Of a stretch of DNA of 64,000 nt, positions 1 through 64,000 are shown in pieces. The stretch spans positions 434,001 to 498,000 of the forward strand of contig NZ_CP033325.1 in NCBI RefSeq assembly GCF_003710105.1, written 5' to 3'. Within the stretch, counting starts at the first letter, position 1. The number at the start of each line of letters is the position of its first letter. The DNA comes from Georgenia faecalis. Lineage in GTDB: Bacteria > Actinomycetota > Actinomycetes > Actinomycetales > Actinomycetaceae. The notes below the pieces were generated by a model, which was not told the DNA's origin, searched no databases, and saw only the letters and a list, made by a program, of their open reading frames with translations. A program made the position numbers and the translations under genes.

Positions 1-795
1 TACCCCGCGATGGGCCCCTACTGGGGCGGCCAGGCCGAGTACCTGCGCGTGCCGTGGGCGGACTTCAACCTGCTCACGCTGCCCCAGGGCACCGAGCACG
101 AGGCCGACTTCACGATGCTCTCCGACATCTTCCCCACCGGGTACCACGGCACGGAGCTCGCCAAGGTGGGCCCGGGCAAGACCGTCGCGGTGTTCGGGGC
201 CGGCCCGGTCGGGCTCATGGCCGCCTACAGCGCCATGCTGCGCGGCGCCGCCCGCGTCTTCGTCGTCGACAAGGAGCCGGACCGTCTGCGCCTGGCCGAG
301 GAGATCGGCGCCACCGCCGTTGACTTCTCCCAGGTCGACCCGGCCGAGGTGATCATGGACGCGACGCAGGGGTTCGGCGTCGACTGCGGCGTCGAGGCGG
401 TGGGCTACCAGGCCCACGACCCCAGCGGCGAGGAGCACCCCGAGATGGTGCTCGACAACCTCGTCGCCGTCGTGCGGGCGACGGGCCACATCGGCGTCGT
501 CGGCGTGTACATGCCGGAGGACCCCGGCGCGGCGACGGAGCAGGCCAAGGAAGGGCGGATCGCCTTCAACTACGGCCAGGCGTTCACCAAGGCGATCAGC
601 ATCGCCGGCGGGCAGTGCCCGGTGAAGGCGTACAACCGCGAGCTGCGCGACCTCATCATCGCCGGGCGGGCCACGCCGTCGTTCATCGTCTCCCACGAGC
701 TCGGTCTCGACTCCGCCGTCGAGGCCTACGACCGCTTTGACAAGCGCGAGGACGGCTGGACGAAGGTCCTTCTCCACCCCGGCAGCGCCGCGTAG
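1..795 (+). CDS. Zinc-type alcohol dehydrogenase, formaldehyde-dehydrogenase-like (5' truncated by window)
   Basis: The frame is open from base 1 and ends at TAG 793-795, so 264 codons of the C-terminal two thirds are visible; the catalytic-zinc N-terminal part lies outside the window. A Rossmann dinucleotide motif (GAGPVGLMAA) is followed about 20 residues later by VVDKEPDR, whose acidic residue suits NAD. The insert VGYQAHDPSGEEHPE and the overall pattern match the glutathione-independent formaldehyde dehydrogenase branch of the MDR superfamily, which oxidises formaldehyde or short aldehydes with bound NAD. That assignment is by family resemblance; another MDR alcohol dehydrogenase remains possible. 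A hairpin follows the stop codon, so the gene is probably the last of its transcript. Confidence 0.8.
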   Translation, partial: YPAMGPYWGGQAEYLRVPWADFNLLTLPQGTEHEADFTMLSDIFPTGYHGTELAKVGPGKTVAVFGAGPVGLMAAYSAMLRGAARVFVVDKEPDRLRLAEEIGATAVDFSQVDPAEVIMDATQGFGVDCGVEAVGYQAHDPSGEEHPEMVLDNLVAVVRATGHIGVVGVYMPEDPGAATEQAKEGRIAFNYGQAFTKAISIAGGQCPVKAYNRELRDLIIAGRATPSFIVSHELGLDSAVEAYDRFDKREDGWTKVLLHPGSAA

Positions 796-824
796 GCGCT
801 GCCGCGCCAGCACCGCCGACCGCC

Positions 825-867
825 GACGACGCCGCCTCCGCCCTCCTGGGCGGGGGCGGCGTTCGTC
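825..867 (+). terminator. Hairpin terminator after the dehydrogenase gene
   Basis: A long GC-rich inverted repeat with arms about 825-843 and 848-867 (GACGACGCCGCC pairs with GGCGGCGTTCGTC, one bulged T) lies 30 bp after the stop codon. There is no U-tract, which is common in high-GC actinobacteria. Confidence 0.6.
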
Positions 868-906
868 GCCTCCGCGCCAAGACAGCACGCCCCTCTGCGC
901 TCTAGA

Positions 907-931
907 GTGAGCGCTAACAGTTACCGCTCAC
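907..931. promoter_or_regulatory. LacI-type operator (double dyad) upstream of the GH43-like gene
   Basis: The segment reads GTGAGCGCTAAC, then A, then GTTACCGCTCAC: a near-perfect 25-bp palindrome with only one non-complementary pair between the two arms. Each arm alone has the central CG step and flanks of a LacI-family site, so two regulator dimers could sit side by side. It lies 112 bp upstream of the glycosidase start. No LacI-family gene is in the window, so the regulator is encoded elsewhere. Confidence 0.65.
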
Positions 932-1042
932 ATGCGTCGCGGACGACGCCGTGAACTGACGGTTTTCTGTGCATCACGTGAGACATCTGGTCAGTGCGGA
1001 TCGGTTTTCACCTGGAGAACACGCAGAGCAAAGGAGCATGCA

Positions 1043-3520
1043 ATGTCGACACTCTCGACACCACCCTCGTCGAGGAGAGGACGATCCCGGAGCAGAGCCT
1101 CGGCTCGCCTCCTCGCCGCCGGGATAGCCGGTGCGCTGTCCGTGGGGATGCTGGCAGCGTCGCCGGCCGTGGCCCAGCTTCCGGTCCAGGTAGCGGCCGA
1201 GCCCACGGACGCCGAGCGGGCGCAGACGGAGTGCACCTCGGCGATCCAGGCGGACGTCACCGACGTGCGCGGGAACCTCACGCTGCCGACCGTCGGCCGG
1301 GAGTGGGGCTCGACCCTCTCCTGGGCGTCGAGCGCACCGGACGTCATCGCGACGTCGGGCGTGGTGACTCGTCCGGCGAACGGCGCGGCCGCGGCGAACG
1401 TCACGCTGACGGCGACGGCGACCCTCAACGGCGCGGTCGCGACGTGCGAGTACGACGTCACGGTGACGCCGATGCCCGAGGAGCAGGTCTACGAGCGCTA
1501 CCTGTTCGCCTCGTTCCACGGCGGGGACGACGGCGGCCGGAACGGTGAGCAGATCTGGCTCAGCGCGTCCAAGGGCAACGACCCGTTCAACTGGTACGAG
1601 ACCAACTACGACGAGGGGACGTCCGTCTCCGACCCGATCCTCCAGAACGTGACCCCGCCCCGCGGGACGACGGGTCTGCGCGACCCCTCGCTCATCCGGT
1701 CCGCGGACGGCGACCGCTTCTACCTCCTGGCCACGGACCTCAAGACCTACCAGGACGGCCAGTCGTGGTCGTACCGGCAGTCGCGCGGGTCGCGCAACCT
1801 CGTGGTCTACGAGTCCGACGACCTGGTGAACTGGTCCGAGCCCCGGTTCGTCGAGGTCGAGGACGAGCACGCCGGCAACGTATGGGCGCCGGAGGCCTTC
1901 TACGACCCCAACCTGGGTCAGTACATCGTGTTCTGGTCGTCGAACCTCTACCCGGACACCGACGTCGCCAACCGCAACACCTCGCAGATCTCCTACAACC
2001 GCGTCCGGATCGCGATGACCCGGGACTTCGTGACGTTCACCGAGCCGACCAGCTGGATCAACCTCGACCGGTCCACCGGCCGGCAGGGCTGGGGCATGAT
2101 CGACTCGACGATGATCGAGGCGGACGGCAAGATCTACCGCCTCACCAAGGACGAGAACGGGTTCCGGGTGCTGCTGCAGTCGATCGACTCGTGGGAGGAC
2201 CTCTACGACACGTGGGGTCCGGAGGACACCCAGCCGTACGTGGTGAACCGGAACCCGATCACCCCGCTGACGGAGAACCCCAACGGGTGGACGATGGTCG
2301 GCAACCCCAACGGCTCGAGCAAGTGGCAGATCCCGGGCCTCAACGGCGGGAACCTCGAGGGCCCGCTCGTGTTCAAGGACAACGTCGAGGACATGTACTA
2401 CGTGTTCATCGACTACGCCTCGGGCGGCGGGTACGTGGCCTGGCGCTCGGACTCCATGGAGAAGCCGCCGAACGAGTGGGAGTACCTGGGCCAGTCCTGG
2501 TGCAACACCACGGGCCTGTCGAGCAACTGCACGGCGCAGTCGACGACGTCGCCGTACTGGTCGCTGCCGGTGAGCCCGCGCCACGGGTCGGTACTCCCGG
2601 TCACGCTCGAGGAGTGGGAGACCGTGATGAGCCACTACAACTCCCCGGTCCACGTGGAGGCCTCGATCGTCACGCAGGACGGTGACGCCGTCGACGAGGA
2701 CACCTGGGTCAACGAGGTGCCCGAGCTCAAGGTCGACTGGACCGACTTCAACGGCACCGGCCTGGCGCCGGCGTGGCTGCGGCTGGTCGAGGGGCACAAC
2801 GGCGGACCTCGGACCGTCTCGCCCGACGTCATCAGGTCCGGGATCACCCAGGGCATGACGCTGCCGGTGAACGCGGTCGAGGGGACGAACTGGGCTCAGC
2901 TCGAGTACCGGGACGCCTCCCTGGGCGGGGACGCGGTCATGCTGTGGACCACCGACGTGGCCTACAAGCTCGATACGACAGCGCCGACCGTGGACGCCTC
3001 GGTCGACGGGTCGGTGCTCACGGTCTCGGCGACGGACCCGTTGCCGGCGGGCGCGGCCGAGAACTCGGGCCTGGCGTCGTGCGAGTACCGCGTGGAGGAC
3101 GGGGCGTGGGCGGACTGTGCGCCCACGGTGACCCTGCCCGCCTCGGCCACCGACCGGACGGTGACCGTCGTGGCCACCGACCGCGCGGGTAACGAGACGA
3201 CGGTGACCACGGTGGTGGAGGGCACGGGCCTCGACGTGACGGCCGATGTCGCCATGCGCTGCGTGGTCGGCAAGGCGGTGCTCACCGTCCGCCTCGGGAA
3301 CGAGAGCGAGGTTCCCGTCGACGTCGAACTCTCGTCCAGCTTCGGCACGAGGTCCTTCACGGCCATCGGGGCCGGCCGGGACGCCACTCACGCCTTCACG
3401 ACCCGGGCGGTGAGCTACCCGGCGGGCGAGCTCGAGCTGACCGTCAGCGCGATGGTCGACGGCGAGCGGGTCACGCAGACCCTCACCGAGGACTACCCCG
3501 CGGCGAACTGCAGGAGGTAG
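1043..3520 (+). CDS. Secreted GH43-like glycoside hydrolase
   Basis: 825 residues. The ATG at 1043 is preceded by AAAGGAG (1030-1036) and opens a Sec signal peptide (basic start, hydrophobic core, PAVA|Q cleavage near residue 44). Residues about 60-147 resemble the atrophied bacterial Ig domain. A five-bladed-propeller GH43-type catalytic domain follows, with candidate catalytic residues D214 (LRDPSL), E284 (WAPE, where many GH43 enzymes have WAPD) and E439 (LEGPLVF). GH43 enzymes are inverting arabinofuranosidases, xylosidases or arabinanases; the substrate here is not determined. Next come an Ig-like segment (about 650-735) and a roughly 90-residue C-terminal domain with two cysteines that is also found at the end of the rhamnosidase at 4392-7889. 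A LacI-type operator lies upstream, which suggests induction by a sugar. Confidence 0.85.
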   Translation: MSTLSTPPSSRRGRSRSRASARLLAAGIAGALSVGMLAASPAVAQLPVQVAAEPTDAERAQTECTSAIQADVTDVRGNLTLPTVGREWGSTLSWASSAPDVIATSGVVTRPANGAAAANVTLTATATLNGAVATCEYDVTVTPMPEEQVYERYLFASFHGGDDGGRNGEQIWLSASKGNDPFNWYETNYDEGTSVSDPILQNVTPPRGTTGLRDPSLIRSADGDRFYLLATDLKTYQDGQSWSYRQSRGSRNLVVYESDDLVNWSEPRFVEVEDEHAGNVWAPEAFYDPNLGQYIVFWSSNLYPDTDVANRNTSQISYNRVRIAMTRDFVTFTEPTSWINLDRSTGRQGWGMIDSTMIEADGKIYRLTKDENGFRVLLQSIDSWEDLYDTWGPEDTQPYVVNRNPITPLTENPNGWTMVGNPNGSSKWQIPGLNGGNLEGPLVFKDNVEDMYYVFIDYASGGGYVAWRSDSMEKPPNEWEYLGQSWCNTTGLSSNCTAQSTTSPYWSLPVSPRHGSVLPVTLEEWETVMSHYNSPVHVEASIVTQDGDAVDEDTWVNEVPELKVDWTDFNGTGLAPAWLRLVEGHNGGPRTVSPDVIRSGITQGMTLPVNAVEGTNWAQLEYRDASLGGDAVMLWTTDVAYKLDTTAPTVDASVDGSVLTVSATDPLPAGAAENSGLASCEYRVEDGAWADCAPTVTLPASATDRTVTVVATDRAGNETTVTTVVEGTGLDVTADVAMRCVVGKAVLTVRLGNESEVPVDVELSSSFGTRSFTAIGAGRDATHAFTTRAVSYPAGELELTVSAMVDGERVTQTLTEDYPAANCRR

Positions 3521-3537
3521 CTCCAGCCGATCACACG

Positions 3538-3573
3538 GATGCCGGCGGCGGGGTCACCCTCGTCGCCGGCATC
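3538..3573 (+). terminator. Hairpin terminator after the GH43-like gene
   Basis: Ten-base arms GATGCCGGCG (3538-3547) and CGCCGGCATC (3564-3573) enclose a 16-nt loop, starting 17 bp after the stop codon and followed by TGTCGTT. Confidence 0.65.
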
Positions 3574-3582
3574 TGTCGTTGT

Positions 3583-3609
3583 GTGCGGTTACCGGCAGGC
3601 GCGCGCCGC
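3583..3609. repeat. 27-bp direct repeat, left copy (flanks the ATPase gene)
   Basis: GTGCGGTTACCGGCAGG plus the next ten bases matches 4386-4412 at 26 of 27 positions in the same orientation. The right copy is the last codons and stop of the rhamnosidase gene. On the minus strand this left copy also reads ...ARACR-stop, so it looks like a duplicated rhamnosidase gene end. The two copies bracket the small ATPase gene. Confidence 0.7.
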
Positions 3610-3632
3610 CGCGCGTCTGCCGACGCCGGTGG

Positions 3633-4265
3633 TCAGCGGGCCGGTGGGGCGGGGACGGCCGAGCCGCTCGCGGGGGTTCCCCCGTCCAGCCAGGCGAGGA
3701 TTCGAGCGGCCGCCTCGTGAGGGGTGAGCCGGCTGTTGTCGAGGCGCAGGTGCCGGTGCTGGGTGAGGAGCAGGGCGCCCGGTAGGGGAGCGCCGGGAGT
3801 GGCCTCAGGACCGGTGTTCATGATGAAGCGTTCCATCTCGCGGACGTTGGCGTCGGACCACGTCACGTCCCGCTTGGACCGCTTCTCCGCCAGGCGCAGC
3901 TCGGTCCGGTTTCGCTGCAGCCGCGTGTTGAGATCCGCGGCGAGCTCAACGAACGCCACGTCGGCGTTCTTCTCGACATACGGGCGGATGTACGCGGCCA
4001 GCTCGTCGGCGTCGGCCTGCAGCTCGAGCCCCCAGACGAAGGTGAGCAACAGGTCCGTGCCGACCGAGGCGGCTTCCTCCACGACCTGAGCGCGCCACGC
4101 GCTGAGCAGTCGGTCGAACGGCGGCGTGCCGTAGTCGAACACCTCCAGGAGAGGCTCGATCACCGCGTGGTTGTGGAACAGGCGGAATGCGCTGCGAGCC
4201 GCGATCTCGCGTCCGACGGTCATCTTCCCGACGGCGGGAGCACCGAAGAGGACAAGGAGCCGCAT
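3633..4265 (-). CDS. Small P-loop AAA-type ATPase / nucleotide-kinase-like protein
   Basis: About 210 residues from the ATG at 4265 (MRLLVLFGAPAVGKMTVG); a start ten codons upstream (4295) is possible but lies before the usual family N-terminus. The N-terminal GAPAVGKMT is the P-loop variant seen in a family of small ATPases related to shikimate and other small-molecule kinases. The rest is helical, with Arg/Lys clusters (RNRTELRLAEKRSKR) that could form a lid. Substrate unknown. The gene sits between two convergent glycosidase genes without obvious relation to them and is bracketed by 27-bp direct repeats, so it may be an inserted passenger. The C-terminal tail (GSAVPAPPAR) is low complexity. 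Confidence 0.7.
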   Translation of the reverse strand: MRLLVLFGAPAVGKMTVGREIAARSAFRLFHNHAVIEPLLEVFDYGTPPFDRLLSAWRAQVVEEAASVGTDLLLTFVWGLELQADADELAAYIRPYVEKNADVAFVELAADLNTRLQRNRTELRLAEKRSKRDVTWSDANVREMERFIMNTGPEATPGAPLPGALLLTQHRHLRLDNSRLTPHEAAARILAWLDGGTPASGSAVPAPPAR

Positions 4266-4325
4266 GGAGCGACCCTGCCACACGCCTGCGGGCACCGACG
4301 TGCCATCCGGGCCGGACCCGACGGC

Positions 4326-4361
4326 GACGCCGCCCCCACCCGTGACGGTGGGAGCGGCGTC
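4326..4361 (-). terminator. Hairpin terminator after the rhamnosidase gene
   Basis: Arms GACGCCGC plus CCCCACC (4326-4340) and GGTGGGA plus GCGGCGTC (4347-4361) give a 15-bp stem with a single mismatch and a 6-nt loop, 30 bp past the rhamnosidase stop on the minus strand. It also lies between the ATPase start and the rhamnosidase end and would stop readthrough into the ATPase gene. Confidence 0.65.
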
Positions 4362-4385
4362 GTGCGTGCGGCTACCGGCAGGGCC

Positions 4386-4412
4386 GTGCGGCTACCGGCA
4401 GGCGCGCGCCGC
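4386..4412. repeat. 27-bp direct repeat, right copy (at rhamnosidase 3' end)
   Basis: Partner of 3583-3609. It covers the last six codons and stop of the rhamnosidase gene. A further partial copy lies immediately beside it: CGTGCGGCTACCGGCAGG occurs at 4365-4382 and again at 4385-4402, an exact 20-bp tandem period. Confidence 0.7.
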
Positions 4413-7400
4413 GTACGGCGCCGTCACCGTCGTCGTCCCGGGCAGGTCCTCCGCGGTGGCTGACACGCTCACCTCGCCGGCGGGCACGGAGCCGAGCCGG
4501 GTCGTGAACGTCGCCGAGGTCGACCGGTCCGCACCCACGGTCACCGTCTTCGACCCGTGGGCGCCCGTGATGACGGCAGTCGCCGGCACGTCCGACTCGT
4601 TCGTCACCCGCACCGTCTGCACGACCCGCCCGACGACGCACCGCGTGTCCGCCGTGACCGACACCTCCGGCCCCTCAGGCGTACCGACGCCGGGACCGGC
4701 GACGAACGTGTACGTCCCCGAGGGCACGGTGAACCGGGCGTAACCGTCCTCCACGCCGTGCGCGGTCGCGACCGCGACCGGCGTCACGCTGACGCCGTCG
4801 CCGTCCGCGACCGGCACGTAGACCTCCGCCGTGGCGCCGACGGGGACGCTCACGGTGAGGGTGAACCGGTCCCCCTCGCGGACCCACTCGGAGGAGACGT
4901 CGCCCAGGGGAGAGTCCACCTGTGCCGATGCGGTGGTCATCCCCCCAGCGGGGAACGGCTGGATCCGGATGCCGGTGTAGCCCGGTCCCGCCGCCTGCAC
5001 GCCCGCGACGTGCTGGTAGAGCCAGTCGTCGACGGTGCCGAGGAAGGCGTGGTCGAGCGAGCGCGAGTTCGCCCCCCACTCCTCCCACATCGTCGTCGCG
5101 CCCAGCTCCTCGAACCAGAAGCCCCACCCGGGGTAGGTCGGGTTCGTCGCGACCCGGTAGGCGAGGTCGGCGTACCCGTTCTCGGTGAGGACCGGCAGCA
5201 GGTACTTCGTGCCGATCGCGCCGGTGCTGAGGTGGTCCTCGCGCGCCTCGACGTCGGCGACGAGGTTGGCGAGCACCCGGTCGTGCTGGTCGTCGGGGAC
5301 GATCCCGAAGGCCAGCGGCAGGATGTTCGCGGTCTGGCGGTATCCGGCGTCTGCGTTGTCGACGTAGACGCCGCGCTCGGGGTCGTAGAACGTCGCGTTG
5401 AACGCCTCGGTGATCCGGTCGGCCATCTCCGCGAAGTGCGCGGCGTCCTCCTCGTGCCCCAGCACGGCAGCGATCTCGGCCAGGTGACCGGCCGTCTTGA
5501 TGAGGTACGCCGTCGCGGGCAGGCGGGTGCCGGCGTTGCCGCCCGGCGTCGGGTCGAGCCAGTCGCCGTAGCTGAAGCCGGTGTAGACGCCGCCGGTTCC
5601 GGAGATCAGCTCGTCGTAGTGGTTCATCCAGCGCGTCATGCCCTCGTAGTTCTCGGCGAGCACGCGGGTGTCGCCGTAGTACCAGTAGAGGTTCCAGCTC
5701 ATGAGGACGTAGCTCGACGTCCAGAGCGGGTCGTTGACCTGCTTGCCCCCGACCGTTCCCGGCACCGTGTTGCCGAGGGTGCCGTCAGGGTTCTGGTCGT
5801 CGCGGTGCGAGCGGATCCAGCTGTCGTAGAAGGTCTGCATGTCGAACCCGGCGATGGCGGAGTCGGCCCCGAGGAAGGCGTCCGCGCCGTAGGCGCGCTT
5901 CTCGTACATGGGGGTGTCCGTCGGGATCGAGTGGAGGTTGTTGAGGAGGGTGTTCGCCTGGGCCGCGTGGTAGCGGTTGAGGAGGTCGTCCGAGCTCGCG
6001 AACCCGCCCGTCCGCTCGACGGCGGTGTGGACCCGCATGCCCGCCACGTCCCGGACGGTGACGCCCGCCGGCGCCGCGACCTGGATGTAGCGGAACCCCG
6101 CGTAGCTGTAGCTCGGCCGGTAGGACTCCGGGCCCCCGCCCTTGAGTGTGTAGGTGTAGGTCTGGATGTTGAAGAACCCGCCGTTGTTGTCCACGGTGCC
6201 GTCGGCCCGCAGCTTCTCGCCGTAGGTGATCGTCACCGTCGCGCCCGCGGGGCCCTCGACGGTGACGTCGGCCCACCCGGCGGTGGGCTCGCCGAAGTCG
6301 TGCACGGTGACACCGGCCTGCGGGGTGGCGACGGCGACCCGCTCGAGGGGCTCGGTCACCTTGATGGCCGGGAACGCCTGCGAGCGGAGCTGCCCGCCTG
6401 GCGCCCGCACGGACACGGCCGGGTTCCACGATGCGTCGTCGAAGCCGGCGGTGTTCCAGCCGGGCTGCTCGCGGCGCGCGTCGTAGCTCTCGCCCATCCA
6501 CATGGAGTCCGACGTCGTCGGCCCGGCCCCCGCCGTCCAGGTGCGGTCGCTGACCACCCGCTCGACGGTGCCGTCCGTGTACGTGATGGCGAGCTCGAGC
6601 TTGAGCTTGGTGTCGTCGTGCCACGGCGAGCTCATCCACTCGTCGGGGAACGTCTGGCCGAAGTACCCGCGGCCGAGGCTCACGCCGACCGCGTTCTCAC
6701 CGTCCTGGAGCGCCTCGGTGACGTCGTACACCGAGTAGAGGGTGGTCTCGTCGTAGACGGTGAAGCCGGGGTCGAGCTCGTGGTCGCCTACCCGCTCACC
6801 GTTGAGGTAGAGCTTGTAGAAGCCGAGCCCGGTGACGTAGGCGCGGGCCTTGGCGACCTCCTTGGCCACGGTGAAGTCCTTGCGCAGCAGCGCCTCCGGC
6901 GGGGTGGGTGCGCTGATGTTGCTGCCCCACGGTCCGCCGCCGTAGGCGGCGCCGACGACGGCGGCGGGCCAGGCGGAGTCGTCGAAGCCGGGCTGGTCCC
7001 ACCCCGCGGCCGCCCCGGTGGCCGCCCGCCACGACGCGTCGGTGTTGATCTCGACGACCCGGCCGTCCGAGAGCTCGACCCGAAGCTTGCCGAGGAGTCC
7101 GGCGAAGCCCTGGGCGCCGTTGGTCACCCGCGCGGCCAGGACGTTGCGGCCGGCCGTGAGGCGGTCGGAGACGTCGGCCACCCGCGGGGTCCGCCACGCC
7201 TCGCCGGACGTCGGCGACCGCAGCGCCTCGGTGCCGTTGACGGAGAGGACAAAGTAGTCGTCGGCCGTCGCCTGGATCTGGGCCGAGACGATGTCCACCC
7301 CGGCGGGGAGGTCGAAGGTCGCGCGGAAGAACCGGTCGCCGGCCGGGGCGTTCCCGCCGGCCCCGCCGCCGTCCGTCCAGATCCACCCGGCGCCGGCGAA

Positions 7401-7889
7401 CGTCGTCGCGGGCCGCCGCGCAGGCGAGCCGATCCAGTCCCCGCCGAACTCGTCGTCGTCGAGGAACGCGGTCTCGAAGGTGGCGGGGTCGCTCCAGGGC
7501 GACGCCACCCCCGCCTCGTCCCACACGCGCACGCGCCACGTGTACGCCGCACGTGACTCGAGGTCCGCTCCGCCGTAGGTGATGTCGAAGCTTCGGGGAG
7601 ACTCGACCTTGCCGGTGTCCCACAGGTCGGGGGCGTCGCTGCCGGCCGAGAACACCTCGATCTCGTAGGCCGTCTGGGCGGCACCGGGGGCGTCGGAGGT
7701 GACCTCCCAGCCGAAGAGCGGCGCTGCGTCGTCGACGCCGAGCGGTTCGCTCTGGCGCTCGACCGTGAGGTCCGTCGCCAACAGGGAAGCGCCGTCGGGC
7801 GGTGCGTCGGCGTTCGCCGCGGAGGCTCCCGCGACCGCCATTGCTGCGCCCACCACGAGCGCGACCAACTTCCGTGAGCGTGTGCGCAT
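4392..7889 (-). CDS. Secreted GH78 alpha-L-rhamnosidase
   Basis: 1165 residues from the ATG at 7889, preceded by AGAGGCG and opening a signal peptide (MRTRSRKLVALVV... to ASAANA). The order is as in GH78: a fibronectin-like N-terminal domain, two beta-sandwich lectin-like regions (GDWIGSPARRP; RKDFTVAKEVAKARAYVTGLG), an (alpha/alpha)6 catalytic barrel and a C-terminal beta domain. Candidate catalytic acids are E663 in MYEKRAYGADA (general acid position) and E936/E937 in TTMWEEWG (base position). GH78 enzymes release terminal L-rhamnose from plant glycans or bacterial polysaccharides. The last ~95 residues (CVVGRVVQTVRVTNES ... AARACR) match the end of the GH43-like protein. A LacI-type operator lies about 50 bp upstream of the start. 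Confidence 0.93.
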   Translation of the reverse strand: MRTRSRKLVALVVGAAMAVAGASAANADAPPDGASLLATDLTVERQSEPLGVDDAAPLFGWEVTSDAPGAAQTAYEIEVFSAGSDAPDLWDTGKVESPRSFDITYGGADLESRAAYTWRVRVWDEAGVASPWSDPATFETAFLDDDEFGGDWIGSPARRPATTFAGAGWIWTDGGGAGGNAPAGDRFFRATFDLPAGVDIVSAQIQATADDYFVLSVNGTEALRSPTSGEAWRTPRVADVSDRLTAGRNVLAARVTNGAQGFAGLLGKLRVELSDGRVVEINTDASWRAATGAAAGWDQPGFDDSAWPAAVVGAAYGGGPWGSNISAPTPPEALLRKDFTVAKEVAKARAYVTGLGFYKLYLNGERVGDHELDPGFTVYDETTLYSVYDVTEALQDGENAVGVSLGRGYFGQTFPDEWMSSPWHDDTKLKLELAITYTDGTVERVVSDRTWTAGAGPTTSDSMWMGESYDARREQPGWNTAGFDDASWNPAVSVRAPGGQLRSQAFPAIKVTEPLERVAVATPQAGVTVHDFGEPTAGWADVTVEGPAGATVTITYGEKLRADGTVDNNGGFFNIQTYTYTLKGGGPESYRPSYSYAGFRYIQVAAPAGVTVRDVAGMRVHTAVERTGGFASSDDLLNRYHAAQANTLLNNLHSIPTDTPMYEKRAYGADAFLGADSAIAGFDMQTFYDSWIRSHRDDQNPDGTLGNTVPGTVGGKQVNDPLWTSSYVLMSWNLYWYYGDTRVLAENYEGMTRWMNHYDELISGTGGVYTGFSYGDWLDPTPGGNAGTRLPATAYLIKTAGHLAEIAAVLGHEEDAAHFAEMADRITEAFNATFYDPERGVYVDNADAGYRQTANILPLAFGIVPDDQHDRVLANLVADVEAREDHLSTGAIGTKYLLPVLTENGYADLAYRVATNPTYPGWGFWFEELGATTMWEEWGANSRSLDHAFLGTVDDWLYQHVAGVQAAGPGYTGIRIQPFPAGGMTTASAQVDSPLGDVSSEWVREGDRFTLTVSVPVGATAEVYVPVADGDGVSVTPVAVATAHGVEDGYARFTVPSGTYTFVAGPGVGTPEGPEVSVTADTRCVVGRVVQTVRVTNESDVPATAVITGAHGSKTVTVGADRSTSATFTTRLGSVPAGEVSVSATAEDLPGTTTVTAPYAARACR

Positions 7890-7940
7890 CGTTGCGCCTC
7901 TCTGCCAGGAGGGGTAGCGGCTCCACCGGGTAGGGCATAT

Positions 7941-7952
7941 TGAATCGATACA
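7941..7952. promoter_or_regulatory. Probable LacI-family operator upstream of the rhamnosidase gene
   Basis: TGAATCGATACA is a 10-of-12 palindrome around a central CG, the usual shape of LacI-family sites, 52 bp upstream of the rhamnosidase start on the minus strand. It differs in sequence from the operator before the GH43-like gene, so a different regulator may be involved. Confidence 0.5.
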
Positions 7953-8164
7953 GCCGCGCGGTGAACGTGACGCTACCGCCGCGGTACCGGACGTACAAGG
8001 ACTTTCACGGAGGACCAGCCGCGGGTCATCCCGGACGGTGCCGGGTCCCGTCCACCGGCGTGACCGTCGTCCCGGCGGCCCTGGGCACGCTGCTGCCGCT
8101 CGTCCTCGGCGCGGTGCTCGCACCGCCGGCGCGCCGGCCAGTAATGCGCGCCCGCCGATTAATC

Positions 8165-8211
8165 CGCACCACCACTGCGCCCCCGATATCGTTCGGGGGC
8201 GCCGTGGTGCG
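8165..8211 (+). promoter_or_regulatory. Strong two-part hairpin in the leader of the DUF4012 gene
   Basis: Outer arms CGCACCAC (8165-8172) and GTGGTGCG (8204-8211) and inner arms GCGCCCCCGA (8177-8186) and TCGGGGGCGC (8193-8202) form a long stem with a 4-by-1 internal loop and a 6-nt tip. It ends 18 bp before the proposed GTG start and only a few bases before its ribosome binding site. It could be a transcription attenuator, an RNA leader structure, or a terminator insulating the divergent rhamnosidase promoter. The rest of the 340-bp gap holds the rhamnosidase operator and no gene. Confidence 0.5.
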
Positions 8212-8229
8212 TCGTGGTGGAATGTCCCC

Positions 8230-10083
8230 GTGTCTTCTCTGTTTCCGATGATGGACGACGACGAGCAGCCCATCCGCCGTGAGCGGCGGGGTGAGGGCCG
8301 ACGAGACCGGGGCAGCCGGCGCAAGCGGCGGGGCCGCCTGACGCTCGCCATCGCCGGTGGTTTCGTGCTCGCGGTGATCCTCCTCGGGGTCGCGGCTCTC
8401 CTGCTCGCCCTGGACGCCCGCACCGCCTACGCCGAGCTCCAGGCGGCGATGCCGCAGGTGACCCAGCTCCGGGCACAGGTGCTCGCCGGGGAGAACGACG
8501 TCGCCGCCGCCACGTCGGAGGAGCTCCAGGAGCACACCAGCGCGGCCCGCGACGCCGTTCACGGCCCGCACTGGACGCTGGCGGGCCTCCTGCCGGTCGT
8601 CGGCCCCAACGTCGACGCCGCCCAGGCGGCCGCTGTCGTGGTGGATGACCTGGCCACCGGGGTGCTGCCCGACCTCGTCGCCGTCACCGCCGTGGTGAAC
8701 CCGGCGAGCCTCGCCCCGGTCGACGGGCGGATCGACGTCGCCGCCCTCAGCGCGGCGGCGCCGCAGGTGGTGGCGGCCAACGACGCCGTCGCGGCCGCGG
8801 CCGAGCGGATGGACGCCGTGTCGCTCGACGGCGTTCACGAACGTCTGCGCGGGCCGCTGGAGGACCTCCAGGTCCAGCTCGACGAGGTCAGCTCCCTCAC
8901 GCAGACCGCCGCGCGCGCGGTGCAGCTCGTCCCGCCGATGCTCGGCGCGGAGGGCCCGCGGGAGTACCTGCTCATGGTCCAGAACAACTCCGAGCCGCGG
9001 AGCACCGGGGGCCTCACCGGTGCGTTCGTCCATCTGCGCGCCGACGCGGGCGCCATCGAGCTGGTCGACCAGGGGCCGGCCGGGTTCCTCGGGTCCTACC
9101 CCGAGCCCGCCGTCGAGCTCACCCCCACCGAGGTGTCCCTCTTCGGCACGCAGATCGGGCGCTATCCCGGAAACATCACGGCGACTCCCGATTTCCCGCG
9201 CAGCGCGCAGATTGCCCAGGAGATGTGGCGCCAGAGCCACGGCTCGGAGATCGACGGCGTCTTTTCCGTCGACCCCGTGGCCCTGGGGTCGTTGCTCACC
9301 GCGACCGGACCGGTGGGGCTGCCCACCGGGGACGAGCTGACCGCGGAGAATGCCGCCGCCATGATGCTCAACGGCGTGTACCTGCAGATTCCTGACCCGG
9401 ACATGCAGAACCTGTTCTTTCAGGCCGCCGCGGGAACGATCTTTTCCCACGTGATGTCGGGTGCGGGGAGCCCCGTCGCAGCGGTGGGGGCGCTGACCCT
9501 CGCCGCGGAGGAGGGGCGCCTGCTCGTGTGGTCCGCGCACCCGGAGGAGCAGGAGCTGCTCGCCGGCACCGTGCTCAGCGGCGAGCTGCGCGGGCACGCC
9601 GGCGATTCCCCGGTGGTGGGCGTCTACCTCAACGACCTCAGCGGCGCGAAAGTGGCGTACTACCAACGGATGGACGCCACCGTCACCGCGGCCACGTGCC
9701 GCCCGGACGGCTCGCAGGACCTCACCCTCGCGGTCACCCTCAGCAACGACGCGCCCGCCGGCGCGGCGGACCTGCCCGTCTCGCTCGTGGGCAACGGCGA
9801 CGCCGTGGAGCCGGGCGGCATGCGCTCCAACGTCCTCGTCTACGCGCCCACCGGTGGGCGCATCACGGACGTCCGGGCCAGTAATGGCGAACCGGACGTG
9901 CTGCCGCAGATCCACGACGACCTGGTGGTTGCCGCCCGACGGATTGTGCTCTCACCTGGGGAAACGGTGACGACGGAGTACGACATCACCACGGGCCCCG
10001 GCCTTGACGGCGAGGTAGACCTTCGGCTCACCCCCGGTCCAGGGGACGGAAAGTTCACGTCCTCGGGTTCCCAGTGCTCATGA
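8230..10083 (+). CDS. DUF4012 domain-containing membrane-anchored protein
   Basis: 617 residues from GTG 8230, with GGTGGA eight bases upstream; the ATG codons at 8248 and 8251 are alternatives. A very basic cytoplasmic N-terminus (about 35 residues) precedes one membrane segment (LTLAIAGGFVLAVILLGVAALLLAL), then a large extracellular part that begins with helices (YAELQAAMPQVTQLRAQVLAG) and continues into the DUF4012 region (REYLLMVQNNSEPRSTGGLTGAF). The family has no established biochemical role; it is common in actinobacteria and often lies near exopolysaccharide genes, as here, where the polysaccharide locus starts 1.3 kb downstream. It is followed by an LPDTG-anchored protein on the same strand. 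A role in surface polysaccharide assembly or attachment is inference from position. Confidence 0.8.
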   Translation: MSSLFPMMDDDEQPIRRERRGEGRRDRGSRRKRRGRLTLAIAGGFVLAVILLGVAALLLALDARTAYAELQAAMPQVTQLRAQVLAGENDVAAATSEELQEHTSAARDAVHGPHWTLAGLLPVVGPNVDAAQAAAVVVDDLATGVLPDLVAVTAVVNPASLAPVDGRIDVAALSAAAPQVVAANDAVAAAAERMDAVSLDGVHERLRGPLEDLQVQLDEVSSLTQTAARAVQLVPPMLGAEGPREYLLMVQNNSEPRSTGGLTGAFVHLRADAGAIELVDQGPAGFLGSYPEPAVELTPTEVSLFGTQIGRYPGNITATPDFPRSAQIAQEMWRQSHGSEIDGVFSVDPVALGSLLTATGPVGLPTGDELTAENAAAMMLNGVYLQIPDPDMQNLFFQAAAGTIFSHVMSGAGSPVAAVGALTLAAEEGRLLVWSAHPEEQELLAGTVLSGELRGHAGDSPVVGVYLNDLSGAKVAYYQRMDATVTAATCRPDGSQDLTLAVTLSNDAPAGAADLPVSLVGNGDAVEPGGMRSNVLVYAPTGGRITDVRASNGEPDVLPQIHDDLVVAARRIVLSPGETVTTEYDITTGPGLDGEVDLRLTPGPGDGKFTSSGSQCS

Positions 10084-10141
10084 TCAACGCTAGGATCACG
10101 AGAACAGACCGGGCGGTTCTGACTCACCAGGGAGATTTCTT

Positions 10142-10675
10142 ATGATTCGTCGTTCTATTGCTGGCCTCATCACGGCCGCAGTACTCGTGTTCGCACCCAC
10201 GGCGGCCATGGCCTACACGGCTGACGACTACGACGCCGACGTGTCGACGACCAACCCCGCTCCGGGTGAGTCGTTCGAGGTCGTCATCGTCGCCCCGAGC
10301 GGCACGGACGTCACGCTCACCATCACGGCCGAGGGTGTCTCGGACGCCGCGATCCAGATCGCCGGCACCAAGTCGCTCACCAAGACGGCCGTCGACGGCC
10401 AGGCCGTCTTCACCGTGACGCTCACCGAGGAGGGCCGCTACGCGATGGTGGCGACCGCCGAGGACGGCACGGTCATCGAGACCTTCGCCATCGTCGTCGG
10501 CGACGGCGTCCCCGGTGCCGGTGACGGCGACAACGGTGCGGGTGACGACGGCGCCGCTGGCCCGTCGCTCCCCGACACGGGCGCCACGGCCACCCCGCTG
10601 ATCATTGGTGGCATCGCGCTCCTCCTTGTCGGTGGGGCGATCGTCTACCTCGTGCGTCGCCGCGCGCACTCCTGA
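10142..10675 (+). CDS. Small LPXTG-anchored surface protein
   Basis: 177 residues from the ATG at 10142, with GGGAGA just upstream and a -10-like TAGGAT at 10091-10096. A signal peptide ends near AMA|YTADD. An Ig-like beta domain (about residues 30-120) is followed by a Gly/Asp linker, the sortase signal LPDTG at residues 143-147, a hydrophobic segment and the basic tail RRRAHS. The protein should be covalently attached to peptidoglycan by a sortase encoded elsewhere. The short single domain suggests a wall spacer, adhesin or structural subunit rather than an enzyme. It has its own promoter-like site but may also be read from the DUF4012 gene 58 bp upstream, and a strong terminator follows. 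Confidence 0.85.
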   Translation: MIRRSIAGLITAAVLVFAPTAAMAYTADDYDADVSTTNPAPGESFEVVIVAPSGTDVTLTITAEGVSDAAIQIAGTKSLTKTAVDGQAVFTVTLTEEGRYAMVATAEDGTVIETFAIVVGDGVPGAGDGDNGAGDDGAAGPSLPDTGATATPLIIGGIALLLVGGAIVYLVRRRAHS

Positions 10676-10691
10676 CCGAGTCCTGACCGCC

Positions 10692-10724
10692 CGAAAGGCC
10701 CCCGCGATTCGCGGGGGCCTTTCG
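10692..10724 (+). terminator. Strong Rho-independent terminator
   Basis: Perfect 15-bp arms CGAAAGGCCCCCGCG (10692-10706) and CGCGGGGGCCTTTCG (10710-10724) with an ATT loop, 16 bp after the stop codon of the LPDTG gene. The T-rich right arm fits an intrinsic terminator. Confidence 0.9.
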
Positions 10725-10750
10725 TGCGCCTACCGAGAGGACGTCACACC

Positions 10751-11296
10751 GTGACGATCACGCGGCGAGGGACACTGGCGCGCTGGGGGCTCGTGGCGGC
10801 GGCGCTCACGCTCCCCGTCACGGCCTGTACGGACACCACAAGCGAGGCGCCGGCAACGCCGTCCCAGACCTCGGTAGCGCCAGGGGCTCCCACGACCGTT
10901 ACGCCGACGGCCGGTGCCGGCTTAGACGATCTCGCCGGCTATGCCGACGAGTTGGTCGCGGTGACGAACGCTGCGCGCCGCGAGGAGGGGCTGGCGGCGT
11001 TGACCGTGTCCATGTGCGCCCGCGCGGCCGCTCAGGAGCGCGCCGAGGTGCTCGTGGGCGAGGAGGAACTCGTCCACGCCCCCCTCGCGCCCGTCATCGA
11101 GGACTGCGCACCGATGACGACTGCGGCCGAGAACCTCGTCAACAGCACCGCGGCCCCCGAGGAGGTGCTCGAGGCCTGGCTGGGGTCCCCGGGGCACCGA
11201 GCGAACATCGTCGATCCTGCGCTCACCGAGATCGGCATCGCCTGCGTCGACGACGACGGCCAGGCGTTGTGCTCGCAGGTGTTCCTCGGCCCGTGA
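10751..11296 (+). CDS. CAP (SCP/PR1) domain lipoprotein
   Basis: 181 residues from GTG 10751, chosen because GAGAGGA lies 10 bases upstream and the GTG at 10724 lies inside the preceding terminator. A lipoprotein signal with lipobox VTAC (LTLPVTACTD) is followed by a Ser/Thr/Pro-rich linker and a CAP domain with the family pattern (LVAVTNAARREEGLAALT, AENLVNS, WLGSPGHRANIVDP). Four cysteines in the domain could form disulfides outside the cell. Bacterial CAP proteins are secreted proteins of mostly unknown activity. The gene is flanked by terminators on both sides and so should be a single transcription unit; it faces the end of the polysaccharide locus. Confidence 0.85.
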   Translation: MTITRRGTLARWGLVAAALTLPVTACTDTTSEAPATPSQTSVAPGAPTTVTPTAGAGLDDLAGYADELVAVTNAARREEGLAALTVSMCARAAAQERAEVLVGEEELVHAPLAPVIEDCAPMTTAAENLVNSTAAPEEVLEAWLGSPGHRANIVDPALTEIGIACVDDDGQALCSQVFLGP

Positions 11297-11327
11297 CGGC
11301 GGGGCCATCCGAAAGGCTCGTGAAAGG

Positions 11328-11370
11328 CGAAAGGGCGACGCGCACGGTATCCGTGCGCGTCGCCCTTTCG
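11328..11370. terminator. Bidirectional terminator between CAP gene and polysaccharide locus
   Basis: A perfect 20-bp inverted repeat: left arm 11328-11347 starts CGAAAGGGCGACG, loop TAT, right arm 11351-11370 ends GTCGCCCTTTCG. It lies between the converging CAP gene and tyrosine-kinase gene. The A-rich left and T-rich right ends let it work in both directions. Confidence 0.9.
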
Positions 11371-11394
11371 TCACCTGGACCTTGCGGGTCTCCG

Positions 11395-12834
11395 CTAGCC
11401 GCGTCGGCCGGCGAGCACCCGTGCGCGCCGCGGGGTGCTACCGGCCCCGCGGCGCGCCTTGCTCGCGGCCCCGGAACCCTCGTGGGGCCGGTAGGACTCG
11501 TACGAGTACCCGTAGCGGTCGTTGTCCTGCTTGGACACCTTGTTCATCACGAGCCCGAGGACGTGCGCGTCCACCGCCGCCAGCGACTCGAGACTGTCTC
11601 GCAGCTGACCCTTGTGAACGCGGTCCGCGCCCACGACGACGAGCATCCCGCCCACCTGGTTGCTGAGCACGGCGGCGTCCGTGACGGGAAGGAGGGGCGG
11701 GCTGTCGATGATGACGACGTCGTAGCGGTCCGTGAGCTGCTTAAGGACGTTCGCCATGGCGCGCGAACCCAGCAACTCACTCGGGTTGGGCGGCACCTGC
11801 CCGGCAGGAAGGATGTCGAGTGTGGTGTTCTTCCATGGCTGGACGACGTCCTCGATCTCGGCCCGGCCGATCAGTACGGTCGTGAGTCCCACCCGGCCTT
11901 CGATGCCGGCGTACTCGGCGACGCTCGGCCGGCGGAGATCAGCGTCGACCAGGACCACCCGCGAGCCAGCGTCAGCGAGTGCCACCGCGAGATTCGCGGC
12001 CGTCGTGCTCTTGCCCTCCTCGGGTACCGACGATGTAACAACCACCGAGCTCGGCCGATCCGCAAGGTCGAGGAACTGGAGGTTGGTTCGAAGCCTCCGG
12101 TATGCCTCAGCCCGTTGCCCGTGCGGATCGTCGTGCATCACGATGGGGTGAGCCGCCGTCTTGTCGTCGAACCGTACAGTCCCGATGACGGAGGCTTCGG
12201 TGATGGTGGCGAGATCCGCTTCTGATCGCACCTTCGTGTCGAGTACTTCGCGGAGCAGCGCGATGCCGGCGCCGAGGAGCAGTCCAAGCACGAGACCTAG
12301 AGCGAGATTTCGGGAGACGTTTGGGGAAGATGGAGCCTGTGAGATCACAGCTTCGTTGAGCCTGGTTGCCCGAACGGCCTCAGTGCCATTGGCACTGTCC
12401 GGGGAGAGGCCACCAACCGTTGCCGCGACCTGGGCTGCCACGAGGTTCGCGATGTCGCGCGCCATAGCAGGGTCAGCATGTGTCGCTGATATCTCCAAAA
12501 TGGTCGTGTCTGGTGCTATAGACACGGCGAGGGCTTCAGCTAGGGCGTCCGGAGTCACCGCGCCCCCGAGCGCCTCAGCGGCAGGCTCGAGTACAAGTGC
12601 CTGCTGTGCGACCTCCGCGTACGAACCCATCTGTCGCTCCGTAAAGGAGGAGCCCTGGGCGAGGTCAGAGACCGATCCGCCGCCTTGGACAGCAAAAAAG
12701 AGTCGCGTCGACGATGTGTATTGCGGTGTCACCGCTAGGGTCACCGCCGTCGTCAATGCGAGTGCCACCAACGCCCCTGCGACTACGGTAAGCCATCGCT
12801 TTCGCAGCACCTGGAGGTAATCCGCCAGTTCCAT
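11395..12834 (-). CDS. Wzz/BY-kinase fusion: polysaccharide chain-length regulator and tyrosine autokinase
   Basis: 479 residues from the ATG at 12834, with AAGGGA upstream. The N-terminal Wzz domain is bounded by two membrane segments (about residues 15-35 and 178-198, the latter LALGLVLGLLLGAGIALL). The cytoplasmic bacterial tyrosine kinase domain has Walker A PEEGKSTT (K275), Walker A' VLVDADLRRP, Walker B VVIIDSPP and a tyrosine cluster YGYSYESY near residues 440-449 for autophosphorylation. Such proteins control polymer length and export together with Wzy. The gene lies at the far end of the locus, separated from the polymerase gene by an IS3 remnant, so it may be transcribed separately. 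The basic C-terminal tail beyond the tyrosines is unusual in length. Confidence 0.93.
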   Translation of the reverse strand: MELADYLQVLRKRWLTVVAGALVALALTTAVTLAVTPQYTSSTRLFFAVQGGGSVSDLAQGSSFTERQMGSYAEVAQQALVLEPAAEALGGAVTPDALAEALAVSIAPDTTILEISATHADPAMARDIANLVAAQVAATVGGLSPDSANGTEAVRATRLNEAVISQAPSSPNVSRNLALGLVLGLLLGAGIALLREVLDTKVRSEADLATITEASVIGTVRFDDKTAAHPIVMHDDPHGQRAEAYRRLRTNLQFLDLADRPSSVVVTSSVPEEGKSTTAANLAVALADAGSRVVLVDADLRRPSVAEYAGIEGRVGLTTVLIGRAEIEDVVQPWKNTTLDILPAGQVPPNPSELLGSRAMANVLKQLTDRYDVVIIDSPPLLPVTDAAVLSNQVGGMLVVVGADRVHKGQLRDSLESLAAVDAHVLGLVMNKVSKQDNDRYGYSYESYRPHEGSGAASKARRGAGSTPRRARVLAGRRG

Positions 12835-13070
12835 ATGTATCCCTTAACTTGCCCTCGCTGTCAGCATCATCTTCCCACACCAACTCGTGCGGCCCTTCGT
12901 ACTGTCCCCCCAACAGGCTCCGGCGCCTGGACCTGAGCGATAGGGCCACTCAGCCACCGGCGCCGATACGTGCGGCGGGCCGCTGGAGACTGCTGCACGA
13001 ATACGTGACAGTGGTTCTCGGCTGGCAAGTGCGACCTGAGTGGCCATGATGGTCTCGTACTCGATGGGTA

Positions 13071-13522
13071 TCAGGCGTCGGAGTCGGGCTTAGCGCCGGC
13101 GGCGGAGTACGTCTGCTCGGTCCAGGTGATGACCGCCAGGCGCAGCTCGGTTCGGGTGGTCCAGCGGCGGCGGTTGAGCACGTTCTTCTGGAGCAGAGCG
13201 ATGAGGCTCTCCATGGCGGCGTGTCCCACGGCTAAGGCGGCTTGGCCCATCGATCCGCGGGAGGCGTGGCGGCGGCGCAGCCCGGCGAGGAAGCGCCGGG
13301 CTCGAAATTGCGAACCGCAGTCGGTGTGGACGTGCACCGTGCGCGCGCAGCCGCTCCACCATGCTGAGCGACCGTTGTCAACAGGCCCGTAACCGCGATG
13401 CGGCTCTTCGTCCGCGGGCCGATCAAGTAGCCCACGATCGCGTCGGGAACACCGATTTGATCGCGCACAGGTAGGCCTTTGCCGTTATCCGTGTGGCGAG
13501 TGGTGATGTCGGTGCGCCGCAT
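13071..13522 (-). pseudogene. Decayed IS3-family transposase (OrfB) fragment
   Basis: Two reading frames on the minus strand together carry the C-terminal half of an IS3 OrfB integrase. The first (from about 13522) reads TDITTRHTDNGKG and IVGYLIGPRTKSRIAV, the second (from about 13337) reads HTDCGSQFRARRF and AAMESLIALLQKNVLNRRRW. These match the DDE core and the end of IS3-type transposases. The frames are joined only through a frameshift near 13320-13340, the N-terminal part, OrfA and any terminal repeats are missing, and the usual DNA before AAMES is replaced by VGH. It is therefore dead, and marks past insertion between the polymerase and kinase genes. Confidence 0.85.
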
Positions 13523-13618
13523 TCGATTCCCGGTTAAGGGTTGAGGACGGGGCTTCCTGGGGTGGTGCAACCTGGGACGCTCGTGCTGCTCCGGACTACG
13601 CCCACAGGGTCAGCAGCG

Positions 13619-15010
13619 CTAGCGAACCGCCCGCCTGCGCGTAGCCACCGTCGATTTCCTTGCTGCGGCGGCTCGCGACCACGCAAGGACCAATCCCGCC
13701 GCGATGAGCGGGTACAGCACGCTCTTGATTGTGCCAAGCGCATCAGACCGCAACGCCATCGGCAGCGCCGCCAGGACGACCGGGTACAGCAATGCGCTGC
13801 TGGTGTTGGCGGGCCACGCTGCGCGAGAGTGCGAGCGAGCGACCACTAGTCCGAAGATGAAGCAGGCCGCCACGAGCCCGACGGTGCCGAAGTTCAGGTA
13901 GCCCTCAGCCGGGAGGCTGTATCCGAAGCCTTGGTGTGGGTTGGTGAAGCTCAGCATGTCGCGGAACGCCTGGCTGCCGGTGTCGTCAGGCGGGCCGAAT
14001 AGGGCGTTGGCGATAGGTGAGGGTAGTTGCCGCGCGACTGCGGCGGCGTAGGTACCCCCGCCAGCGAACGGCATCGTGTCCGGTACTTGCTGGGCCGTGA
14101 TGCCGGTGGTGAACGTAGCAACACCGAGGTCTGTGACCGTGGCCTCGAGATCCAGAGCAAACTCCGATCTAGAAACGACCGCCGACCTGTAATTGACGAC
14201 CGCGGCGACCGCGACGAGGACCGCACCGAAGCCCGCAGCAACCTTAATTGGGCTCGTCCGTTTACGGGTGATGGCATAGAGCAGAACGATCGCGATAGCG
14301 ATCATCGCTCCGCGGTTACCGGCGTACCCGCTGAGGACCGCGAGGGAGATCAGGAGCGCCCAATCGGACGCTGGCAAGATGCCACGCTTCCCTCGCTCCC
14401 GATGAGCGGTTGTCAACATCACGACCGCGAGTGGCGTCACGATCAAGGCGAAGGCCCCGACGGTGCTCATCAACCCGTAGTCAGTTTGGTTCAGACCTCT
14501 GGCGCCCAACCCGCCCCGCACCAGGTTCCAAACCGACAACCCAAGCGGAACGAGGAGCAGTAGGCGCGCGACCTGCATCTGCGTCCGGGCGAACTCGGGC
14601 GGCCGCCAGTCGAGCTGACGCGCGTTGGAGCGCACCTTGCGCGTTGTCACGCCGAGTCCAAGGCCGAACGCTAAGACCGCAAGGAACATGTAGTACGCCG
14701 TCTGGGGGTGCATCTGTTTTGCAGTGAAACCGAGTGGGGCCGCGCCGTCGACGAGGATGCTCCAAGCGGGCAGCAGAAAGGACACAGCTGCGTAGCCCAA
14801 GGGGAAGATCAGTGGGTGGAAGATGTCGACGTACCCGTTGTCCGCCCTACTGCGTATGATGCCGGTACCAATGCCAACGGCCGCAACGGCCCAACCCCAC
14901 ATGAGCGGGTTTGCTGGGATGGTGGCATGGGACGCGGGACTGGCAACGAAGAACGCGACGCCGATGCCGCCGAGGACGGTCAGTGCGATGAAAGACGTGT
15001 CCCGGGCCAT
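13619..15010 (-). CDS. Wzy-like polysaccharide repeat-unit polymerase
   Basis: 463 residues from the ATG at 15010; the upstream ribosome binding site is weak. The protein is hydrophobic throughout, with roughly twelve predicted membrane segments and one larger periplasmic-side loop (about residues 310-370, containing GSQAFRDMLSFTNPHQGFGYSLPAEGYLNFG), the layout of O-antigen or oligosaccharide polymerases. Sequence conservation in this class is low, so the call rests on topology, on the EGYLNFG-type motif near the end, and on the neighbouring flippase and chain-length genes. It would join lipid-linked repeat units outside the membrane. A 93-bp gap separates its stop from the IS3 remnant. Confidence 0.78.
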   Translation of the reverse strand: MARDTSFIALTVLGGIGVAFFVASPASHATIPANPLMWGWAVAAVGIGTGIIRSRADNGYVDIFHPLIFPLGYAAVSFLLPAWSILVDGAAPLGFTAKQMHPQTAYYMFLAVLAFGLGLGVTTRKVRSNARQLDWRPPEFARTQMQVARLLLLVPLGLSVWNLVRGGLGARGLNQTDYGLMSTVGAFALIVTPLAVVMLTTAHRERGKRGILPASDWALLISLAVLSGYAGNRGAMIAIAIVLLYAITRKRTSPIKVAAGFGAVLVAVAAVVNYRSAVVSRSEFALDLEATVTDLGVATFTTGITAQQVPDTMPFAGGGTYAAAVARQLPSPIANALFGPPDDTGSQAFRDMLSFTNPHQGFGYSLPAEGYLNFGTVGLVAACFIFGLVVARSHSRAAWPANTSSALLYPVVLAALPMALRSDALGTIKSVLYPLIAAGLVLAWSRAAAARKSTVATRRRAVR

Positions 15011-15879
15011 TGCTTCATGCTATCCGGCTTGGAGGGCGGATCCGCGCCGAGCCCGTCGGACAGCGACGAGGTGTAGCTAACTCGGACGTAGGAGCCACCA
15101 ACTGGGCATCGTTGAGGTGAGGAGCGCCTGCGAGGCCTGCACGTTGGGGAGTCACACACGACGGCTGGCGCGACCACGTCCGGAGCGCCGTCAGCTGGGG
15201 ACGCACGCGGCCTATCGACTACGTCCACTCAGTGGCTGCCTGATCACAGCCACCCCGCCCTCAGCGAGATTCCCGACGATGGGAAGGGGACGCAGGTGTG
15301 GCCTTCGTGCGCCGCACAGCGGCCTACTTCGTCCCGCTGGCGTCACGGCAGTTCATCGAGCCACCTGCCCCCGGCAAAACCGGAAGGCCAAGACGATTCA
15401 GTGCATTCGGCAAACTGAGGGCGCATCCCGCCCCGCTGCCGCCAGCGACCGCGCCGCCGCGATACCCCTACTCTCGGCAGCTCCCACCAACAACGCCTCA
15501 CGCCGCGACGCTGCACTCGGCTGCCAGACCTGTCGACCAGTATCACCAACCTGGAGTCTGATACATCCAGCGCTCGCCTACTCCGAAGCCACACGACCAC
15601 GCAGGCGAAGGAGAGACGTGGCGTCGCGGGCGCAACGAACTCGACCGCGGCGCACCAGCGCACCAGCGTTCCGGTAGCGAGGTGACCGAGCGACCGGTTC
15701 GTCGATGACGACAGCAGATCACCCGATTCAAACGTCGATCTGACCAAACGGTTCTAAGGAATAGGTCTCGCCGCGCTGCTGCGCCAAGCCAGGGGGTAGC
15801 AACAGTGGTGGTCCTCGTGAGCTGAAATGCGAAAAATGCGTACACGCACCTCTCTAGTCCGACTCGACCAGGAAATCAC
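15011..15879. other. 869-bp stretch with no recognisable gene
   Basis: Between the polymerase and flippase genes lies DNA with several short open frames on both strands (for example 15343-15747 minus and 15117-15677 plus). None has a good ribosome binding site, recognisable motif, or the codon bias of its neighbours, and all are rich in Arg, Ser and Pro as expected for chance frames. No inverted-repeat ends of an insertion sequence were seen. It may hold the promoter of the polymerase gene or the debris of a lost gene. Confidence 0.5.
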
Positions 15880-17112
15880 TCAACTTGGTTTTGGCGCACG
15901 TCGTCCGCGCGCGGAGGCCCTGCGTGCGTTTCGGGAGACGCCCGAGGCGAGAATGGCGATGGCGAGCGCGCTGCCTGTGAGGGTACCGACGAAGTACCCG
16001 TCGGGAACCTTAGTGATGTGTGCGACGGCGACCGCTGCGCCCGTCGCGATCAGCATCACCGCCCGAGCGCGTCGGACGTGGACATCCAGCACCCACGCGC
16101 GCGAGGCGAAGAACAGGACCATGTACACGCCTTGGAGGAGATACGTCGCCGCGACCCAGGGGAACACCGTGATCGTTGCCCCAAGGGCGTCGCCTAAAAT
16201 CGACGACCCGACCGCGCCAAGGAGAGCCCACCCCAGAGAGGCCCATAGGCCCGCGGCAAGCAAAATTATGACCGCGGGGGCTGCCATGGACCGAAGGCCC
16301 ATGCTCCTTCCCGCGAAGGCAGGCAACAGAATTAGTCGGAGGGAACCAAAGAGTACACTCAGTGGCCCAAGTAGCAAGTTCGCACCCCGGACGCCAGCGC
16401 TGAATTCCAGTCCAAGCGCCGGCACCACCATGACACTAGCGACGTGTAAGGAGGACACCAGTAGCGCGCTCTCCATTGCGTAATCCCAACGCCAGATTCG
16501 TACCGACGGGTCGTAGTCCGCTCGGACCGATCGTGTGTAGCGCAGCGAGAGCAACGAGGCAACGCTATATGGCGCGAGAATGCAACAGACCACGTACCAG
16601 GGGCCGGAAAGATCGAACGCCACTCCGCCGAATAGGCAGACGACGCTCCCGATAGCGAGGATGGCCGATATGGCGGTACTCAGGGCCGCGTCGCCCTGGC
16701 TGTGCATATAGGCGCGGGTCCAGGTGTGACGGATGAGGAGATACGCTGACAAGGTGCCCGCGGCTATGAGGGCGAGCGAGTTATATGAAGAGAATGCCGT
16801 AAGGAGGATTACGAGTGCGGCGAAAACACCGAGGACCGGTGCGGCCCAGCGATCTATTCCCCAAATAGCCGCGGCGCTGGTCTCTCGCGGGAGCCGCAGG
16901 AGCACGTCCACGTACCCTCCCTGCGCCACCGCCTGGAGTCCGAGCGTCAGCGTCCACAGTACCGCAAAGAATCCGAAAGCCTCCACGCCAAGTGCGCGCG
17001 CGGCGGCAACTGAGGCGACCATGGAGAATGCGCTCGTAAATCCTATGTCGAGAGCAGAGAGCATCTTGATTCTGTTGGCAGCGAACATGACTGACAGCGA
17101 TCTGCCGGTCAT
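15880..17112 (-). CDS. Wzx-like polysaccharide flippase
   Basis: 410 residues from the ATG at 17112; in-frame ATGs at residues 9 and 17 are alternatives because no good ribosome binding site precedes the first. The protein has about twelve hydrophobic segments with short loops and an N-terminal pattern (ALDIGFTSAFSMVASVAAARALGVEAFGFFAVLWTL cut into helices) typical of the polysaccharide-transport/MATE-like flippase superfamily. It would flip undecaprenyl-linked repeat units to the outer face of the membrane for the polymerase. It is separated from the GT14 gene by 130 bp, the first long gap in the locus, so an internal promoter is possible. The basic C-terminus ends RRASARGRRAPKPS. Confidence 0.78.
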   Translation of the reverse strand: MTGRSLSVMFAANRIKMLSALDIGFTSAFSMVASVAAARALGVEAFGFFAVLWTLTLGLQAVAQGGYVDVLLRLPRETSAAAIWGIDRWAAPVLGVFAALVILLTAFSSYNSLALIAAGTLSAYLLIRHTWTRAYMHSQGDAALSTAISAILAIGSVVCLFGGVAFDLSGPWYVVCCILAPYSVASLLSLRYTRSVRADYDPSVRIWRWDYAMESALLVSSLHVASVMVVPALGLEFSAGVRGANLLLGPLSVLFGSLRLILLPAFAGRSMGLRSMAAPAVIILLAAGLWASLGWALLGAVGSSILGDALGATITVFPWVAATYLLQGVYMVLFFASRAWVLDVHVRRARAVMLIATGAAVAVAHITKVPDGYFVGTLTGSALAIAILASGVSRNARRASARGRRAPKPS

Positions 17113-17242
17113 GTGAGCGCACTCAAGGTGGTACGGGCCGCCACCACGCTCCAGGGCCGATCGATGAACGCCTGGATGCCGAACGGCCTTTCCGGACTGA
17201 ACGCCGTGTCAGCGCTGGCGTCCCCGAGTGCCGGTGCGGCCC

Positions 17243-18154
17243 TTACCATGACGACTCGATTCGCTGCTTAAGCGAAGGGTCTTGCTCCAGCGAGATCTTG
17301 CGAATGAAGTAGGCCTTGGAAGCCAATGCGAGATCCACGTCATGCGAGTCGACGGTGCCGCTCATACTTGGCCTCAGCCAGTGGAAATTGGAGTAGCCGG
17401 CCATTGTGGGGCTGGTCGCCGGCTCGAGCTCACCGAACAAGGTGTGGCGCGCCCACGATGTGTTGTAGACATAAGTCGGAATGACGACCTCGTCTGGTGC
17501 ATAACTGTTCTTAAGATAGCGAAATTTGCCATCCCGGTACGCCGCAACTAATTCGACGGCCAATTTGCGGGGGATCGCTGTCCACTGCGAACCGGCCGCG
17601 TGCTGGAGGTTACCGGGCAGGGCGGGTTCGCAGACACGGGCAGCCTTTAGCGCGTGGCGAGTGAGAGCCGCCATGTGGCGGAAGCCCTTTTTTCTTAGAT
17701 GGCCTAGCGTGCCGTCGAGCCAGTGGGAACGCGTCACGCGCTCCATCGCCATTGTTGGCGTCGGATGCTCCCGCAAAGAGTAGCCCCGGCAAAGCACCAA
17801 GGGGGCGTCCTCCAGGAGATAGTGCGCGAATTCCTCCAAGGGTCGCAGCGGAAGGCACTGACCGGACAGAAAGACGAAACGTTCCTGTCGGTCTGTTGTC
17901 GCAGAGAGCGCAAGTTCAAGAGTCTCCAGCATCGCTTCGACAACGGAGTACCCGCCCCAGTGCAGGCAACGGCACCTCTTGGAAACCGTCACGCTGGCAA
18001 GGGCTAGGCTCGGGACATCGCGGAGTAAACGGGAACGAGCCTGCAAATCAAGATGCACGAACGTGGGCGCCGGCGCTAGTTCCTGCAGGAGCGCGTCGAG
18101 AGTCCGAGGCGCCTCATGGGCAAGCACCACATACGCGATACTGTCCAAACTCAT
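17243..18154 (-). CDS. GT14-type beta-1,6-N-acetylglucosaminyltransferase (core-2/I-branching family)
   Basis: 303 residues; its ATG overlaps the stop of the pyruvyltransferase gene by 4 bp (ATGA at 18151-18154), so the two are translationally coupled. Visible family marks are AYVVLAHEAPRTLDALL at the start, FVHLDLQAR, CLHWGGYSVVEAMLETL, FVFLSGQCLPLRPLEEF and the later SQWTAIPRKLA and APDEVVIPTYV. GT14 enzymes add a GlcNAc or related residue in beta linkage from a UDP-sugar; the exact sugar here is not known. In this locus it probably adds one residue to the growing lipid-linked repeat unit on the cytoplasmic side. Confidence 0.85.
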   Translation of the reverse strand: MSLDSIAYVVLAHEAPRTLDALLQELAPAPTFVHLDLQARSRLLRDVPSLALASVTVSKRCRCLHWGGYSVVEAMLETLELALSATTDRQERFVFLSGQCLPLRPLEEFAHYLLEDAPLVLCRGYSLREHPTPTMAMERVTRSHWLDGTLGHLRKKGFRHMAALTRHALKAARVCEPALPGNLQHAAGSQWTAIPRKLAVELVAAYRDGKFRYLKNSYAPDEVVIPTYVYNTSWARHTLFGELEPATSPTMAGYSNFHWLRPSMSGTVDSHDVDLALASKAYFIRKISLEQDPSLKQRIESSW

Positions 18155-19170
18155 CGTGAACCGGCCCGGGAAAGGTCGTTTGCAGTGGTCACTGCTTCCG
18201 AGAGTGAATCGACAAGGTGTGCCGTGCTGAACGCGCCTGTGTACTCCTCGTATATCGACGACACCTTACCGTAACTGTTGTCCGCAACAGCATGCGGAAT
18301 CCCGAGCAGGGCAGCTAGAATGTGCGCATGTAGGCGGTTGGTGGCTACCGCAGATCGACCTGAGAACTGATGTAGCGCGGCGCTGACGTTCAACCGGAGG
18401 CAGTAGTCAAGCGCAGCGAGATTGGCGCGGTAGAAGGGCCTCCGAGCCATGCCGGGCAACCGCTTATAAGCGGCTCCCACTGCGATGGCCCCCTTCCAGG
18501 CGGCGCTGTTCAGAGGCGTGAATTCCCAGTCCCGCATGCCCGCAGTCCTCGCGAGACTCAGGTCGGCGGGCAGGGCCTCCTGGTCTCCTCTGGCGAGCGT
18601 CAGGATTCCATCGCGAGCGGAAGACTTCGTGTCCTCAATTGGTGCGCCCAGGGCAGCGTCATAACAGTATCGGACGTCGACTCCCTGGAAGTTCTCTTTT
18701 GCAATGTCCAGTGAGCGGTTCTCTCGAACGAGGAGCGTGAGGTCAGCGGCTCGTGAGTATGCTGCGCCGGCATGGCGGAGCGTCTCGTGATCCTGGTAGT
18801 GGATCGACTGGGGCATGACAACAATGCGGCGGTCGCCGTGCGCCTCTACGATGTGTCGGCGAAAGCTGTCGTGGGCGGGATAGAGGTCGCCGAAGTTTCC
18901 GCCACCGTGCAAGACAAGGACGGTGTCTGCGGGTAGGCGCGCGATGTCATCGCTGAAGAATCGACCGATGTCGGCGGTGTATACGATTTCGTGGCCCAAC
19001 GACGTGAGGTATTGGAGCTCCCCTAGCCAAATCAGAGAGTCGCCAAGGTTCCTGTGACGGGGGGCGTCCAGGAGTGCGATGGGCTTTGGCGCCTCACCTA
19101 GCGCTTCCCGCAGAATGGTTTCCGTCGCTGTACGCAGAGTGGAGAGATAGTGCAGGTCTGTGATGTTCAC
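18151..19170 (-). CDS. Polysaccharide pyruvyl transferase family protein
   Basis: 339 residues from the ATG at 19170. The N-terminal part has NLGDSLIWLGE and LVLHGGGNFGDLYP, and the C-terminal part has ATNRLHAHILAALLGIPHAVADNSYGKVSS, the characteristic glycine-rich and donor-site motifs of the CsaB/EpsO/Wca-type pyruvyl transferases. These enzymes move a ketal pyruvate from phosphoenolpyruvate to a sugar hydroxyl pair, giving the polymer a negative charge. It begins 47 bp after the GT4 gene and overlaps the GT14 gene by 4 bp. The related use of this fold for other sugar transfers cannot be excluded from sequence alone. Confidence 0.88.
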   Translation of the reverse strand: MNITDLHYLSTLRTATETILREALGEAPKPIALLDAPRHRNLGDSLIWLGELQYLTSLGHEIVYTADIGRFFSDDIARLPADTVLVLHGGGNFGDLYPAHDSFRRHIVEAHGDRRIVVMPQSIHYQDHETLRHAGAAYSRAADLTLLVRENRSLDIAKENFQGVDVRYCYDAALGAPIEDTKSSARDGILTLARGDQEALPADLSLARTAGMRDWEFTPLNSAAWKGAIAVGAAYKRLPGMARRPFYRANLAALDYCLRLNVSAALHQFSGRSAVATNRLHAHILAALLGIPHAVADNSYGKVSSIYEEYTGAFSTAHLVDSLSEAVTTANDLSRAGSR

Positions 19171-19217
19171 GGCTAAAGTCCTTCGAGGTGCGGCATCGCG
19201 GGCGCGGTTGTTCGTAA

Positions 19218-20369
19218 CTATAGTAAAGACGGCTGGTTCAACTCACTGTCGATGATGTCTATGTACTGTTGCGCGCGGTCGCGTGCGGAGAATTGGGACC
19301 GCGAGAACTCGCGCGCCTTTAAGCGCAAGGCCAGCTCAGCGCCGGAGTCAGACAGAACGCTAGCGATCGTCGCCGCCGCTTCGGACGGTGACGTGGGGTC
19401 GAAGTAGATGCAGTTGTCCTCGCAGACATCGCGCACGAACGGTCGGTCGGAAGCGAACAGGAGCCCGTTTGCATGTAGTGCTTCGAGGGGGGCCACCGAG
19501 AACGACTCCAGCAGGCTGGGAAATATGGCTGCGTACGAGGCTTCGTAGACGGGTGGAAGGGACCGGAGCGGCAGCGGGCCAAGGTTGATTAGCCATCGGT
19601 GCGCCTCCTGGGGAAGGCGGGCCATTTCCGCGTGTTCGAGGGTTACAATGAACTGAACGTCGTGTCCCAGTCGTTCTAGCGCTTCGCCAATTCGAGGAAG
19701 CACGGCGTGGTTCTTGTGGGGGTAACCTCTGGAGATGTAGCAGAGCTTGACGGACTGGGTCGAGGGGATCTCGTCCGCTGCTGTCCGGTCCCAAGAACTT
19801 CGGCGCCTGAAGATTCCGTTGAGCGCGTTCGGCACAATGCTAATCTGCGTTTCGGGGAGGCCCGTTCGCTCCGCAAGTCTTGTGGCAACACGCGGAGACT
19901 CAACGATGACGCGGTCGACGCGAGCGAATAGCGCAATACTGACGCGGGCCCGCAGGGCTTTCACTGCGGTTGCCGCGAAGCGCCGCGGACGTTCCTCAAT
20001 AGGGAGGTCCGGAGCGTCGAATATGGAGGCGCCGTCTGCGAAGCCGCAAATCTGCCGATGTGCCCGCCTGCGGCCGTATTCTGGCCCGAACAGCGTGAAG
20101 GAGGCGTCATACGGTTTCGTACGTATGCGTGGGAGCCAGTATTTGACTTGCCACCACCGGCGCGATGCAATAGTAACGCTCGTAGGGGGCAGGGGGACGG
20201 ATATGTTTGCATGCACCTCTGGCGACAACTCCAAGTGGAGTGTTGAGAGCCAGGGGTATCGCGCGTCATCCCGCAGCGCTGACAGTTCGTCCACAAAGGA
20301 AGCCGCGACTTGAACCGCACCGCCGGTATGAAGGTTGCTTGCATCTACAAGGACGCGTCGGTGCATCAT
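19218..20369 (-). CDS. GT4-family glycosyltransferase
   Basis: 383 residues; ATG 20369 overlaps the stop of the upstream epimerase gene by 4 bp. It is a GT-B enzyme: the N-terminal half begins RRVLVDASNLHTGGAVQVA, and the C-terminal donor-binding half has YISRGYPHKNHAVL and the retaining-GT4 EX7E element ESFSVAPLE followed by ALHANGLLFASDRPFV. It should transfer a nucleotide-activated sugar to the lipid-linked intermediate with retention of configuration. The sugar is unknown. The codon use is less GC-rich than the core part of the window, as for its neighbours from about 13 to 21 kb. Confidence 0.88.
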   Translation of the reverse strand: MMHRRVLVDASNLHTGGAVQVAASFVDELSALRDDARYPWLSTLHLELSPEVHANISVPLPPTSVTIASRRWWQVKYWLPRIRTKPYDASFTLFGPEYGRRRAHRQICGFADGASIFDAPDLPIEERPRRFAATAVKALRARVSIALFARVDRVIVESPRVATRLAERTGLPETQISIVPNALNGIFRRRSSWDRTAADEIPSTQSVKLCYISRGYPHKNHAVLPRIGEALERLGHDVQFIVTLEHAEMARLPQEAHRWLINLGPLPLRSLPPVYEASYAAIFPSLLESFSVAPLEALHANGLLFASDRPFVRDVCEDNCIYFDPTSPSEAAATIASVLSDSGAELALRLKAREFSRSQFSARDRAQQYIDIIDSELNQPSLL

Positions 20370-21511
20370 GAAGTGCTGCCCGGTCGTCTCACGCCGTTAC
20401 GTGCATGATGGGTGCTGGCGGTGGAGCGGATATAGTTGAGAACGCGGCGGGACGAGTCTGCGATGGCGTAATCTGTTGGAGTGGAAGCAGGACCGGCGGT
20501 TCTATGCTGCGCCAAGGTCATGCGGACGGCATCGACTAAATCGACGCCCGAGAGGCCTGTCGTGATAATTGCCCCGCTGTCGATGGCCTCCGGGCGCTCT
20601 ATAGCGTCGCGAATGGTAACTGCCGGGAACTGTAGTATCGCTGACTCTTCAGCAATCGTGCCACTATCAGATATTACGCATGCGGCGTGCCTCTGTAGTT
20701 GAACATACGCCATGAAACCCACCGGACGGTGTAGGCGGATGTGCTCGCTATAAGGGATCCGCCCTTCTTCGATGCGCCGGCGTGTACGCGGATGGGTCGA
20801 GACCAGGACCGGCATCGACATCGTCTCGCCTGCCAGTGCTAGTGCATTGAAAGCGGATTCGAGCCGTTCTGGATCGTCGACGTTCTCTTCCCTGTGGAGG
20901 CTCGCGAGAATGTAACTTTTCGGCTCAACTCCCACTTGTGACAAGATGTCGCTATTGTCGATCGCGGCCTCGTAGTAGTTGAGGATCTCGCGCATCGGAG
21001 ACCCCATGTGAAGTATCCGCGAAGGGTGTATGCCTTCCGCTAGGAGGTTTCTGCGAGAGTGTTCGGAATATACAAGGTTGTAATCGGCTACGTGGTCGAC
21101 GAGGTGCCGGTTAATTTCCTCCGGCACGTTGGGATCAAAGGACCTGTTACCCGCCTCGAGGTGGTAGACCGGCACCTTCATGCGCCTGGCCATGAGGGCC
21201 GAGATGCAGCTGTTGGTGTCGCCGAGTACCACCATGGCGTCGGGACGCTCCTCGCGCAGGACTCGCTCGGTGCCCTTGAGCACGTCGGCGAGAACGGCAC
21301 CGAGGGACGATGTGTCGGCGTTGAGGAAGTGGTCCGGTCGGCGCAGGCCCAACTCTTCGAAGAAGATCTCGTTCAGTTCGTAGTCGTAGTTCTGCCCAGT
21401 GTGGACGAGGATGTGATCGGTGTTTTCCTCCAGTGCGGCGATGATCCTCGACAGGCGGATGATTTCCGGCCGGGTGCCGACCACGGTCACAACTCTTAGG
21501 CGTCCACTCAT
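20366..21511 (-). CDS. fnlC: UDP-N-acetylglucosamine 2-epimerase-type enzyme of UDP-L-FucNAc synthesis (FnlC/CapG)
   Basis: 381 residues. The GT-B-like epimerase marks are VVTVVGTRPEIIRLS at the start, VLGDTNSCI, VYHLEAGNRSFD, ASLHREENVD and VISDSGTIAEES. Non-hydrolysing UDP-GlcNAc 2-epimerases and FnlC/CapG/WbjD share these motifs; FnlC makes UDP-L-FucNAc by C-2 epimerisation of the L-talosamine intermediate. The gene follows fnlB with a 1-bp overlap (TGATG) and fnlA just before it, which is the standard fnlABC order and decides the assignment over plain WecB. It overlaps the next glycosyltransferase by 4 bp. Confidence 0.92.
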   Translation of the reverse strand: MSGRLRVVTVVGTRPEIIRLSRIIAALEENTDHILVHTGQNYDYELNEIFFEELGLRRPDHFLNADTSSLGAVLADVLKGTERVLREERPDAMVVLGDTNSCISALMARRMKVPVYHLEAGNRSFDPNVPEEINRHLVDHVADYNLVYSEHSRRNLLAEGIHPSRILHMGSPMREILNYYEAAIDNSDILSQVGVEPKSYILASLHREENVDDPERLESAFNALALAGETMSMPVLVSTHPRTRRRIEEGRIPYSEHIRLHRPVGFMAYVQLQRHAACVISDSGTIAEESAILQFPAVTIRDAIERPEAIDSGAIITTGLSGVDLVDAVRMTLAQHRTAGPASTPTDYAIADSSRRVLNYIRSTASTHHARNGVRRPGSTS

Positions 21512-22596
21512 CAGACCTCCTCTGCGTAGGTGTCGGTGTCCTCAGGAGTGAAGAGTTCGTTGGTCCAGAAGACTGTCGTCAGGGTTCCGCTGCCGACGTT
21601 GGTGATTTTGTGCGGCCATCCCGTCGGCATATCGATGGCTACCGGCTCGTCGCCATTGACGCGGAAGACCTGGACGGGGTCGTCAAACAGGCGCCGCATC
21701 GCGATCTCCGCTTCGCCGTCGACCACGGCGAAGCGTTCGAGCTTGCGCAGGTGGAAGTGCTGCCCGCGAGTGATCCCTGGCTTCGTCGTGGAGACGAATG
21801 TCTGCCCTTCGCTCCCGCGGGCACGCACCGCCTCCGTCAACGCCCCGCGTTCGTCGGCCCGGCGCACGAGAGGGATCGTTGGTCGTTCGGCGAACATGCG
21901 GGCCCGGAGCGTGTTGAGCAGGTTGACCTCGAGTTCGCTGCTGAGCGGCGGGATCTCCCCGAGCCGGTAGGCCGCGTGAAGGGTCTCGAGTGTCTGGAGG
22001 ACCGACGCGACGGATGTCGGGGTACCAGCGGGGCGCTGTTCACCGCCCGGCGTGGTCAGGGCTTCGATCAGCACCCGGGCAGCGTCCTGGACGTGGAGCA
22101 ACTGGAGTTCCCGGTCGTCCACGCTGACGGCTTGCCCCTGGACGATCCGCTCGACAAAGGTGGCGACGAACGTGTTGTAGTTCGGCTTCGCGCCTTCGCC
22201 AAAGATGTTGGGTAGCAGGACGTCGACGAAGCTCGCGTTCCGTTCACGCGCTATGTCGGCGAGGACACGGCCCGCCTCCTGCTTGCCCCGCCCGTACGGA
22301 CTGTCCATCCCCGATTGGATCGAGTTGGCGTAGACGACTTGGGTGGGCCGGGCGCTCAGCCGCAGGGCATTCGAGAGGTCCAGTGCCAAGCGGGCGTTGC
22401 CGTGCTCCACGGCGTAGGGTTCGCCGCGGTTCACGCCGGCGAGGTGGATCACGGCGTCAGCGTCCCTGACCAGGGCGGGCAGGTCGTTCCAGAGGCCCCG
22501 ACCGACGGGCACGACCTCGTGGTTCGTGAGAGCCCGGAGCCGCGCGCGGAGGTGCCAACCGAGGAACCCGTCGGCTCCGGTCACCACCACTCGCAT
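21511..22596 (-). CDS. fnlB: Bifunctional reductase of UDP-L-FucNAc synthesis (FnlB/CapF)
   Basis: 361 residues with the two-domain build of CapF: an N-terminal SDR domain (VVVTGADGFLGWHLRARL, nucleotide motif GxxGFLG; PYGRGKQEAG in the position of YxxxK) and a C-terminal cupin domain (about residues 250-361; GITRGQHFHLRKLERFAVVDGEAEI and GWPHKITNVG) that binds zinc in the S. aureus enzyme and performs the C-3 epimerisation. The SDR part then reduces C-4 with NADPH. The stop and start codons overlap by 1 bp on both sides (TGATG at 21509-21513 and 22594-22598), so fnlA-fnlB-fnlC are tightly coupled. Confidence 0.95.
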   Translation of the reverse strand: MRVVVTGADGFLGWHLRARLRALTNHEVVPVGRGLWNDLPALVRDADAVIHLAGVNRGEPYAVEHGNARLALDLSNALRLSARPTQVVYANSIQSGMDSPYGRGKQEAGRVLADIARERNASFVDVLLPNIFGEGAKPNYNTFVATFVERIVQGQAVSVDDRELQLLHVQDAARVLIEALTTPGGEQRPAGTPTSVASVLQTLETLHAAYRLGEIPPLSSELEVNLLNTLRARMFAERPTIPLVRRADERGALTEAVRARGSEGQTFVSTTKPGITRGQHFHLRKLERFAVVDGEAEIAMRRLFDDPVQVFRVNGDEPVAIDMPTGWPHKITNVGSGTLTTVFWTNELFTPEDTDTYAEEV

Positions 22597-23624
22597 CAGG
22601 CGATCGCCTTCGCGAGTAGCGTCTGGATCTCTGGGAGCTGCATGAGAAGCTCCTTGGTCTCCTCGACCGTGAGGCGCGCAGTGTTCTCCGACGTGAAGTC
22701 TTCCGTTCGCGCGATGCGTCTCTCGCCCTCCTCGAAGTAGAGCTCGTACTCAAGCGAACGCGCGTCGAGCGGCACCCGGAAGTACTGAGCCTGATCCTCC
22801 GCTGTCACCATCTCCTCGCGGCTGAGTAGGGTCTCGTGCAGCTTCTCACCGTGACGGGTGCCGATGACGCGAATGTCTGGGTCGTCATCGCCCAGCAGGG
22901 AAGCGACCGCGCGCGCGAGAGTGTCGACGGTCGCTGCGGGGGCCTTGCGTACGAAGAGGTCGCCCGGCTCGGCGTGGAGGAAGGCGTGGTCGACGAGGTG
23001 GACAGACTCCTCGAGGGACATCAGGAACCGTGTCATCGACGGCTCCGTCAGCGTAAGCGGCTCACCCTGCCGGAGCTGCTGGATAAAGAGGGGGATGACG
23101 GAGCCGCGGGAGTACATGACATTGCCATAACGTGTGACCGAGACCACAGTCTGCGATGTCGGATTTCGGCGCGCAAATGCCTGAGCTGTCTTCTCCATGA
23201 GGGCTTTCGACATGCCCATGGCATTGACGGGGTAGACCGCCTTGTCGGTGCTTAGGCAGACAACTGACCGGACTCCGACCTTCGCCGATGCCTCAATTAT
23301 GTTGTGGCTACCTCGAACGTTCGTCTTGACTGCCTGGTCCGGGAAGAACTCACAAGACGGCACCTGCTTGAGGGCGGCGGCATGGAACACAAAATCGGCT
23401 CCGCGCACCGCGGCCTCGACGCTGTCCATGTCGCGGACGTCCCCGATGAAGTACTGGAGCCGCGAGTCCGAGAGCCGACGACGCATGTCGTCCTGCTTGG
23501 CCTCGTCGCGGCTAAAGATCCGCACCTCTCCGATCCCTCGCGCCAGGAGATGCTCGGTCATGATCGACCCGAAGGAACCCGTGCCGCCAGTAATGGTTAC
23601 GGTCGCACCTTGTATCGACGTCAC
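22596..23624 (-). CDS. fnlA: UDP-GlcNAc 4,6-dehydratase/5-epimerase of UDP-L-FucNAc synthesis (FnlA/CapE)
   Basis: 342 residues from GTG 23624, which overlaps the stop of the preceding SDR gene by 4 bp (GTGA). It is an extended SDR: nucleotide motif GGTGSFG, the FHAAALKQVP block, and CLSTDKAVYPVNAMGMSKALME, where the active-site YxxxK is MxxxK, as in several CapE/WbjB and WbpM-type dehydratases. The enzyme removes water from UDP-GlcNAc and inverts C-5, the first step towards UDP-L-FucNAc. The later pattern TRFLMSLEESVHLVDHAF is typical. The following two genes complete the pathway. Confidence 0.95.
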   Translation of the reverse strand: MTSIQGATVTITGGTGSFGSIMTEHLLARGIGEVRIFSRDEAKQDDMRRRLSDSRLQYFIGDVRDMDSVEAAVRGADFVFHAAALKQVPSCEFFPDQAVKTNVRGSHNIIEASAKVGVRSVVCLSTDKAVYPVNAMGMSKALMEKTAQAFARRNPTSQTVVSVTRYGNVMYSRGSVIPLFIQQLRQGEPLTLTEPSMTRFLMSLEESVHLVDHAFLHAEPGDLFVRKAPAATVDTLARAVASLLGDDDPDIRVIGTRHGEKLHETLLSREEMVTAEDQAQYFRVPLDARSLEYELYFEEGERRIARTEDFTSENTARLTVEETKELLMQLPEIQTLLAKAIA

Positions 23625-24598
23625 TGTGATCCTGTCTCCTTGAGTTCCTTACCTGTATCCAGCTGGGCGAGTTTCCGACCGAGCGCTCGCCATCCTTCGT
23701 GCCCAACTGGCGGCAACCAACCGGCTGCTGTCAACCAGCTGTGCGCCTGCTCCTGGCCGAACCACAGCATTTCTACACGGCGTGCGTTACCCGCCAGTGA
23801 GGGGCTGAGCCGGCTTGCCGAGTTGAGACCTCGCACCACGGTTCGCGCGATTCGGCGCGGGATGCGAATGGGGCGCTTTCCCCCTAGTGCCTCTAGCAAT
23901 GTCGTCGTGGTCAGGAGTTCGGACGGGTGCATGACGATCGAAGCGGGTACGGAAGCGGTCGTCGCGAGGTAAGCCAAAGCATCTGCGACGTTGTCAATCA
24001 GTGTCTGAGGCGTCGGATCCGTGCCCGGTGCGGCAACTGTCGAGACTGCAGAGCGGGCGATGCGGGCGGTTAAGCGCGTTACGCGTCGATCTGCGCCGTG
24101 TACGCCCGGCGGACGGTAGATCACGGTCTGCGCAGGGCCCTCTTGCCGGACGAGGTGCTCGCCGAGAAGTTTTGATCGCGCATATGGCGAGAAGGCGTCG
24201 AACTGCGAACCTTCGTCCAGGCGGCGAAGGCGTCCCTGGACGGCGGCGCTGCTGACCTGCACGAATCGCGTCAGGCCAGCAACGGCAGCCGCGCGGGCAG
24301 CTAGCGCTGGGAGCGCACTGTTCGCTGAAACTAGGGCGGGCCAGTTGCCCGACCTTGCCTCTGCGACGCCCGCGGCGTTCACAAGTGCATCTACGTGCTG
24401 AAGGCTGCTCGCCAGGTCGTCGAGTGCCTGACCGGCGCGATCTGGGAACGTCGCGGCATCGGAGGCTGTCATGGGCGCCAAGCGCGGTGCCCTGATGCGG
24501 ACGACGGTGTGCCCCCGGCTCTCGAGCGCGTAGCAGGTGTGCGACCCCACGAATCCGGACGCGCCGAGGACGGCGACAGTCTTTCGAGGCGTCGTCAC
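23621..24598 (-). CDS. Extended-SDR nucleotide-sugar reductase/epimerase (WbjF/WbpV-like)
   Basis: 325 residues from GTG 24598, overlapping the upstream glycosyltransferase stop by 4 bp. The N-terminus has the nucleotide-binding motif GASGFVGSHTCYAL and the active site has S at QVSSAAVQG and YARSK (YxxxK). It lacks strong markers for one reaction. Its position between a WbpL-like transferase module and fnlA parallels wbjF/wbpV genes, whose products reduce the 4-keto intermediate made by a WbpM-type dehydratase to give UDP-D-FucNAc or UDP-D-QuiNAc. That role here is inference from context. The C-terminal 60 residues (RRVEMLWFGQEQAHSWL) are less conserved. Confidence 0.75.
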   Translation of the reverse strand: MTTPRKTVAVLGASGFVGSHTCYALESRGHTVVRIRAPRLAPMTASDAATFPDRAGQALDDLASSLQHVDALVNAAGVAEARSGNWPALVSANSALPALAARAAAVAGLTRFVQVSSAAVQGRLRRLDEGSQFDAFSPYARSKLLGEHLVRQEGPAQTVIYRPPGVHGADRRVTRLTARIARSAVSTVAAPGTDPTPQTLIDNVADALAYLATTASVPASIVMHPSELLTTTTLLEALGGKRPIRIPRRIARTVVRGLNSASRLSPSLAGNARRVEMLWFGQEQAHSWLTAAGWLPPVGHEGWRALGRKLAQLDTGKELKETGSQ

Positions 24599-25848
24599 CT
24601 CCGCCTCCGAGCGGCACCTGCGTCGAGGAGCAGATCGCTGAGGCGTGCGGCGGCGACGTCCTCGCTGAGAGTGCTGCGGTAGTACTCCCTGCCCGCCGCC
24701 CCCATGGCACTGAGCTCTGCACGTGGCATCAGACGAAGCTCGAGGATGGCGTCTGCCATCGCCCGGGGATCCTGTGGAGGGACTACACGCCCTGCGCCAG
24801 AGGCATCGAGGATGCGCGCCGCATCTCCTGACACGGCGGCGATCACGGGTCTTCCTGCGGAAAGGGTGGCCTGGATTTTGCTCGGCATCGTCCTGTGAAA
24901 TAGGGGGAGGTCTTGCAAGCTGACGAGTTGGACGTCTCCCAGGGCGAGAATGTGCGCCATGTTCCCCATTGGCTGGGCCTCGACGAAGCGCACATTTGTC
25001 AGGTCTCGCTCGCGCGCCATGGACTTGAGTGCCCGTTCCTCGACGCCGCTCCCGACGAATACGAATCCAATGTCCCTGTTGTCGCGGAGGCGTGTTGCCG
25101 CTTCGATGGCGGAGTCCAGCGCTTGGAACGTTCCGAAGTTACCCGCGTACATGACGGTGAAGGGTCTCGTGATGCCGAGCTGCGCCGCAAGTTGTTGGTC
25201 TCTATCCACCGGGCGAAATGCCGACTCGTCCGCCCAGTTCGGGACGAATGCGAGCTTGGAGTCGGGCACGCCTCTCCTGGTAATGGCGTCAGCCATGCCT
25301 GGCGACGTCACGGCGATGGTGTGTGCCCGGCGATAGACGGTGTCGCAGAACGCTTGGAGCGTCCTTTCGACGCGACCGACCCTCCCCTCCTCGAGGAAAC
25401 CGCTCGAGACGACGGTTTGTGGCCACAGGTCCTGAATGTGGACCACAAAAGGCGTGTGCCTGAGTGTGCGCAGTGCCATTGCTGGCAGGGCGGTGGTTGC
25501 TGGCGACGAGTGCACGAGTGCCACATCTACCGGCGACAGTACAAAAGGCGCGGCGAGCGAGGCGCTGGCTGCAAACGTCATGTAATTTGCCGCGCGGTGC
25601 ATCGCCCGGGAATCATGGCTCGGATAGAGTGGCGTCCGGTGGACAGTTATGCCCCCCATTTGCTCCTGCTGATAGTGCCGGAGTCGATACCCTTTATGCA
25701 GTTTCCCTGCGGGGTAGTTAGGAAATCCCGTGAGGACGTCAACTGAATGGCCGCGCCGCGCCAGACTGCGTGCGATGATGCCCGGCGTTGCGGCGGCTCC
25801 ACCCTCTGGGTCGAACCACTGGGTCACTATGCCAATCCGGTTATTCAT
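24595..25848 (-). CDS. GT4 glycosyltransferase, WbuB/WbjE-like (probable L-FucNAc transferase)
   Basis: 417 residues from ATG 25848, which overlaps the preceding stop by 4 bp; an in-frame extension to 26037 would run deep into the upstream gene and is rejected. The N-terminus IGIVTQWFDPEGGAAATPGI and the blocks FVVHIQDLWPQTVVSSGFL, VMYAGNFGTFQALDSAIEAA, and HRTMPSKIQATLSAGRPVIA are those of the WbuB group of GT4 enzymes. Members next to fnlABC transfer L-FucNAc onto the first lipid-linked sugar. The neighbours here (WbpL-like initiator before it, FnlABC after it) support that assignment, but substrate is not provable from sequence. Confidence 0.85.
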   Translation of the reverse strand: MNNRIGIVTQWFDPEGGAAATPGIIARSLARRGHSVDVLTGFPNYPAGKLHKGYRLRHYQQEQMGGITVHRTPLYPSHDSRAMHRAANYMTFAASASLAAPFVLSPVDVALVHSSPATTALPAMALRTLRHTPFVVHIQDLWPQTVVSSGFLEEGRVGRVERTLQAFCDTVYRRAHTIAVTSPGMADAITRRGVPDSKLAFVPNWADESAFRPVDRDQQLAAQLGITRPFTVMYAGNFGTFQALDSAIEAATRLRDNRDIGFVFVGSGVEERALKSMARERDLTNVRFVEAQPMGNMAHILALGDVQLVSLQDLPLFHRTMPSKIQATLSAGRPVIAAVSGDAARILDASGAGRVVPPQDPRAMADAILELRLMPRAELSAMGAAGREYYRSTLSEDVAAARLSDLLLDAGAARRRR

Positions 25849-26825
25849 GCGGCGTCCGCCAGTTCCCGTCCATGCGAATTGCGCTTTCGATTGTGCAAGA
25901 TTCGATCCGACATCAGATAGATCAGGAGGGTGCATGTGGTGGCGATGCAGCTTCCAATTGTGTTGAGCGTGGCCCATGCGACCGTGATCAGGGCGGAGGC
26001 TGACCCTGCCCACAGGGCGACCGGTGCATGCGCCCACCGTCGGAGGTGCACAAGGCGCTGGTAGGTGTGCTCACGGTGAGCGACCGTGAGCGGAGCACGC
26101 CGGATCGCGCGCTTGACCAAGGTGACCGCAGTGTCCGCGCCGAAGATCATCAGCGGGGCCAGAATCAGCGACACAGGCGCCTGGCCCGTTGCAGCTAGGA
26201 GGACGCCGCCGGCGGCGAGTGCACCGAAAAGGTAGCTGCCGACGTCACCCAGAAACAGGCGGGCGTGCGGTGCGTTCCATGGGAGGAATCCGAGAGCGGC
26301 TCCTGCGGTGGCCGCGCCGATAACCGCCAGCTCGGGCCCGCCATGGACCGCGCCGACAAGTAACGCGGTTGCGCCCCACACGAGCATCGTGAGCGCGGTG
26401 ATGCCATTGATCCCGTCCATGAAGTTGACGACGTTGACGACCACGGGCATAGCAGCTGCTCCCACGGCCGCACCGGTCCAGCCGCCAAGGCTCAAGCCCG
26501 CCATGGCGCCGGTCGCTACTTGTGCGGCAAGTCGCGGTGCGGCGCCCACGGTGAGCCGGTCGTCGAGAAAGCCGACGACGGCCATGGCCAGCGCTGCCCC
26601 GACGACCGGCCAGGGGACTGGTTCGCCGAGAGCGGCGGCGACTGCAATCGCACTGGCTACTCCCAAAGCGCACGCGATGCCACCCCCGCGGGGGGTGGGG
26701 TTCACATGGGAAGACCGTGCATTTGGCCGATCGACGATATCGAAGCGAACGAGCGCCCGGCGGGTGATGGGCGCGCTTGCGGTGGTGAGGAGGACTGCCG
26801 CCCCTCCGATGAGCCACAGTTCCAT
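25845..26825 (-). CDS. Undecaprenyl-phosphate N-acetylhexosamine 1-phosphate transferase (WbpL/WecA-like)
   Basis: 326 residues, polytopic (about ten membrane segments), with the polyprenyl-phosphate transferase family blocks: RPNARSSHVNPTPRGGG near residue 35, VVGFLDDR, VVNFMDGINGI, LFLGDVGSYLFG and HREHTYQRL. This family transfers a sugar-1-phosphate from a UDP-sugar to undecaprenyl phosphate and so starts each repeat unit. The short length and SHxxPTPRGGG pattern fit WbpL more than WecA or MraY. It starts one base after the WbpM-like gene and overlaps the next gene by 4 bp. The likely donor is UDP-D-FucNAc or UDP-D-QuiNAc made by the neighbouring dehydratase and SDR. Confidence 0.9.
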   Translation of the reverse strand: MELWLIGGAAVLLTTASAPITRRALVRFDIVDRPNARSSHVNPTPRGGGIACALGVASAIAVAAALGEPVPWPVVGAALAMAVVGFLDDRLTVGAAPRLAAQVATGAMAGLSLGGWTGAAVGAAAMPVVVNVVNFMDGINGITALTMLVWGATALLVGAVHGGPELAVIGAATAGAALGFLPWNAPHARLFLGDVGSYLFGALAAGGVLLAATGQAPVSLILAPLMIFGADTAVTLVKRAIRRAPLTVAHREHTYQRLVHLRRWAHAPVALWAGSASALITVAWATLNTIGSCIATTCTLLIYLMSDRILHNRKRNSHGRELADAA

Positions 26826-26826
26826 C

Positions 26827-28623
26827 TCAGAACCCGGAGCGGTCGGTGCTCACGGCACTTGCCGATTGGTGGATGCCGTACCCGCCGAGCGTGGTCGTCG
26901 AGATAATCGAAGCGGGGTCGATGGCCGGGACCCTGACGTGCGAGATGAGCGGGTGGTGCGGCCGGTCGCCGGCCTCGTCCACGCTGAAGAGGTCCTCGTG
27001 GAGCTTCTCGCCGTTGCGGAGACCGGTGTAGACGATCTCGATGTCCTTGCCGGAGTGGGTGATGAGCCGCTGGGCGACATCGACGATCTTGACCGGCTCT
27101 CCCATGTCGAGGACGAGGACCTCGCCGTCGTTGCCGATGGCCGCCGCTTGGATGACGAGCTCGCACGCCTCGGGGATGGTCATGAAGAAACGGGTGACGT
27201 CGGGGTGCGTCACCGTCACGGGGCCGCCGGCCTCGATCTGGGCGTTGAAGGTGTGAAGCATCGACCCCCGCGAGCCGAGCACGTTGCCGAAGCGGACCGA
27301 CAGGTACCGGCCGCTGGCGTGGTGGGAGTGCCAGGCCGTGAGCTGCTCGGCGATGCGCTTGGTCCGGCCGAGCACGCTCGTCGGGTTGGCGGCCTTGTCC
27401 GTCGAGATGTTGACGAACTGGTCGACGCCGTGGAGGGAGGAGAGGTCGAGGAGGTGGTGCGTGCCGAGGACGTTGGTCTTCCATCCCTCGTCGGGGTACT
27501 GCTCGAGCATGGGGAGGTGCTTGAGCGCCGCGGCGTGGAAGACCACTTCGGGCTGGTGCCGGGCGAAGATCGCGGCGAGCGCCTCGCGGTCGCGGATGTC
27601 GCACAGCACCATGTCCGGGGTGTCGAGCAGGCCCTGGCCGTAGATGGAGAGCTGCACGCCGTGGAGGGCGGACTCGTCACGGTCGAGGAGGATGAGGTCC
27701 GCGGGGCCGAACGTGTGGACCTGGCGCGCGAGCTCGGACCCGATGGAGCCGCCGGCGCCGGTGATGAGGACGCGCTTGCCGGTGAGGTACCCGGCGATGC
27801 CGGAGACGTCCGTGCTGATCTGGCGGCGGCCCAGGACGTCGGCGATGTCGACGCGCCGGACGTCGCTGAGCTGCACCTGGCCGCCGAGCATCCGCGACAC
27901 GGGCGGCAGGACGAGCAGCGTCATGCCGGCGCCCTCGACGAGGTCGGAGATCTCCGAGATGAGCGACGTCTCCGCACTCGAGATGGCGAGGATGACGGTG
28001 GTGACGTCGTTCGCCCGGGCCACGGTGAGCAGGTCGTCCCGGCTGCCGAGGACCGGCACCCCGAGCATCCGGAGGTTGCGCTTGCTCCGGTTGTCGTCGA
28101 TGAGGCCGACCACGCGGAAGGGGGAGGTGGTGTCGGTGTCGATGAGCCGGAGGAGCTGGTAGCCGGCGTCGCCCGCGCCGTAGACGAGCGTGCGCTCGGC
28201 GTCCTCCGCCACGGTGCGGTTGCGTGACCGGAGCGAGCGGTAGGCCCACCGCCCGATCGCCATGAAGAGCAGCGCGAGCGCGGGCGACGTGATCATCAGC
28301 GCGCGGAACTCGCCGGTCGGACGGACGCTGATGAGATACAGCGCCACGCAGGCCGCGACCGCAGCGGTGGAGAGGGCGAGTCCGAGCACCTCCTCGAAGC
28401 TGCCCACGCGGTACCGGCCCTGGTATGCCTTGCGTGCCAGCCCGATGGTCACCTGCAGCACGCAGGCGAGCCCGAGGAATAGGAGGACGGCGGCCCACTT
28501 GCTGGCGTCGTCCGCGCCGAGCGCGTCGTAGCGCGTGGCGACCACGAAACCGACCGCCACGGCCCAGCTCGCGCAGTCCCAGAGGACCATCAACGCGCGC
28601 CGCAGCACCGGTCGGTCAAGCAT
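26827..28623 (-). CDS. Membrane-bound UDP-GlcNAc 4,6-dehydratase (WbpM/PglF-like)
   Basis: 598 residues from the ATG at 28623. The N-terminal part carries four membrane segments, followed by a first Rossmann-like domain (TLVYGAGDAGYQLLRL) and the catalytic SDR domain (VLITGAGGSIGSELARQ; VVFHAAALKHLPMLE; ISTDKAANPTSVLGRTKRIAE). In the active site the YxxxK position reads LxxxK instead of Tyr or Met. These enzymes convert UDP-GlcNAc to the 4-keto-6-deoxy intermediate used for QuiNAc, D-FucNAc or bacillosamine. It is the first gene of the polysaccharide operon, read leftward, and the region upstream (28624-28827) should hold its promoter. Confidence 0.92.
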   Translation of the reverse strand: MLDRPVLRRALMVLWDCASWAVAVGFVVATRYDALGADDASKWAAVLLFLGLACVLQVTIGLARKAYQGRYRVGSFEEVLGLALSTAAVAACVALYLISVRPTGEFRALMITSPALALLFMAIGRWAYRSLRSRNRTVAEDAERTLVYGAGDAGYQLLRLIDTDTTSPFRVVGLIDDNRSKRNLRMLGVPVLGSRDDLLTVARANDVTTVILAISSAETSLISEISDLVEGAGMTLLVLPPVSRMLGGQVQLSDVRRVDIADVLGRRQISTDVSGIAGYLTGKRVLITGAGGSIGSELARQVHTFGPADLILLDRDESALHGVQLSIYGQGLLDTPDMVLCDIRDREALAAIFARHQPEVVFHAAALKHLPMLEQYPDEGWKTNVLGTHHLLDLSSLHGVDQFVNISTDKAANPTSVLGRTKRIAEQLTAWHSHHASGRYLSVRFGNVLGSRGSMLHTFNAQIEAGGPVTVTHPDVTRFFMTIPEACELVIQAAAIGNDGEVLVLDMGEPVKIVDVAQRLITHSGKDIEIVYTGLRNGEKLHEDLFSVDEAGDRPHHPLISHVRVPAIDPASIISTTTLGGYGIHQSASAVSTDRSGF

Positions 28624-28827
28624 GGGGGAACCCGCCCGTTCCTCGAGAGTGGTGTGTCCTGACGGCGTGTGATCGGCGCCGTCATCACCTGTCGATAATA
28701 ATTCGGTCCCCCGCAGATCACTTTAGACCAAAGTCGCACGTCTGTCGGGCAGATATCACACATAGATCCGCTATTCGACCATTTTCGGGGGTGCGCCACG
28801 GTCAGGGAGAGGAGAGGATGGTCGACC
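28624..28827. promoter_or_regulatory. Divergent promoter region of the polysaccharide operon and the MFS gene
   Basis: 204 bp, clearly richer in A/T than the surrounding genes. It contains a TATTAT -10-like element on the minus strand (28694-28699) and a small dyad ACTTT-N5-AAAGT at 28720-28734. The ribosome binding site of the MFS gene (GGAGAGGA, 28810-28818) is at the right end. The transcription starts cannot be fixed. Confidence 0.5.
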
Positions 28828-30096
28828 GTGTCCCGCACCTCGCCCGGCCGCGCCGACGCCCCGCTGTTCCCCATGCGCAGCGTGGTGCTGGGCGCCTTCG
28901 TGCCCTCGCTCCTCTTCGAGATCGGCGCGGGCGCGATGATGCCCGTCATCGCCATCACGGCCACCGCGCGCGGCGCCACCCTCGCCGTCGCGGGGGTCAT
29001 GGCTGCGCTCCTGCCGATCGGCCAGATCCTCGCCGACCTGCCCGCCGGTGCGCTGGCCGCCAAGCTGGGCGACCGCCGCGCCATGCTGCTGGCCGGGGCC
29101 GTCGCGGCGGTGGGGTTCCTCGGCCTTGCGCTGGCGCCGAACCTCGCCGTCCTCGCCGCCAGCGTGCTGCTCACGGGGGCCTCCAGCGCGGTCTTCAACC
29201 TCGCCCGGCACTCCTACCTCACGGACATCACCCCGGCGCTGCAGCGTGCCCGCGTGCTCTCCACCCTGGCGGGCGTTCACCGCATCGGCTTCTTCATCGG
29301 GCCGTTCGCCGGCGCCGCCATCATCCACGGCGGGGACGTGCAGAACGCCTACTGGCTGGCCGTGGCGACGTCGCTGCTCGCCACGCTCGTCGTCGCCGCG
29401 GTCCGCGACGAGCCGACGGAGCGCGCCTCGCCGGGGGACAGTTCCGCGCACGCGGCGGCGGTACCGGGCGCGAAGCGGCCCACCATGCTCGCCGTGCTGC
29501 GCGAGCACCGGACCGTCTTCACCACGTTGGGGTTCGCGGTCCTGGCGGTGGGCGCGGTGCGTGGCGCGCGTCAGACGGTGCTGCCCCTGTGGGGGGAGCA
29601 CCTCGGCTTCGACCCGGCGGTGACCAGCGTGATCTTCGGGCTCGCCGGTGGCGTCGACATGCTCCTGTTCTACCCGGCCGGCAAGGTGATGGACCGGTTC
29701 GGGCGGCTGTGGATCGGGATCCCGTCGATGGTCGTCATGGCGGTCGGCCTGGTGCTCCTGCCCTTCGCCACCACGGTCGGCGCCGTGGCCGTGGCCGCCA
29801 TGGTGATCGGGCTCGGCAACGGCATGGGGTCGGGCGTCCTCATGACGCTGGGCGCCGACGTCGCCCCCGCCGGCCAGCGCTCGCAGTTCCTCGGGATCTG
29901 GCGCGTCTTCCAGGACACTGGCTCCGCCGTCGGGCCCCTCGTCATCTCGGCGGGCGCCGCGATCGGGTCGCTCGCGGCCGGCATCTGGGCGATGTCCGCG
30001 CTGGCCCTGGGCGCGGCGGGTGCCCTGGGCAGGTGGGTGCCCCGGTGGTCGGTCCACGCCAACCGAACCACCCGCCGTCGGGCCGGGATCGGCTAG
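28828..30096 (+). CDS. Major facilitator superfamily transporter
   Basis: 422 residues from GTG 28828, with GGAGAGGA about ten bases upstream. Twelve membrane segments are visible, in two halves joined by a hydrophilic loop (about 193-220). The loop between helices 2 and 3 has LGDRRAM, a version of the MFS motif GDRxGRR, and the second half has AGKVMDRFGRLW in the same place. The pattern fits drug or small-molecule exporters of the DHA group. The substrate is unknown. It diverges from the polysaccharide operon and there is no obvious functional link. Confidence 0.85.
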   Translation: MSRTSPGRADAPLFPMRSVVLGAFVPSLLFEIGAGAMMPVIAITATARGATLAVAGVMAALLPIGQILADLPAGALAAKLGDRRAMLLAGAVAAVGFLGLALAPNLAVLAASVLLTGASSAVFNLARHSYLTDITPALQRARVLSTLAGVHRIGFFIGPFAGAAIIHGGDVQNAYWLAVATSLLATLVVAAVRDEPTERASPGDSSAHAAAVPGAKRPTMLAVLREHRTVFTTLGFAVLAVGAVRGARQTVLPLWGEHLGFDPAVTSVIFGLAGGVDMLLFYPAGKVMDRFGRLWIGIPSMVVMAVGLVLLPFATTVGAVAVAAMVIGLGNGMGSGVLMTLGADVAPAGQRSQFLGIWRVFQDTGSAVGPLVISAGAAIGSLAAGIWAMSALALGAAGALGRWVPRWSVHANRTTRRRAGIG

Positions 30097-30218
30097 GGGA
30101 ATGCGCCTTCCGGTGGTGGTGCGCGGAGCGTGATGCGGGTCTCTCCCCGTTCCCATTGCGCCGGTGGGGTGGCTCTTTACGATTGCCCGGTTGGTGATGC
30201 GACGGTGATGGGTGATGT

Positions 30219-30584
30219 GTGGACGTAGAGGGCGAGTACGACGCCGGGCTTGACGAGCTTCGTGCAGCCGCGCGCCGGGACCGGCGTGGACGGGACGCCG
30301 CCGCCGGCATCAACACCTGGTCGGCCCGCTACATCACCTACGAGGGCTCCGAGCAGGGCCAGCGCTGGGAGCACCCGCGCGACGGCGCCGAGAGCTACCC
30401 CGCCGGGTGGGTCGTGACCCATGGCGGGAGCGACTGGCAGTCCGAGGAGTCGGCGAACCTCGACGAGCCGGGGGTCGCCGGCTGGACCCACGTCGAGGCG
30501 ACGGACCGACTGGTCGCGGCTGACGCCGTGCCTGCGGATGAGGTCGAGGACCCGTCCCTGGCCCCGCTCGACGACCGGGACTAG
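30219..30584 (+). CDS. Small hypothetical protein
   Basis: 121 residues from GTG 30219, with only a weak purine run upstream. The protein is soluble and acidic; a conserved-looking core reads GINTWSARYITYEGSEQGQRWEHPRD and GWVVTHGGSDWQSEES (each block shorter than a domain). It ends in a disordered acidic tail (SLAPLDDRD). I do not recognise the family. G/C bias at third positions agrees with a real gene on this strand. Its TAG stop shares the CTAG palindrome with the stop of the convergent gene at 30581-30817. Confidence 0.55.
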   Translation: MDVEGEYDAGLDELRAAARRDRRGRDAAAGINTWSARYITYEGSEQGQRWEHPRDGAESYPAGWVVTHGGSDWQSEESANLDEPGVAGWTHVEATDRLVAADAVPADEVEDPSLAPLDDRD

Positions 30585-30817
30585 GCGGCACTGACCTCCA
30601 CCGGGGGCGGGGTGGGGCTGGCGCCCGCGTCGGTGATCTCCAGGGTCTCCTCCGGGGTGAGGTTCACCCGGAGGTCGGCGATGGTGATCGCCACCCACTG
30701 CTCGTAGTGGCTGATGCTCGCGATGGCTCCGGAGATCTCGGGCTCGTGCCCACGGACGTGCGCTCGCGCACCGAGGTGCGCCCGGGTGAGCTGGCTGGCA
30801 GCGATGGTCGTCGTCAT
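30581..30817 (-). CDS. Small hypothetical protein, possible beta-barrel fold
   Basis: 78 residues from the ATG at 30817 (MTTTIAASQLTRAHLG), chosen because AGAGGA lies just upstream; an in-frame start at 30874 has no such site. The sequence alternates short hydrophobic and polar strands (HVRGHEPEISGAIASISHYE, VAITIADLRVNLTPEETLEI), which suggests a small OB- or SH3-like barrel. Family not recognised. It is convergent with the gene at 30219-30584 and their stop codons overlap within CTAG at 30581-30584. Confidence 0.55.
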   Translation of the reverse strand: MTTTIAASQLTRAHLGARAHVRGHEPEISGAIASISHYEQWVAITIADLRVNLTPEETLEITDAGASPTPPPVEVSAA

Positions 30818-30985
30818 GGCCCGTCCTCTGCTCGCGTCGGACGCGTCATTGCGCCCGACTTGGAGCGTACTCAAGGAGCCGTTCGTCGCACGTCAGGGGC
30901 CTCACCTGTAGACAAAGGTGTAACGGCGGGCGGTCCGGCCGCGGGCGCCCGGCTGTCCGCCGGGGCGCTCCGGCCGGCGCGCGGC

Positions 30986-31660
30986 TCAGCCCCAGGGCAT
31001 GCCGTACTTCTCGACGAGCGCGGCGATCTCCGCGTCGGTGAGCAGGCGGGCGTCGGTCCGCGCCCCCAGCAGCAGCTGGGTCCGGGCGGCCTCCTCCACC
31101 TCGATCGCCCGGTCGACCGCCTCGGCGACCGTCCGTCCGGCCACGACCGAGCCGTGGTTACCCAGCAGCACCCCGTGGAAGCGCAGCGGGTGCTGGCGCA
31201 CGGCCTCCGCCTGGGCGGGGTCGCCGGGCGGGGCGTAGGGGACGAGCGGCACGTTGCCGACCCGCATGAGCACGTACGGCGTCAGCGGCGCGAACGCCGT
31301 GTGCTCCCGCCACGCCGGCAGGCACGACGCGGCGACGGCGTGGGGGGAGTGGAGGTGGATGACGCAGCGGTAGGCGTCGTCCCGCGCGTACATCGCCAGG
31401 TGGAGCGGCGCCTCCTTCGTCGGGCGCGGCCCCGGCGCGGCATCGCCCGCCCCCGCATCGCCGGCCCCGGCGGCGGAGCGGTCGTCGAGCGTCGTGCGCG
31501 CCATCTGCTCGCGCTCGAGGGTCGCCAGCGACGTCCCGCTCGCGCTCATCCACACCTCCTCGCCGGTGCGCACGGACAGGTTCCCCGAGCTCCCCGGGGA
31601 CATGCCGTAGGCGGCGAGGGCCCGCCCCGCGTCGAGGACGTCCTGCACCGGATCGCTCAT
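30986..31660 (-). CDS. otnC: Class II aldolase, 3-oxo-tetronate 4-phosphate decarboxylase (OtnC)
   Basis: 224 residues; ATG 31660 overlaps the otnK stop by 4 bp (ATGA), a clear coupling. Class II aldolase/adducin fold with the metal-binding histidines in CVIHLHSPHAVAAS and LLGNHGSVVAG, and the catalytic-acid region TKEAPLHLAMYARD. Substrate phosphate would be held by GMSPGSSGNLSVRTG near the N-terminus. OtnC releases carbon dioxide from 3-oxo-tetronate 4-phosphate to give dihydroxyacetone phosphate. Linkage to the DUF1537 kinase supports this over fuculose- or ribulose-phosphate aldolase. It is the last gene of the catabolic operon. Confidence 0.9.
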   Translation of the reverse strand: MSDPVQDVLDAGRALAAYGMSPGSSGNLSVRTGEEVWMSASGTSLATLEREQMARTTLDDRSAAGAGDAGAGDAAPGPRPTKEAPLHLAMYARDDAYRCVIHLHSPHAVAASCLPAWREHTAFAPLTPYVLMRVGNVPLVPYAPPGDPAQAEAVRQHPLRFHGVLLGNHGSVVAGRTVAEAVDRAIEVEEAARTQLLLGARTDARLLTDAEIAALVEKYGMPWG

Positions 31661-32907
31661 CCCAGCTCCTCCCAGGCGGTGGTGAAGAGGTCCACCGTGC
31701 CGAAGTTCCCCGACTTGAGCACGAGGTTGACGTCGTCGGCGCCGCGGCGGCGCCCGGTGAGCCAGGAGACGCCCGGGCTGAGCAGCTGGCCCACCTCGAG
31801 GACGGCGACGTCGAGGCCGTGCGCCACGCTGCCCGACGTCTCGCCCCCGGCCACGACGAGCTGGGTGGCCCCGGCGTCGGCGAGGCGCGGCGCGAGGGCG
31901 GCGAAGAGGCCCTCGACCACCGCAGAGGCGTCTGCCGTGACGGCGCGGCCGCGGGCGACGTCGTCGGGGTCGCCGACGGAGTAGACAAGCACGGGGCGGT
32001 CGGGGGCCTCGGCCCACCGCTCCTGCGCCCACGCGAGGAGCGAGTCCACCTGGCCGGCGGGGTCCGCCAGGACGGCGGCGACGTCGACCTTCACGTGCGG
32101 CAGGTGCTCGCGCGCCGCCTGCACCTGCGCCTGCGTGGCGCGCGAGGCGCTGCCGGCGAGGACCGCGCGGCGCCCCGGGACGGCGGTGATGGGCCCGAGG
32201 GTGCGCCCCGTCGGGGGCAGGCCCAGGGCGAGGCCGGAGCCGCCGGTGACCAGGCGGGCGTCCGCCGTCGCCCGGGCGATGACGGCGAGGTCGTCGTTGT
32301 CGAGGGCGTCGACGACGACGTACCGCGCGCCCGACTCCTCGAGCCGGGCGAGCTCCGCGCGCAGGGCGTCCTCCCCGGTGTGGACCACGCCGACGGGCAC
32401 CTCGGCGACCGGGTGCGCCGTCTGCGGGCGGAGCAGGTCGGCGACCCGCGAGTCCCACATGGGGTTGAGCGGGTGGTCCTTCATCGGGCTGCGGTCCAGC
32501 GGGTCGCTGCCGACGAACAGGTGGCCCTGGTAGACGGTGCGGCCGGCGTCGGGGAAGGCCGGGACGACGACGGCGCTGCGCGCCCCCGTCTCCTCGAGCA
32601 GGGCGTCGGCGATGGGGCCGATGTTCCCCTCGGGCGTGGAGTCGAACGTCGAGCAGTACTTGTCGTAGACCTGCGTGCAGCCGAGGCCGGCGAGCGCCCG
32701 CGCCGCCTCCCGGGCCTGCGCGACCGCTACGTCCGCCGGCGCCGAGCGGATCTTCAGGGCGACCACGACGGCGTCGTGGCCCGCGAGGCCCGCGAGGTCC
32801 TCCGCCGTCGGCACCCCGAGGGCGACGGCGGTCCGCAGCCCGCGGGCCCGCCAGTTCCCGGCGAGGTCGGTCGCCCCTGTGAAGTCGTCCGCGATCGCAC
32901 CGCGCAT
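31657..32907 (-). CDS. otnK: 3-oxo-tetronate kinase (OtnK, DUF1537 family)
   Basis: 416 residues from ATG 32907, preceded by GGGGAG at good spacing; a GTG at 32958 that overlaps the dctP stop is in frame but would precede the usual family start. The N-terminus MRGAIADDFTGATDLAGNW and the later YDKYCSTFDSTPEGNIG, VVAGGETSGSVAHGLDV and KSGNFGTVDLF are the DUF1537 marks. The enzyme phosphorylates 3-oxo-tetronate (or a related four-carbon acid) at C-4 with ATP. Together with OtnC it forms the core of known L-threonate/D-erythronate breakdown. It is preceded by a TRAP transporter in the same operon. Confidence 0.9.
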   Translation of the reverse strand: MRGAIADDFTGATDLAGNWRARGLRTAVALGVPTAEDLAGLAGHDAVVVALKIRSAPADVAVAQAREAARALAGLGCTQVYDKYCSTFDSTPEGNIGPIADALLEETGARSAVVVPAFPDAGRTVYQGHLFVGSDPLDRSPMKDHPLNPMWDSRVADLLRPQTAHPVAEVPVGVVHTGEDALRAELARLEESGARYVVVDALDNDDLAVIARATADARLVTGGSGLALGLPPTGRTLGPITAVPGRRAVLAGSASRATQAQVQAAREHLPHVKVDVAAVLADPAGQVDSLLAWAQERWAEAPDRPVLVYSVGDPDDVARGRAVTADASAVVEGLFAALAPRLADAGATQLVVAGGETSGSVAHGLDVAVLEVGQLLSPGVSWLTGRRRGADDVNLVLKSGNFGTVDLFTTAWEELG

Positions 32908-32954
32908 CAGCTGCTCCCCATCGTTCGTCGTCGTGCCGGGCGTGCCGTCGGCGC

Positions 32955-33962
32955 TCACGTGTCGTTCGAGCGGATCCGCTCGACCCAGTCCGCGACCTGC
33001 GGGTCGACGTGGTCGAGGACCTCCGCGGTGGCGTCGGCCCACTCGGCGCGGTCGATCTCGTGGAACTCGACACCGTGCTCGACGAGGAAGTCGACGTTGG
33101 CCTGCTGCTCCGAGATCGACGTCTCCTCGTACCACTCGGAGACGTCGTCGATCTCGGCGTCGACGATATCCCGCAGGTCCTCCGGCCAGGCCTCGTAGGC
33201 GTCCGCCCACACCTGGAAGTGGAAGTTGCCGTAGATGTGCTCGGTGCGGGTGACGTGCGGCGCGACCTCGTAGAAGGAGTTGAACCGGACGACGTCGGCC
33301 GGGTTCTCCTGGCCCTCGACGGCGCCCTGCTCGATCGCGGAGAACACCTCGCTCAGCGCCAGCGGCATGGGGCTCGCCCCGAGCGACTCCCAGGTGTCGA
33401 GGTAGGTCTGCTGGGTGGGCACCCGCAGCTTGAGGCCCTGGACGTCCGCGAGCTCGGTGATGGGGCGCTGGGTGTTGAGCACGCGCGGGCCCCGGTACAT
33501 CTGCCCGAGGAGGAGGAACCCGGTGTCCTCACGGATCGCCTCGATGATCTCCTCGCCGAGGGGGCCGTCCCACACCTCGAGGAACTGCTCCTCGTCCTCG
33601 TAGAGGAACGGCACGCCCTCGATCGCCGCGAGGCCGGTGTAGCGCTCGAACGAGCCGACCGACTCGATGACCATGTCGACGGCCCCGAACTCGAGGCCCT
33701 CCTGCATGTCCTCCCAGCTGCCGAGCTGGGCGGCCGGGTACACCTCGATGCGCACGTCGCCGCCGGAGACCTCGGCGACCTGCTCGGCGAGGCGCTGGGC
33801 GGCGCGGTCCTGGAGGCTGCCCGTCCCGTAGGAGTGGCCCAGGCGCAGCAGGAGATCCGGCTCGGCGTCGTCGGGCGTGGCGGCGCAGCCGCTGAGGAGG
33901 AGGGCGGCGCCCGCCACGGGGGCGACGAGGCGAGGGTGGAGCGAGGTCGTTCTCTTCCCCAC
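32955..33962 (-). CDS. dctP: TRAP transporter substrate-binding protein (DctP)
   Basis: 335 residues from GTG 33962, with AAGGAG six bases upstream. A lipoprotein signal (PVAGAALLLSGCAA, lipobox LSGC) anchors the binding protein to the outside of the membrane, as expected in a Gram-positive. The DctP fold is seen in LRLGHSYGTGSLQDRAAQRLAEQV, MVIESVGSF, the substrate-carboxylate arginine region QGLKLRVPTQQ and VEGQENPADVVRFNSFYEV. The ligand should be an organic or sugar acid; the operon's kinase and aldolase suggest a four-carbon one. A 13-bp hairpin lies just upstream, after dctM. Confidence 0.92.
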   Translation of the reverse strand: MGKRTTSLHPRLVAPVAGAALLLSGCAATPDDAEPDLLLRLGHSYGTGSLQDRAAQRLAEQVAEVSGGDVRIEVYPAAQLGSWEDMQEGLEFGAVDMVIESVGSFERYTGLAAIEGVPFLYEDEEQFLEVWDGPLGEEIIEAIREDTGFLLLGQMYRGPRVLNTQRPITELADVQGLKLRVPTQQTYLDTWESLGASPMPLALSEVFSAIEQGAVEGQENPADVVRFNSFYEVAPHVTRTEHIYGNFHFQVWADAYEAWPEDLRDIVDAEIDDVSEWYEETSISEQQANVDFLVEHGVEFHEIDRAEWADATAEVLDHVDPQVADWVERIRSNDT

Positions 33963-33984
33963 GGGAAGCTCCTTCGGTGTGCGG

Positions 33985-34014
33985 GGCGGGCGGGGGCGGT
34001 GGCCCCCGCCCGCC
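33985..34014 (-). terminator. Perfect 13-bp hairpin between dctM and dctP
   Basis: Arms GGCGGGCGGGGGC (33985-33997) and GCCCCCGCCCGCC (34002-34014) with loop GGTG. It lies inside the operon, in the only long gap, 23 bp ahead of dctP. It may be a partial terminator or an mRNA-stabilising stem that sets different dctM and dctP levels; sequence alone cannot decide. Confidence 0.6.
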
Positions 34015-34039
34015 GGGAGAGCGAGGTGTCGGTGCTCGG

Positions 34040-35302
34040 TCAGTACGTGCCGAGGCCGAGCAGGACGGGGGCGTACGTGACGAGCAGGAGCATGGCGACG
34101 GAGACCGTGAGCCACGGGACCATGTCCCGCAGCGACTTCTCCATCGGGATCCCGGCGATCCGGCTCGTGATGAGCAGGTTGATGCCGACCGGCGGCGTGA
34201 TGAGCCCGATGGCCAGGTTGATGACGACGATGAGGCCGAAGTGGACGGGGTCCACGCCTGCCGCCGTGACGACCGGCAGGAGGATCGGGGTGAAGATGAT
34301 GATCGCCGCGTTGCCCTCGACGACGGTGCCGATGAGCAGCAGCAGCACGTTGACGACGAGCAGGATGAGCACCATGTTGTCGGTGAGCCCGAGGACGGCG
34401 TCGGCGACGATCTGCGGCGTCCCGCCGGTGACGAGCGCCCACGAGTAGGCCTGGGCCATGGCGATGATGAGCATGATGGCGGCGACGAGCATGGTCGTCT
34501 CCCGCATCGCCTTGACGATGCGCGGCCACGTGAGCTCCCGGTAGACGACGGCGCCGAGGATCGCGGCGATGAGCACCGCGACCGCCCCGCCCTCCGTCGC
34601 GGTGAAGATCCCCAGGCGGATGCCGCCGAGGATGATGACCGGGATCGTCAGGGCGGGCACGGCCTTGGCCGCGGCGCGCAGCACGTCCCGGGCGCCGACG
34701 CCGGTCTCGGCCGGGTAGCCCTTCTTGCGGGCGATGAGCCAGCCGGTGACGAGGTAGACGGCGCCGAAGCCCAGGCCGATGTACAGGCCGTGGAAGAACA
34801 GCGCGCTCACCGACACCTCGGCGGCGACGGCGTAGATGATCATCGTGATGCTCGGCGGGAGCACGAGCGCGATGATCGAGGCGGTGGCCGTCACCGCGGC
34901 GGCGTCGCCCGGGGAGTAGTGGCGGCGCAGCATCTGGGGGATGAGGAGGCGCCCCACCGAGGACGCGTCGGCGACGGCGGAGCCCGACATGCCGCCGAAG
35001 GCGACGTTGGTGAGGACGTTGACGGCGGAGAGCCCGCCGCGGATCCGGCCGACGACGGCGTAGGCGAAGTCGATGAGCCGCTGGGTGATGCCGCCGGCGT
35101 TCATCAGGGCGCCGGCGAGGACGAACAGCGGGACGGCGAGCAGCGGGAACGAGCGCATGCCGGCGACGAAGCGCTGCGCCCCGACCTCCGGGGGGACGCC
35201 GTCGACGCCGAGGGCGGCGAACGAGGCGAGGCCGATGGCGACGCCGACGGGCGCGCCGATGACGAGCAGGACGACGAGGACGCCGCCGAGGATGAGGGGC
35301 AT
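34040..35302 (-). CDS. dctM: TRAP transporter large permease (DctM)
   Basis: 420 residues with about twelve membrane segments. Family blocks are PLFVLAGALMNAGGI, AFGGMSGSAVADASSVG, LVLPPSITMIIYAVAAEVS and the closing NLAIGLITPPVGINLLIT. It forms the sodium-coupled transport channel together with DctQ and takes substrate from DctP. It starts one base after dctQ ends, so the two are made together. The substrate is set by DctP. Confidence 0.95.
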   Translation of the reverse strand: MPLILGGVLVVLLVIGAPVGVAIGLASFAALGVDGVPPEVGAQRFVAGMRSFPLLAVPLFVLAGALMNAGGITQRLIDFAYAVVGRIRGGLSAVNVLTNVAFGGMSGSAVADASSVGRLLIPQMLRRHYSPGDAAAVTATASIIALVLPPSITMIIYAVAAEVSVSALFFHGLYIGLGFGAVYLVTGWLIARKKGYPAETGVGARDVLRAAAKAVPALTIPVIILGGIRLGIFTATEGGAVAVLIAAILGAVVYRELTWPRIVKAMRETTMLVAAIMLIIAMAQAYSWALVTGGTPQIVADAVLGLTDNMVLILLVVNVLLLLIGTVVEGNAAIIIFTPILLPVVTAAGVDPVHFGLIVVINLAIGLITPPVGINLLITSRIAGIPMEKSLRDMVPWLTVSVAMLLLVTYAPVLLGLGTY

Positions 35303-35303
35303 G

Positions 35304-35888
35304 TCAGGCGTCCTTGTCGTGAGAGGTCGGCACGGCGGCGGGCTCGAGCTCGGGCGCGTTGGCCTGCACCGGGTCGAGCGGGGTGTCGAACTCCCCGCGC
35401 AGCGTCGCGACGAGCTTCTCGAGCGCGTAGACGAAGGAGAAGCCCATGCCGATCGGGACGATGAGGTACATCGCGAGCAGCGAGATGTCCGTGCCGGTGG
35501 CGATGGTGAGCCCGGTCATGAGCTGGCGGGCACCGGTGGGGAGCATGAGCGCGGCGTAGACCGTGACGAGGCCGAACAGGCCGGCCGAGAGGAGGTAGCC
35601 GAGGGCGACGACGACCCGGCGGGCGGTGCCGCGCAGGCGGTCGACGACGATCGTGACGGCGATGTGCTCGCTGTGACGCACCGCGACGGGGATCGCCGCC
35701 ATGACGCACCAGACGAACATGAGCGTGGCGAACTCCTCCGACCACACGGTCGGGCTGTTGAGGACGTACCGCATGAACACCTGCAGCACGAGGACGACGC
35801 TCACCAGCGTGATGGCCACGCCGGAGATCGTCATGAGGACGCGTTCGGCGCCGGAGAGCACCCCGCGCACGAGCCGGGCGGCGCTCAC
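35304..35888 (-). CDS. dctQ: TRAP transporter small permease (DctQ)
   Basis: 194 residues from GTG 35888, which overlaps the dehydrogenase stop by 4 bp (GTGA). Four membrane segments are visible, with the family pattern VLQVFMRYVLNSPTVWSEEFA, then MFVWCVMAAIPVAVRHSEHI and a final helix before a hydrophilic tail (TPLDPVQANAPELEPAAVP) about 30 residues longer than usual. DctQ pairs with DctM in the membrane. The arrangement dehydrogenase-dctQ-dctM-dctP-otnK-otnC forms one transcription unit. Confidence 0.9.
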   Translation of the reverse strand: MSAARLVRGVLSGAERVLMTISGVAITLVSVVLVLQVFMRYVLNSPTVWSEEFATLMFVWCVMAAIPVAVRHSEHIAVTIVVDRLRGTARRVVVALGYLLSAGLFGLVTVYAALMLPTGARQLMTGLTIATGTDISLLAMYLIVPIGMGFSFVYALEKLVATLRGEFDTPLDPVQANAPELEPAAVPTSHDKDA

Positions 35889-36883
35889 GGGACCATCACC
35901 AGCTTGACGATGTCCCCGGGGCCGTCGGCGGCCATGGCCGTGGTGATCGCGGCGCCCTCCTCGAGGGAGGTGGTGCGGGTGACGAGGGCGTCGGCGAGGT
36001 CCGGGTGGCGGCGGAGCACCTCGAGGGCGGTGCGGAAGTCCTCCTTGGTGTACATCGCCGTCCCGAGCAGGGCGATCTCGCGCACCTGCACCTGGCCGAC
36101 GGGCACCGGGACGGGCTGGTTGAACACGGCGACCTGGACGATCGCGCCGCCCGGGGCGACCGTCTCGAAGGCGCGGTCGACGAGCGCCGGGACGCCCGCG
36201 GCGATGAAGACGGCGTCGTAGGAGCCAGCCTCCAGGGCGGCGTCGGGCGTGTGGACGCCCGTGGCCCCGAGGGAGCGCAGGAGCGGGTGGACGTGCTCGC
36301 GGGGCTCGACGACGTCGACCTCTGCGGCGCCGGCGTCGCGGAGCACCTGGGTGATGAGGGCGCCGATCGTGCCGCCGCCGAGGACGAGGGCGCGGTCGTG
36401 AGGGCGGGCGCCGAGCTGGGCCACGGCGTGCGCGGCGACCGCGATGGGCTCCGCGAGGGCGAGGTGGGCGTCGTCGACGTCGTCCGGGGCGGCCACGAGC
36501 GTGTAGGCGGGCACGACGACGTGCTCGGCGAAGGAGCCGTCCCACTCGGCGATGCCGAGCATCTCCTTGTCGGCGCAGAGGTGGTAGCGGCCCACGCGGC
36601 ACCGCTCGCACGCGCCGCACGGGCGCTGCGGGTCGATGACGACGCGGTCGCCGACGGTGACGCCGTCGACGTCGGGGCCGATCTCGGCCACGCGCCCGCC
36701 GGCCTCGTGGCCGGAGATCAGCGGCGGGATGCGGAACGGGTGCGTGCCGCGCAGGGCGGCGAGGTCCGAGCCGCACACGCCGGTGGACGTGACGGCGACG
36801 AGGACCTCCCCGGGACCCGGCGTCGGACGGGGGATGTCGACCACGTGGGCGGTCCCGGAGGTCTCGAATCTGATGGCGCGCAT
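35885..36883 (-). CDS. Zinc-dependent MDR dehydrogenase of the tetronate-type operon
   Basis: 332 residues from the ATG at 36883. Catalytic zinc ligands are in GVCGSDLAAL (Cys) and PPLISGHEAGG (His, Glu); structural zinc is held by the four cysteines of CGACERCRVGRYHLC. The NAD fold has LVLGGGTIGALITQV. It resembles sorbitol/threonine-dehydrogenase-like MDR enzymes that oxidise a secondary alcohol next to another hydroxyl. As first gene of the operon it should perform the first oxidation of the imported acid; known pathways use an unrelated dehydrogenase (LtnD) here. Divergent from a GntR regulator. Confidence 0.9.
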   Translation of the reverse strand: MRAIRFETSGTAHVVDIPRPTPGPGEVLVAVTSTGVCGSDLAALRGTHPFRIPPLISGHEAGGRVAEIGPDVDGVTVGDRVVIDPQRPCGACERCRVGRYHLCADKEMLGIAEWDGSFAEHVVVPAYTLVAAPDDVDDAHLALAEPIAVAAHAVAQLGARPHDRALVLGGGTIGALITQVLRDAGAAEVDVVEPREHVHPLLRSLGATGVHTPDAALEAGSYDAVFIAAGVPALVDRAFETVAPGGAIVQVAVFNQPVPVPVGQVQVREIALLGTAMYTKEDFRTALEVLRRHPDLADALVTRTTSLEEGAAITTAMAADGPGDIVKLVMVP

Positions 36884-36996
36884 GGACTGCTGCTCTTCCC
36901 CGCGACTCTCGGGCCGCGTTGCTCTGCGTGGCGGGACAGTCGTCCGGTGCCGGGCCGACGTCGGCGGGGCATCCGGTGTGACTGGAATGACCGTAT

Positions 36997-37009
36997 CCTG
37001 TCATACAGG
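36997..37009. promoter_or_regulatory. FadR-type GntR operator
   Basis: CCTGTCATACAGG is an inverted repeat with five-base arms and three-base spacer. Its core TGT-N3-ACA matches the FadR-subfamily consensus TNGTNNNACNA. It lies 92 bp before the regulator gene and 114 bp before the dehydrogenase gene, so it can control both directions. Confidence 0.75.
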
Positions 37010-37100
37010 TTGCCATGCTCTGTGCCCCAGGTCTCACGGCGGTGGGGTGTGGGGCGTGCCGCAGGGCACAATGGCGCGATCGTCAGCCCAAGGAGGAACG

Positions 37101-37829
37101 GTGCCCGACCCCTCGCCGTCGAGCGGCATCGTCCGGCAGCGCCGGCTCTCCGACCAGGTGGCCGACGCGCTCCGCGACGACATCCTCGCCCGCGGGCTCC
37201 GGCCGGGGGACCGCCTGCCCTCCGAGCGCGAGCTGTGCGAGACCTACGGCGTCTCGCGCACCGTGGTCCGCGAGGCCCTGCGCGCCCTCACCGCCAAGGG
37301 CATCGTCGTCGCCACCCCCGGGTCGGGGCTGAGCGTGGGCCGCACGAGCATTGACGACGTCGGCCAGATGCTCCAGATGTTCCTCCACCACGGCCCCAAC
37401 GTCCCGTACCTGCAGCTCCACGAGGTACGGGCGACCCTCGAGGTCGCCGTCGCCGGCCTCGCCGCCGAGCGCATCGACGACGCGCACCTCACCCAGCTCG
37501 CCGACCTCTGCGACCAGCTCCCCGGCCACGCCGACGACATCGTCGCCGCCTCCACCAACGACTACGCCTTCCACCGCGGCCTCGCCGTCGCCACCGGCAA
37601 CGACTTCTTCGTCATGCTCTACGACGTGCTCGGCGAGGGGCTCATGGAGACGCGCATCGCGACGTTCTCCTACGACCCCCGCCGCATCGATGTCGTCACC
37701 CGGGCGCACCGGGCGATCGTGGAGCACCTCGACGCGCACCGCGCCGACGGCGCGCGGGAGGCGATGCTCGACCACCTCAACGAGGTGCGCGGGACCTGGG
37801 TCCGGCACCAGGAGAGCGCGGCGACCTGA
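37101..37829 (+). CDS. GntR-family (FadR subfamily) transcription regulator
   Basis: 242 residues from GTG 37101, with a strong ribosome binding site AAGGAGGA (37090-37097); earlier in-frame starts are rejected. The winged helix-turn-helix includes LRPGDRLPSERELCETYGVSRTVVREALRAL (two blocks) in residues 25-60. The C-terminal FCD domain (about 90-235) has the helical metal-binding pattern HEVRATLEVAVAGLAAERI, NDYAFHRGLAVATGN and RAHRAIVEHLDAHRADGA. It probably senses an intermediate of the divergent tetronate-type pathway and represses both units from the operator at 36997-37009. Confidence 0.93.
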   Translation: MPDPSPSSGIVRQRRLSDQVADALRDDILARGLRPGDRLPSERELCETYGVSRTVVREALRALTAKGIVVATPGSGLSVGRTSIDDVGQMLQMFLHHGPNVPYLQLHEVRATLEVAVAGLAAERIDDAHLTQLADLCDQLPGHADDIVAASTNDYAFHRGLAVATGNDFFVMLYDVLGEGLMETRIATFSYDPRRIDVVTRAHRAIVEHLDAHRADGAREAMLDHLNEVRGTWVRHQESAAT

Positions 37830-37836
37830 CCGCGGT

Positions 37837-38943
37837 CTATGACGGCGGGGCGGTGGGGACCGGCGGTGCGGGTGCGGTGCTGCCTGCCGGCGGTGGGGGA
37901 GCGGGAGCCGGCGGCGTGGGGGCGCGCGATGCGGCGCGGGCGCGGAGCGCGGGCTGCACCACGGCCACGGCCAGCGCGGCCGCGGCGGCCGTCGCGGCTG
38001 ACACCGCCGAGGCGGCCGTGGCGAGGGTCGCGGACGATGCCGCCGGGGCGGCTGCGGCCGCCGTCACCGGCTCGGGCGCCAGCACCGCCAGGGCCCCGGG
38101 GCGGACGCGGGCGGTGACCGGGAGGTCGACGAGGCGCTCGCCGTCGGCGTAGGCGGTGACCGCGGTGTCGGCGGAGAGGGAGACCGTCCGGCCGCGCCAC
38201 ACCTCGACCTCCTCGAGGTCGACATGCCGGCCGGAGTACACCGAGGGGAAGAAGCGCAGCAGCCGCAGCCGCGACATCGCGCGGACCAGGACGACGTCGA
38301 GGAGCCCGTCGTCGAGCGCCGCCCCCGGGGCGATGTGCATGCCGTGGCCGTACTGGCCCGAGTTGGCGACGACGACGGTGCACGCCCGTTCGACGTGCTC
38401 GACGCCGTCGACGGTGATCCGGTACGTCGCGGGCCGGAACGCCAGCACCGCGCGGACCGCCGCGTAGGGGTACTGGAGCCGTCCCGGCAGCCGCCGGGCG
38501 CCGTCGACGAACTCCGACGCCAGCGAGTCCACGCCGGCGAAGACGCTCCCCGGGACGAGCCGGCCGCCGACGTCGACGAGGTCGACCCGGCGCGGCTCGG
38601 CGGTGAGGAGGGTGGCGGCGACGTCCTCCGGCGACCGGCCGATCCCCAGCTGCGCCGCGAAGTCGTTGCCCCGGCCGCCGGGGACGATGCCGAGCACGCC
38701 GCCCGCCGCGACCACCGGACCGACGAGCGAGGCGACGGTGCCGTCCCCGCCGACCGCGACGACCACCGCCCCCCGGCCGACGGCGGCGCGCGCGAGGACC
38801 GCGCTGTGCTCGCTGCAGCGGCTGTGGGCCACCTCGACGTCGGCGCCGGCCGCCCGGAGGACCCGGGTCACGGCGCCCGCCGCGGCCGTGGCGGCGCCCC
38901 CGCCGGAGGCGGGGTTGACGAGGAGACAGAAGGCGCGCGCCAT
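37837..38943 (-). CDS. Diacylglycerol kinase family lipid kinase
   Basis: About 368 residues from the ATG at 38943 (MARAFCLLVNPASGGG); GTG 38946 and ATG 39003 are in-frame alternatives. The DAGK catalytic domain has LLVNPASGGGAA near the start, VVAVGGDGTVASL (GGDGT, nucleotide and active site), GIVPGGRGNDFAAQLG and a C-terminal beta domain ending at ADGERLVDLPVTARVRPGALAVL. It would phosphorylate a lipid alcohol such as diacylglycerol. The last 75 residues or so are an unusual Ala/Pro/Thr-rich, low-complexity tail (APPPPAGSTAPAPPVPTAPP) not found in typical members. Confidence 0.88.
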   Translation of the reverse strand: MARAFCLLVNPASGGGAATAAAGAVTRVLRAAGADVEVAHSRCSEHSAVLARAAVGRGAVVVAVGGDGTVASLVGPVVAAGGVLGIVPGGRGNDFAAQLGIGRSPEDVAATLLTAEPRRVDLVDVGGRLVPGSVFAGVDSLASEFVDGARRLPGRLQYPYAAVRAVLAFRPATYRITVDGVEHVERACTVVVANSGQYGHGMHIAPGAALDDGLLDVVLVRAMSRLRLLRFFPSVYSGRHVDLEEVEVWRGRTVSLSADTAVTAYADGERLVDLPVTARVRPGALAVLAPEPVTAAAAAPAASSATLATAASAVSAATAAAAALAVAVVQPALRARAASRAPTPPAPAPPPPAGSTAPAPPVPTAPPS

Positions 38944-39070
38944 CACGACGGCCCTGGCCCGTCGATCGACGTCGTCCGCACTGAGCGCTCCCATCGGGCT
39001 GGTCGTGCGCACACCGGTGAACGCACTGCGGGTCATCGTAGGGAACTTGGCGCAGGCGCGGGAGGGGGTC

Positions 39071-39128
39071 CCCACCCCCATGTGGTGATCGTGCAGAAAC
39101 CCCATGTGGTGATCTTGCAGAAACGCTG
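39071..39128 (+). repeat. Two tandem copies of the TGATCGTGCAGAAACGCTGA intergenic repeat
   Basis: Copy 1 (39071-39100) is C-rich then ATGTGGTGATCGTGCAGAAAC; copy 2 (39101-39128) is CCCATGTGGTGATCTTGCAG plus AAACGCTG. They follow each other directly between the lipid-kinase start and the end of the SDR gene. See the repeat-family finding for the other copies. Confidence 0.8.
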
Positions 39129-39146
39129 GGCCCGCTCCCCGGCGAC

Positions 39147-39812
39147 CTAGAAGCGGGCGGAGAATCCGCCGTCGGCGTGGAGCAGCTGCCCCGAGACCCA
39201 GCGCCCCTCGCGGGACAGGAGGAACGCCACGACGGCAGCGATGTCCGCGGGCGTGCCGAGCCGCCCGAGCGGATGGGCCGGGATCAGGACGGTACGCAGG
39301 TCGTCGTCGATCCAGCCCGTGTCGACCGGTCCCGGGTTGACGACGTTGGCGGAGACGCCGACCGGACCCAGCTCGCGCGCGGCCGAGATGACGATGCGGT
39401 CCAGAGCAGCCTTCGACGCGCCGTACGGCAGGTTGCCGGTGGTGTGGTCGCTGGTGAAGGCGACGACGGCGCCGCCGTCGGCGGGAACCTGGCGCGCGAA
39501 CGCGGCGATGAGCAGGAGGCTCGCGCGGGCATTGACCGCCATGTGGCGGTCGAGGCTCTCGGCGGTGGTGGTGAGGATCCCGGACTGGACGTCGTGGGCA
39601 TGGCTGAGCACGAGCGCGCTGATGGGACCGTGGTCGCCCACGACGGCGGCGACGAGCTCGTGCGGGCCGGTCGGGGTCGACAGGTCGCACGGGTAGTCGG
39701 CGTCGGCGAGGTCGCTGGTGGCCACCTGCCACCCGTCGTTCACGAGGCGCGGCACGACGCCCGCCGCGATGCTGTTCGCCCGGGCGGCGCCGGTCACCAG
39801 TGCAAGAGGCAT
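39147..39812 (-). CDS. Short-chain dehydrogenase/reductase
   Basis: 221 residues from the ATG at 39812. Classical SDR with a cofactor loop ALVTGAARANSIAAGV (the middle Gly pattern is altered), VNARASLLLIAAFARQ, active-site S in VAFTSDHTTG and YGASK (PYGASKAALDRIV), and the closing GRWVSGQLLHADGGFSARF. This resembles 3-oxoacyl-ACP reductase-like enzymes. Cofactor and substrate cannot be told. The gene lies alone, with copies of the intergenic repeat on both sides (39071-39128 and 39899-39932). Confidence 0.85.
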   Translation of the reverse strand: MPLALVTGAARANSIAAGVVPRLVNDGWQVATSDLADADYPCDLSTPTGPHELVAAVVGDHGPISALVLSHAHDVQSGILTTTAESLDRHMAVNARASLLLIAAFARQVPADGGAVVAFTSDHTTGNLPYGASKAALDRIVISAARELGPVGVSANVVNPGPVDTGWIDDDLRTVLIPAHPLGRLGTPADIAAVVAFLLSREGRWVSGQLLHADGGFSARF

Positions 39813-39898
39813 GACGGGACGGTAGCCGAGCGGGACGAGCCCACTCCATGCCGTGAGGGGCGAGGGTGCGGGACGTGAGCCCGGGCGCCCCGGGGAGG

Positions 39899-39932
39899 CT
39901 CAGCGTTTTCTGCACGATCACGAGAGAGGGGG
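39899..39932 (-). repeat. Intergenic repeat, minus orientation
   Basis: CTCAGCGTTTTCTGCACGAT followed by CACGAGAGAGGGGG: the reverse complement of the repeat consensus with one extra T. It is followed by a G-rich direct repeat (GGTCAGGGGGCGGGG at about 39931-39945 and again at 39951-39965). Confidence 0.75.
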
Positions 39933-40091
39933 TCAGGGGGCGGGGATCGGGGGTCAGGGGGCGGGGCGGCAGGGGACCACGGCCAGGCGGTCCGCGCTCC
40001 TGCGGCGTCAGGTGAGGCGGGCTAGCGTCGTCGGTATGCGCGGCCGCAGCGGCGGGGCAGGGGCACAGTGCCTCATCGGCGGGCACCCCCG

Positions 40092-40799
40092 ATGAGCCTG
40101 TCGCTGCGCGACCTCTCGGCGATCGGGCTCCTCACCCTCACCGCCGCCGCGGGCGTCGTCGACGCCGTCTGCTACTTCAGCCTCGAGCGCGTCTTCACCG
40201 GGAACATGACCGGCAACCTGCTCCTGCTCGGGTTCGCGCTCACCGGCGAGGCCGGCAACCCGGTGAACAACCTCGTGGCCGTCGCGGGATTCCTCCTCGG
40301 CGCCCTCATCGCCGGGCGTCTCGTCCCGCACGGCAAGGCGAGCCCCCTGCCGACCACGACGGTGTGGGCGCTCGTCGGCGGGACGGCGCTAGCCGCGGCG
40401 CTCTGCGGGCTGTGGCTGGCGGCGGGCGAGCTGGGCAGCGGGCAGACGCTCGTCCTCACGGCGCTGCTCGCCGTCGTCATGGGCTCCCAGATCGTCGCGG
40501 TGAAGCCGCTCGGCAACGCGGACATCACGACCGTCGTCGTCACCGGGACCCTCGCCAACATCGCGCGCAACAGCCGCCTCGCCGGGGCGCCGCCGCAGGC
40601 GCGGGCCGGCTGGCTCGACCGGGTCCTCTCGGTGGTCGCGCTCGTCCTCGGGGCGGCGGTCGGGGCCGGCGTCGACCGGAACGTCTCGGGCGCTGCGGCG
40701 CTCTCCCTGGCGGCGGGCCTCATGCTCGTCGGGGTCGTGGTGCTCCTCGTGGTCCGACGGCGGCAGCTGGCGGACATCGCTGCCGACGCGCGGCCCTGA
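40092..40799 (+). CDS. DUF1275 (YoaK-like) membrane protein
   Basis: 235 residues from the ATG at 40092; an in-frame start eight codons earlier is less likely. A -10-like TAGCGT lies at 40023-40028. Six to seven membrane segments are visible with the family pattern AAAGVVDAVCYFSLERVFTGNMTGNLLLLG and VMGSQIVAVKPLGNADITTVVVTGTLANIAR (each block cut short here). The function of the family is unknown; the conserved polar residues within membrane helices suggest a transport role. It is monocistronic. Confidence 0.88.
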   Translation: MSLSLRDLSAIGLLTLTAAAGVVDAVCYFSLERVFTGNMTGNLLLLGFALTGEAGNPVNNLVAVAGFLLGALIAGRLVPHGKASPLPTTTVWALVGGTALAAALCGLWLAAGELGSGQTLVLTALLAVVMGSQIVAVKPLGNADITTVVVTGTLANIARNSRLAGAPPQARAGWLDRVLSVVALVLGAAVGAGVDRNVSGAAALSLAAGLMLVGVVVLLVVRRRQLADIAADARP

Positions 40800-40946
40800 G
40801 CCGGGGCCGCGGCTGCTCAACCGCGGAGCGGCGCTCGCCGTCGGGAACGATCCGCCCGCTGTTCGGCATGAGGACCGGCACCGTTCATCGGCTGGCCATG
40901 GGGGCGCCCTACGTTCCTGCCGTCCCCACCCGACGGAGGAGTTCCC

Positions 40947-43900
40947 TTGCCCATGCGCGCCCCATCCGCTCGACCGCCCCGAGCCGCGAGCCCCCCGCTC
41001 CGCGCCCCGAGCCCCCGGCTCCGGGCCGGCGTCGTCACGGCCGCCCTGGCCGCCCTCGTCCTCGGCGCCACGGCGCCGGCGACCACCGCCACCGCGGCCC
41101 CCGCCACGACCTGGCCGCTCGTCGTCACCGAGATCGTGCCGAACCCCGACGGCCACGACCACGTCGAGTACTTCGAGGTCACGAACACCACGACCGAGGA
41201 CCTCGTCATCGGCGAGGGCGGTTACACGTTCTCGTACGCCTTCGACGACTCCGCCGACACTGGCAACACCGTCCCGCTCACGGCCCCGGCCGGGACGGTG
41301 GTCCCCGCCGGCGGCACGACGGTCTTCTGGGTCTCCTACGAGAGCGCCGACGGCAACGTCGACTCCTTCGCCTACGACGAGGCGTACTTCCGCGCGTTCT
41401 GGGCGGCGCGCGGCGGCTCAACCGCGGGGTACGACGTCGTCCGCGTGACCGGTCAGCCCGGGCTGGCCAACGGCGGCGGGCGCACGATCCGCGTCGCCGA
41501 CGGCGACGGTGCCGTCGTGGGGTGGTCGCACTACCCGCCGGGCTCGACGGGCATCGACCAGGCGGCGCAGTTCCGCACCCCGGTCGACCCGGCCCAGGGG
41601 TCGATGGACGTCCTCGCCGCCAACGCCGCGCCGAGCCCCGGCGTCGTCGACCCCGCGCAGCTCGAGGACCGCGGCGGCTCCGAGGAGCCCACCGAGGAGC
41701 CGACGGAGGAGCCGACGGAGGAGCCGACGGACGAGCCCACCGAGGACCCGACGACGGACCCGGCCGCCCCGATCCCCGGTCCCGCCGCGGACTCGGTCGT
41801 CGGCACCCTCCTGCTCACCGAGCTCGTCGTCGACAGCACGAACGTCGGCGCGAGCGACGGCTACGAGTACATCGAGGTCTACAACACGACCACCCAGCCG
41901 ATCGACTTCGCCGACTACCAGATCCGCTACCTCTACCCGGACAGCGGCTCCTCCGCGCTGTGGCCGGCCACCCCCGAGGGCGCCGTGGTCGCCCCCGGCG
42001 ACACGCTCGTCCTGTGGATCAAGAACGGCCCCAACGCCGAGCTCACCCGCGCGGACTTCAACGCCTTCTACGGCACCGCGGTCCCCGAGGCGCAGATCCT
42101 CGAGATCGCGGCCGGCGGCATGGCCAACGGCAGCGCCCGCGGCATCGAGGTCATCACGGACACCGGGGTCACGGTCAACGGCGGGCTCTACAACCTCAAC
42201 GGCGCCCGCGACGTTCAGCTCAACCAGGGGCTCACGTACGCGGTCGACCCCGCGGACTTTGCGCTCCAGCGCCTCCTCGGCCCGCGGCCCGCCACGCCCG
42301 GCGCGGTCGACGCGGACCAGGTCCCCACCGAGCTCACGGCCATGACGCCCGACACGGCAGCGCCCGTCGTCGCGGACACGACCCCGGCCACGATCGACCC
42401 GAGCGGCGACTTCACCATCTCCGCGACGATCACCGACGACTCCCTCGTCCGCAGCGTCACCCTCGAGCTGCGCTCCGACGTCGAGGATGCCGCGCGCACG
42501 GTCAACCTCCTGCGCGGTGACGCGGACGGCTATGCCCACACGGTGGGCGCCGTCGACCTCATCGGCAAGGCGTACTACGAGTACCGCTTCGTCGTCTCCG
42601 ACGGCACGAACGTCACGGCGACCGACGTCGTGCGCGTCCCGGTCGAGGGTGTCAACGCCGCCCCGGTCCGCCTCAGCGTCTCCGACGGCGACGTCCTCTC
42701 CGGCGCCACGACCCTCTCCGCCGCGGGCGAGGCGTTCCCGGCCGACCTCACGCTCGCGATCGATGGCGTCGAGCGCACCCCCACGACGGCGCAGCTCGAG
42801 TCCGCGCCGGTGTTCGCCGTCGAGGTGACGGCCACGGACGACCGGTTCCGCAACGCCGTCGTCATGCCGGGTGAGGGCGAGACGACCAACGAGCAGTGCG
42901 CCACCGGCGAGGTGCTCACGCTCTTCGAGCGCGGCACGTACGCCGACGTCGAGACGGTCACCGCGCCGGTGCCGCTCGGCTACCTCGAGCAGGGCGCCGA
43001 CCTCACCATCCTCGTCTCCTCGGGCACGAAGGCCTGGCCGTGCGAGGACGACAACGAGAACAACGACGACTACTCGATCTCCAACCCCCGGCTCATCCTC
43101 CCCGACGGCCGCACGCTCACGCCGGCCGGCTACACGGGCGGCGCGCTGTCGATGGGCGACTCCAACGACGGTCAGTACGACAACTACCCGGCCGTCTTCA
43201 CCATCCCCGACGACGCCTACACGGCCGTCGGCTACGCCTGGGACACCACCGGGGCCGACGACGGCGAGCATGCCGTCACCGCGACGGACGGCGAGTTCAC
43301 GGCCCGCGCCGCCGTCGTCGTCGACAACACGGCGCCCGTGGTCACGTCGCGCGTGAGCGCGGACCGCGCCGAGGGGGATCTCCTCCAGGGCGCCATCACC
43401 CTCGACGCCGAGGTCACCGACGCGACCACCGAGGTGGCCGACGTGCTCGCCACGCTCGACGGCGAGCCCGTCGAGCTGCCGCACGCGACGTCGTCGAGCG
43501 ACCTCGCCGTGGGCGCGCACACGTTCGCGGTGACGGCCACGGACGCCGCGGGCAACACGGCCGAGCTCGTCGAGACCTTCGAGGTGCCGGACGAGGACCC
43601 CGCCGTCGAGCTCCTCGCGCCCGAGGACGGCGTGTCCGTTGCGGCTCCCGAGCTCGAGCTCTCCGCCCGGGTGAGCGACCCGACGGGTGACGACCTCGAC
43701 GTCGAATTCCGGGAGGCCTTCGCCTATGACCCGACGGACGCGGCCGTGACGGCGCGCTCCGGCCAGACCCGCGACGCGCTCGCTCCCGAGCGGGACGGCA
43801 CGGAGCTCGACGACGCCCAGCGCGCGGCGCTCGCCACGATGGATGGGGAGTCTGCCTCCGTGACCAGCGCGGACGCGCTGCCCTACCAGGCGTTCGACGT

Positions 43901-45704
43901 TGCCGTCCCCGCGGACGCGGGGGAGGGGGCGTCGGTGCGCGTGCGCTGGGACGGCACCGCCAACGAGGCGGCGAAGGTGCTGCTCTACGTGTGGAACACG
44001 GCCGACGGCGCGTGGGAGGAGGTCGACCGGCACCTCACCGACGGTGAGGCGTTCGCCCTGGAGGCGGACGTGCCGACGGCGGACCACCTGGTCGACGGCG
44101 CCGCGCGGTTCCTCGTCCAGCACTCCGAGGGTTGGGCGGGGGAGAACCTCTCGACGCGGGAGTCGGTCGCGGAACCGGCGCACCCGCAGGACACCCCGCG
44201 CGCGGAGTACGACTTCACGCTCGCGTGGGAGTCGGACACGCAGTACTACAACGAGGAGTTCTACGACCACCAGCTCAACATCCACCGCTACCTGCTCGAT
44301 CAGCGGGCGGACGTCAACCTGCAGTACCTCTTCCACACGGGCGACATCGTCGACAACTTCGACCAGCCCTACCAGTGGGCCAACGCCGACCCCGCCTACC
44401 GGATGCTCGACGAGGCGGGCCTGCCGTACGGGGTGCTCGCGGGCAACCACGACGTCGGCAACTTCGACAGCGACTACACGGAGTACAGCCGGTTCTTCGG
44501 CGAGGCGCGTTTCTCCGGCAACCCCTGGTACGGCGGCTCCTACGCGGACAACCGCGGCCACTTCGACCTGTTCACCGCCGGCGGCATCGACTTCATCGTC
44601 GTGTCGATGGGCTGGGACCCGGGCGACGCGGAGATCGCGTGGATGAACTCCGTGCTCGCCGAGTACCCCGAGCGCGTGGCGATCATCAACCTCCACGAGT
44701 ACCTCCTCACCACCGGTGGGCTCGGGCCGATCCCGCAGCGGATCCAGGACGAGGTGGTGGCGACCAACGCCAACGTCTCGATGGTGATGTCCGGGCACTA
44801 CCACGACGCCTACACGCGCTACGACTCCTTCGACGACGACGGTGACGGCGTCGATGACCGGACCGTCACGCAGATGCTCTTCGACTACCAGGGCCTGCCC
44901 GAGGGCGGCCTCGGGTACTTGCGGCTCCTGCAGTTCGACAACGAGGACGAGGAGATCCGCGTGCGGACGTACTCGCCGTCGCTCGAGGTCTACAACTCCG
45001 ACCACGAGACGCTCGACCTGGAGCACCAGGACTTCGTCATCTCCTACGAGACCGCGGGGATCGTCAGCCGGGTCAAGGAGCTGAGCGGCGACGCGTTCCG
45101 CGCCGAGGTGCTCACGGACGTCGAGCTCGGTGACGGGGCTGGTGGCGGCGCTGCCGACGACGCGGCTGGTGTGCTCGGCCGGGTCGAGGGCGTGGCGAGC
45201 GGGTCGGAGGTGGCGGTGTCCTGGGCGCCGGCCGACGGCACGTACGGCTGGTACGTCACCGCGACCGACGACTTCGGTGGCGAGGCCGACTCGGAGGTGT
45301 GGGAGGTGACCTTTGCCCGCACCGAGGTGCCGACGGACGAGCCGACCGATGGTGGGCCGACCGACGGTGGGCCGACCGACGGTGGGCCGACCGACGGTGG
45401 GCCGACGGACGGGCCGACCGACGGTGGGCCCACGGACGGTGGGCCTGGGGGTGGTGGGCCGACGGATGGCGGGCCCACGGACGGTGGGCCTGGCACCGGT
45501 GACCCGGGTGCTGGTGGCCCTGGCAGCGGGGCCGGCGACGGCGCGCCCGGCATGGGCGAACCGGGTGTGGGCAGCTCGGACCGCTCCGGCGAAGGCGAGC
45601 TTTCGAGGACCGGTGTCGGCATGGGGATTGGGGCCGTGGCCCTCCTCCTGCTGGCCGCGGGTGGGGCGCTGCTCACCCACCGCCGTCGGAAGGCGAGCTC
45701 CTGA
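40947..45704 (+). CDS. Very large wall-anchored lamin-tail / metallophosphoesterase protein
   Basis: 1585 residues. GGAGGA (40935-40940) is six bases before TTG 40947 and twelve before ATG 40953; either may be the start. After a signal peptide (to about residue 52) come a lamin-tail domain (55-200), an EEPT repeat linker, a second lamin-tail domain (about 285-430), Ig-like domains and a calcineurin-like metallophosphoesterase (about 1090-1330; SDTQYY near D1097, GDIVDN near D1133, GNHD, INLHEY, GHYHD). A Gly/Pro/Asp/Thr repeat region then leads to LSRTG (1552-1556), a membrane helix and RRRKASS, a variant sortase signal. It is likely a surface phosphatase or nuclease; lamin-tail domains often accompany extracellular nucleic-acid or phosphate enzymes. 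Substrate unknown. Confidence 0.9.
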   Translation: MPMRAPSARPPRAASPPLRAPSPRLRAGVVTAALAALVLGATAPATTATAAPATTWPLVVTEIVPNPDGHDHVEYFEVTNTTTEDLVIGEGGYTFSYAFDDSADTGNTVPLTAPAGTVVPAGGTTVFWVSYESADGNVDSFAYDEAYFRAFWAARGGSTAGYDVVRVTGQPGLANGGGRTIRVADGDGAVVGWSHYPPGSTGIDQAAQFRTPVDPAQGSMDVLAANAAPSPGVVDPAQLEDRGGSEEPTEEPTEEPTEEPTDEPTEDPTTDPAAPIPGPAADSVVGTLLLTELVVDSTNVGASDGYEYIEVYNTTTQPIDFADYQIRYLYPDSGSSALWPATPEGAVVAPGDTLVLWIKNGPNAELTRADFNAFYGTAVPEAQILEIAAGGMANGSARGIEVITDTGVTVNGGLYNLNGARDVQLNQGLTYAVDPADFALQRLLGPRPATPGAVDADQVPTELTAMTPDTAAPVVADTTPATIDPSGDFTISATITDDSLVRSVTLELRSDVEDAARTVNLLRGDADGYAHTVGAVDLIGKAYYEYRFVVSDGTNVTATDVVRVPVEGVNAAPVRLSVSDGDVLSGATTLSAAGEAFPADLTLAIDGVERTPTTAQLESAPVFAVEVTATDDRFRNAVVMPGEGETTNEQCATGEVLTLFERGTYADVETVTAPVPLGYLEQGADLTILVSSGTKAWPCEDDNENNDDYSISNPRLILPDGRTLTPAGYTGGALSMGDSNDGQYDNYPAVFTIPDDAYTAVGYAWDTTGADDGEHAVTATDGEFTARAAVVVDNTAPVVTSRVSADRAEGDLLQGAITLDAEVTDATTEVADVLATLDGEPVELPHATSSSDLAVGAHTFAVTATDAAGNTAELVETFEVPDEDPAVELLAPEDGVSVAAPELELSARVSDPTGDDLDVEFREAFAYDPTDAAVTARSGQTRDALAPERDGTELDDAQRAALATMDGESASVTSADALPYQAFDVAVPADAGEGASVRVRWDGTANEAAKVLLYVWNTADGAWEEVDRHLTDGEAFALEADVPTADHLVDGAARFLVQHSEGWAGENLSTRESVAEPAHPQDTPRAEYDFTLAWESDTQYYNEEFYDHQLNIHRYLLDQRADVNLQYLFHTGDIVDNFDQPYQWANADPAYRMLDEAGLPYGVLAGNHDVGNFDSDYTEYSRFFGEARFSGNPWYGGSYADNRGHFDLFTAGGIDFIVVSMGWDPGDAEIAWMNSVLAEYPERVAIINLHEYLLTTGGLGPIPQRIQDEVVATNANVSMVMSGHYHDAYTRYDSFDDDGDGVDDRTVTQMLFDYQGLPEGGLGYLRLLQFDNEDEEIRVRTYSPSLEVYNSDHETLDLEHQDFVISYETAGIVSRVKELSGDAFRAEVLTDVELGDGAGGGAADDAAGVLGRVEGVASGSEVAVSWAPADGTYGWYVTATDDFGGEADSEVWEVTFARTEVPTDEPTDGGPTDGGPTDGGPTDGGPTDGPTDGGPTDGGPGGGGPTDGGPTDGGPGTGDPGAGGPGSGAGDGAPGMGEPGVGSSDRSGEGELSRTGVGMGIGAVALLLLAAGGALLTHRRRKASS
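41682..41757 (+). repeat. 12-bp coding repeat (EEPT) in the surface protein
   Basis: Four to six units of the kind GAGGAGCCGACG, coding Glu-Glu-Pro-Thr with Asp variants, form a flexible linker between the first and second lamin-tail domains. Confidence 0.85.
45335..45492 (+). repeat. 15-bp coding repeat (PTDGG) near the wall-anchor end
   Basis: About ten units of CCGACCGACGGTGGG and variants code for Pro-Thr-Asp-Gly-Gly. Such repeats usually span the cell wall before the sortase motif. Near-identical units suggest copy number can change by slippage. Confidence 0.85.
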
Positions 45705-45724
45705 TCCTGGGTGACTGACCGGCG

Positions 45725-45756
45725 AGCCCCGGCGTAGCGACTGCTACGTCGGGGCT
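45725..45756 (+). terminator. Hairpin terminator after the surface-protein gene
   Basis: AGCCCCGGCGTAGC and GCTACGTCGGGGCT pair over 13 of 14 positions around loop GACT, 20 bp past the stop codon; TTCGCC follows. Confidence 0.7.
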
Positions 45757-45770
45757 TCGCCGTCACCCCT

Positions 45771-45806
45771 CCCCCCCCCCCCGTCATGATCTTGCAGAAG
45801 TGCTGA
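45771..45806 (+). repeat. Intergenic repeat copy with a 12-C tract
   Basis: Twelve consecutive C (45771-45782), preceded by CCCCT, run into GTCATGATCTTGCAGAAGTG and CTGA, a diverged copy of the repeat. The rest of the 380-bp gap to the next gene shows no gene; a -10-like TAGGCT at about 46060 precedes the DUF72 gene. Confidence 0.7.
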
Positions 45807-46084
45807 CTGGTGGGGACCTGGCTTACTGGGGGACATCGTGGTGCTCATAGCGCTGCGATCTCACCCATAGGGGCGGGGTTGCGACTCCGGATCGCCTGCG
45901 GGCGGCGTGCGGCGCCCGCCATAGTGCGCAGGTGCCAGCGTTCGAGCCGCCGGTCCGCGGCGTCGCGACGAGCCGAGGCCACCGATGACGCCGTCCTCGA
46001 TGACTGCTGGCGCCGGCGGCCCTCGCCCATCCATCGATCGGGGGCCCCTCTCCGGGCCGTAGGCTCGCGCCGGAGGTGGGGCGG

Positions 46085-46813
46085 GTGACGATCCACGTGG
46101 GCACGTCGGGCTGGAGCTACGACCACTGGACGGGCGTGCTCTACCCCGACGGCATGCCCCCGCGGGACCGGCTCGCGCGGTACGTCGAGGCGTTCGGGAC
46201 CGTCGAGCTCAACGCGAGCTTCTACCGGTGGCCCCGTGACGTCACCTTCGCCAGCTGGCGCCGGCGCACGCCCGAGGGGTTCGTCCTGTCCGTCAAGGCT
46301 CCCCGTGGGCTCACCCACGCGAAGAGGCTCTACGCACCCGAGCGGTGGGCCGAGCGCATCGCCGGCTCGTGGCACGAGCTGGGGGAGGCGCGCGGGGTCC
46401 TGCTCGTCCAGCTCGGCCCGCAGCAGGAGCGCGACGACGCCCGCCTCGACTACTTCCTGGGCCGACTCCCGTGGTGGGTGCGCGTGGCGGTAGAGCTGCG
46501 CCACCCGAGCTGGCACGACGACGCCGTCTACGGCCTCCTCGAGCGGCACGGCGCCGCCTACTGCGTCATGAGCGGCGCGGGCCTGCCGTGCGTCCTGCGC
46601 ACGACGGCCCCCTTCGTCTACGTGCGCCTGCACGGCCCCGACCACGACCACCTCTACGGCGGGTCCTACTCCGACGACGACCTGCGCTGGTGGGCGGACC
46701 GGATGCGCGAGTGGGAGGCCTCGGGACGCGAGGTGCTCGCCTACTTCAACAACGACGGCGGCGGCAACGCGGTCCGCAACGCGTGGCGCCTGCGCGAGCT
46801 GCTGGGGCGCTGA
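46085..46813 (+). CDS. DUF72 domain-containing protein
   Basis: 242 residues from GTG 46085; a GTG at 46076 is the alternative, but GGAGG at 46072-46076 has better spacing to 46085. It is a TIM-barrel-like DUF72 protein with the family opening IHVGTSGWSYDHWTGVLYP, FGTVELNASFYRWP, FVLSVKAPRGLTHAKRL, VAVELRHPSW and VLAYFNNDGGGNAVRNA. Conserved acidic and aromatic residues line a presumed active site but no activity is established for the family. It stands alone between two terminators. Confidence 0.9.
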   Translation: MTIHVGTSGWSYDHWTGVLYPDGMPPRDRLARYVEAFGTVELNASFYRWPRDVTFASWRRRTPEGFVLSVKAPRGLTHAKRLYAPERWAERIAGSWHELGEARGVLLVQLGPQQERDDARLDYFLGRLPWWVRVAVELRHPSWHDDAVYGLLERHGAAYCVMSGAGLPCVLRTTAPFVYVRLHGPDHDHLYGGSYSDDDLRWWADRMREWEASGREVLAYFNNDGGGNAVRNAWRLRELLGR

Positions 46814-46847
46814 TCTGGTGTCCGGCCCCGGGAGGTGTGGCGCGGTC

Positions 46848-46883
46848 GTCAGCGTTTCTGCACGATCATCACGTAGGGGTGCG
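46848..46883 (-). repeat. Intergenic repeat, minus orientation
   Basis: GTCAGCGTTTCTGCACGATC followed by ATCACGTAGGGGTGCG. It lies between the converging DUF72 and ABC permease genes. Confidence 0.75.
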
Positions 46884-46889
46884 CCGGAA

Positions 46890-46916
46890 CCGGGGCCGGG
46901 GTGGAGCCGGCCCCGG
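46890..46916 (-). terminator. Hairpin terminator between DUF72 and ABC permease genes
   Basis: Perfect 10-bp arms CCGGGGCCGG (46890-46899) and CCGGCCCCGG (46907-46916) with a 7-nt loop, 14 bp past the permease stop on the minus strand. It can act in both directions. Confidence 0.6.
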
Positions 46917-46930
46917 CTACGGAGCGGCGG

Positions 46931-47692
46931 CTAGGCCACCTTGCGGCGGTACGTCACCAGCGCGAGCGCGAAGGCCACGACCGTGACGCCCACGCACCAC
47001 GCCAGCGCGACCCAGATCTCGGTGCCGACCGGCTGGTCGGCGAAGAGCCCCCGCATCGTGTTGACGATGGACGTCACCGGCTGGTTCTCGGCGAAGGCGC
47101 GCACCGGACCCGGCATGGTGTCGGTCGGCACGAACGCCGAGCTGATGAACGGCAGGAAGATGATCGGGTAGGAGAACGCCCCGGCGCCGTCGGGCGACTT
47201 GGCGGACAGGCCCGCGATGACGGCCATCCACGTGAGCGCCAGCGTGAACAGCGTGAGGATGCCGGCGGCGGCGAGCCACGCGAGGGGCCCCGCCGAGGAG
47301 CGGAATCCCATCACCAGCGCCACCGCCACGACGACGGCGACGGAGATCGCGTTCGACACCAGCGAGGTGAGCACGTGCGCCCACAGCACCGACGAGCGGG
47401 TGATCGGCATGGAGTGGAAGCGCTCGAAGATCCCGCCCTTGAGGTCGAGGAACAGCCGGTACGCCGTGTAGGAGGTGCCCGTCGCGATGGTGATGAGCAG
47501 GATGCCGGGCAGCAGGTAGTCGACGTACCGACCCGTGCCGGTGTTGATCGCGCCGCCGAAGACGTAGACGAACATGAGCAGGAACGCGATCGGCATGAGG
47601 GTCACCGTGATGACGGTGTCCAGGCTGCGCGTGACGTGGCGCAGGGACCGTCCGGTGAGGACGGCCGTGTCGGAGAAGGCGTGCGTGGTCAT
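46931..47692 (-). CDS. ABC-2 type permease (DrrB-like)
   Basis: 253 residues from the ATG at 47692. Six membrane segments with the DrrB-like pattern MPIAFLLMFVYVFGGAI, YVDYLLPGILLITIATG, KGGIFERFHSMPITRSSVL (coupling helix) and FAENQPVTSIVNTMRGLF at the end of the periplasmic loop. With the ATPase gene nine bases upstream it forms an exporter for a hydrophobic compound such as a drug or lipid. It ends the minus-strand operon RHH-DUF4097-ATPase-permease. Confidence 0.92.
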   Translation of the reverse strand: MTTHAFSDTAVLTGRSLRHVTRSLDTVITVTLMPIAFLLMFVYVFGGAINTGTGRYVDYLLPGILLITIATGTSYTAYRLFLDLKGGIFERFHSMPITRSSVLWAHVLTSLVSNAISVAVVVAVALVMGFRSSAGPLAWLAAAGILTLFTLALTWMAVIAGLSAKSPDGAGAFSYPIIFLPFISSAFVPTDTMPGPVRAFAENQPVTSIVNTMRGLFADQPVGTEIWVALAWCVGVTVVAFALALVTYRRKVA

Positions 47693-47701
47693 GGCGGGTC
47701 C

Positions 47702-48478
47702 CTACCTGTCCTGGTGTCCGGAGCTGACGACGGCGAGGAAGATCTCCTCGAGGGTGGGCTGCTTCTCGACGTACTCGACCTGCGCCGGCGGGAGGAGCTG
47801 CTTGAGCTCGGCGAGCGTGCCGTCGGCGATGATCCGGCCCTCGTGGAGGATGCCGATCCGGTCGGCGAGCTGCTCGGCCTCGTCGAGGTACTGGGTGGTG
47901 AGCAGCACCGTGGTGCCGCCCGCGGTGAGCTCCTGCACGGTCCGCCACACCTCGAGGCGGGACTGCGGGTCGAGGCCGGTGGTCGGCTCGTCGAGGAAGA
48001 TCACGGGCGGGTGCCCGACGAGGCTCATGGCGATGTCGAGCCGGCGTCGCATGCCGCCGGAGTACTCGGCGACCTTGCGTGTGGCGGCGTCGCTGAGGTC
48101 GAAGCGCGCGAGCAGGTCGTCCGCGATCTGGCGCGGCTCGGGCAGGTGCCGCAGGCGGGCGACGAGCACGAGGTTCTCGCGCCCCGTGAGGACCTCGTCG
48201 ACGGCGGCGAACTGGCCGGTGAGGCTGATCGACTCGCGCACCCGCGCCGGTTCCCGGACGACGTCGAACCCGTGGACGGTTGCCGTCCCGGCGTCGGGCG
48301 CGAGGAGCGTGGACAGGATCCGGACGATGGTCGTCTTGCCGGCCCCGTTGGAGCCGAGGAGGGCGTAGACGGTGCCGCGGGCGACGTCGAAGTCCACTCC
48401 CCGCAGGACGTGGAGCTGGTCGAAGGACTTGGTCAGGCCCTGCACGCGGATGGCGGGCCCCTGAGCGGTGGATGGCAT
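47702..48478 (-). CDS. ABC transporter ATP-binding protein (DrrA-like)
   Basis: 258 residues from ATG 48478, with AGGAGA six bases upstream. Walker A GSNGAGKTT, Q-loop near LTGQFAAVDEVLTGREN, signature YSGGMRRRLDIAMSL, Walker B VIFLDEPTTGLD and the H-loop replaced by Q (TTQYLDEAEQLAD), as usual in DrrA-type exporters. The C-terminal segment (VEYVEKQPTLEEIFLAVV) also fits DrrA. It energises the permease encoded just downstream. The 185-bp gap to the DUF4097 gene may hold a promoter but shows no clear site. Confidence 0.93.
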   Translation of the reverse strand: MPSTAQGPAIRVQGLTKSFDQLHVLRGVDFDVARGTVYALLGSNGAGKTTIVRILSTLLAPDAGTATVHGFDVVREPARVRESISLTGQFAAVDEVLTGRENLVLVARLRHLPEPRQIADDLLARFDLSDAATRKVAEYSGGMRRRLDIAMSLVGHPPVIFLDEPTTGLDPQSRLEVWRTVQELTAGGTTVLLTTQYLDEAEQLADRIGILHEGRIIADGTLAELKQLLPPAQVEYVEKQPTLEEIFLAVVSSGHQDR

Positions 48479-48663
48479 GGGATCTCCTGGGTTCTCGCGA
48501 GGTGGTGGATGGGTCGATCGGTCGACCCCGGTGGGCCCGCTCGTGGCAGGGCCGGTTCGAGGCATGGGGGTACCCCGGCGATGACTCGGTGGGTCGCAGC
48601 GGGGGTGGTGGCGCGGGTGGCGCGGGTGGTGGGCGTGGCGGCGGGCCGGTCGGCCCGACGCGG

Positions 48664-49503
48664 TCAGGCGGGGTGGACGGTGACGTCCCCGAAGCTGGTG
48701 CGGGCGCGGACCTCGACCGTCTGCGCCGTCGTCTCCGGCGTGTCCGCCGGGTCGAGGGAGGTGGTGACCTGGCCGTACTGCGTGGCGACGTCGAGCCAGG
48801 CGGCCGTCCCGCGCCGGACGCCGACGTCGACCGACCCGGCCGAGGTGTGGAGGTTGACGGTGCCACGGGTGACCCCGAGCGCCCGCACGTTGCCGCACGC
48901 GGAGCGGGCGTCCACGCCGCCGCCCGCGGCGTCGATGGTGATGTCGCCGTTGGCGGCGCGGACCCGGGCGTCGCCCCCGACCGACCCGATCCAGGTGGAG
49001 CCGTTGGCGTTCTTCACGGTGGCGGCGCCGTCGATCTCGGTGATGCGGATGGCGCCCGCGCCGCCGACGATCGTCGCGCCGGCCACCCGGTCGACCGTGA
49101 TGTCCCCGGTACCGGTGCTGAACCGGGCGCTGGCGGTCTCCTCGCAGCGGATGTCCCCCATGGAGACGGCGATGGTCGTCTCGCCCAGCCGACCGGTGGT
49201 GCGGACGTGGGCCATGGCGGCCTTGACGCGGACGGCGGAGCCTTCCGGGACGGTGATGTCCATGCGCACCGCGCCGCCCCGGCCGAAGACGGTGAAGCGC
49301 TTGGCGGTACGGACGGTGATGCGGTCGCCGGTGTGCTCGACGATGGTCTGCTCGGCGTCCTTGGCGTCGGCGGCGCGCCCCGGGTCGCTGGGGTGGACGG
49401 TGACGACAGTCTGGGTGGTGTCGGTCGCGGTGACGTAGATGTCGCCGACGGAGGTGTCCACGTCGAGGCTGACCGGGCCGGGGGTGGCGAAGGTGGGGCT
49501 CAT
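48664..49503 (-). CDS. DUF4097-family beta-strand repeat protein
   Basis: 279 residues from the ATG at 49503; its ribosome binding site (GAGGAG) overlaps the stop region of the upstream regulator gene, nine bases away, so the two are coupled. The sequence is nearly all short beta strands rising in steps (VSMGDIRCEETASARFSTGTGDITVDRV, ANGDITIDAAGGGVD), the parallel-beta-helix look of DUF4097. No signal peptide or membrane segment is seen. Such proteins are thought to act in envelope stress or as anti-sigma-linked adhesin-like proteins, but role is unproven. The family often sits with this regulator and DrrAB genes. Confidence 0.85.
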   Translation of the reverse strand: MSPTFATPGPVSLDVDTSVGDIYVTATDTTQTVVTVHPSDPGRAADAKDAEQTIVEHTGDRITVRTAKRFTVFGRGGAVRMDITVPEGSAVRVKAAMAHVRTTGRLGETTIAVSMGDIRCEETASARFSTGTGDITVDRVAGATIVGGAGAIRITEIDGAATVKNANGSTWIGSVGGDARVRAANGDITIDAAGGGVDARSACGNVRALGVTRGTVNLHTSAGSVDVGVRRGTAAWLDVATQYGQVTTSLDPADTPETTAQTVEVRARTSFGDVTVHPA

Positions 49504-49512
49504 GGTCGCTCC

Positions 49513-50073
49513 TCAGCGCACCCATCCGGTGTAGCGGGTGCCCTCGGTGTAGGCGAAGGTGTGGCCCGGGCTGTTCCGGCGGGCGCCGCCGCCTGCCGGT
49601 TCGAGCGCCGCCGCGGTCGCCCGGACGAGCCAGGCGTTGACCGACAGGCCCTCCGCGGCGGCCGCCTCCTCGACGCGCGCCTTGAGCGGCTCGGGGATGC
49701 GGAGGTTGATCCGGGAGGTGGCGCCGTCGTCGCCGCGGGCGGTCGGGTCCGCCGGTGTGCTCGCGGGCCCGGCATGTCCCGACGACGGCGGGGGCGTCGC
49801 CGGTCCCCGGTCCTCGTCAGGGTGCTCAGGGGTGGGGAGGCTGACGGCGAAGTCCGGGTCGAGGCCGCGCAGCCGGACCTCGACCGAGCCCGGCGCCATC
49901 TCCAGCGTGATGGCGGCGGCGGCGTCGGACAGCGCCCGGAGGATGACGAGCCGGGCGCTGGACTCGAGCGGGGCGCTGAGCCGGTCGGCGAGCGCGCGGG
50001 CGTCCGAGCCGCCGGCGTCGGCGGCTGCGGCGAGGTCGCTCCGGAGCTGAGCGACGTAGGGCGTGAGGTCCAT
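49513..50073 (-). CDS. Ribbon-helix-helix (HicB-antitoxin-like) regulator
   Basis: 186 residues from ATG 50073. The N-terminal half (residues 1-75) is a helical/beta domain (MDLTPYVAQLRSDLAAAADAG, LVILRALSDAAAAITLEM). A Pro/Asp-rich linker leads to a C-terminal ribbon-helix-helix, INLRIPEPLKARVEEAAAAE followed by GLSVNAWLVRATAAAL, the pattern of Arc/HicB DNA-binding domains. No toxin gene (HicA-like) is next to it, so it is more likely the operon's own regulator. Three 8-bp direct repeats spaced 11 bp lie exactly at its start codon and upstream and are good candidates for its binding site. Confidence 0.85.
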   Translation of the reverse strand: MDLTPYVAQLRSDLAAAADAGGSDARALADRLSAPLESSARLVILRALSDAAAAITLEMAPGSVEVRLRGLDPDFAVSLPTPEHPDEDRGPATPPPSSGHAGPASTPADPTARGDDGATSRINLRIPEPLKARVEEAAAAEGLSVNAWLVRATAAALEPAGGGARRNSPGHTFAYTEGTRYTGWVR

Positions 50074-50133
50074 GGCACCACTGTGGCACCACAATGGCAC
50101 CATGACAAGGGGGTGTGGCGCCGCGATGGCGCA
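50073..50133. promoter_or_regulatory. Direct-repeat operator at the regulator promoter
   Basis: TGGCACCA occurs at 50073-50080, 50084-50091 and 50095-50102, an exact 11-bp spacing of about one helical turn, and two related units (TGGCGCC at 50116-50122 and TGGCGCA at 50127-50133) repeat the spacing. Ribbon-helix-helix regulators usually bind such phased repeats, so autoregulation of the 49513-50073 gene is likely. Confidence 0.7.
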
Positions 50134-50142
50134 CGCGCTCGC

Positions 50143-50206
50143 CACCCCCGTGATGATCGTGCAGAAATGCCGGCGCCCCCGCCCCCCGTGATCGTGCAGA
50201 GACGCG
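50143..50206 (+). repeat. Two copies of the intergenic repeat
   Basis: Copy 1 (50143-50171) is CCACCCCCGTGATGATCGTG followed by CAGAAATGC; copy 2 (50180-50206) is CGCCCCCCGTGATCGTGCAG followed by AGACGCG. They lie between the divergent regulator and MFS genes. Confidence 0.75.
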
Positions 50207-50304
50207 GGCGCGCCGAAACTCTCTGGACTCCCCGCGCTGCGGCGCTCATCCTGGGGGATTGCCCACGACTCGACGCCACGACCCCACCGACCAAGGAGAC
50301 ACCC

Positions 50305-51681
50305 GTGGCAACTGCCCTCGACCGGCGGCCCATCGCCGTCCTCGTCGCCACCAACCTCCTCGGCGGCGTCGGGGTCGCCTCCGGTGCCGCCGTCGGCGCG
50401 CTCCTCGTCGAGGAGCACGGGAGCACCGCCGTCGCCGGCCTGGGGCAGGCGGCGAGCGTGCTGGGCGCCGCCGTCGCCGCCATCCCGCTGGCGACCCTGG
50501 CCGCCCGGCGCGGGCGCCGGTGGTCCCTCGCCGCCGGCTACGCCATCGCGCTGGTCGGGGCGGCGCTCATCATCACGGCGGCGGTCCTCGGTCAGATCGC
50601 GGTGCTCATCGCCGGGCTCGGCCTGTTCGGGGTGGCGCAGGCGGTCAACCTCCAGTCGCGCTACGCCGCGTCCGACGGCGTCCCTGCGGTCAACCGGGCG
50701 AAGGCCATCTCGATCGTCATGTGGTCGACGACCGTCGGCGCGGTCGTCGGCCCGAACCTCACTGCCGCCGGTGAACGTCTCGGGTCCTCCGTCGGGGTCC
50801 CCGGGCTCGCGGGCCCGTACCTCTTCTCGCTCGTGGGTTTCGCGCTCGGGGGCCTGGTGGTCGCCCTGCTCTACCGCCCCGCCCGGACGACGGCGGACGC
50901 ATCGCTTCCGGTGCACGCCGGCGAGGCGAGGGTTGACGTCCGGACGGAGGACTCGCCGGCGATGGAGCTGCTGACGGCGGACCGGACCGATGCGGCGTCG
51001 ACCACCGCGGCCCCGGTCGTCGCGGCGCCGGCGACCGTGGGCGCGTGGGCGGCCCTGCGCTGGGCGTTGTCCCACCCGCTGGCCCGCTTCGCCGTCGTCC
51101 TCCTGGCGAGTGGCCACGCCGTGATGGTCATGGTCATGGTGATGACGCCCCTGCACATGAAGCACCACGGCATGTCGCTCGAGGCGGTCGGCGTGGTCAT
51201 CAGCCTGCACGTTCTCGGCATGTTCGCGCTCAGCCCGGTGATCGGCTGGCTCGCGGACCGGTACGGCGCCGTCCGCATCGCCGCGCTCGGCGTGGGGATT
51301 CTCGGCGTGGCCGTCGTCCTCGGGTTCGTGGCGGCGTCCTCGGGGACGTCGGCGGGTGGCGACGGTGTCCTCACCGCCGTGGCGCTGACGGTGCTGGGCG
51401 TCGGCTGGTCGGCGACGACCATCTCCGCCTCGGCGCTCATCGCCAGCACCTCCGACGACGCCGTGCGGGTCCCGCTCCAGGGGGCGACCGACGCCGGGAT
51501 GAGCTACGCCGGCGCCGCGGCGGCGGCGCTCGCCGGGCCGATCCTCGCGCTCGGCGGCTTTCAGGCGGTCAACGTGGCCGGCGCGCTTCTCCTCGCCCCG
51601 GCGATCGTGCTGCTCGTCGGCGTCGCTCGTCGGCGCGCCGAGGCGAGCGCCGCCCGGGAGCCGGCGCGCTCGGTCCGGTAA
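50305..51681 (+). CDS. Major facilitator superfamily transporter
   Basis: 458 residues from GTG 50305, with AAGGAG six bases upstream; longer in-frame starts run through the repeats and are rejected. Twelve membrane segments in two halves, with a long hydrophilic loop (about 190-245, ALLYRPARTTADASLPVHAG). ARRGRRWSLAAGY stands in the motif-A place between helices 2 and 3, and WLADRYGAVRIAALG in the second half. The second half begins with an unusual methionine-rich helix (HAVMVMVMVMTPLHMKHHGM). The pattern fits drug-type exporters. It precedes an APH-like and an AAC(2') gene, so a resistance role is plausible but unproven. Confidence 0.88.
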   Translation: MATALDRRPIAVLVATNLLGGVGVASGAAVGALLVEEHGSTAVAGLGQAASVLGAAVAAIPLATLAARRGRRWSLAAGYAIALVGAALIITAAVLGQIAVLIAGLGLFGVAQAVNLQSRYAASDGVPAVNRAKAISIVMWSTTVGAVVGPNLTAAGERLGSSVGVPGLAGPYLFSLVGFALGGLVVALLYRPARTTADASLPVHAGEARVDVRTEDSPAMELLTADRTDAASTTAAPVVAAPATVGAWAALRWALSHPLARFAVVLLASGHAVMVMVMVMTPLHMKHHGMSLEAVGVVISLHVLGMFALSPVIGWLADRYGAVRIAALGVGILGVAVVLGFVAASSGTSAGGDGVLTAVALTVLGVGWSATTISASALIASTSDDAVRVPLQGATDAGMSYAGAAAAALAGPILALGGFQAVNVAGALLLAPAIVLLVGVARRRAEASAAREPARSVR

Positions 51682-51706
51682 GTGGGCAGGGGCGGCGCGC
51701 GTCCTG

Positions 51707-51741
51707 CCCCCCATCCCTCGTGATCGTGCAGAAACGCTGAG
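51707..51741 (+). repeat. Intergenic repeat copy
   Basis: CCCCCCATCCCTCG then TGATCGTGCAGAAACGCTGA and G: the copy closest to the consensus, starting 26 bp after the MFS stop codon. Confidence 0.85.
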
Positions 51742-51800
51742 CGGGACGGCGTGAAGCGGCTGCCCCGCGGGCACCGGCGCGGGGTGCTCAGCGCGAGGGT

Positions 51801-51837
51801 GGTCAGGGTCTCTGCAAGATCACCAAAGAGGGGGTGG
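51801..51837 (-). repeat. Intergenic repeat, minus orientation
   Basis: GGTCAGGGTCTCTGCAAGAT followed by CACCAAAGAGGGGGTGG. It lies 27 bp beyond the stop codon of the phosphotransferase gene and faces the copy at 51707-51741. Confidence 0.75.
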
Positions 51838-51863
51838 TGAGGGTGTGGTGGGGGGGAGGGGGA

Positions 51864-52868
51864 TCAGGCCGAGGGGTCGGCCGCTGGCGGGAAGAGCCAG
51901 CCGAGCGCGCGCCGGGCGGCGTCGGCGTACGGCCGGTGCCCCGGCTCCAGCCCGTAGGCGAGATCCTCCAGCGCCGCGCACCGCGCGTAGAGGATGGCGC
52001 GCTCGCGGAGGTCTCCGTGGTTAAGGGCGCGCTCGCCGCGCGCGGAACGGCCGCGCGCGCCCCGGCCGCCACCCTCGCCGTACGTGCGCAGGGCCGCCTC
52101 GAACCCGACCGGCCCCAGGTCGCGCAGCACGAGCGCGAGGTCGCGGGCCGGGTCGGTGAGCGCGGCGTCGCTCCAGTCGAGCAGGCCGGTGAGCTCCCCG
52201 GTGTCCGGGTCGACGAGCAGGTGCTCCGCGCCGAGGTCGTTGTGCGCGACGACCAGCTCCGTCCCGGCCGCCGGTGGCGCCGCGTCGAGGAAGGCCTCGA
52301 TCCGCGGACGGAACTCCGCCGGCACCTCGGCGGCGACCCCGGCGTAGACCGCGCGCGCCTCCGCGAGCCACTCGTCGGCGGGCACGTCGTCGACGTCGAG
52401 CAGGTCGGCGAACCGGTCGGTCGGCTGGGCGTGTAGGACCGCGAGCACCGCGCCGACGGCGCTGCCGACCTCCGACGCGTGGTCAAGCGCGTCGGGAAGG
52501 CCGAGCAGCGGCCGGCCGGGGAGCCGCCGATAGGCGAGGCACCCCCGGTCGCCGTCGACGACCAGCGGCACGGGCACCGCCACGGGGACCACGGCGGCGA
52601 CGGCGCGCAGCAGCTCCGCCTCCCGCCGCACTTCTGCTGCTACCTCGGACTCACCCGCACCCCCGACGGCGATCCGGACGACCACCTCGCCGTCAGCCTC
52701 GAACGCCGCGTGGTCGAGCCCGGCCCCGAGCAGGCGTAAGGAGCGCGCGGGGAGGCCGTGAGTGGCGAGCACGTCCCGCGCCACCGCCCGCAGCGCGTCC
52801 ACGTCAGGCGGCGTCACCGCCGCGGCGTCCGCCAGCCCGGCACCGTCCGCCAGCCCGGCATCACCCAT
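51864..52868 (-). CDS. APH-family phosphotransferase (macrolide/aminoglycoside kinase-like)
   Basis: 334 residues from the ATG at 52868; GTG starts a few codons on are alternatives and no strong ribosome binding site is seen. It has a kinase-like fold: N-terminal lobe with LRLLGAGLDHAAFEADGEVVVRI, and the active-site loop VVAHNDLGAEHLLVD, in which the usual HxDxxxxN has His in place of Asn, followed by the metal-binding LLDWSDAALTDPARDL. This variant is frequent in actinobacterial Mph-like enzymes. Substrate not known; macrolide or aminoglycoside phosphorylation or a metabolic kinase is possible. It is followed on the same strand by nothing and preceded by aac(2'). Confidence 0.85.
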   Translation of the reverse strand: MGDAGLADGAGLADAAAVTPPDVDALRAVARDVLATHGLPARSLRLLGAGLDHAAFEADGEVVVRIAVGGAGESEVAAEVRREAELLRAVAAVVPVAVPVPLVVDGDRGCLAYRRLPGRPLLGLPDALDHASEVGSAVGAVLAVLHAQPTDRFADLLDVDDVPADEWLAEARAVYAGVAAEVPAEFRPRIEAFLDAAPPAAGTELVVAHNDLGAEHLLVDPDTGELTGLLDWSDAALTDPARDLALVLRDLGPVGFEAALRTYGEGGGRGARGRSARGERALNHGDLRERAILYARCAALEDLAYGLEPGHRPYADAARRALGWLFPPAADPSA

Positions 52869-52898
52869 CTGGCCCGGCACCGTCCGCCACACCTGCGC

Positions 52899-53450
52899 TC
52901 ACCACACGTCGCCCTCGCGCCAGTCGCAGGTGATCTCGCCGTCGAGGTCGAGCGCCGCCCGCACGGGCAGGACGTAGATGCCGCCGTCGTCGTCGGGCGT
53001 GGTCTCCACCCCGGTGGGCGTGACGACCGACGACGGCCCCCGCCACAACGACCAGCCGCGCGCGGCGTAGAACCCCGCGGCCGCCTCGGTGGTGCTGAGC
53101 ACGCCGGCGTCGTAGCGGCTACGGATGAGCGCCTCGAGCGTCACCATGAGCGCGGCGCCGTGACCGTGCCCGCGGTGGTCGGCGCGCACCGCGAGCCCCT
53201 CGACGTAGCCCGCCCGCAGGCGGCGGCCGCCGTGGTGCAGCTGGCGCTCAACGACTGCGCCGTGCCCCACGAGCTCCCCGGCCACCCTCAGGAGGACGTG
53301 CCGGCCGCCGAGGCAGTGGTGCCAGTCGGCCTCGCCGAAGTCGTCACCGAAGACGTCGACGAGCAGGTCACGGCACGCGCGGCGGGCGCCGGCCGAGAGC
53401 TCCTCGGTGCGCGCCAGGTCGACACGCGCCACCTCAGTCATGAGGTCCAT
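52899..53450 (-). CDS. aac(2')-I: Aminoglycoside 2'-N-acetyltransferase, AAC(2')-I family
   Basis: 183 residues from ATG 53450, with GGGGAGGAG nine bases upstream; ATG 53441 is in frame too. It is a GNAT protein with the particular marks of AAC(2')-I: DFGEADWHHCLGGRHVLLRV, the coenzyme A site in YVEGLAVRADHRGHGHGAAL, AARGWSLWRGPSSVVTPTG, PDDDGGIYVLPV and the closing CDWREGDVW, which agrees closely with the enzymes chromosomally encoded in mycobacteria. It acetylates the 2'-amino group of gentamicin/tobramycin-type aminoglycosides; a cellular role in cell-wall acetylation has been proposed for some relatives. Thirty bp before the phosphotransferase gene. Confidence 0.92.
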   Translation of the reverse strand: MDLMTEVARVDLARTEELSAGARRACRDLLVDVFGDDFGEADWHHCLGGRHVLLRVAGELVGHGAVVERQLHHGGRRLRAGYVEGLAVRADHRGHGHGAALMVTLEALIRSRYDAGVLSTTEAAAGFYAARGWSLWRGPSSVVTPTGVETTPDDDGGIYVLPVRAALDLDGEITCDWREGDVW

Positions 53451-53778
53451 CGGACCAGTCTCCTCCCCGGCGGGCATCCGCCGCCATGGTCCGGCGTCCC
53501 CGCGGTGGCCGTGGCCGTGGCCGTAGCCACCGAGCACCGCGGGGCGCCTGGGCCCACGTCGCGGGCCGCAGCAGGACCGTAGGCAGCGTCCGTGCGCGAC
53601 GGCGTCCGTCTGCCGCCGTCGTCCGCTGTCGCTCCCCGGCGACGGCGGGATACGCGCGACGGCGACGTCGCCGGGGCAGGAGGCGACCGCACCCGGCGCC
53701 CCCGGTCGGATGTCAGCGGTGCTCGCCATTCTTAGCGTGGGCACCTCGAGCAGCACGGGAGCGAGACGAGGAGAGCAC
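53451..53778. other. 328-bp divergent promoter region
   Basis: Between aac(2') and the next GNAT gene no gene is seen. The aac(2') ribosome binding site lies at the left end, a short GGCCGT microsatellite (four units near 53504-53525) follows, and a -10-like TAGCGT at 53733-53738 stands 40 bp before the GNAT start. Confidence 0.5.
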
Positions 53779-54402
53779 ATGGACACGACCGCGCCGGTCC
53801 CCACGGCGTCCGTCCGGATCGCGCCGGTCCTGGCGTCGGAGCGGGAGGCCGCGGCGGCGCTCGCGGCGCGGGCGATGCGCAACAACCCCATGCACGTCGC
53901 CGCCCTTGGGCCGAACGGGCGTCGGCGGGTGGACGTCATGCACCGCGCCTTCACCGCCATGCTCGCCGACCGCCCGGTCCTCGGCGCGTGGCAGGGCGAG
54001 CGGCTGGTCGGCGTCGCCGCCCACACCGCGTCGCCGCGGTGCCAGCCCGACGCGCGCCAGCTCGTGCGGCTGATGCCCACGGTGGCGCAGGCGCGGACCA
54101 GCACCCCGCGCCTGCTGCGGTGGCTGGCGACGTGGGGGCGCCACGACCCGGCGACGCCGCACTCCCACCTCGGCCCGGTCGCCGTGGACCCCCGCTTCCG
54201 GGGCCGCGGGATCGGCAGCGCGCTGCTGGGCCGGTACGTGAAAGACCTTGACGACGGCGGTACCCCTGGGTATCTGGAGACCGACCGGCTCGCCAACGTC
54301 CGGCTCTACCGCCGGTTCGGCTTCGAGGTCGTCCACCAGGCCGGCGTCCTCGGGGTCCCCAACTGGTTCATGGTCCGCCCGCCGGGCAGACAGCGCCCCT
54401 GA
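53779..54402 (+). CDS. GNAT-family N-acetyltransferase
   Basis: 207 residues from ATG 53779, with ACGAGGAGAG upstream. The GNAT core is complete: HLGPVAVDPRFRGRGIGSALLGRYV (V-motif with RxxGxGxA-type CoA loop RFRGRGIGS), GYLETDRLANVRLYRRFGFEVV. The N-terminal part (AMRNNPMHVAALGPNGRRRVDVMHRAF) is the pattern of a common actinobacterial subgroup of unknown substrate. It begins a set of plus-strand genes with the NmrA-like gene 24 bp on. Confidence 0.85.
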   Translation: MDTTAPVPTASVRIAPVLASEREAAAALAARAMRNNPMHVAALGPNGRRRVDVMHRAFTAMLADRPVLGAWQGERLVGVAAHTASPRCQPDARQLVRLMPTVAQARTSTPRLLRWLATWGRHDPATPHSHLGPVAVDPRFRGRGIGSALLGRYVKDLDDGGTPGYLETDRLANVRLYRRFGFEVVHQAGVLGVPNWFMVRPPGRQRP

Positions 54403-54426
54403 CGTCGACAACGAGGAAGGACACCC

Positions 54427-55248
54427 GTGACCACGACCGCTCATCCACCGGTGCTCGTGCTCGGTGGCACCGGCACCATCGGCCACCGCGTCGTCGCCCA
54501 GCTGCTCGACCGCGGCCTGCCCGCCCGTGCCGCCAGCCGGCACACCGACCCCCCGCTGAACTGGGCCGACCCCACCACCTGGGACGCCGCGCTCGACGGC
54601 GCGGAACGGATCTACCTGCTCCTGCCCGACGACGTCGACCTCCCCGACGGGTTCCTCGACCGGGCCCGGGCCGCGGGGGTGCGCCGGGTGGTGCTCCACT
54701 CCGACCGCGCCGTCGACCTCATGAACGTCACCCGGCTCCAGGGCGCCGAGCGCGCGGTCCGCGCGTCGGGGCTGGAGTGGACGATCATCCGGCCGGACTG
54801 GTTCGCCCAGAACTTCGAGACCTTCTTCCGCGACGGCATCGTCGGCGGGCGCCTGTGCATGCCGGTGGGGGAGGCGAAGCAGGGGTTCGTCGATGGCGAC
54901 GACATCGCCGCCGTCGCCGTGAAGGCCCTCACCACGGACGCCCACCTGGGGGAGGTCCTCGAGATCACCGGGCCGACGGCGCTGTCCTTCCGGGAGGCCA
55001 CCGCGCTCATCGCCGACGCCATCGGACGCCCCGTCGAGTTCGACGGCACGCCGCAGGCCTACCGGGAGCAGATGCTCGCCGTCGGCCTCCCGGAGGAGGC
55101 GGTCGAGGGGCTCATCCAGAGCTTCGCGCCGGTCGCGGAGGCGGGGGACACGCATCCGACCGGGGTGGTCGAGGCGGTCCTCGGCCGCCCCGCCCGGCCC
55201 TTCGCCGACTACGTCGCCGCCGCCGCGGCGCGCGGGGTGTGGCAGTAG
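54427..55248 (+). CDS. NmrA-like NAD(P)H-binding protein
   Basis: 273 residues from GTG 54427, with GAGGAAGGAC upstream. Atypical SDR with the nucleotide motif VLGGTGTIGHRVVAQLLDRG and the NmrA-type continuation ARAASRHTDPPLNWADP, RRVVLHSDRAVDLM, and WTIIRPDWFAQNFETFFRD. The catalytic tyrosine of classical SDRs is missing, so it may be a redox sensor or an azoreductase/quinone-reductase-like enzyme. It follows the GNAT gene by 24 bp and precedes the monooxygenase gene by 35 bp. Confidence 0.85.
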   Translation: MTTTAHPPVLVLGGTGTIGHRVVAQLLDRGLPARAASRHTDPPLNWADPTTWDAALDGAERIYLLLPDDVDLPDGFLDRARAAGVRRVVLHSDRAVDLMNVTRLQGAERAVRASGLEWTIIRPDWFAQNFETFFRDGIVGGRLCMPVGEAKQGFVDGDDIAAVAVKALTTDAHLGEVLEITGPTALSFREATALIADAIGRPVEFDGTPQAYREQMLAVGLPEEAVEGLIQSFAPVAEAGDTHPTGVVEAVLGRPARPFADYVAAAAARGVWQ

Positions 55249-55283
55249 GTTCCCGGTACCACCCGTAGAACCGGAGGAGCGCC

Positions 55284-56324
55284 ATGCGCGGATCGGCCGT
55301 CGTCATCGGAGGCGGGATCGCCGGCCTCGCCGTGGCCCGCGGCCTGCTGAGGGTGGGCTGGTCCGTGCGGGTGCTCGAGCGCAGCGCCGACCTGCCGCAG
55401 GCCGGCACGGCGCTGGGCATGTGGCCCGAGGCCATGCGCGCGCTCGACGCCCTCGGCGCGGGCGACGACGTCCGTGCGGCCTCGGTCGAGCAGCGTGGCG
55501 CGGCGATCCTGCGCCCCGACGGCACGCCCATCGCCCGGATCGGGCGCGGGCGCACCGCCCGGCTGGTCTCGCGTCCCGCGCTGCTCGCGGCGCTGGCGCG
55601 GGGCCGGCCGGGCGAGACTGTCGAGTGGGGCCGGCGGGTCGACGGCAGCGGCGTGCTCCCGGAGGCGGACGTCGTCGTCGGCGCCGACGGCGTCCGCAGC
55701 GTGGTGCGCGCCGTGCACTTCGGCGTGGCGCCCCGGCCGCTCGGCACGATCGCCTACCGGGGCACGGCCCCGGGCGCGGTCCGCGCGGTGAGCGAGACGT
55801 GGGGACGGTCCCAGCTCTTCGGGATCACCCCCCGCCACGACGGCGCCACGAACTGGTTCGCGTGCCTCCGTGACGGCGCCGACGGCGACGCCGACGGCGC
55901 CGGAGCCCGCCGGACGGAGGCCGAGGCCGCCACGCGCCTGCGCGAGCTCTACGGCGACTGGCACCGCGGGGTGCAGCGGGTGCTCGACCACCTGGCCGAC
56001 GTCGACGAGCGACGGCTCTACGACGTCCCGCCGTTGCCCTCGTACGTCGCCGGCAACGTCGTCCTCGTCGGCGACGCCGCCCACGCGATGGCCCCCAACC
56101 TGGGCCGTGGCGCCTGCGAGACGCTGCTCGACGCGGCGGCGCTCACCGAGGCGCTCTCCGCCGCCCCCGACGTGGCCTCGGGCCTGCGCCAGTACGACGC
56201 CGCCCGCCGTCCGGCGGCGACCCGGGTCGTCCGCATGGCGCGGCTGGCCAACCGGCTGAGCACGGCCGAGCACCTGGTGCCGGCGCGGAATGTCGCGGTG
56301 GCGGCGGCCGCACGCCTCAGCTGA
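55284..56324 (+). CDS. FAD-dependent monooxygenase (PHBH-type)
   Basis: 346 residues from ATG 55284, with CCGGAGGAGC just upstream. The FAD site GGGIAGLAVARGLLRVG and the acidic VLERSAD start the protein; the DG-type motif ADVVVGADGVRSVVR lies near residue 130 and the second FAD motif VVLVGDAAHAMAPNLGRGACETL near 258. This is the group A flavin hydroxylase plan (salicylate- or zeaxanthin-type). The substrate is unknown. Probably transcribed with the two preceding plus-strand genes. Confidence 0.9.
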   Translation: MRGSAVVIGGGIAGLAVARGLLRVGWSVRVLERSADLPQAGTALGMWPEAMRALDALGAGDDVRAASVEQRGAAILRPDGTPIARIGRGRTARLVSRPALLAALARGRPGETVEWGRRVDGSGVLPEADVVVGADGVRSVVRAVHFGVAPRPLGTIAYRGTAPGAVRAVSETWGRSQLFGITPRHDGATNWFACLRDGADGDADGAGARRTEAEAATRLRELYGDWHRGVQRVLDHLADVDERRLYDVPPLPSYVAGNVVLVGDAAHAMAPNLGRGACETLLDAAALTEALSAAPDVASGLRQYDAARRPAATRVVRMARLANRLSTAEHLVPARNVAVAAAARLS

Positions 56325-56371
56325 CGACCGTGCGGACGCGCGTAGTCGCGACCTCACCGCCGAGACCCCTT

Positions 56372-56677
56372 CTAGTGGCGAAGTGGCGGGCGCTGACCGG
56401 CGGTCTCGGCGAGCGTGCGGACGAGCGTGACGAACTGCTTCTGCCCTTGCGGGCTGAGGCGCACCACCGTGTGGCCGTAGCGGTTCTTGCGCTGCTTTGT
56501 CACCTCGACGAGGCCCCGCTCCTCCAGGTCCCGGATGATCTTGGACAGATCAGGGGTCGACATGCCCGTGGATCGCTGCAGGGCTGGATAGTCCGCTTGC
56601 TCGACCTGGTTCAGGTGGGCGAGCGTCACGAAGCGCTTGGGCGCCAGAAGGTGCGCGTCGAGGTCCTGGTATCCCAT
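56372..56677 (-). CDS. Winged-helix DNA-binding regulator (MarR-like)
   Basis: 101 residues. A single winged helix: HLNQVEQADYPALQRSTGMS (helix 2), TPDLSKIIRDLEERGLVEVTKQRKNR (recognition helix and wing) and HTVVRLSPQGQKQFVTLV. This short form of MarR-like regulators is often next to a gene for a membrane protein of unknown role, as here, where it begins 7 bp after that gene (56685-57176) ends. The pair is probably controlled by the dyad at 57195-57213. Confidence 0.85.
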   Translation of the reverse strand: MGYQDLDAHLLAPKRFVTLAHLNQVEQADYPALQRSTGMSTPDLSKIIRDLEERGLVEVTKQRKNRYGHTVVRLSPQGQKQFVTLVRTLAETAGQRPPLRH

Positions 56678-56684
56678 GGTGCCC

Positions 56685-57176
56685 TCAGCGGCGGATCAGC
56701 AGCCAGAGGTAGAACAGCAGCCACGCTGCTGGGGCCAACCCACCAAGGATCAGCGCCTCGGGGAACGGTGCGGTCTCGCCGAAGCGAACTCCCCTGTAGA
56801 TGGGCAGCGCGAGCCACACGCTGAAGAGGGTAGACACCCACGAGGCCGCCCCCAGGCGGGGCTCGTTGGTGCGTTGCCGTCGGCCTGCGACCCATCGGTG
56901 GGCCACGATGACGGCCACCAGTGCCGGCGGGATCGCCCACCAGGGGTGCCCGGAGAGGGCCACTAGCCCCGAGAGCAAGGACATGGCAATGGTGGCGAGA
57001 GCGCTGGCGTGATCGTGCGGGCCGAGGCGGCGTCGCGGCCGGCTCGGCACGGAGGCAAGCAGTTCTCTGGCGCGCTCCGGAGTGACGGTCACATCGGCTT
57101 CCGGCAGGAGGTTCTGGTCCCCGCCACAGGTCCCGTTCGTGTCCGCGGGCGGTGTTCTTCTGGGTCGCTCCTCCAT
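56685..57176 (-). CDS. Membrane protein of unknown function, paired with a wHTH regulator
   Basis: About 163 residues from the ATG at 57176; a weak upstream site makes later starts possible (for example at VTVTPERARELL). A hydrophilic N-terminal part (about 60 residues) precedes four membrane segments (LATIAMSLLSGLVALSG, WWAIPPALVAVIVAH, LGAASWVSTLFSVWLALPI, LILGGLAPAAWLLFYLWLLI). The family is not named; pairs of this kind are frequent in actinobacteria. It is translated with the regulator from one transcript. Confidence 0.7.
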   Translation of the reverse strand: MEERPRRTPPADTNGTCGGDQNLLPEADVTVTPERARELLASVPSRPRRRLGPHDHASALATIAMSLLSGLVALSGHPWWAIPPALVAVIVAHRWVAGRRQRTNEPRLGAASWVSTLFSVWLALPIYRGVRFGETAPFPEALILGGLAPAAWLLFYLWLLIRR

Positions 57177-57194
57177 GCAGCCAGGTTCGCATCT

Positions 57195-57213
57195 ACTTGC
57201 AGAATATGCAACT
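57195..57213. promoter_or_regulatory. Quasi-palindromic operator before the membrane-protein/regulator pair
   Basis: ACTTGCAGAATATGCAACT contains the dyad TTGCA-N5-TGCAA. It lies 19 bp upstream of the membrane-protein start, at the place expected for autoregulation by the MarR-like protein at 56372-56677. Confidence 0.5.
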
Positions 57214-57220
57214 AGGTGTC

Positions 57221-57260
57221 GCCCGGCCCGGCCCGGCCCCGCCCGGCCCGGCCCCGCCCG
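57221..57260. repeat. (GCCCS)n microsatellite
   Basis: Eight units of five bases, GCCCG or GCCCC, run head to tail, an easily slipping pure G/C tract between divergent promoters. Confidence 0.8.
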
Positions 57261-57337
57261 TCCGGGCACCGGGACCACGCCAGGCCTCACCTGTCGCGCC
57301 CCGACGACACCCACCCCCTGCGGGAGTCGACCGTCAT

Positions 57338-57384
57338 CGACGCCGCCGGGCCGATGTGGGGGGCGGGCGCCCGTTCGTAGTGTC
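57338..57384 (+). promoter_or_regulatory. Shared promoter module, first copy
   Basis: CGACGCC-N6-CCGATG (57338-57356) and a -10-like TAGTGT (57379-57384) precede the ATG at 57390, 52 bp from the first base of the motif. The same layout precedes the gene at 60070. The five-base distance from the -10 box to the ATG suggests a leaderless or nearly leaderless transcript. Confidence 0.65.
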
Positions 57385-57389
57385 CCCGC

Positions 57390-58004
57390 ATGAGCCACGA
57401 CCAGCCTCCGCACTACCCGCCGCCGGAGAACCAGCCCCACCACGGGCCGCCTCCGTCGGCGAGTGCGCCTGCGCCGGCGAGTGCCCCGGCGCCGGTGAGC
57501 TGGCCCCTCGTCCTCGGGCTGGGCAGCCTCGCGCTGCTGTGGCCGCTCACCGAGCTCGTCGGCGCCCCGGCAGCCCTCGGCCCGCTCGGCACCGTGCTGC
57601 TCAACGTCGTGGTGGTCGCTGTCATCTGGATCGGCGGCGTGGGCCTGGCGCGCGTGCCCCACCCGGTGCGCACCCTCACGCTCGCCGGCGTCGTCTACGG
57701 CAGTGTCCTCATGCTCATGTGGCTGGTCCTGGGGCTGCGTCTGGAAGGCGTCAGCGCCGGTGCGTTCGCCATCGGGGCGGCCCTCGAGATCGCCCGGTCG
57801 GCCGCGATGGGCGCCGTCGCGGGAGTGCTCGCCGGCGGCCTCCAGCGCCTGCTCGGGCCGCCCCGCACCACCGGACGGACGCAGCGAACCGTTGCGCCCG
57901 ACACAGTTCCCGGCCCCACCGACCAGCGGCCGGCCCCCGGCGACCCCGGCCGGTGGCCCCACCCGGGCAACACCGGGCCCGACCCCGGCGGGCCACCGGT
58001 GTGA
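57390..58004 (+). CDS. Small membrane protein with Pro-rich N-terminus
   Basis: 204 residues from ATG 57390. A disordered N-terminus rich in Pro and His (MSHDQPPHYPPPENQPHHGP) precedes four membrane segments (WPLVLGLGSLALLWPLTEL, LLNVVVVAVIWIGGVGLA, TLAGVVYGSVLMLMWLVLGL, AAMGAVAGVLAGGLQRLL) and a hydrophilic tail. The layout and promoter match the protein at 60070-60504, which is shorter. The family has no known role. The stop overlaps a GTG at 58001 that is in frame with the kinase gene that follows, so the genes form one unit with the two-component system. Confidence 0.75.
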   Translation: MSHDQPPHYPPPENQPHHGPPPSASAPAPASAPAPVSWPLVLGLGSLALLWPLTELVGAPAALGPLGTVLLNVVVVAVIWIGGVGLARVPHPVRTLTLAGVVYGSVLMLMWLVLGLRLEGVSAGAFAIGAALEIARSAAMGAVAGVLAGGLQRLLGPPRTTGRTQRTVAPDTVPGPTDQRPAPGDPGRWPHPGNTGPDPGGPPV

Positions 58005-58102
58005 CCGTGCGACCACTGCGCCGCGCGCCGGAGCCGGGGAACGACCTCATCCGTGCCCCCGAAGTCGTGGCCCGGGCGCCGGGCAGTTCCTACCCTGGTG
58101 TG

Positions 58103-59263
58103 GTGTCCCGCACCGAGGCCACGGAGGGCGTCGACCAGCGTCTGCTCGACGCCCTGTTCGGCGTGGGCGTGGGCCTCGCGGTCGCCCTCGTCATCGCCGC
58201 CGACCTCGACGAGACGGGCCGCGCGGGCGTGGGCGCCTACCTCTTCGCGGTCGGCTTCGGCGTCCTCGTCCTCTTCCGGCGGCGCGCGCCCCGCGTGGTC
58301 CTCGCGCTCACCGTGCTCGCCCTGTTCGTGTACTACGCCCTCGACTTCCCCCCGGTGGGCATCGCGCTGCCCGTCGCCGCGGCCTTCTTCTCCGCTGCCG
58401 AGGCGGGCCGGACGCTGTGGGCGATCCGGGTCGCCATCTTCCTCGTCGCCGTGTCGGTCTTCGCCCTCGTCGAGGAGGGCCGTCCCGCCGACTACCTCTT
58501 CAGCTACGAACTCCTGACGAACGCCGCGCTCGTCGCGGCCGCGATCGCGCTGGGCGTCAGCGTGCGCTCCCGTCGGGAGGCGCGTGAGCACCAGGAGCAG
58601 CTGCACCGCGTGCAGGTCGCCGAGCAGGAGCGCCGAGCGGAGCAGCGCGTCCACGAGGAGCGGATGCGCATCGCCCGCGACCTCCACGACGTCGTCGGGC
58701 ACACCCTCTCCGTCATCGCCGTCCACGGGAACGTCGCCGCCGAGGCGGTGGGCCAGGACGACGACGCCGCCCGCCGGGCGGTCCAGCAGATCCGCGACGT
58801 CACCTCGGCGACCATGCGCGAGCTGCGCGCGACGGTCAAGGTGCTGCGCTCCCCGGGCGTCGAGCCGGAGCGCGGGGCGGTGGGCCTGTCGGGCGTGCCG
58901 CAGCTCGCCGAGGCCGGCCGGGAGGCGGGGATCGACGTCGACGTCGACCTCGACATCCCGGCCGGGTCGCTCGACGGCGCCGTCGACGCCGCCGCCTACC
59001 GGATCGTGCAGGAGTCGCTCACCAACGTCATGCGCCACTCGGGCGCCACCCGCGCCCACGTGCGCGCCGCCGTCGTCGACGGGCTCCTCGAGGTCACCGT
59101 CACCGACGACGGCCACGGGCCGGCCGGGGACGTCCGGCCCGGCGCGGGGCTCACGGGTATGCAGGAGCGGGCGGCGGTGCTGGGGGGCCGGGTCACCTTC
59201 GGTGGCTCGGGGGACGGGGGGTTCACCGTGCGTGCGGTGCTCCCGGGAAGGATGGAGCCATGA
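58103..59263 (+). CDS. NarL/DesK-type sensor histidine kinase
   Basis: 386 residues from GTG 58103; GTG 58001 overlapping the upstream stop (GTGA) is in frame and gives 420 residues, so the start is uncertain. A TACCCT box seven bases before 58103 would suit a leaderless start. Five membrane segments (for example VGLAVALVIAAD, YLFAVGFGVLVLF, VVLALTVLALFVYYALDF, VGIALPVAAAFFSAAEA) precede a coiled coil (REAREHQEQLHRVQVAEQER), a HisKA_3 site with the phosphorylated His in RDLHDVVGHTLSVIAVHG and the ATPase domain with N-box QESLTNVMRHSG and G-box DDGHG. No extracellular sensor domain, so it probably senses the membrane or acts with the membrane protein encoded before it. Confidence 0.92.
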   Translation: MSRTEATEGVDQRLLDALFGVGVGLAVALVIAADLDETGRAGVGAYLFAVGFGVLVLFRRRAPRVVLALTVLALFVYYALDFPPVGIALPVAAAFFSAAEAGRTLWAIRVAIFLVAVSVFALVEEGRPADYLFSYELLTNAALVAAAIALGVSVRSRREAREHQEQLHRVQVAEQERRAEQRVHEERMRIARDLHDVVGHTLSVIAVHGNVAAEAVGQDDDAARRAVQQIRDVTSATMRELRATVKVLRSPGVEPERGAVGLSGVPQLAEAGREAGIDVDVDLDIPAGSLDGAVDAAAYRIVQESLTNVMRHSGATRAHVRAAVVDGLLEVTVTDDGHGPAGDVRPGAGLTGMQERAAVLGGRVTFGGSGDGGFTVRAVLPGRMEP

Positions 59264-59922
59264 TCCGCGTCGTGCTGGTCGACGACCAGGAGCTGGTCCG
59301 CACGGGGCTGCGGACCCTCGTCGAGCACGACGGCGACATCGCCGTCGTCGGCGAGGCGGAGACCGGGCGCAGCGGGCTGCGCCGGGTGCGGGAGATGCGC
59401 CCCGACGTCGTCCTCATGGACATCCGCATGCCCGACCTCGACGGGCTGGAGGCCACCCGGCAGATCGTCGCCGACGCGGCGCTCGCCGCCGTCCGGGTCC
59501 TCGTGCTCACCACCTTCGACGAGGACGAGCACGTGTTCGAGGCGATCCGCGCCGGGGCGGCCGGTTACCTCCTCAAGGACGTCTCACCCGGCGACCTGCG
59601 GGCGGCGGTCCGGGTGGTCGCCGCGGGGGAGTCGCTGCTCGCGCCGTCGGTCACCCGCACCGTCATGCGCTCGCTGGCGAGCGCACCGCGCACCACCACC
59701 GACGACACCCCGCTGCGCCGCCTCACCGAGCGGGAGCGGGAGGTCCTCGAGCAGGTGGGCCGGGGGCTGTCCAACGAGGAGATCGCCCGGGTGCTGTTCC
59801 TGTCCCCGGCCACCGCCCGTACCTACGTCTCGCGGCTGCTCACCAAGCTCGACGCCCGCGACCGCTCCCAGCTCGTCGTCCTCGCCTACGAGACGGGGCT
59901 CATCGCCCCGGGCCTGGCCTGA
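59260..59922 (+). CDS. NarL-family response regulator
   Basis: 220 residues; ATG 59260 overlaps the kinase stop by 4 bp (ATGA). The receiver domain has the acidic pair in RVVLVDDQELVRTG, the phosphorylated Asp in VVLMDIRMPDLDGLEAT, and Lys in GYLLKD; the C-terminal LuxR-type helix-turn-helix is LTEREREVLEQVGRGLSNEE, IARVLFLSPATARTYVSRLL (residues about 150-200). It is the partner of the kinase. The two identical promoter modules at 57338 and 60018 flank this system and are the first candidates for its binding sites. Confidence 0.95.
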   Translation: MIRVVLVDDQELVRTGLRTLVEHDGDIAVVGEAETGRSGLRRVREMRPDVVLMDIRMPDLDGLEATRQIVADAALAAVRVLVLTTFDEDEHVFEAIRAGAAGYLLKDVSPGDLRAAVRVVAAGESLLAPSVTRTVMRSLASAPRTTTDDTPLRRLTEREREVLEQVGRGLSNEEIARVLFLSPATARTYVSRLLTKLDARDRSQLVVLAYETGLIAPGLA

Positions 59923-60017
59923 CGCCGGCCGACGGCGGGCCGACGCCTGACGTAGGCCGCCGTCGATGCCGGCACCGCCCCAGGGCGACCGGACGCGTCC
60001 CCCAGCGTCGCCCCCAC

Positions 60018-60062
60018 CGACGCCTGGGGGCCGATGACCCCAGACGGCCCGGTTCCTAGCGT
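60018..60062 (+). promoter_or_regulatory. Shared promoter module, second copy
   Basis: CGACGCC-N6-CCGATG (60018-60036) and TAGCGT (60057-60062) precede the ATG at 60070, again exactly 52 bp from the first base. The left part also forms an imperfect dyad with upstream CCCCCAGCGTCG (59999-60010) and CGACGCCTGGGGG (60018-60030). Confidence 0.65.
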
Positions 60063-60069
60063 TTTCGGT

Positions 60070-60504
60070 ATGACGAATCCCCACAGCTCCGTTCCCTCCT
60101 ACCCCCCGCCCGGCCCCACCCCGGGGCCGACCCGTGAGGAGAGGTCGGCCGGGCTCCGCCCGGGCCTCATCCTCGGCCTCGCCCTCCTGCCGCTCGTGAT
60201 CGGCGTGGCTCGCGCGAGCGGCGCCATCCAGACCGGCGGCAACGCGATCGTGCTCGTCGGCCTCGTCACCGCCGTGTGGCTCACGGTCGTCGCCGGACGC
60301 AACGTCGCCCGACCGCTCGCCACCCTCACCCTCACCGGCCTGACCGCGGGGGTTTACCTCGCGCTCCTCTTCGGGGGCGTCAGCGTCCTCGGGATCGGCG
60401 CCCCGTTCCCCGTCGCCGGCATCATCGCGCTGCCCATCGTCCAGACGGTCTGGGGCTTCATCGCCGGGCTGCTCGCCCTGCTCATCAACTGGGTGCGGAC
60501 ATGA
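60070..60504 (+). CDS. Small membrane protein with Pro-rich N-terminus
   Basis: 144 residues from ATG 60070; an in-frame earlier start lies inside the promoter module. The N-terminus is disordered and Pro-rich (MTNPHSSVPSYPPPGPTPGP), followed by four membrane segments (LILGLALLPLVIGVARA, IVLVGLVTAVWLTVVAG, LATLTLTGLTAGVYLALLF, ALPIVQTVWGFIAGLLALLI). Layout and promoter agree with the protein at 57390-58004. The stop overlaps the start of the multicopper oxidase gene by 4 bp (ATGA at 60501-60504), so the two are coupled and the protein may help export or assembly of the oxidase. Confidence 0.75.
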   Translation: MTNPHSSVPSYPPPGPTPGPTREERSAGLRPGLILGLALLPLVIGVARASGAIQTGGNAIVLVGLVTAVWLTVVAGRNVARPLATLTLTGLTAGVYLALLFGGVSVLGIGAPFPVAGIIALPIVQTVWGFIAGLLALLINWVRT

Positions 60505-62099
60505 CCCGGCGGTCGCGGCTCGCCACCGCCGTCGCCGTCACCGCCGCGACGGCGCTGCTCGCCGCGTGCGACGGCGGCTTCGTCGGCGGCGGGCTCCCCG
60601 GCGTGGAGGAGGTGCCCTTCACCACCCCGCTGGCGATCCCGCCCCTGGCGCCCTCCCGCGTCGAGCCCGACGGCACCCGGGTCTTCGAGCTCACCGCCCA
60701 GGAGGGCTCGATGCCGTTCGTCGACGGCGCCGAGACCCGGACGTGGGGGTTCAACGGCGACTACCTCGGCCCCACCCTGCGCGCCGAGCGCGGCGAGCGG
60801 GTCGCGGTGGAGGTGACCAACGAGCTCGGGGAGGCGACGAGCGTCCACTGGCACGGAATGCACCTGCCCCCTGAGATGGACGGCGGGCCGCACCAGATGG
60901 TCGAGCCGGGCGAGACGTGGCGGCCCACCTGGGAGATCGACCAGCCAGCGGCGACCCTCTGGTACCACCCCCACCCGCACGGGGAGACCGAGCGCCACGT
61001 CTACCAGGGCCTCGCCGGCCTGTTCCTTCTCGACGACCCCGAGGCCGCCCCGGACCTGCCGTCGCAGTACGGCGTCGACGACATCCCGGTCATCGTCCAG
61101 GACAAGCAGTTCGACGACGCCGGTCAGCTCACCCTTGAGGAGAACCAGTCCGAGCCCGGGGTCCTCGGCCAGACGGTCATGGTCAACGGGACGGTCGGCC
61201 CCTTCCTCGGGGTGTCCACCGAGCGGGTGCGCCTACGGCTGCTCAACGGCTCGACCGCCCGGACGTACAGCTTCGGCTTCGACGACGGTCGCCGCTTCCA
61301 GCTCGTCGGCACCGACGGTGGCCTGCTCCCCGCGCCGCACGAGACCACCGACGTCCGGCTCTCCCCGGGCGAGCGCGCGGAGATCGTCGTCGCCGTCACG
61401 CCGGGCGAGCAGGTGACCCTGCGCTCCTCCGAGCCCGACCTCGGACGGGTGGCCTCCTCCGCGGCGTTCGGCGGCGAGGACACCTTCGACGTCCTCGAGC
61501 TGCGGGCGGACACCATGCTCGCGCCGTCGCCGCCGGTGCCCGACGTCCTCGCCGACGTGCCCCGGATCAAGGAGAGCGAGGCAGGCGTGACGCGGGACTT
61601 CACCCTCGCCGTCCGCCAGATCAACGGCAGGAGCATGGACCCCGAGCGCATCGACGAGGTGGTGCACGAGGGCCAGACCGAGATCTGGGAGGTCCGCAGC
61701 ATCGACTCCCTGCCGCACAACTTCCACATCCACGACGTCCAGTTCCAGGTGCTCGACATTGGCGGGGAACCGCCGCCGCCGGAGCTCATGGGGTGGAAGG
61801 ACACCGTCTACCTCGAGCCGCAGCGCGACTACCGCCTCATCATGCGGTTCGAGGACTTCACCGACGCCGACAGCCCGTACATGTTCCACTGCCACCTCCT
61901 GCGTCACGAGGACGAGGGGCTCATGGGCCAGTTCGTCGTCGTCGGCGAGGGGGAGTCCGCCCCGACGACGATCGACCTGGACCACGACGGCGGCCGCCCC
62001 GGTGCCGACGGCGGCGACGGCGGGGCTGACGACGGTGGTGGCGACGACGGCGACGGCGGCGGGGCTGCCGGCGGGGCTGACGGCGGCCACGCGCACTGA
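60501..62099 (+). CDS. Multicopper oxidase lipoprotein (CueO/bilirubin-oxidase-like)
   Basis: 532 residues from ATG 60501. A lipoprotein signal with lipobox LAAC (TALLAACDGG) tethers it to the outer membrane face. Three cupredoxin domains with all four copper motifs: HWHG (H116, H118), YHPHPHG (H156, H158, H160), HNFHIHDVQF and HCHLLRHEDEGLM, with the type-1 Cys at C464. Such enzymes couple four one-electron oxidations of copper(I), phenols or bilirubin to reduction of oxygen to water. A Gly/Asp-rich low-complexity tail ends in GGHAH, perhaps a metal-binding extra. Metal homeostasis or laccase activity is likely; the operon's control by the flanking two-component system is inference. Confidence 0.92.
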   Translation: MTRRSRLATAVAVTAATALLAACDGGFVGGGLPGVEEVPFTTPLAIPPLAPSRVEPDGTRVFELTAQEGSMPFVDGAETRTWGFNGDYLGPTLRAERGERVAVEVTNELGEATSVHWHGMHLPPEMDGGPHQMVEPGETWRPTWEIDQPAATLWYHPHPHGETERHVYQGLAGLFLLDDPEAAPDLPSQYGVDDIPVIVQDKQFDDAGQLTLEENQSEPGVLGQTVMVNGTVGPFLGVSTERVRLRLLNGSTARTYSFGFDDGRRFQLVGTDGGLLPAPHETTDVRLSPGERAEIVVAVTPGEQVTLRSSEPDLGRVASSAAFGGEDTFDVLELRADTMLAPSPPVPDVLADVPRIKESEAGVTRDFTLAVRQINGRSMDPERIDEVVHEGQTEIWEVRSIDSLPHNFHIHDVQFQVLDIGGEPPPPELMGWKDTVYLEPQRDYRLIMRFEDFTDADSPYMFHCHLLRHEDEGLMGQFVVVGEGESAPTTIDLDHDGGRPGADGGDGGADDGGGDDGDGGGAAGGADGGHAH

Positions 62100-62232
62100 A
62101 TCCGCTGACCTCATGCGGGCGCCGGTCCTACCCCCGGCGCCCGCATCGCCTGCTCCCCGCCCCACGGCGCCCCACCCCGCGGCGCCCCGGCCCCGCCCAC
62201 CCCGCCACACCCTCGCTGGAGAGGACGAACCC

Positions 62233-63060
62233 GTGACCGACGACCGCTTCGGCCCGCGCCTCGACGTCCGGCCGCTGTTCCCCGCCGAGCGCACCGCCCT
62301 GGTCGCGCTCCTCGGGACGCTCGGGCCCGAGGACTGGGCGCGCGAGGCCGTCCCCGGGTGGACGGTCAAGGACCTCACCGCCCATGTGCTCCACGACTAC
62401 CTGCGCCGACTGTCCGGTGCCCGGGACGGGCACGGCGCGCCGCTGCCGCCCGGCCCGACGCTTGCCGCCCGGATCAACGCCGCGAACGAGGAGTTCGTCG
62501 CCGTCGCGCGTCAGCTGAGCGCCCCGGTGCTCGTCGACCTCATCGCGCACCTCGGTCCCCAGCTCGACCGGGTGTGGGACGACGTCGACCTCGACGGGCG
62601 CTCCGGCGTCGACGTCTCCTGGGCGGGCGAGGGGACGCCGGCGTGGCTGGACGTGGCTCGCGAGTACACCGAGTTCTGGGTCCACCAGCAGCAGGTGCGC
62701 GACGCCGTCGCCCAGCCGGGCTTCGACACCCCCGACGTCATGGGGCCGGTCATCGCGACCTTCGCGCGCGCGTTGCCGCGCACGGTGGCGTCGGTGGAGC
62801 GCCCGGTGGGCACCTCCGTCGAGCTGCGCGTCACCGGCCCGGCCGGTGGCGCGTGGACGGCGGTGCGCCGCCCCGACGGGTGGGCCCTCGGCGAGGCGGC
62901 GGGCGGCGCCGCGGCCGCCGAGGTCGTGCTCGACCAGGACACCTTCTGGCGGCTCGCCACCCGTCGGATAGCCGTCGACGACGCGCGCGCGCGGGCGGTG
63001 CTGCGCGGCGACGCCGAGCTCGGCCGCGCGGTGACGACGCTGCTCGCCATCGTGCGCTGA
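62233..63060 (+). CDS. Mycothiol-dependent maleylpyruvate-isomerase-family protein
   Basis: 275 residues from GTG 62233, with GGAGAGGA upstream. The N-terminal DinB-like helical bundle of the family is seen in LLGTLGPEDWAREAVPGWTVKDLTAHVLHDYLRRL (two blocks), with the His of AHVLHD in the expected metal-binding place, and EYTEFWVHQQQVRDAV carries the second His. The C-terminal part (LRVTGPAGGAWTAVRRPDG ... LDQDTFWRLATRR) is an SCP2-like domain common to these proteins. Members are mycothiol-dependent in some cases; here the reaction is unknown. The presence of the family fits an actinobacterium. No linked pathway genes are seen. Confidence 0.85.
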   Translation: MTDDRFGPRLDVRPLFPAERTALVALLGTLGPEDWAREAVPGWTVKDLTAHVLHDYLRRLSGARDGHGAPLPPGPTLAARINAANEEFVAVARQLSAPVLVDLIAHLGPQLDRVWDDVDLDGRSGVDVSWAGEGTPAWLDVAREYTEFWVHQQQVRDAVAQPGFDTPDVMGPVIATFARALPRTVASVERPVGTSVELRVTGPAGGAWTAVRRPDGWALGEAAGGAAAAEVVLDQDTFWRLATRRIAVDDARARAVLRGDAELGRAVTTLLAIVR

Positions 63061-63150
63061 CCTGCCAGCGCCGTCGGGACGCCGACCTCACGTTTCCCGG
63101 GCTGCCCACGTCTACCAGGCATGGGCAACGACGACCGAAGGGACACGACC

Positions 63151-63531
63151 ATGCGTGGTGCACCACCCTCGGAGAGGCTCCGCCGGACCGGCACGAGGAG
63201 CGGCGGCACGGGCGCGGCGGCCATGAGCGGGACCGTCCCCATGCCGCTGTCCGCGCTCCTCGCGCTCCTGCTCGTCCCGCCGCTGTCGGGCTTCCTCGCG
63301 GGCCTGCTCGCCCCCCTCGTGCGCGCGGTCCGTATGAGAGGGCGCGGGCCCGCCGGATCGGCGAGGTCGGCCGGGGTGCCGGCCGCGCCCCGGGACGCCG
63401 CGGCGCGGGACCCGCCGCGACGACGCCGGCGGCTCCGGCTCGGCACGGTACGGCTCGGCACGGCGCCCGGCCCCGACCTGGGGACGGGCGCCGTCGTCGT
63501 CCTCGGCGGAGGTGGCGGGGTGATCTGCTGA
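63151..63531 (+). CDS. Doubtful short hypothetical protein
   Basis: About 126 residues from ATG 63151 (MRGAPPSERLRR), with GAAGGGACACGACC before it. One hydrophobic stretch (PLSALLALLLVPPLSGFLAGLLAPLV) could cross the membrane; the remainder is rich in Arg, Ala and Gly, and the C-terminus is Gly/Val rich. The stop codon lies inside a dyad. It could be a small membrane protein but the composition also fits a chance frame in very GC-rich DNA. No family recognised. Confidence 0.35.
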   Translation: MRGAPPSERLRRTGTRSGGTGAAAMSGTVPMPLSALLALLLVPPLSGFLAGLLAPLVRAVRMRGRGPAGSARSAGVPAAPRDAAARDPPRRRRRLRLGTVRLGTAPGPDLGTGAVVVLGGGGGVIC

Positions 63532-63540
63532 CAGCAGATC
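63522..63540. promoter_or_regulatory. Perfect 8-bp dyad upstream of clpP
   Basis: GATCTGCT-GAC-AGCAGATC, 55 bp before the clpP start, is a possible regulator site (for example for a ClgR-type protein) or a short terminator for the frame that ends at 63531. The function is not known. Confidence 0.45.
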
Positions 63541-63594
63541 TGCCCACGGCAGCAGGGGCTCCACGGGCGGCCCGGCCGACCACAGACTCGGTCC

Positions 63595-64000
63595 ATGAGC
63601 GACAACCGCGAGACGTTCTCCACCATCGACAACGAGCTGCTCACCGGTCTGCTGGCGCGGCGCATCATCGTCCTCGGGGACCAGCTGGACCAGCGGCTGA
63701 GCAACCGCCTGTGCAGCCAGCTCCTGCTGCTCTCGGCCGAGGACCGGCGCAAGGACATCACCTTCTGGATCAACTCCCCGGGCGGCTCGATCCCGGGGAT
63801 GCTCGCGATCATGGACGTCATGCGGGCCATCCCCAACGACGTGAGCACCGTGACCTTCGGGATGGCGGCCAGCGCCGGGCAGTTCCTCCTCTCGGCCGGC
63901 ACTCCGGGCAAGCGCGCCGCCCTCCCGCACGCGCGGATCCTCATGCACCAGGGGTCGTCCGGGATCGGCGGCACCGCCGTCGACGTCGAGCTCCAGGCCG
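63595..64000 (+). CDS. clpP: ATP-dependent Clp protease proteolytic subunit (3' truncated by window)
   Basis: 135 codons of about 200 are visible from ATG 63595, open to the last base. The ClpP pattern is clear: RIIVLGDQLDQRLSNRLCSQLLLL, ITFWINSPGGSIPGMLAIMD, catalytic Ser93 in TVTFGMAASAGQFLLSAG and catalytic His118 in ARILMHQGSSG, 25 residues apart as in known ClpP; the Asp of the triad lies beyond the end. ClpP forms the barrel that degrades proteins unfolded by ClpC or ClpX. Actinobacteria usually carry two clpP genes in tandem; a second may follow outside the window. Confidence 0.95.
   Translation, partial: MSDNRETFSTIDNELLTGLLARRIIVLGDQLDQRLSNRLCSQLLLLSAEDRRKDITFWINSPGGSIPGMLAIMDVMRAIPNDVSTVTFGMAASAGQFLLSAGTPGKRAALPHARILMHQGSSGIGGTAVDVELQA

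Follow-up and report, generated by a model that had tools for sequence, protein, structure and literature searches.

A putative NarL-type regulator switch shared by two membrane-protein operons and an acetyltransferase gene in Georgenia faecalis

The window, meaning the whole 64,000-nucleotide stretch of Georgenia faecalis DNA that was analysed, contains a two-component system (TCS) lying between the genes of two membrane proteins, together with a multicopper oxidase gene, a GNAT acetyltransferase gene and several short promoter elements. These features are as follows:

53627..53644 (+): palindrome TGTCGCTCCCCGGCGACG, an 11/12 match to TGTCGC-N6-GCGACA, 82 bp before the GATG of the GNAT promoter
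53694..53740 (+): third promoter-module copy, CGGCGCC-N6-CGGATG, 20 bp, then TAGCGT at 53733-53738; rank 4 with profile R1
53779..54402 (+): GNAT acetyltransferase (Pfam Acetyltransf_1), third predicted regulon member
57292..57309 (+): palindrome TGTCGCGCCCCGACGACA, presumed high-affinity RR site of the MP1-HK-RR operon, 61 bp before GATG
57338..57356 (+): putative proximal operator CGACGCC-N6-CCGATG, overlapping the MP1 -35 region
57378..57383 (+): predicted -10 box TAGTGT (TANNNT), 6 bp before the MP1 ATG, leaderless promoter
57390..58004 (+): MP1, four-helix membrane protein without a Pfam family
58001..59263 (+): HK, sensor histidine kinase (HisKA_3, HATPase_c), with a GTG start overlapping the MP1 stop
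59260..59922 (+): RR, NarL/LuxR-type response regulator, nearest solved structure VraR
59973..59990 (+): weak palindrome CACCGCCCCAGGGCGACC in the -60 register of MP2, 8/12, not significant alone
60005..60023 (+): inverted repeat GCGTCG-N7-CGACGC, which includes the start of CGACGCC; possible alternative upstream half-site at MP2
60018..60036 (+): putative proximal operator CGACGCC-N6-CCGATG, overlapping the MP2 -35 region
60057..60062 (+): predicted -10 box TAGCGT, 7 bp before the MP2 ATG, leaderless promoter
60070..60504 (+): MP2, distant paralog of MP1
60501..62099 (+): CueO-like three-domain multicopper oxidase with lipobox LLAAC, its start overlapping the MP2 stop

Because the start of each later gene overlaps the stop codon of its predecessor, the genes fall into two operons, MP1-HK-RR and MP2-oxidase, and since the GTG of HK overlaps the MP1 stop, the MP1 promoter is also that of the TCS. 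RR carries Response_reg and GerE domains and HK carries HisKA_3 and HATPase_c, all above curated cut-offs; HK also has a weak DUF7134 match, and the domain search found in it no GAF domain, a feature of DevS/DosT-type kinases. The nearest solved relatives of RR are VraR, DevR and NarL. About a dozen other NarL-like regulators are encoded in the genome, and no close copy of RR was found on plasmids.

MP1 and MP2 are about 25-27% identical (phmmer E=3.5e-6), and a family profile that includes both matches only these two proteins genome-wide, at 4.6e-47 and 6e-36. Each has about four predicted membrane helices, and neither matches any Pfam or NCBIfam model. An AlphaFold model of MP1 is helical and of low confidence (pLDDT 67.7, pTM 0.34), and in a tree MP1 groups with the homologue of relative L007 while MP2 forms a long isolated branch. 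The oxidase has multicopper-oxidase domains, with CueO as its best NCBIfam relative and CueO-type enzymes among its best PDB relatives, and scores 397.6 bits against the CueO equivalog NF008205, under the cut-off of 525.

A pattern search of the window found only two exact copies of CGACGCC-N6-CCGATG, each with its first C 52 bp from an ATG (57390 and 60070); the position of the TAG box differs by one base between the two promoters, the 52-bp totals being equal. The original prediction had described precisely this motif with its TAGYGT box, and the coordinates bear it out, as paralogy and helix prediction do its statement that the two products are alike with four helices each, and the overlap of MP2 and oxidase its coupling of the second gene to that enzyme. 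Its picture of two genes flanking a TCS holds in that HK and RR do lie between them, but MP1 is itself part of the operon with HK and RR.

The 3.43-Mb genome holds six exact copies of CGACGCC-N6-CCGATG, and TAGYGT occurs within 90 bp only at MP1 and MP2, the other four copies being without it. A sequence-only profile, R1, derived from 23 promoters of other genomes and run on the whole 3.43-Mb genome, ranked the MP1 promoter first (E=1.4e-7), a site before a DoxX-family gene second (G000:C1:1670358-1670404, minus strand, E=2.0e-7), the MP2 promoter third (E=4.7e-5) and window positions 53694-53740 fourth (E=2.3e-4), after which E-values jump to 0.036 and worse; pattern and profile searches are the basis of these genome-wide statements. 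A run of ggcccggcccc repeats occupies positions 57219-57265 of the window, upstream of the MP1 promoter. In Actinobacteria, TANNNT about 12 bp before the start codon marks leaderless genes (PMC3160421), and the first T of this box lies here at -12 (MP1) and -13 (MP2). Taken with the module spacing, this rule puts the element in the -35 place of a leaderless promoter.

Loci of relatives were found with RR as query and with the MP profile, the latter in 39/396 genomes of the order; a related-locus search of genome contigs with MP2 as query returned none, and the RR query succeeded. The set of genes is nearly constant: HK and RR share a strand and MP, in most cases with the oxidase behind it, is transcribed away from them. 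The one-strand gene order of the window is a rearranged version of this divergent layout. In 39 of the 53 MP-family matches an in-frame ATG or GTG follows GATG at a distance of 36-39 bp; among those 39, the T and the G after GATG are each kept in 34 and the C-G of the upstream GACGC in 34 and 33, related genomes being non-independent observations. Relative to GATG, the conserved positions are GACGC from 14 bp upstream, GGG and C immediately before, and TG after. The following spacer of about 20 bp is near background and TTCCTAGCGT is then conserved again, so that the promoter of the relatives can be written as GACGCC..GGSCGATGTGG - 20/21 bp - TAGCGT - 6/7 bp - ATG, with 20 or 21 bp from GATG to TANNNT and 6 or 7 bp from TANNNT to ATG.

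Several further observations were made among these relatives. A second MP subfamily (L144, L145, L147, L149, L150 and L119, mostly of the GVPRVVLHDL type) has the same module, and in L145, L147 and L149 it is present without this HK/RR nearby. Weaker module copies are found towards HK in the divergent region of L008 (4612-4657, +), L015, L141, L144 and L153, which suggests autoregulation in relatives too. The RR most similar to ours (83%) comes from L007 (NZ_OBDO01000001.1), a record titled Geodermatophilus sabuli, the other closest relative being a Georgenia; a mislabelled record or a transfer is possible.

A second element, an upstream palindrome, accompanies the module. Relatives carry TGTCGC-N6-GCGACA or TGTCGCCT-N2-CGACGTAC between MP and HK, and the palindrome is present in 35/39 MP promoters at thresholds that 1% of random 100-mers pass. 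It starts 37-38, 49, 59-62, 82-83 or 93 bp before GATG in MP promoters, and two related systems at 70-71 bp continue this series of 11-bp steps (class-level Monte Carlo p about 0.001 to 0.0002), the phasing expected of a protein bound to one face of the DNA. The copy before MP1 is an 11/12 match in the same register as in relatives. No clear palindrome was found at the expected register of the MP2 promoter, 8/12 being the best there. TGTCGC-N6-RCGACR occurs exactly twice in the genome (57292-57309 and 53627-53644) as against five occurrences of the reversed control pattern, a count that is supporting and not decisive because the R positions were loosened after the sites were seen.

The second of these palindromes belongs to the GNAT gene, where the whole arrangement of palindrome, CGGATG element and TAGCGT (53627-53740) is an addition to the original prediction. 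Unlike MP1 and MP2, this gene is leadered, with a normal leader and ribosome site. Its homologue in L151, one of the nearest relatives, carries the same module (R1 match 6690-6738); MP was not found in that locus, and there a module also stands directly before the oxidase (R1 match 2582-2627). The DoxX site (L190 6359-6405, minus strand) has no palindrome, and no two-component genes lie in the 13 kb fetched around it; it may belong to another regulator.

One might view the module as the promoter of an alternative sigma factor, with GGSSGATGTG as its -35 and TAGCGT as its -10 element. This would explain its presence before unrelated genes such as ABC transporter, PspC-like, DoxX and kinase genes, and GATGTG does lie 18-19 bp before TAGCGT, in the usual -35 place. 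However, of the 22 R1 matches outside MP loci, whose genes include ABC transporter, PspC-like and kinase genes, 18 have a NarL-type regulator within about 6 kb as against 0/16 control regions of the same genomes. This contrast may be overstated because the controls were arbitrary stretches and not promoter-matched, and Fisher values are descriptive only because rows from related genomes are not independent. The MP promoters of L011, L154, L155 and L129 keep GATGTGG though their -10 has diverged, the 11-bp phased palindrome calls for a DNA-binding protein, and TAGCGT conforms to the TANNNT box usual at leaderless actinobacterial genes (PMC3160421), all of which makes a dedicated sigma factor improbable in our judgement.

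We give a similarly small chance to the idea that a different regulator, for example a paralogous NarL-type protein or a copper sensor, acts on these same genes while the TCS acts elsewhere. The proximal element is common to several NarL-type loci and is therefore, taken alone, no proof of control by RR (59260-59922); the genome offers about a dozen candidate NarL-like proteins, and the DoxX site stands apart from any TCS in its region. Against this, HK/RR, MP and palindrome are linked in nearly all relatives, and the palindrome occurs at only 2/17 of the other module sites, in an MP-versus-module comparison that partly reuses training genomes. Both of these sites adjoin the closest RR paralogs (62-65% identity) and another multicopper oxidase. 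In loci L238 and L247 the RRs are 62-65% identical to ours, and the accompanying multicopper oxidase (33-35%) and small membrane protein are different ones; both loci carry the module with a palindrome at 70-71 bp and represent a sister system.

Least probable is that the modules are alike only through duplication of an MP gene with its promoter, without regulatory meaning. In its favour are the paralogy of MP1 and MP2 and the single MP gene usually seen beside the TCS in relatives, but the proteins have diverged widely while the motif is kept, in other genera too and ahead of the GNAT gene, which is not homologous, so that the relatives largely refute it. The 52-mers themselves are 26/52 identical and their flanks only 31-33%, for which reason a recent DNA duplication does not by itself account for the match; with flank identity at background, recent duplication as the sole cause is ruled out.

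The conservation, spacing, phasing, linkage and rarity of these elements are read directly from the sequence, and based on them we conclude that the repeat is a real, widely conserved promoter switch, very probably one used by the regulator of the neighbouring TCS. We consider it likely that the module is an RR-dependent leaderless sigma-A promoter, through which RR would autoregulate MP1-HK-RR and activate MP2-oxidase and GNAT. Phosphorylated RR would bind the strong palindrome TGTCGC-N6-RCGACR and cooperatively occupy the imperfect proximal site CGACGCC-N6-CCGATG, a weak site in place of a -35 box, and would thereby recruit RNA polymerase with sigma-A to TAGYGT, 6-7 bp before the start at MP1 and MP2 and with a leader at GNAT. 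The predicted outcome is an autoregulated MP1-HK-RR operon, with MP2-multicopper oxidase and GNAT switched on. In position and phasing the layout is that of a class-II NarL-type promoter, clearly so at MP1 and with a weak upstream site at MP2, and class-II autoregulated activation by a VraR/DevR-like regulator is our best reading. From this architecture we infer the binding of RR, its dependence on phosphorylation, activation in preference to repression, and the nature of the signal (copper, redox or envelope stress). A role in metal or envelope stress would follow by analogy from the CueO-like oxidase and the VraR-like regulator.

The proposal that the NarL-type regulator acts at this module, made originally from position and spacing, thus gains support from the orthologous promoters of many genera, from constant HK/RR linkage, from the module before the L151 oxidase without MP and from the enrichment near NarL-type regulators, all of which are consistent with such a site. 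Alignment of related genomes shows the CCGATG element to be conserved in related species. In the genome search with R1 the whole module proved uncommon among unrelated promoters of this genome, although its proximal half recurs at other NarL-type loci. This pattern is most simply read as one proximal element shared among several NarL-type systems, combined with a system-specific palindrome, and because the palindrome is mostly absent at the other NarL-type module sites, it is probably what gives the system its specificity. More tentatively, actinobacteria might share a two-part cis code, in which GGSSGATGTG replaces the -35 box 20/21 bp before TAGCGT, often at leaderless genes, and a system-specific palindrome at multiples of 11 bp chooses the regulator. 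If this were true, the regulons of many uncharacterised NarL-type systems would become predictable from sequence.

The analysis provides an operator sequence, a spacing rule and a small list of targets for an apparently undescribed and widely distributed actinobacterial TCS that accompanies a multicopper oxidase as well as a family of membrane proteins absent from Pfam. The recurrence of the proximal element, set against a palindrome mostly limited to one system, also allows testable assignment of targets to uncharacterised NarL-type regulators. A literature search, with most subscription journals outside its reach, found no paper on this system or operator.

Several known systems resemble parts of this one. 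One is DevR (DosR) of Mycobacterium tuberculosis, an autoregulated actinobacterial NarL-type regulator that acts at promoters in which a strong and a weak site are tightly packed and the start-proximal one overlaps the -35 box (PMC3029386). Its operator sequence differs, however, as do the predicted targets, which in our locus are a membrane protein, an oxidase and a GNAT protein. The MP promoters here are also leaderless with constant spacing, and HK lacks the GAF domain of the DevS/DosT-type kinases of the DevR regulon. VraR of Staphylococcus aureus, the nearest solved relative of RR (DesR and LiaR are also comparable), binds a conserved R1 site (its own, distinct from our profile) and a less conserved R2 site that requires phosphorylation-driven dimerisation, and is autoregulated (PMC6612188), whereas vraSR belongs to a low-GC host, has other site sequences and is without a multicopper oxidase. 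LiaFSR and VraTSR include an accessory membrane protein, LiaF or VraT; none was recognised here by Pfam or NCBIfam family, and MP1 and MP2 could still be its functional analogues.

CopRS of Corynebacterium glutamicum is similar in layout, being an autoregulated, copper-responsive TCS next to a divergent multicopper-oxidase operon with the regulator site between them (PMC3353115). CopR is an OmpR-family protein acting on a tandem 9-bp repeat, unlike the NarL-family regulator and inverted repeat described here, for which a copper response is hypothetical. Compared with CueO-type oxidases, ours falls below the curated CueO cut-off and has a lipoprotein-type signal. PolR has a motif, GTTCACnnnnnGTTCaC, that differs from the module, and CrsR is without a defined motif. 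The architecture is a known one; the regulon appears to be new.
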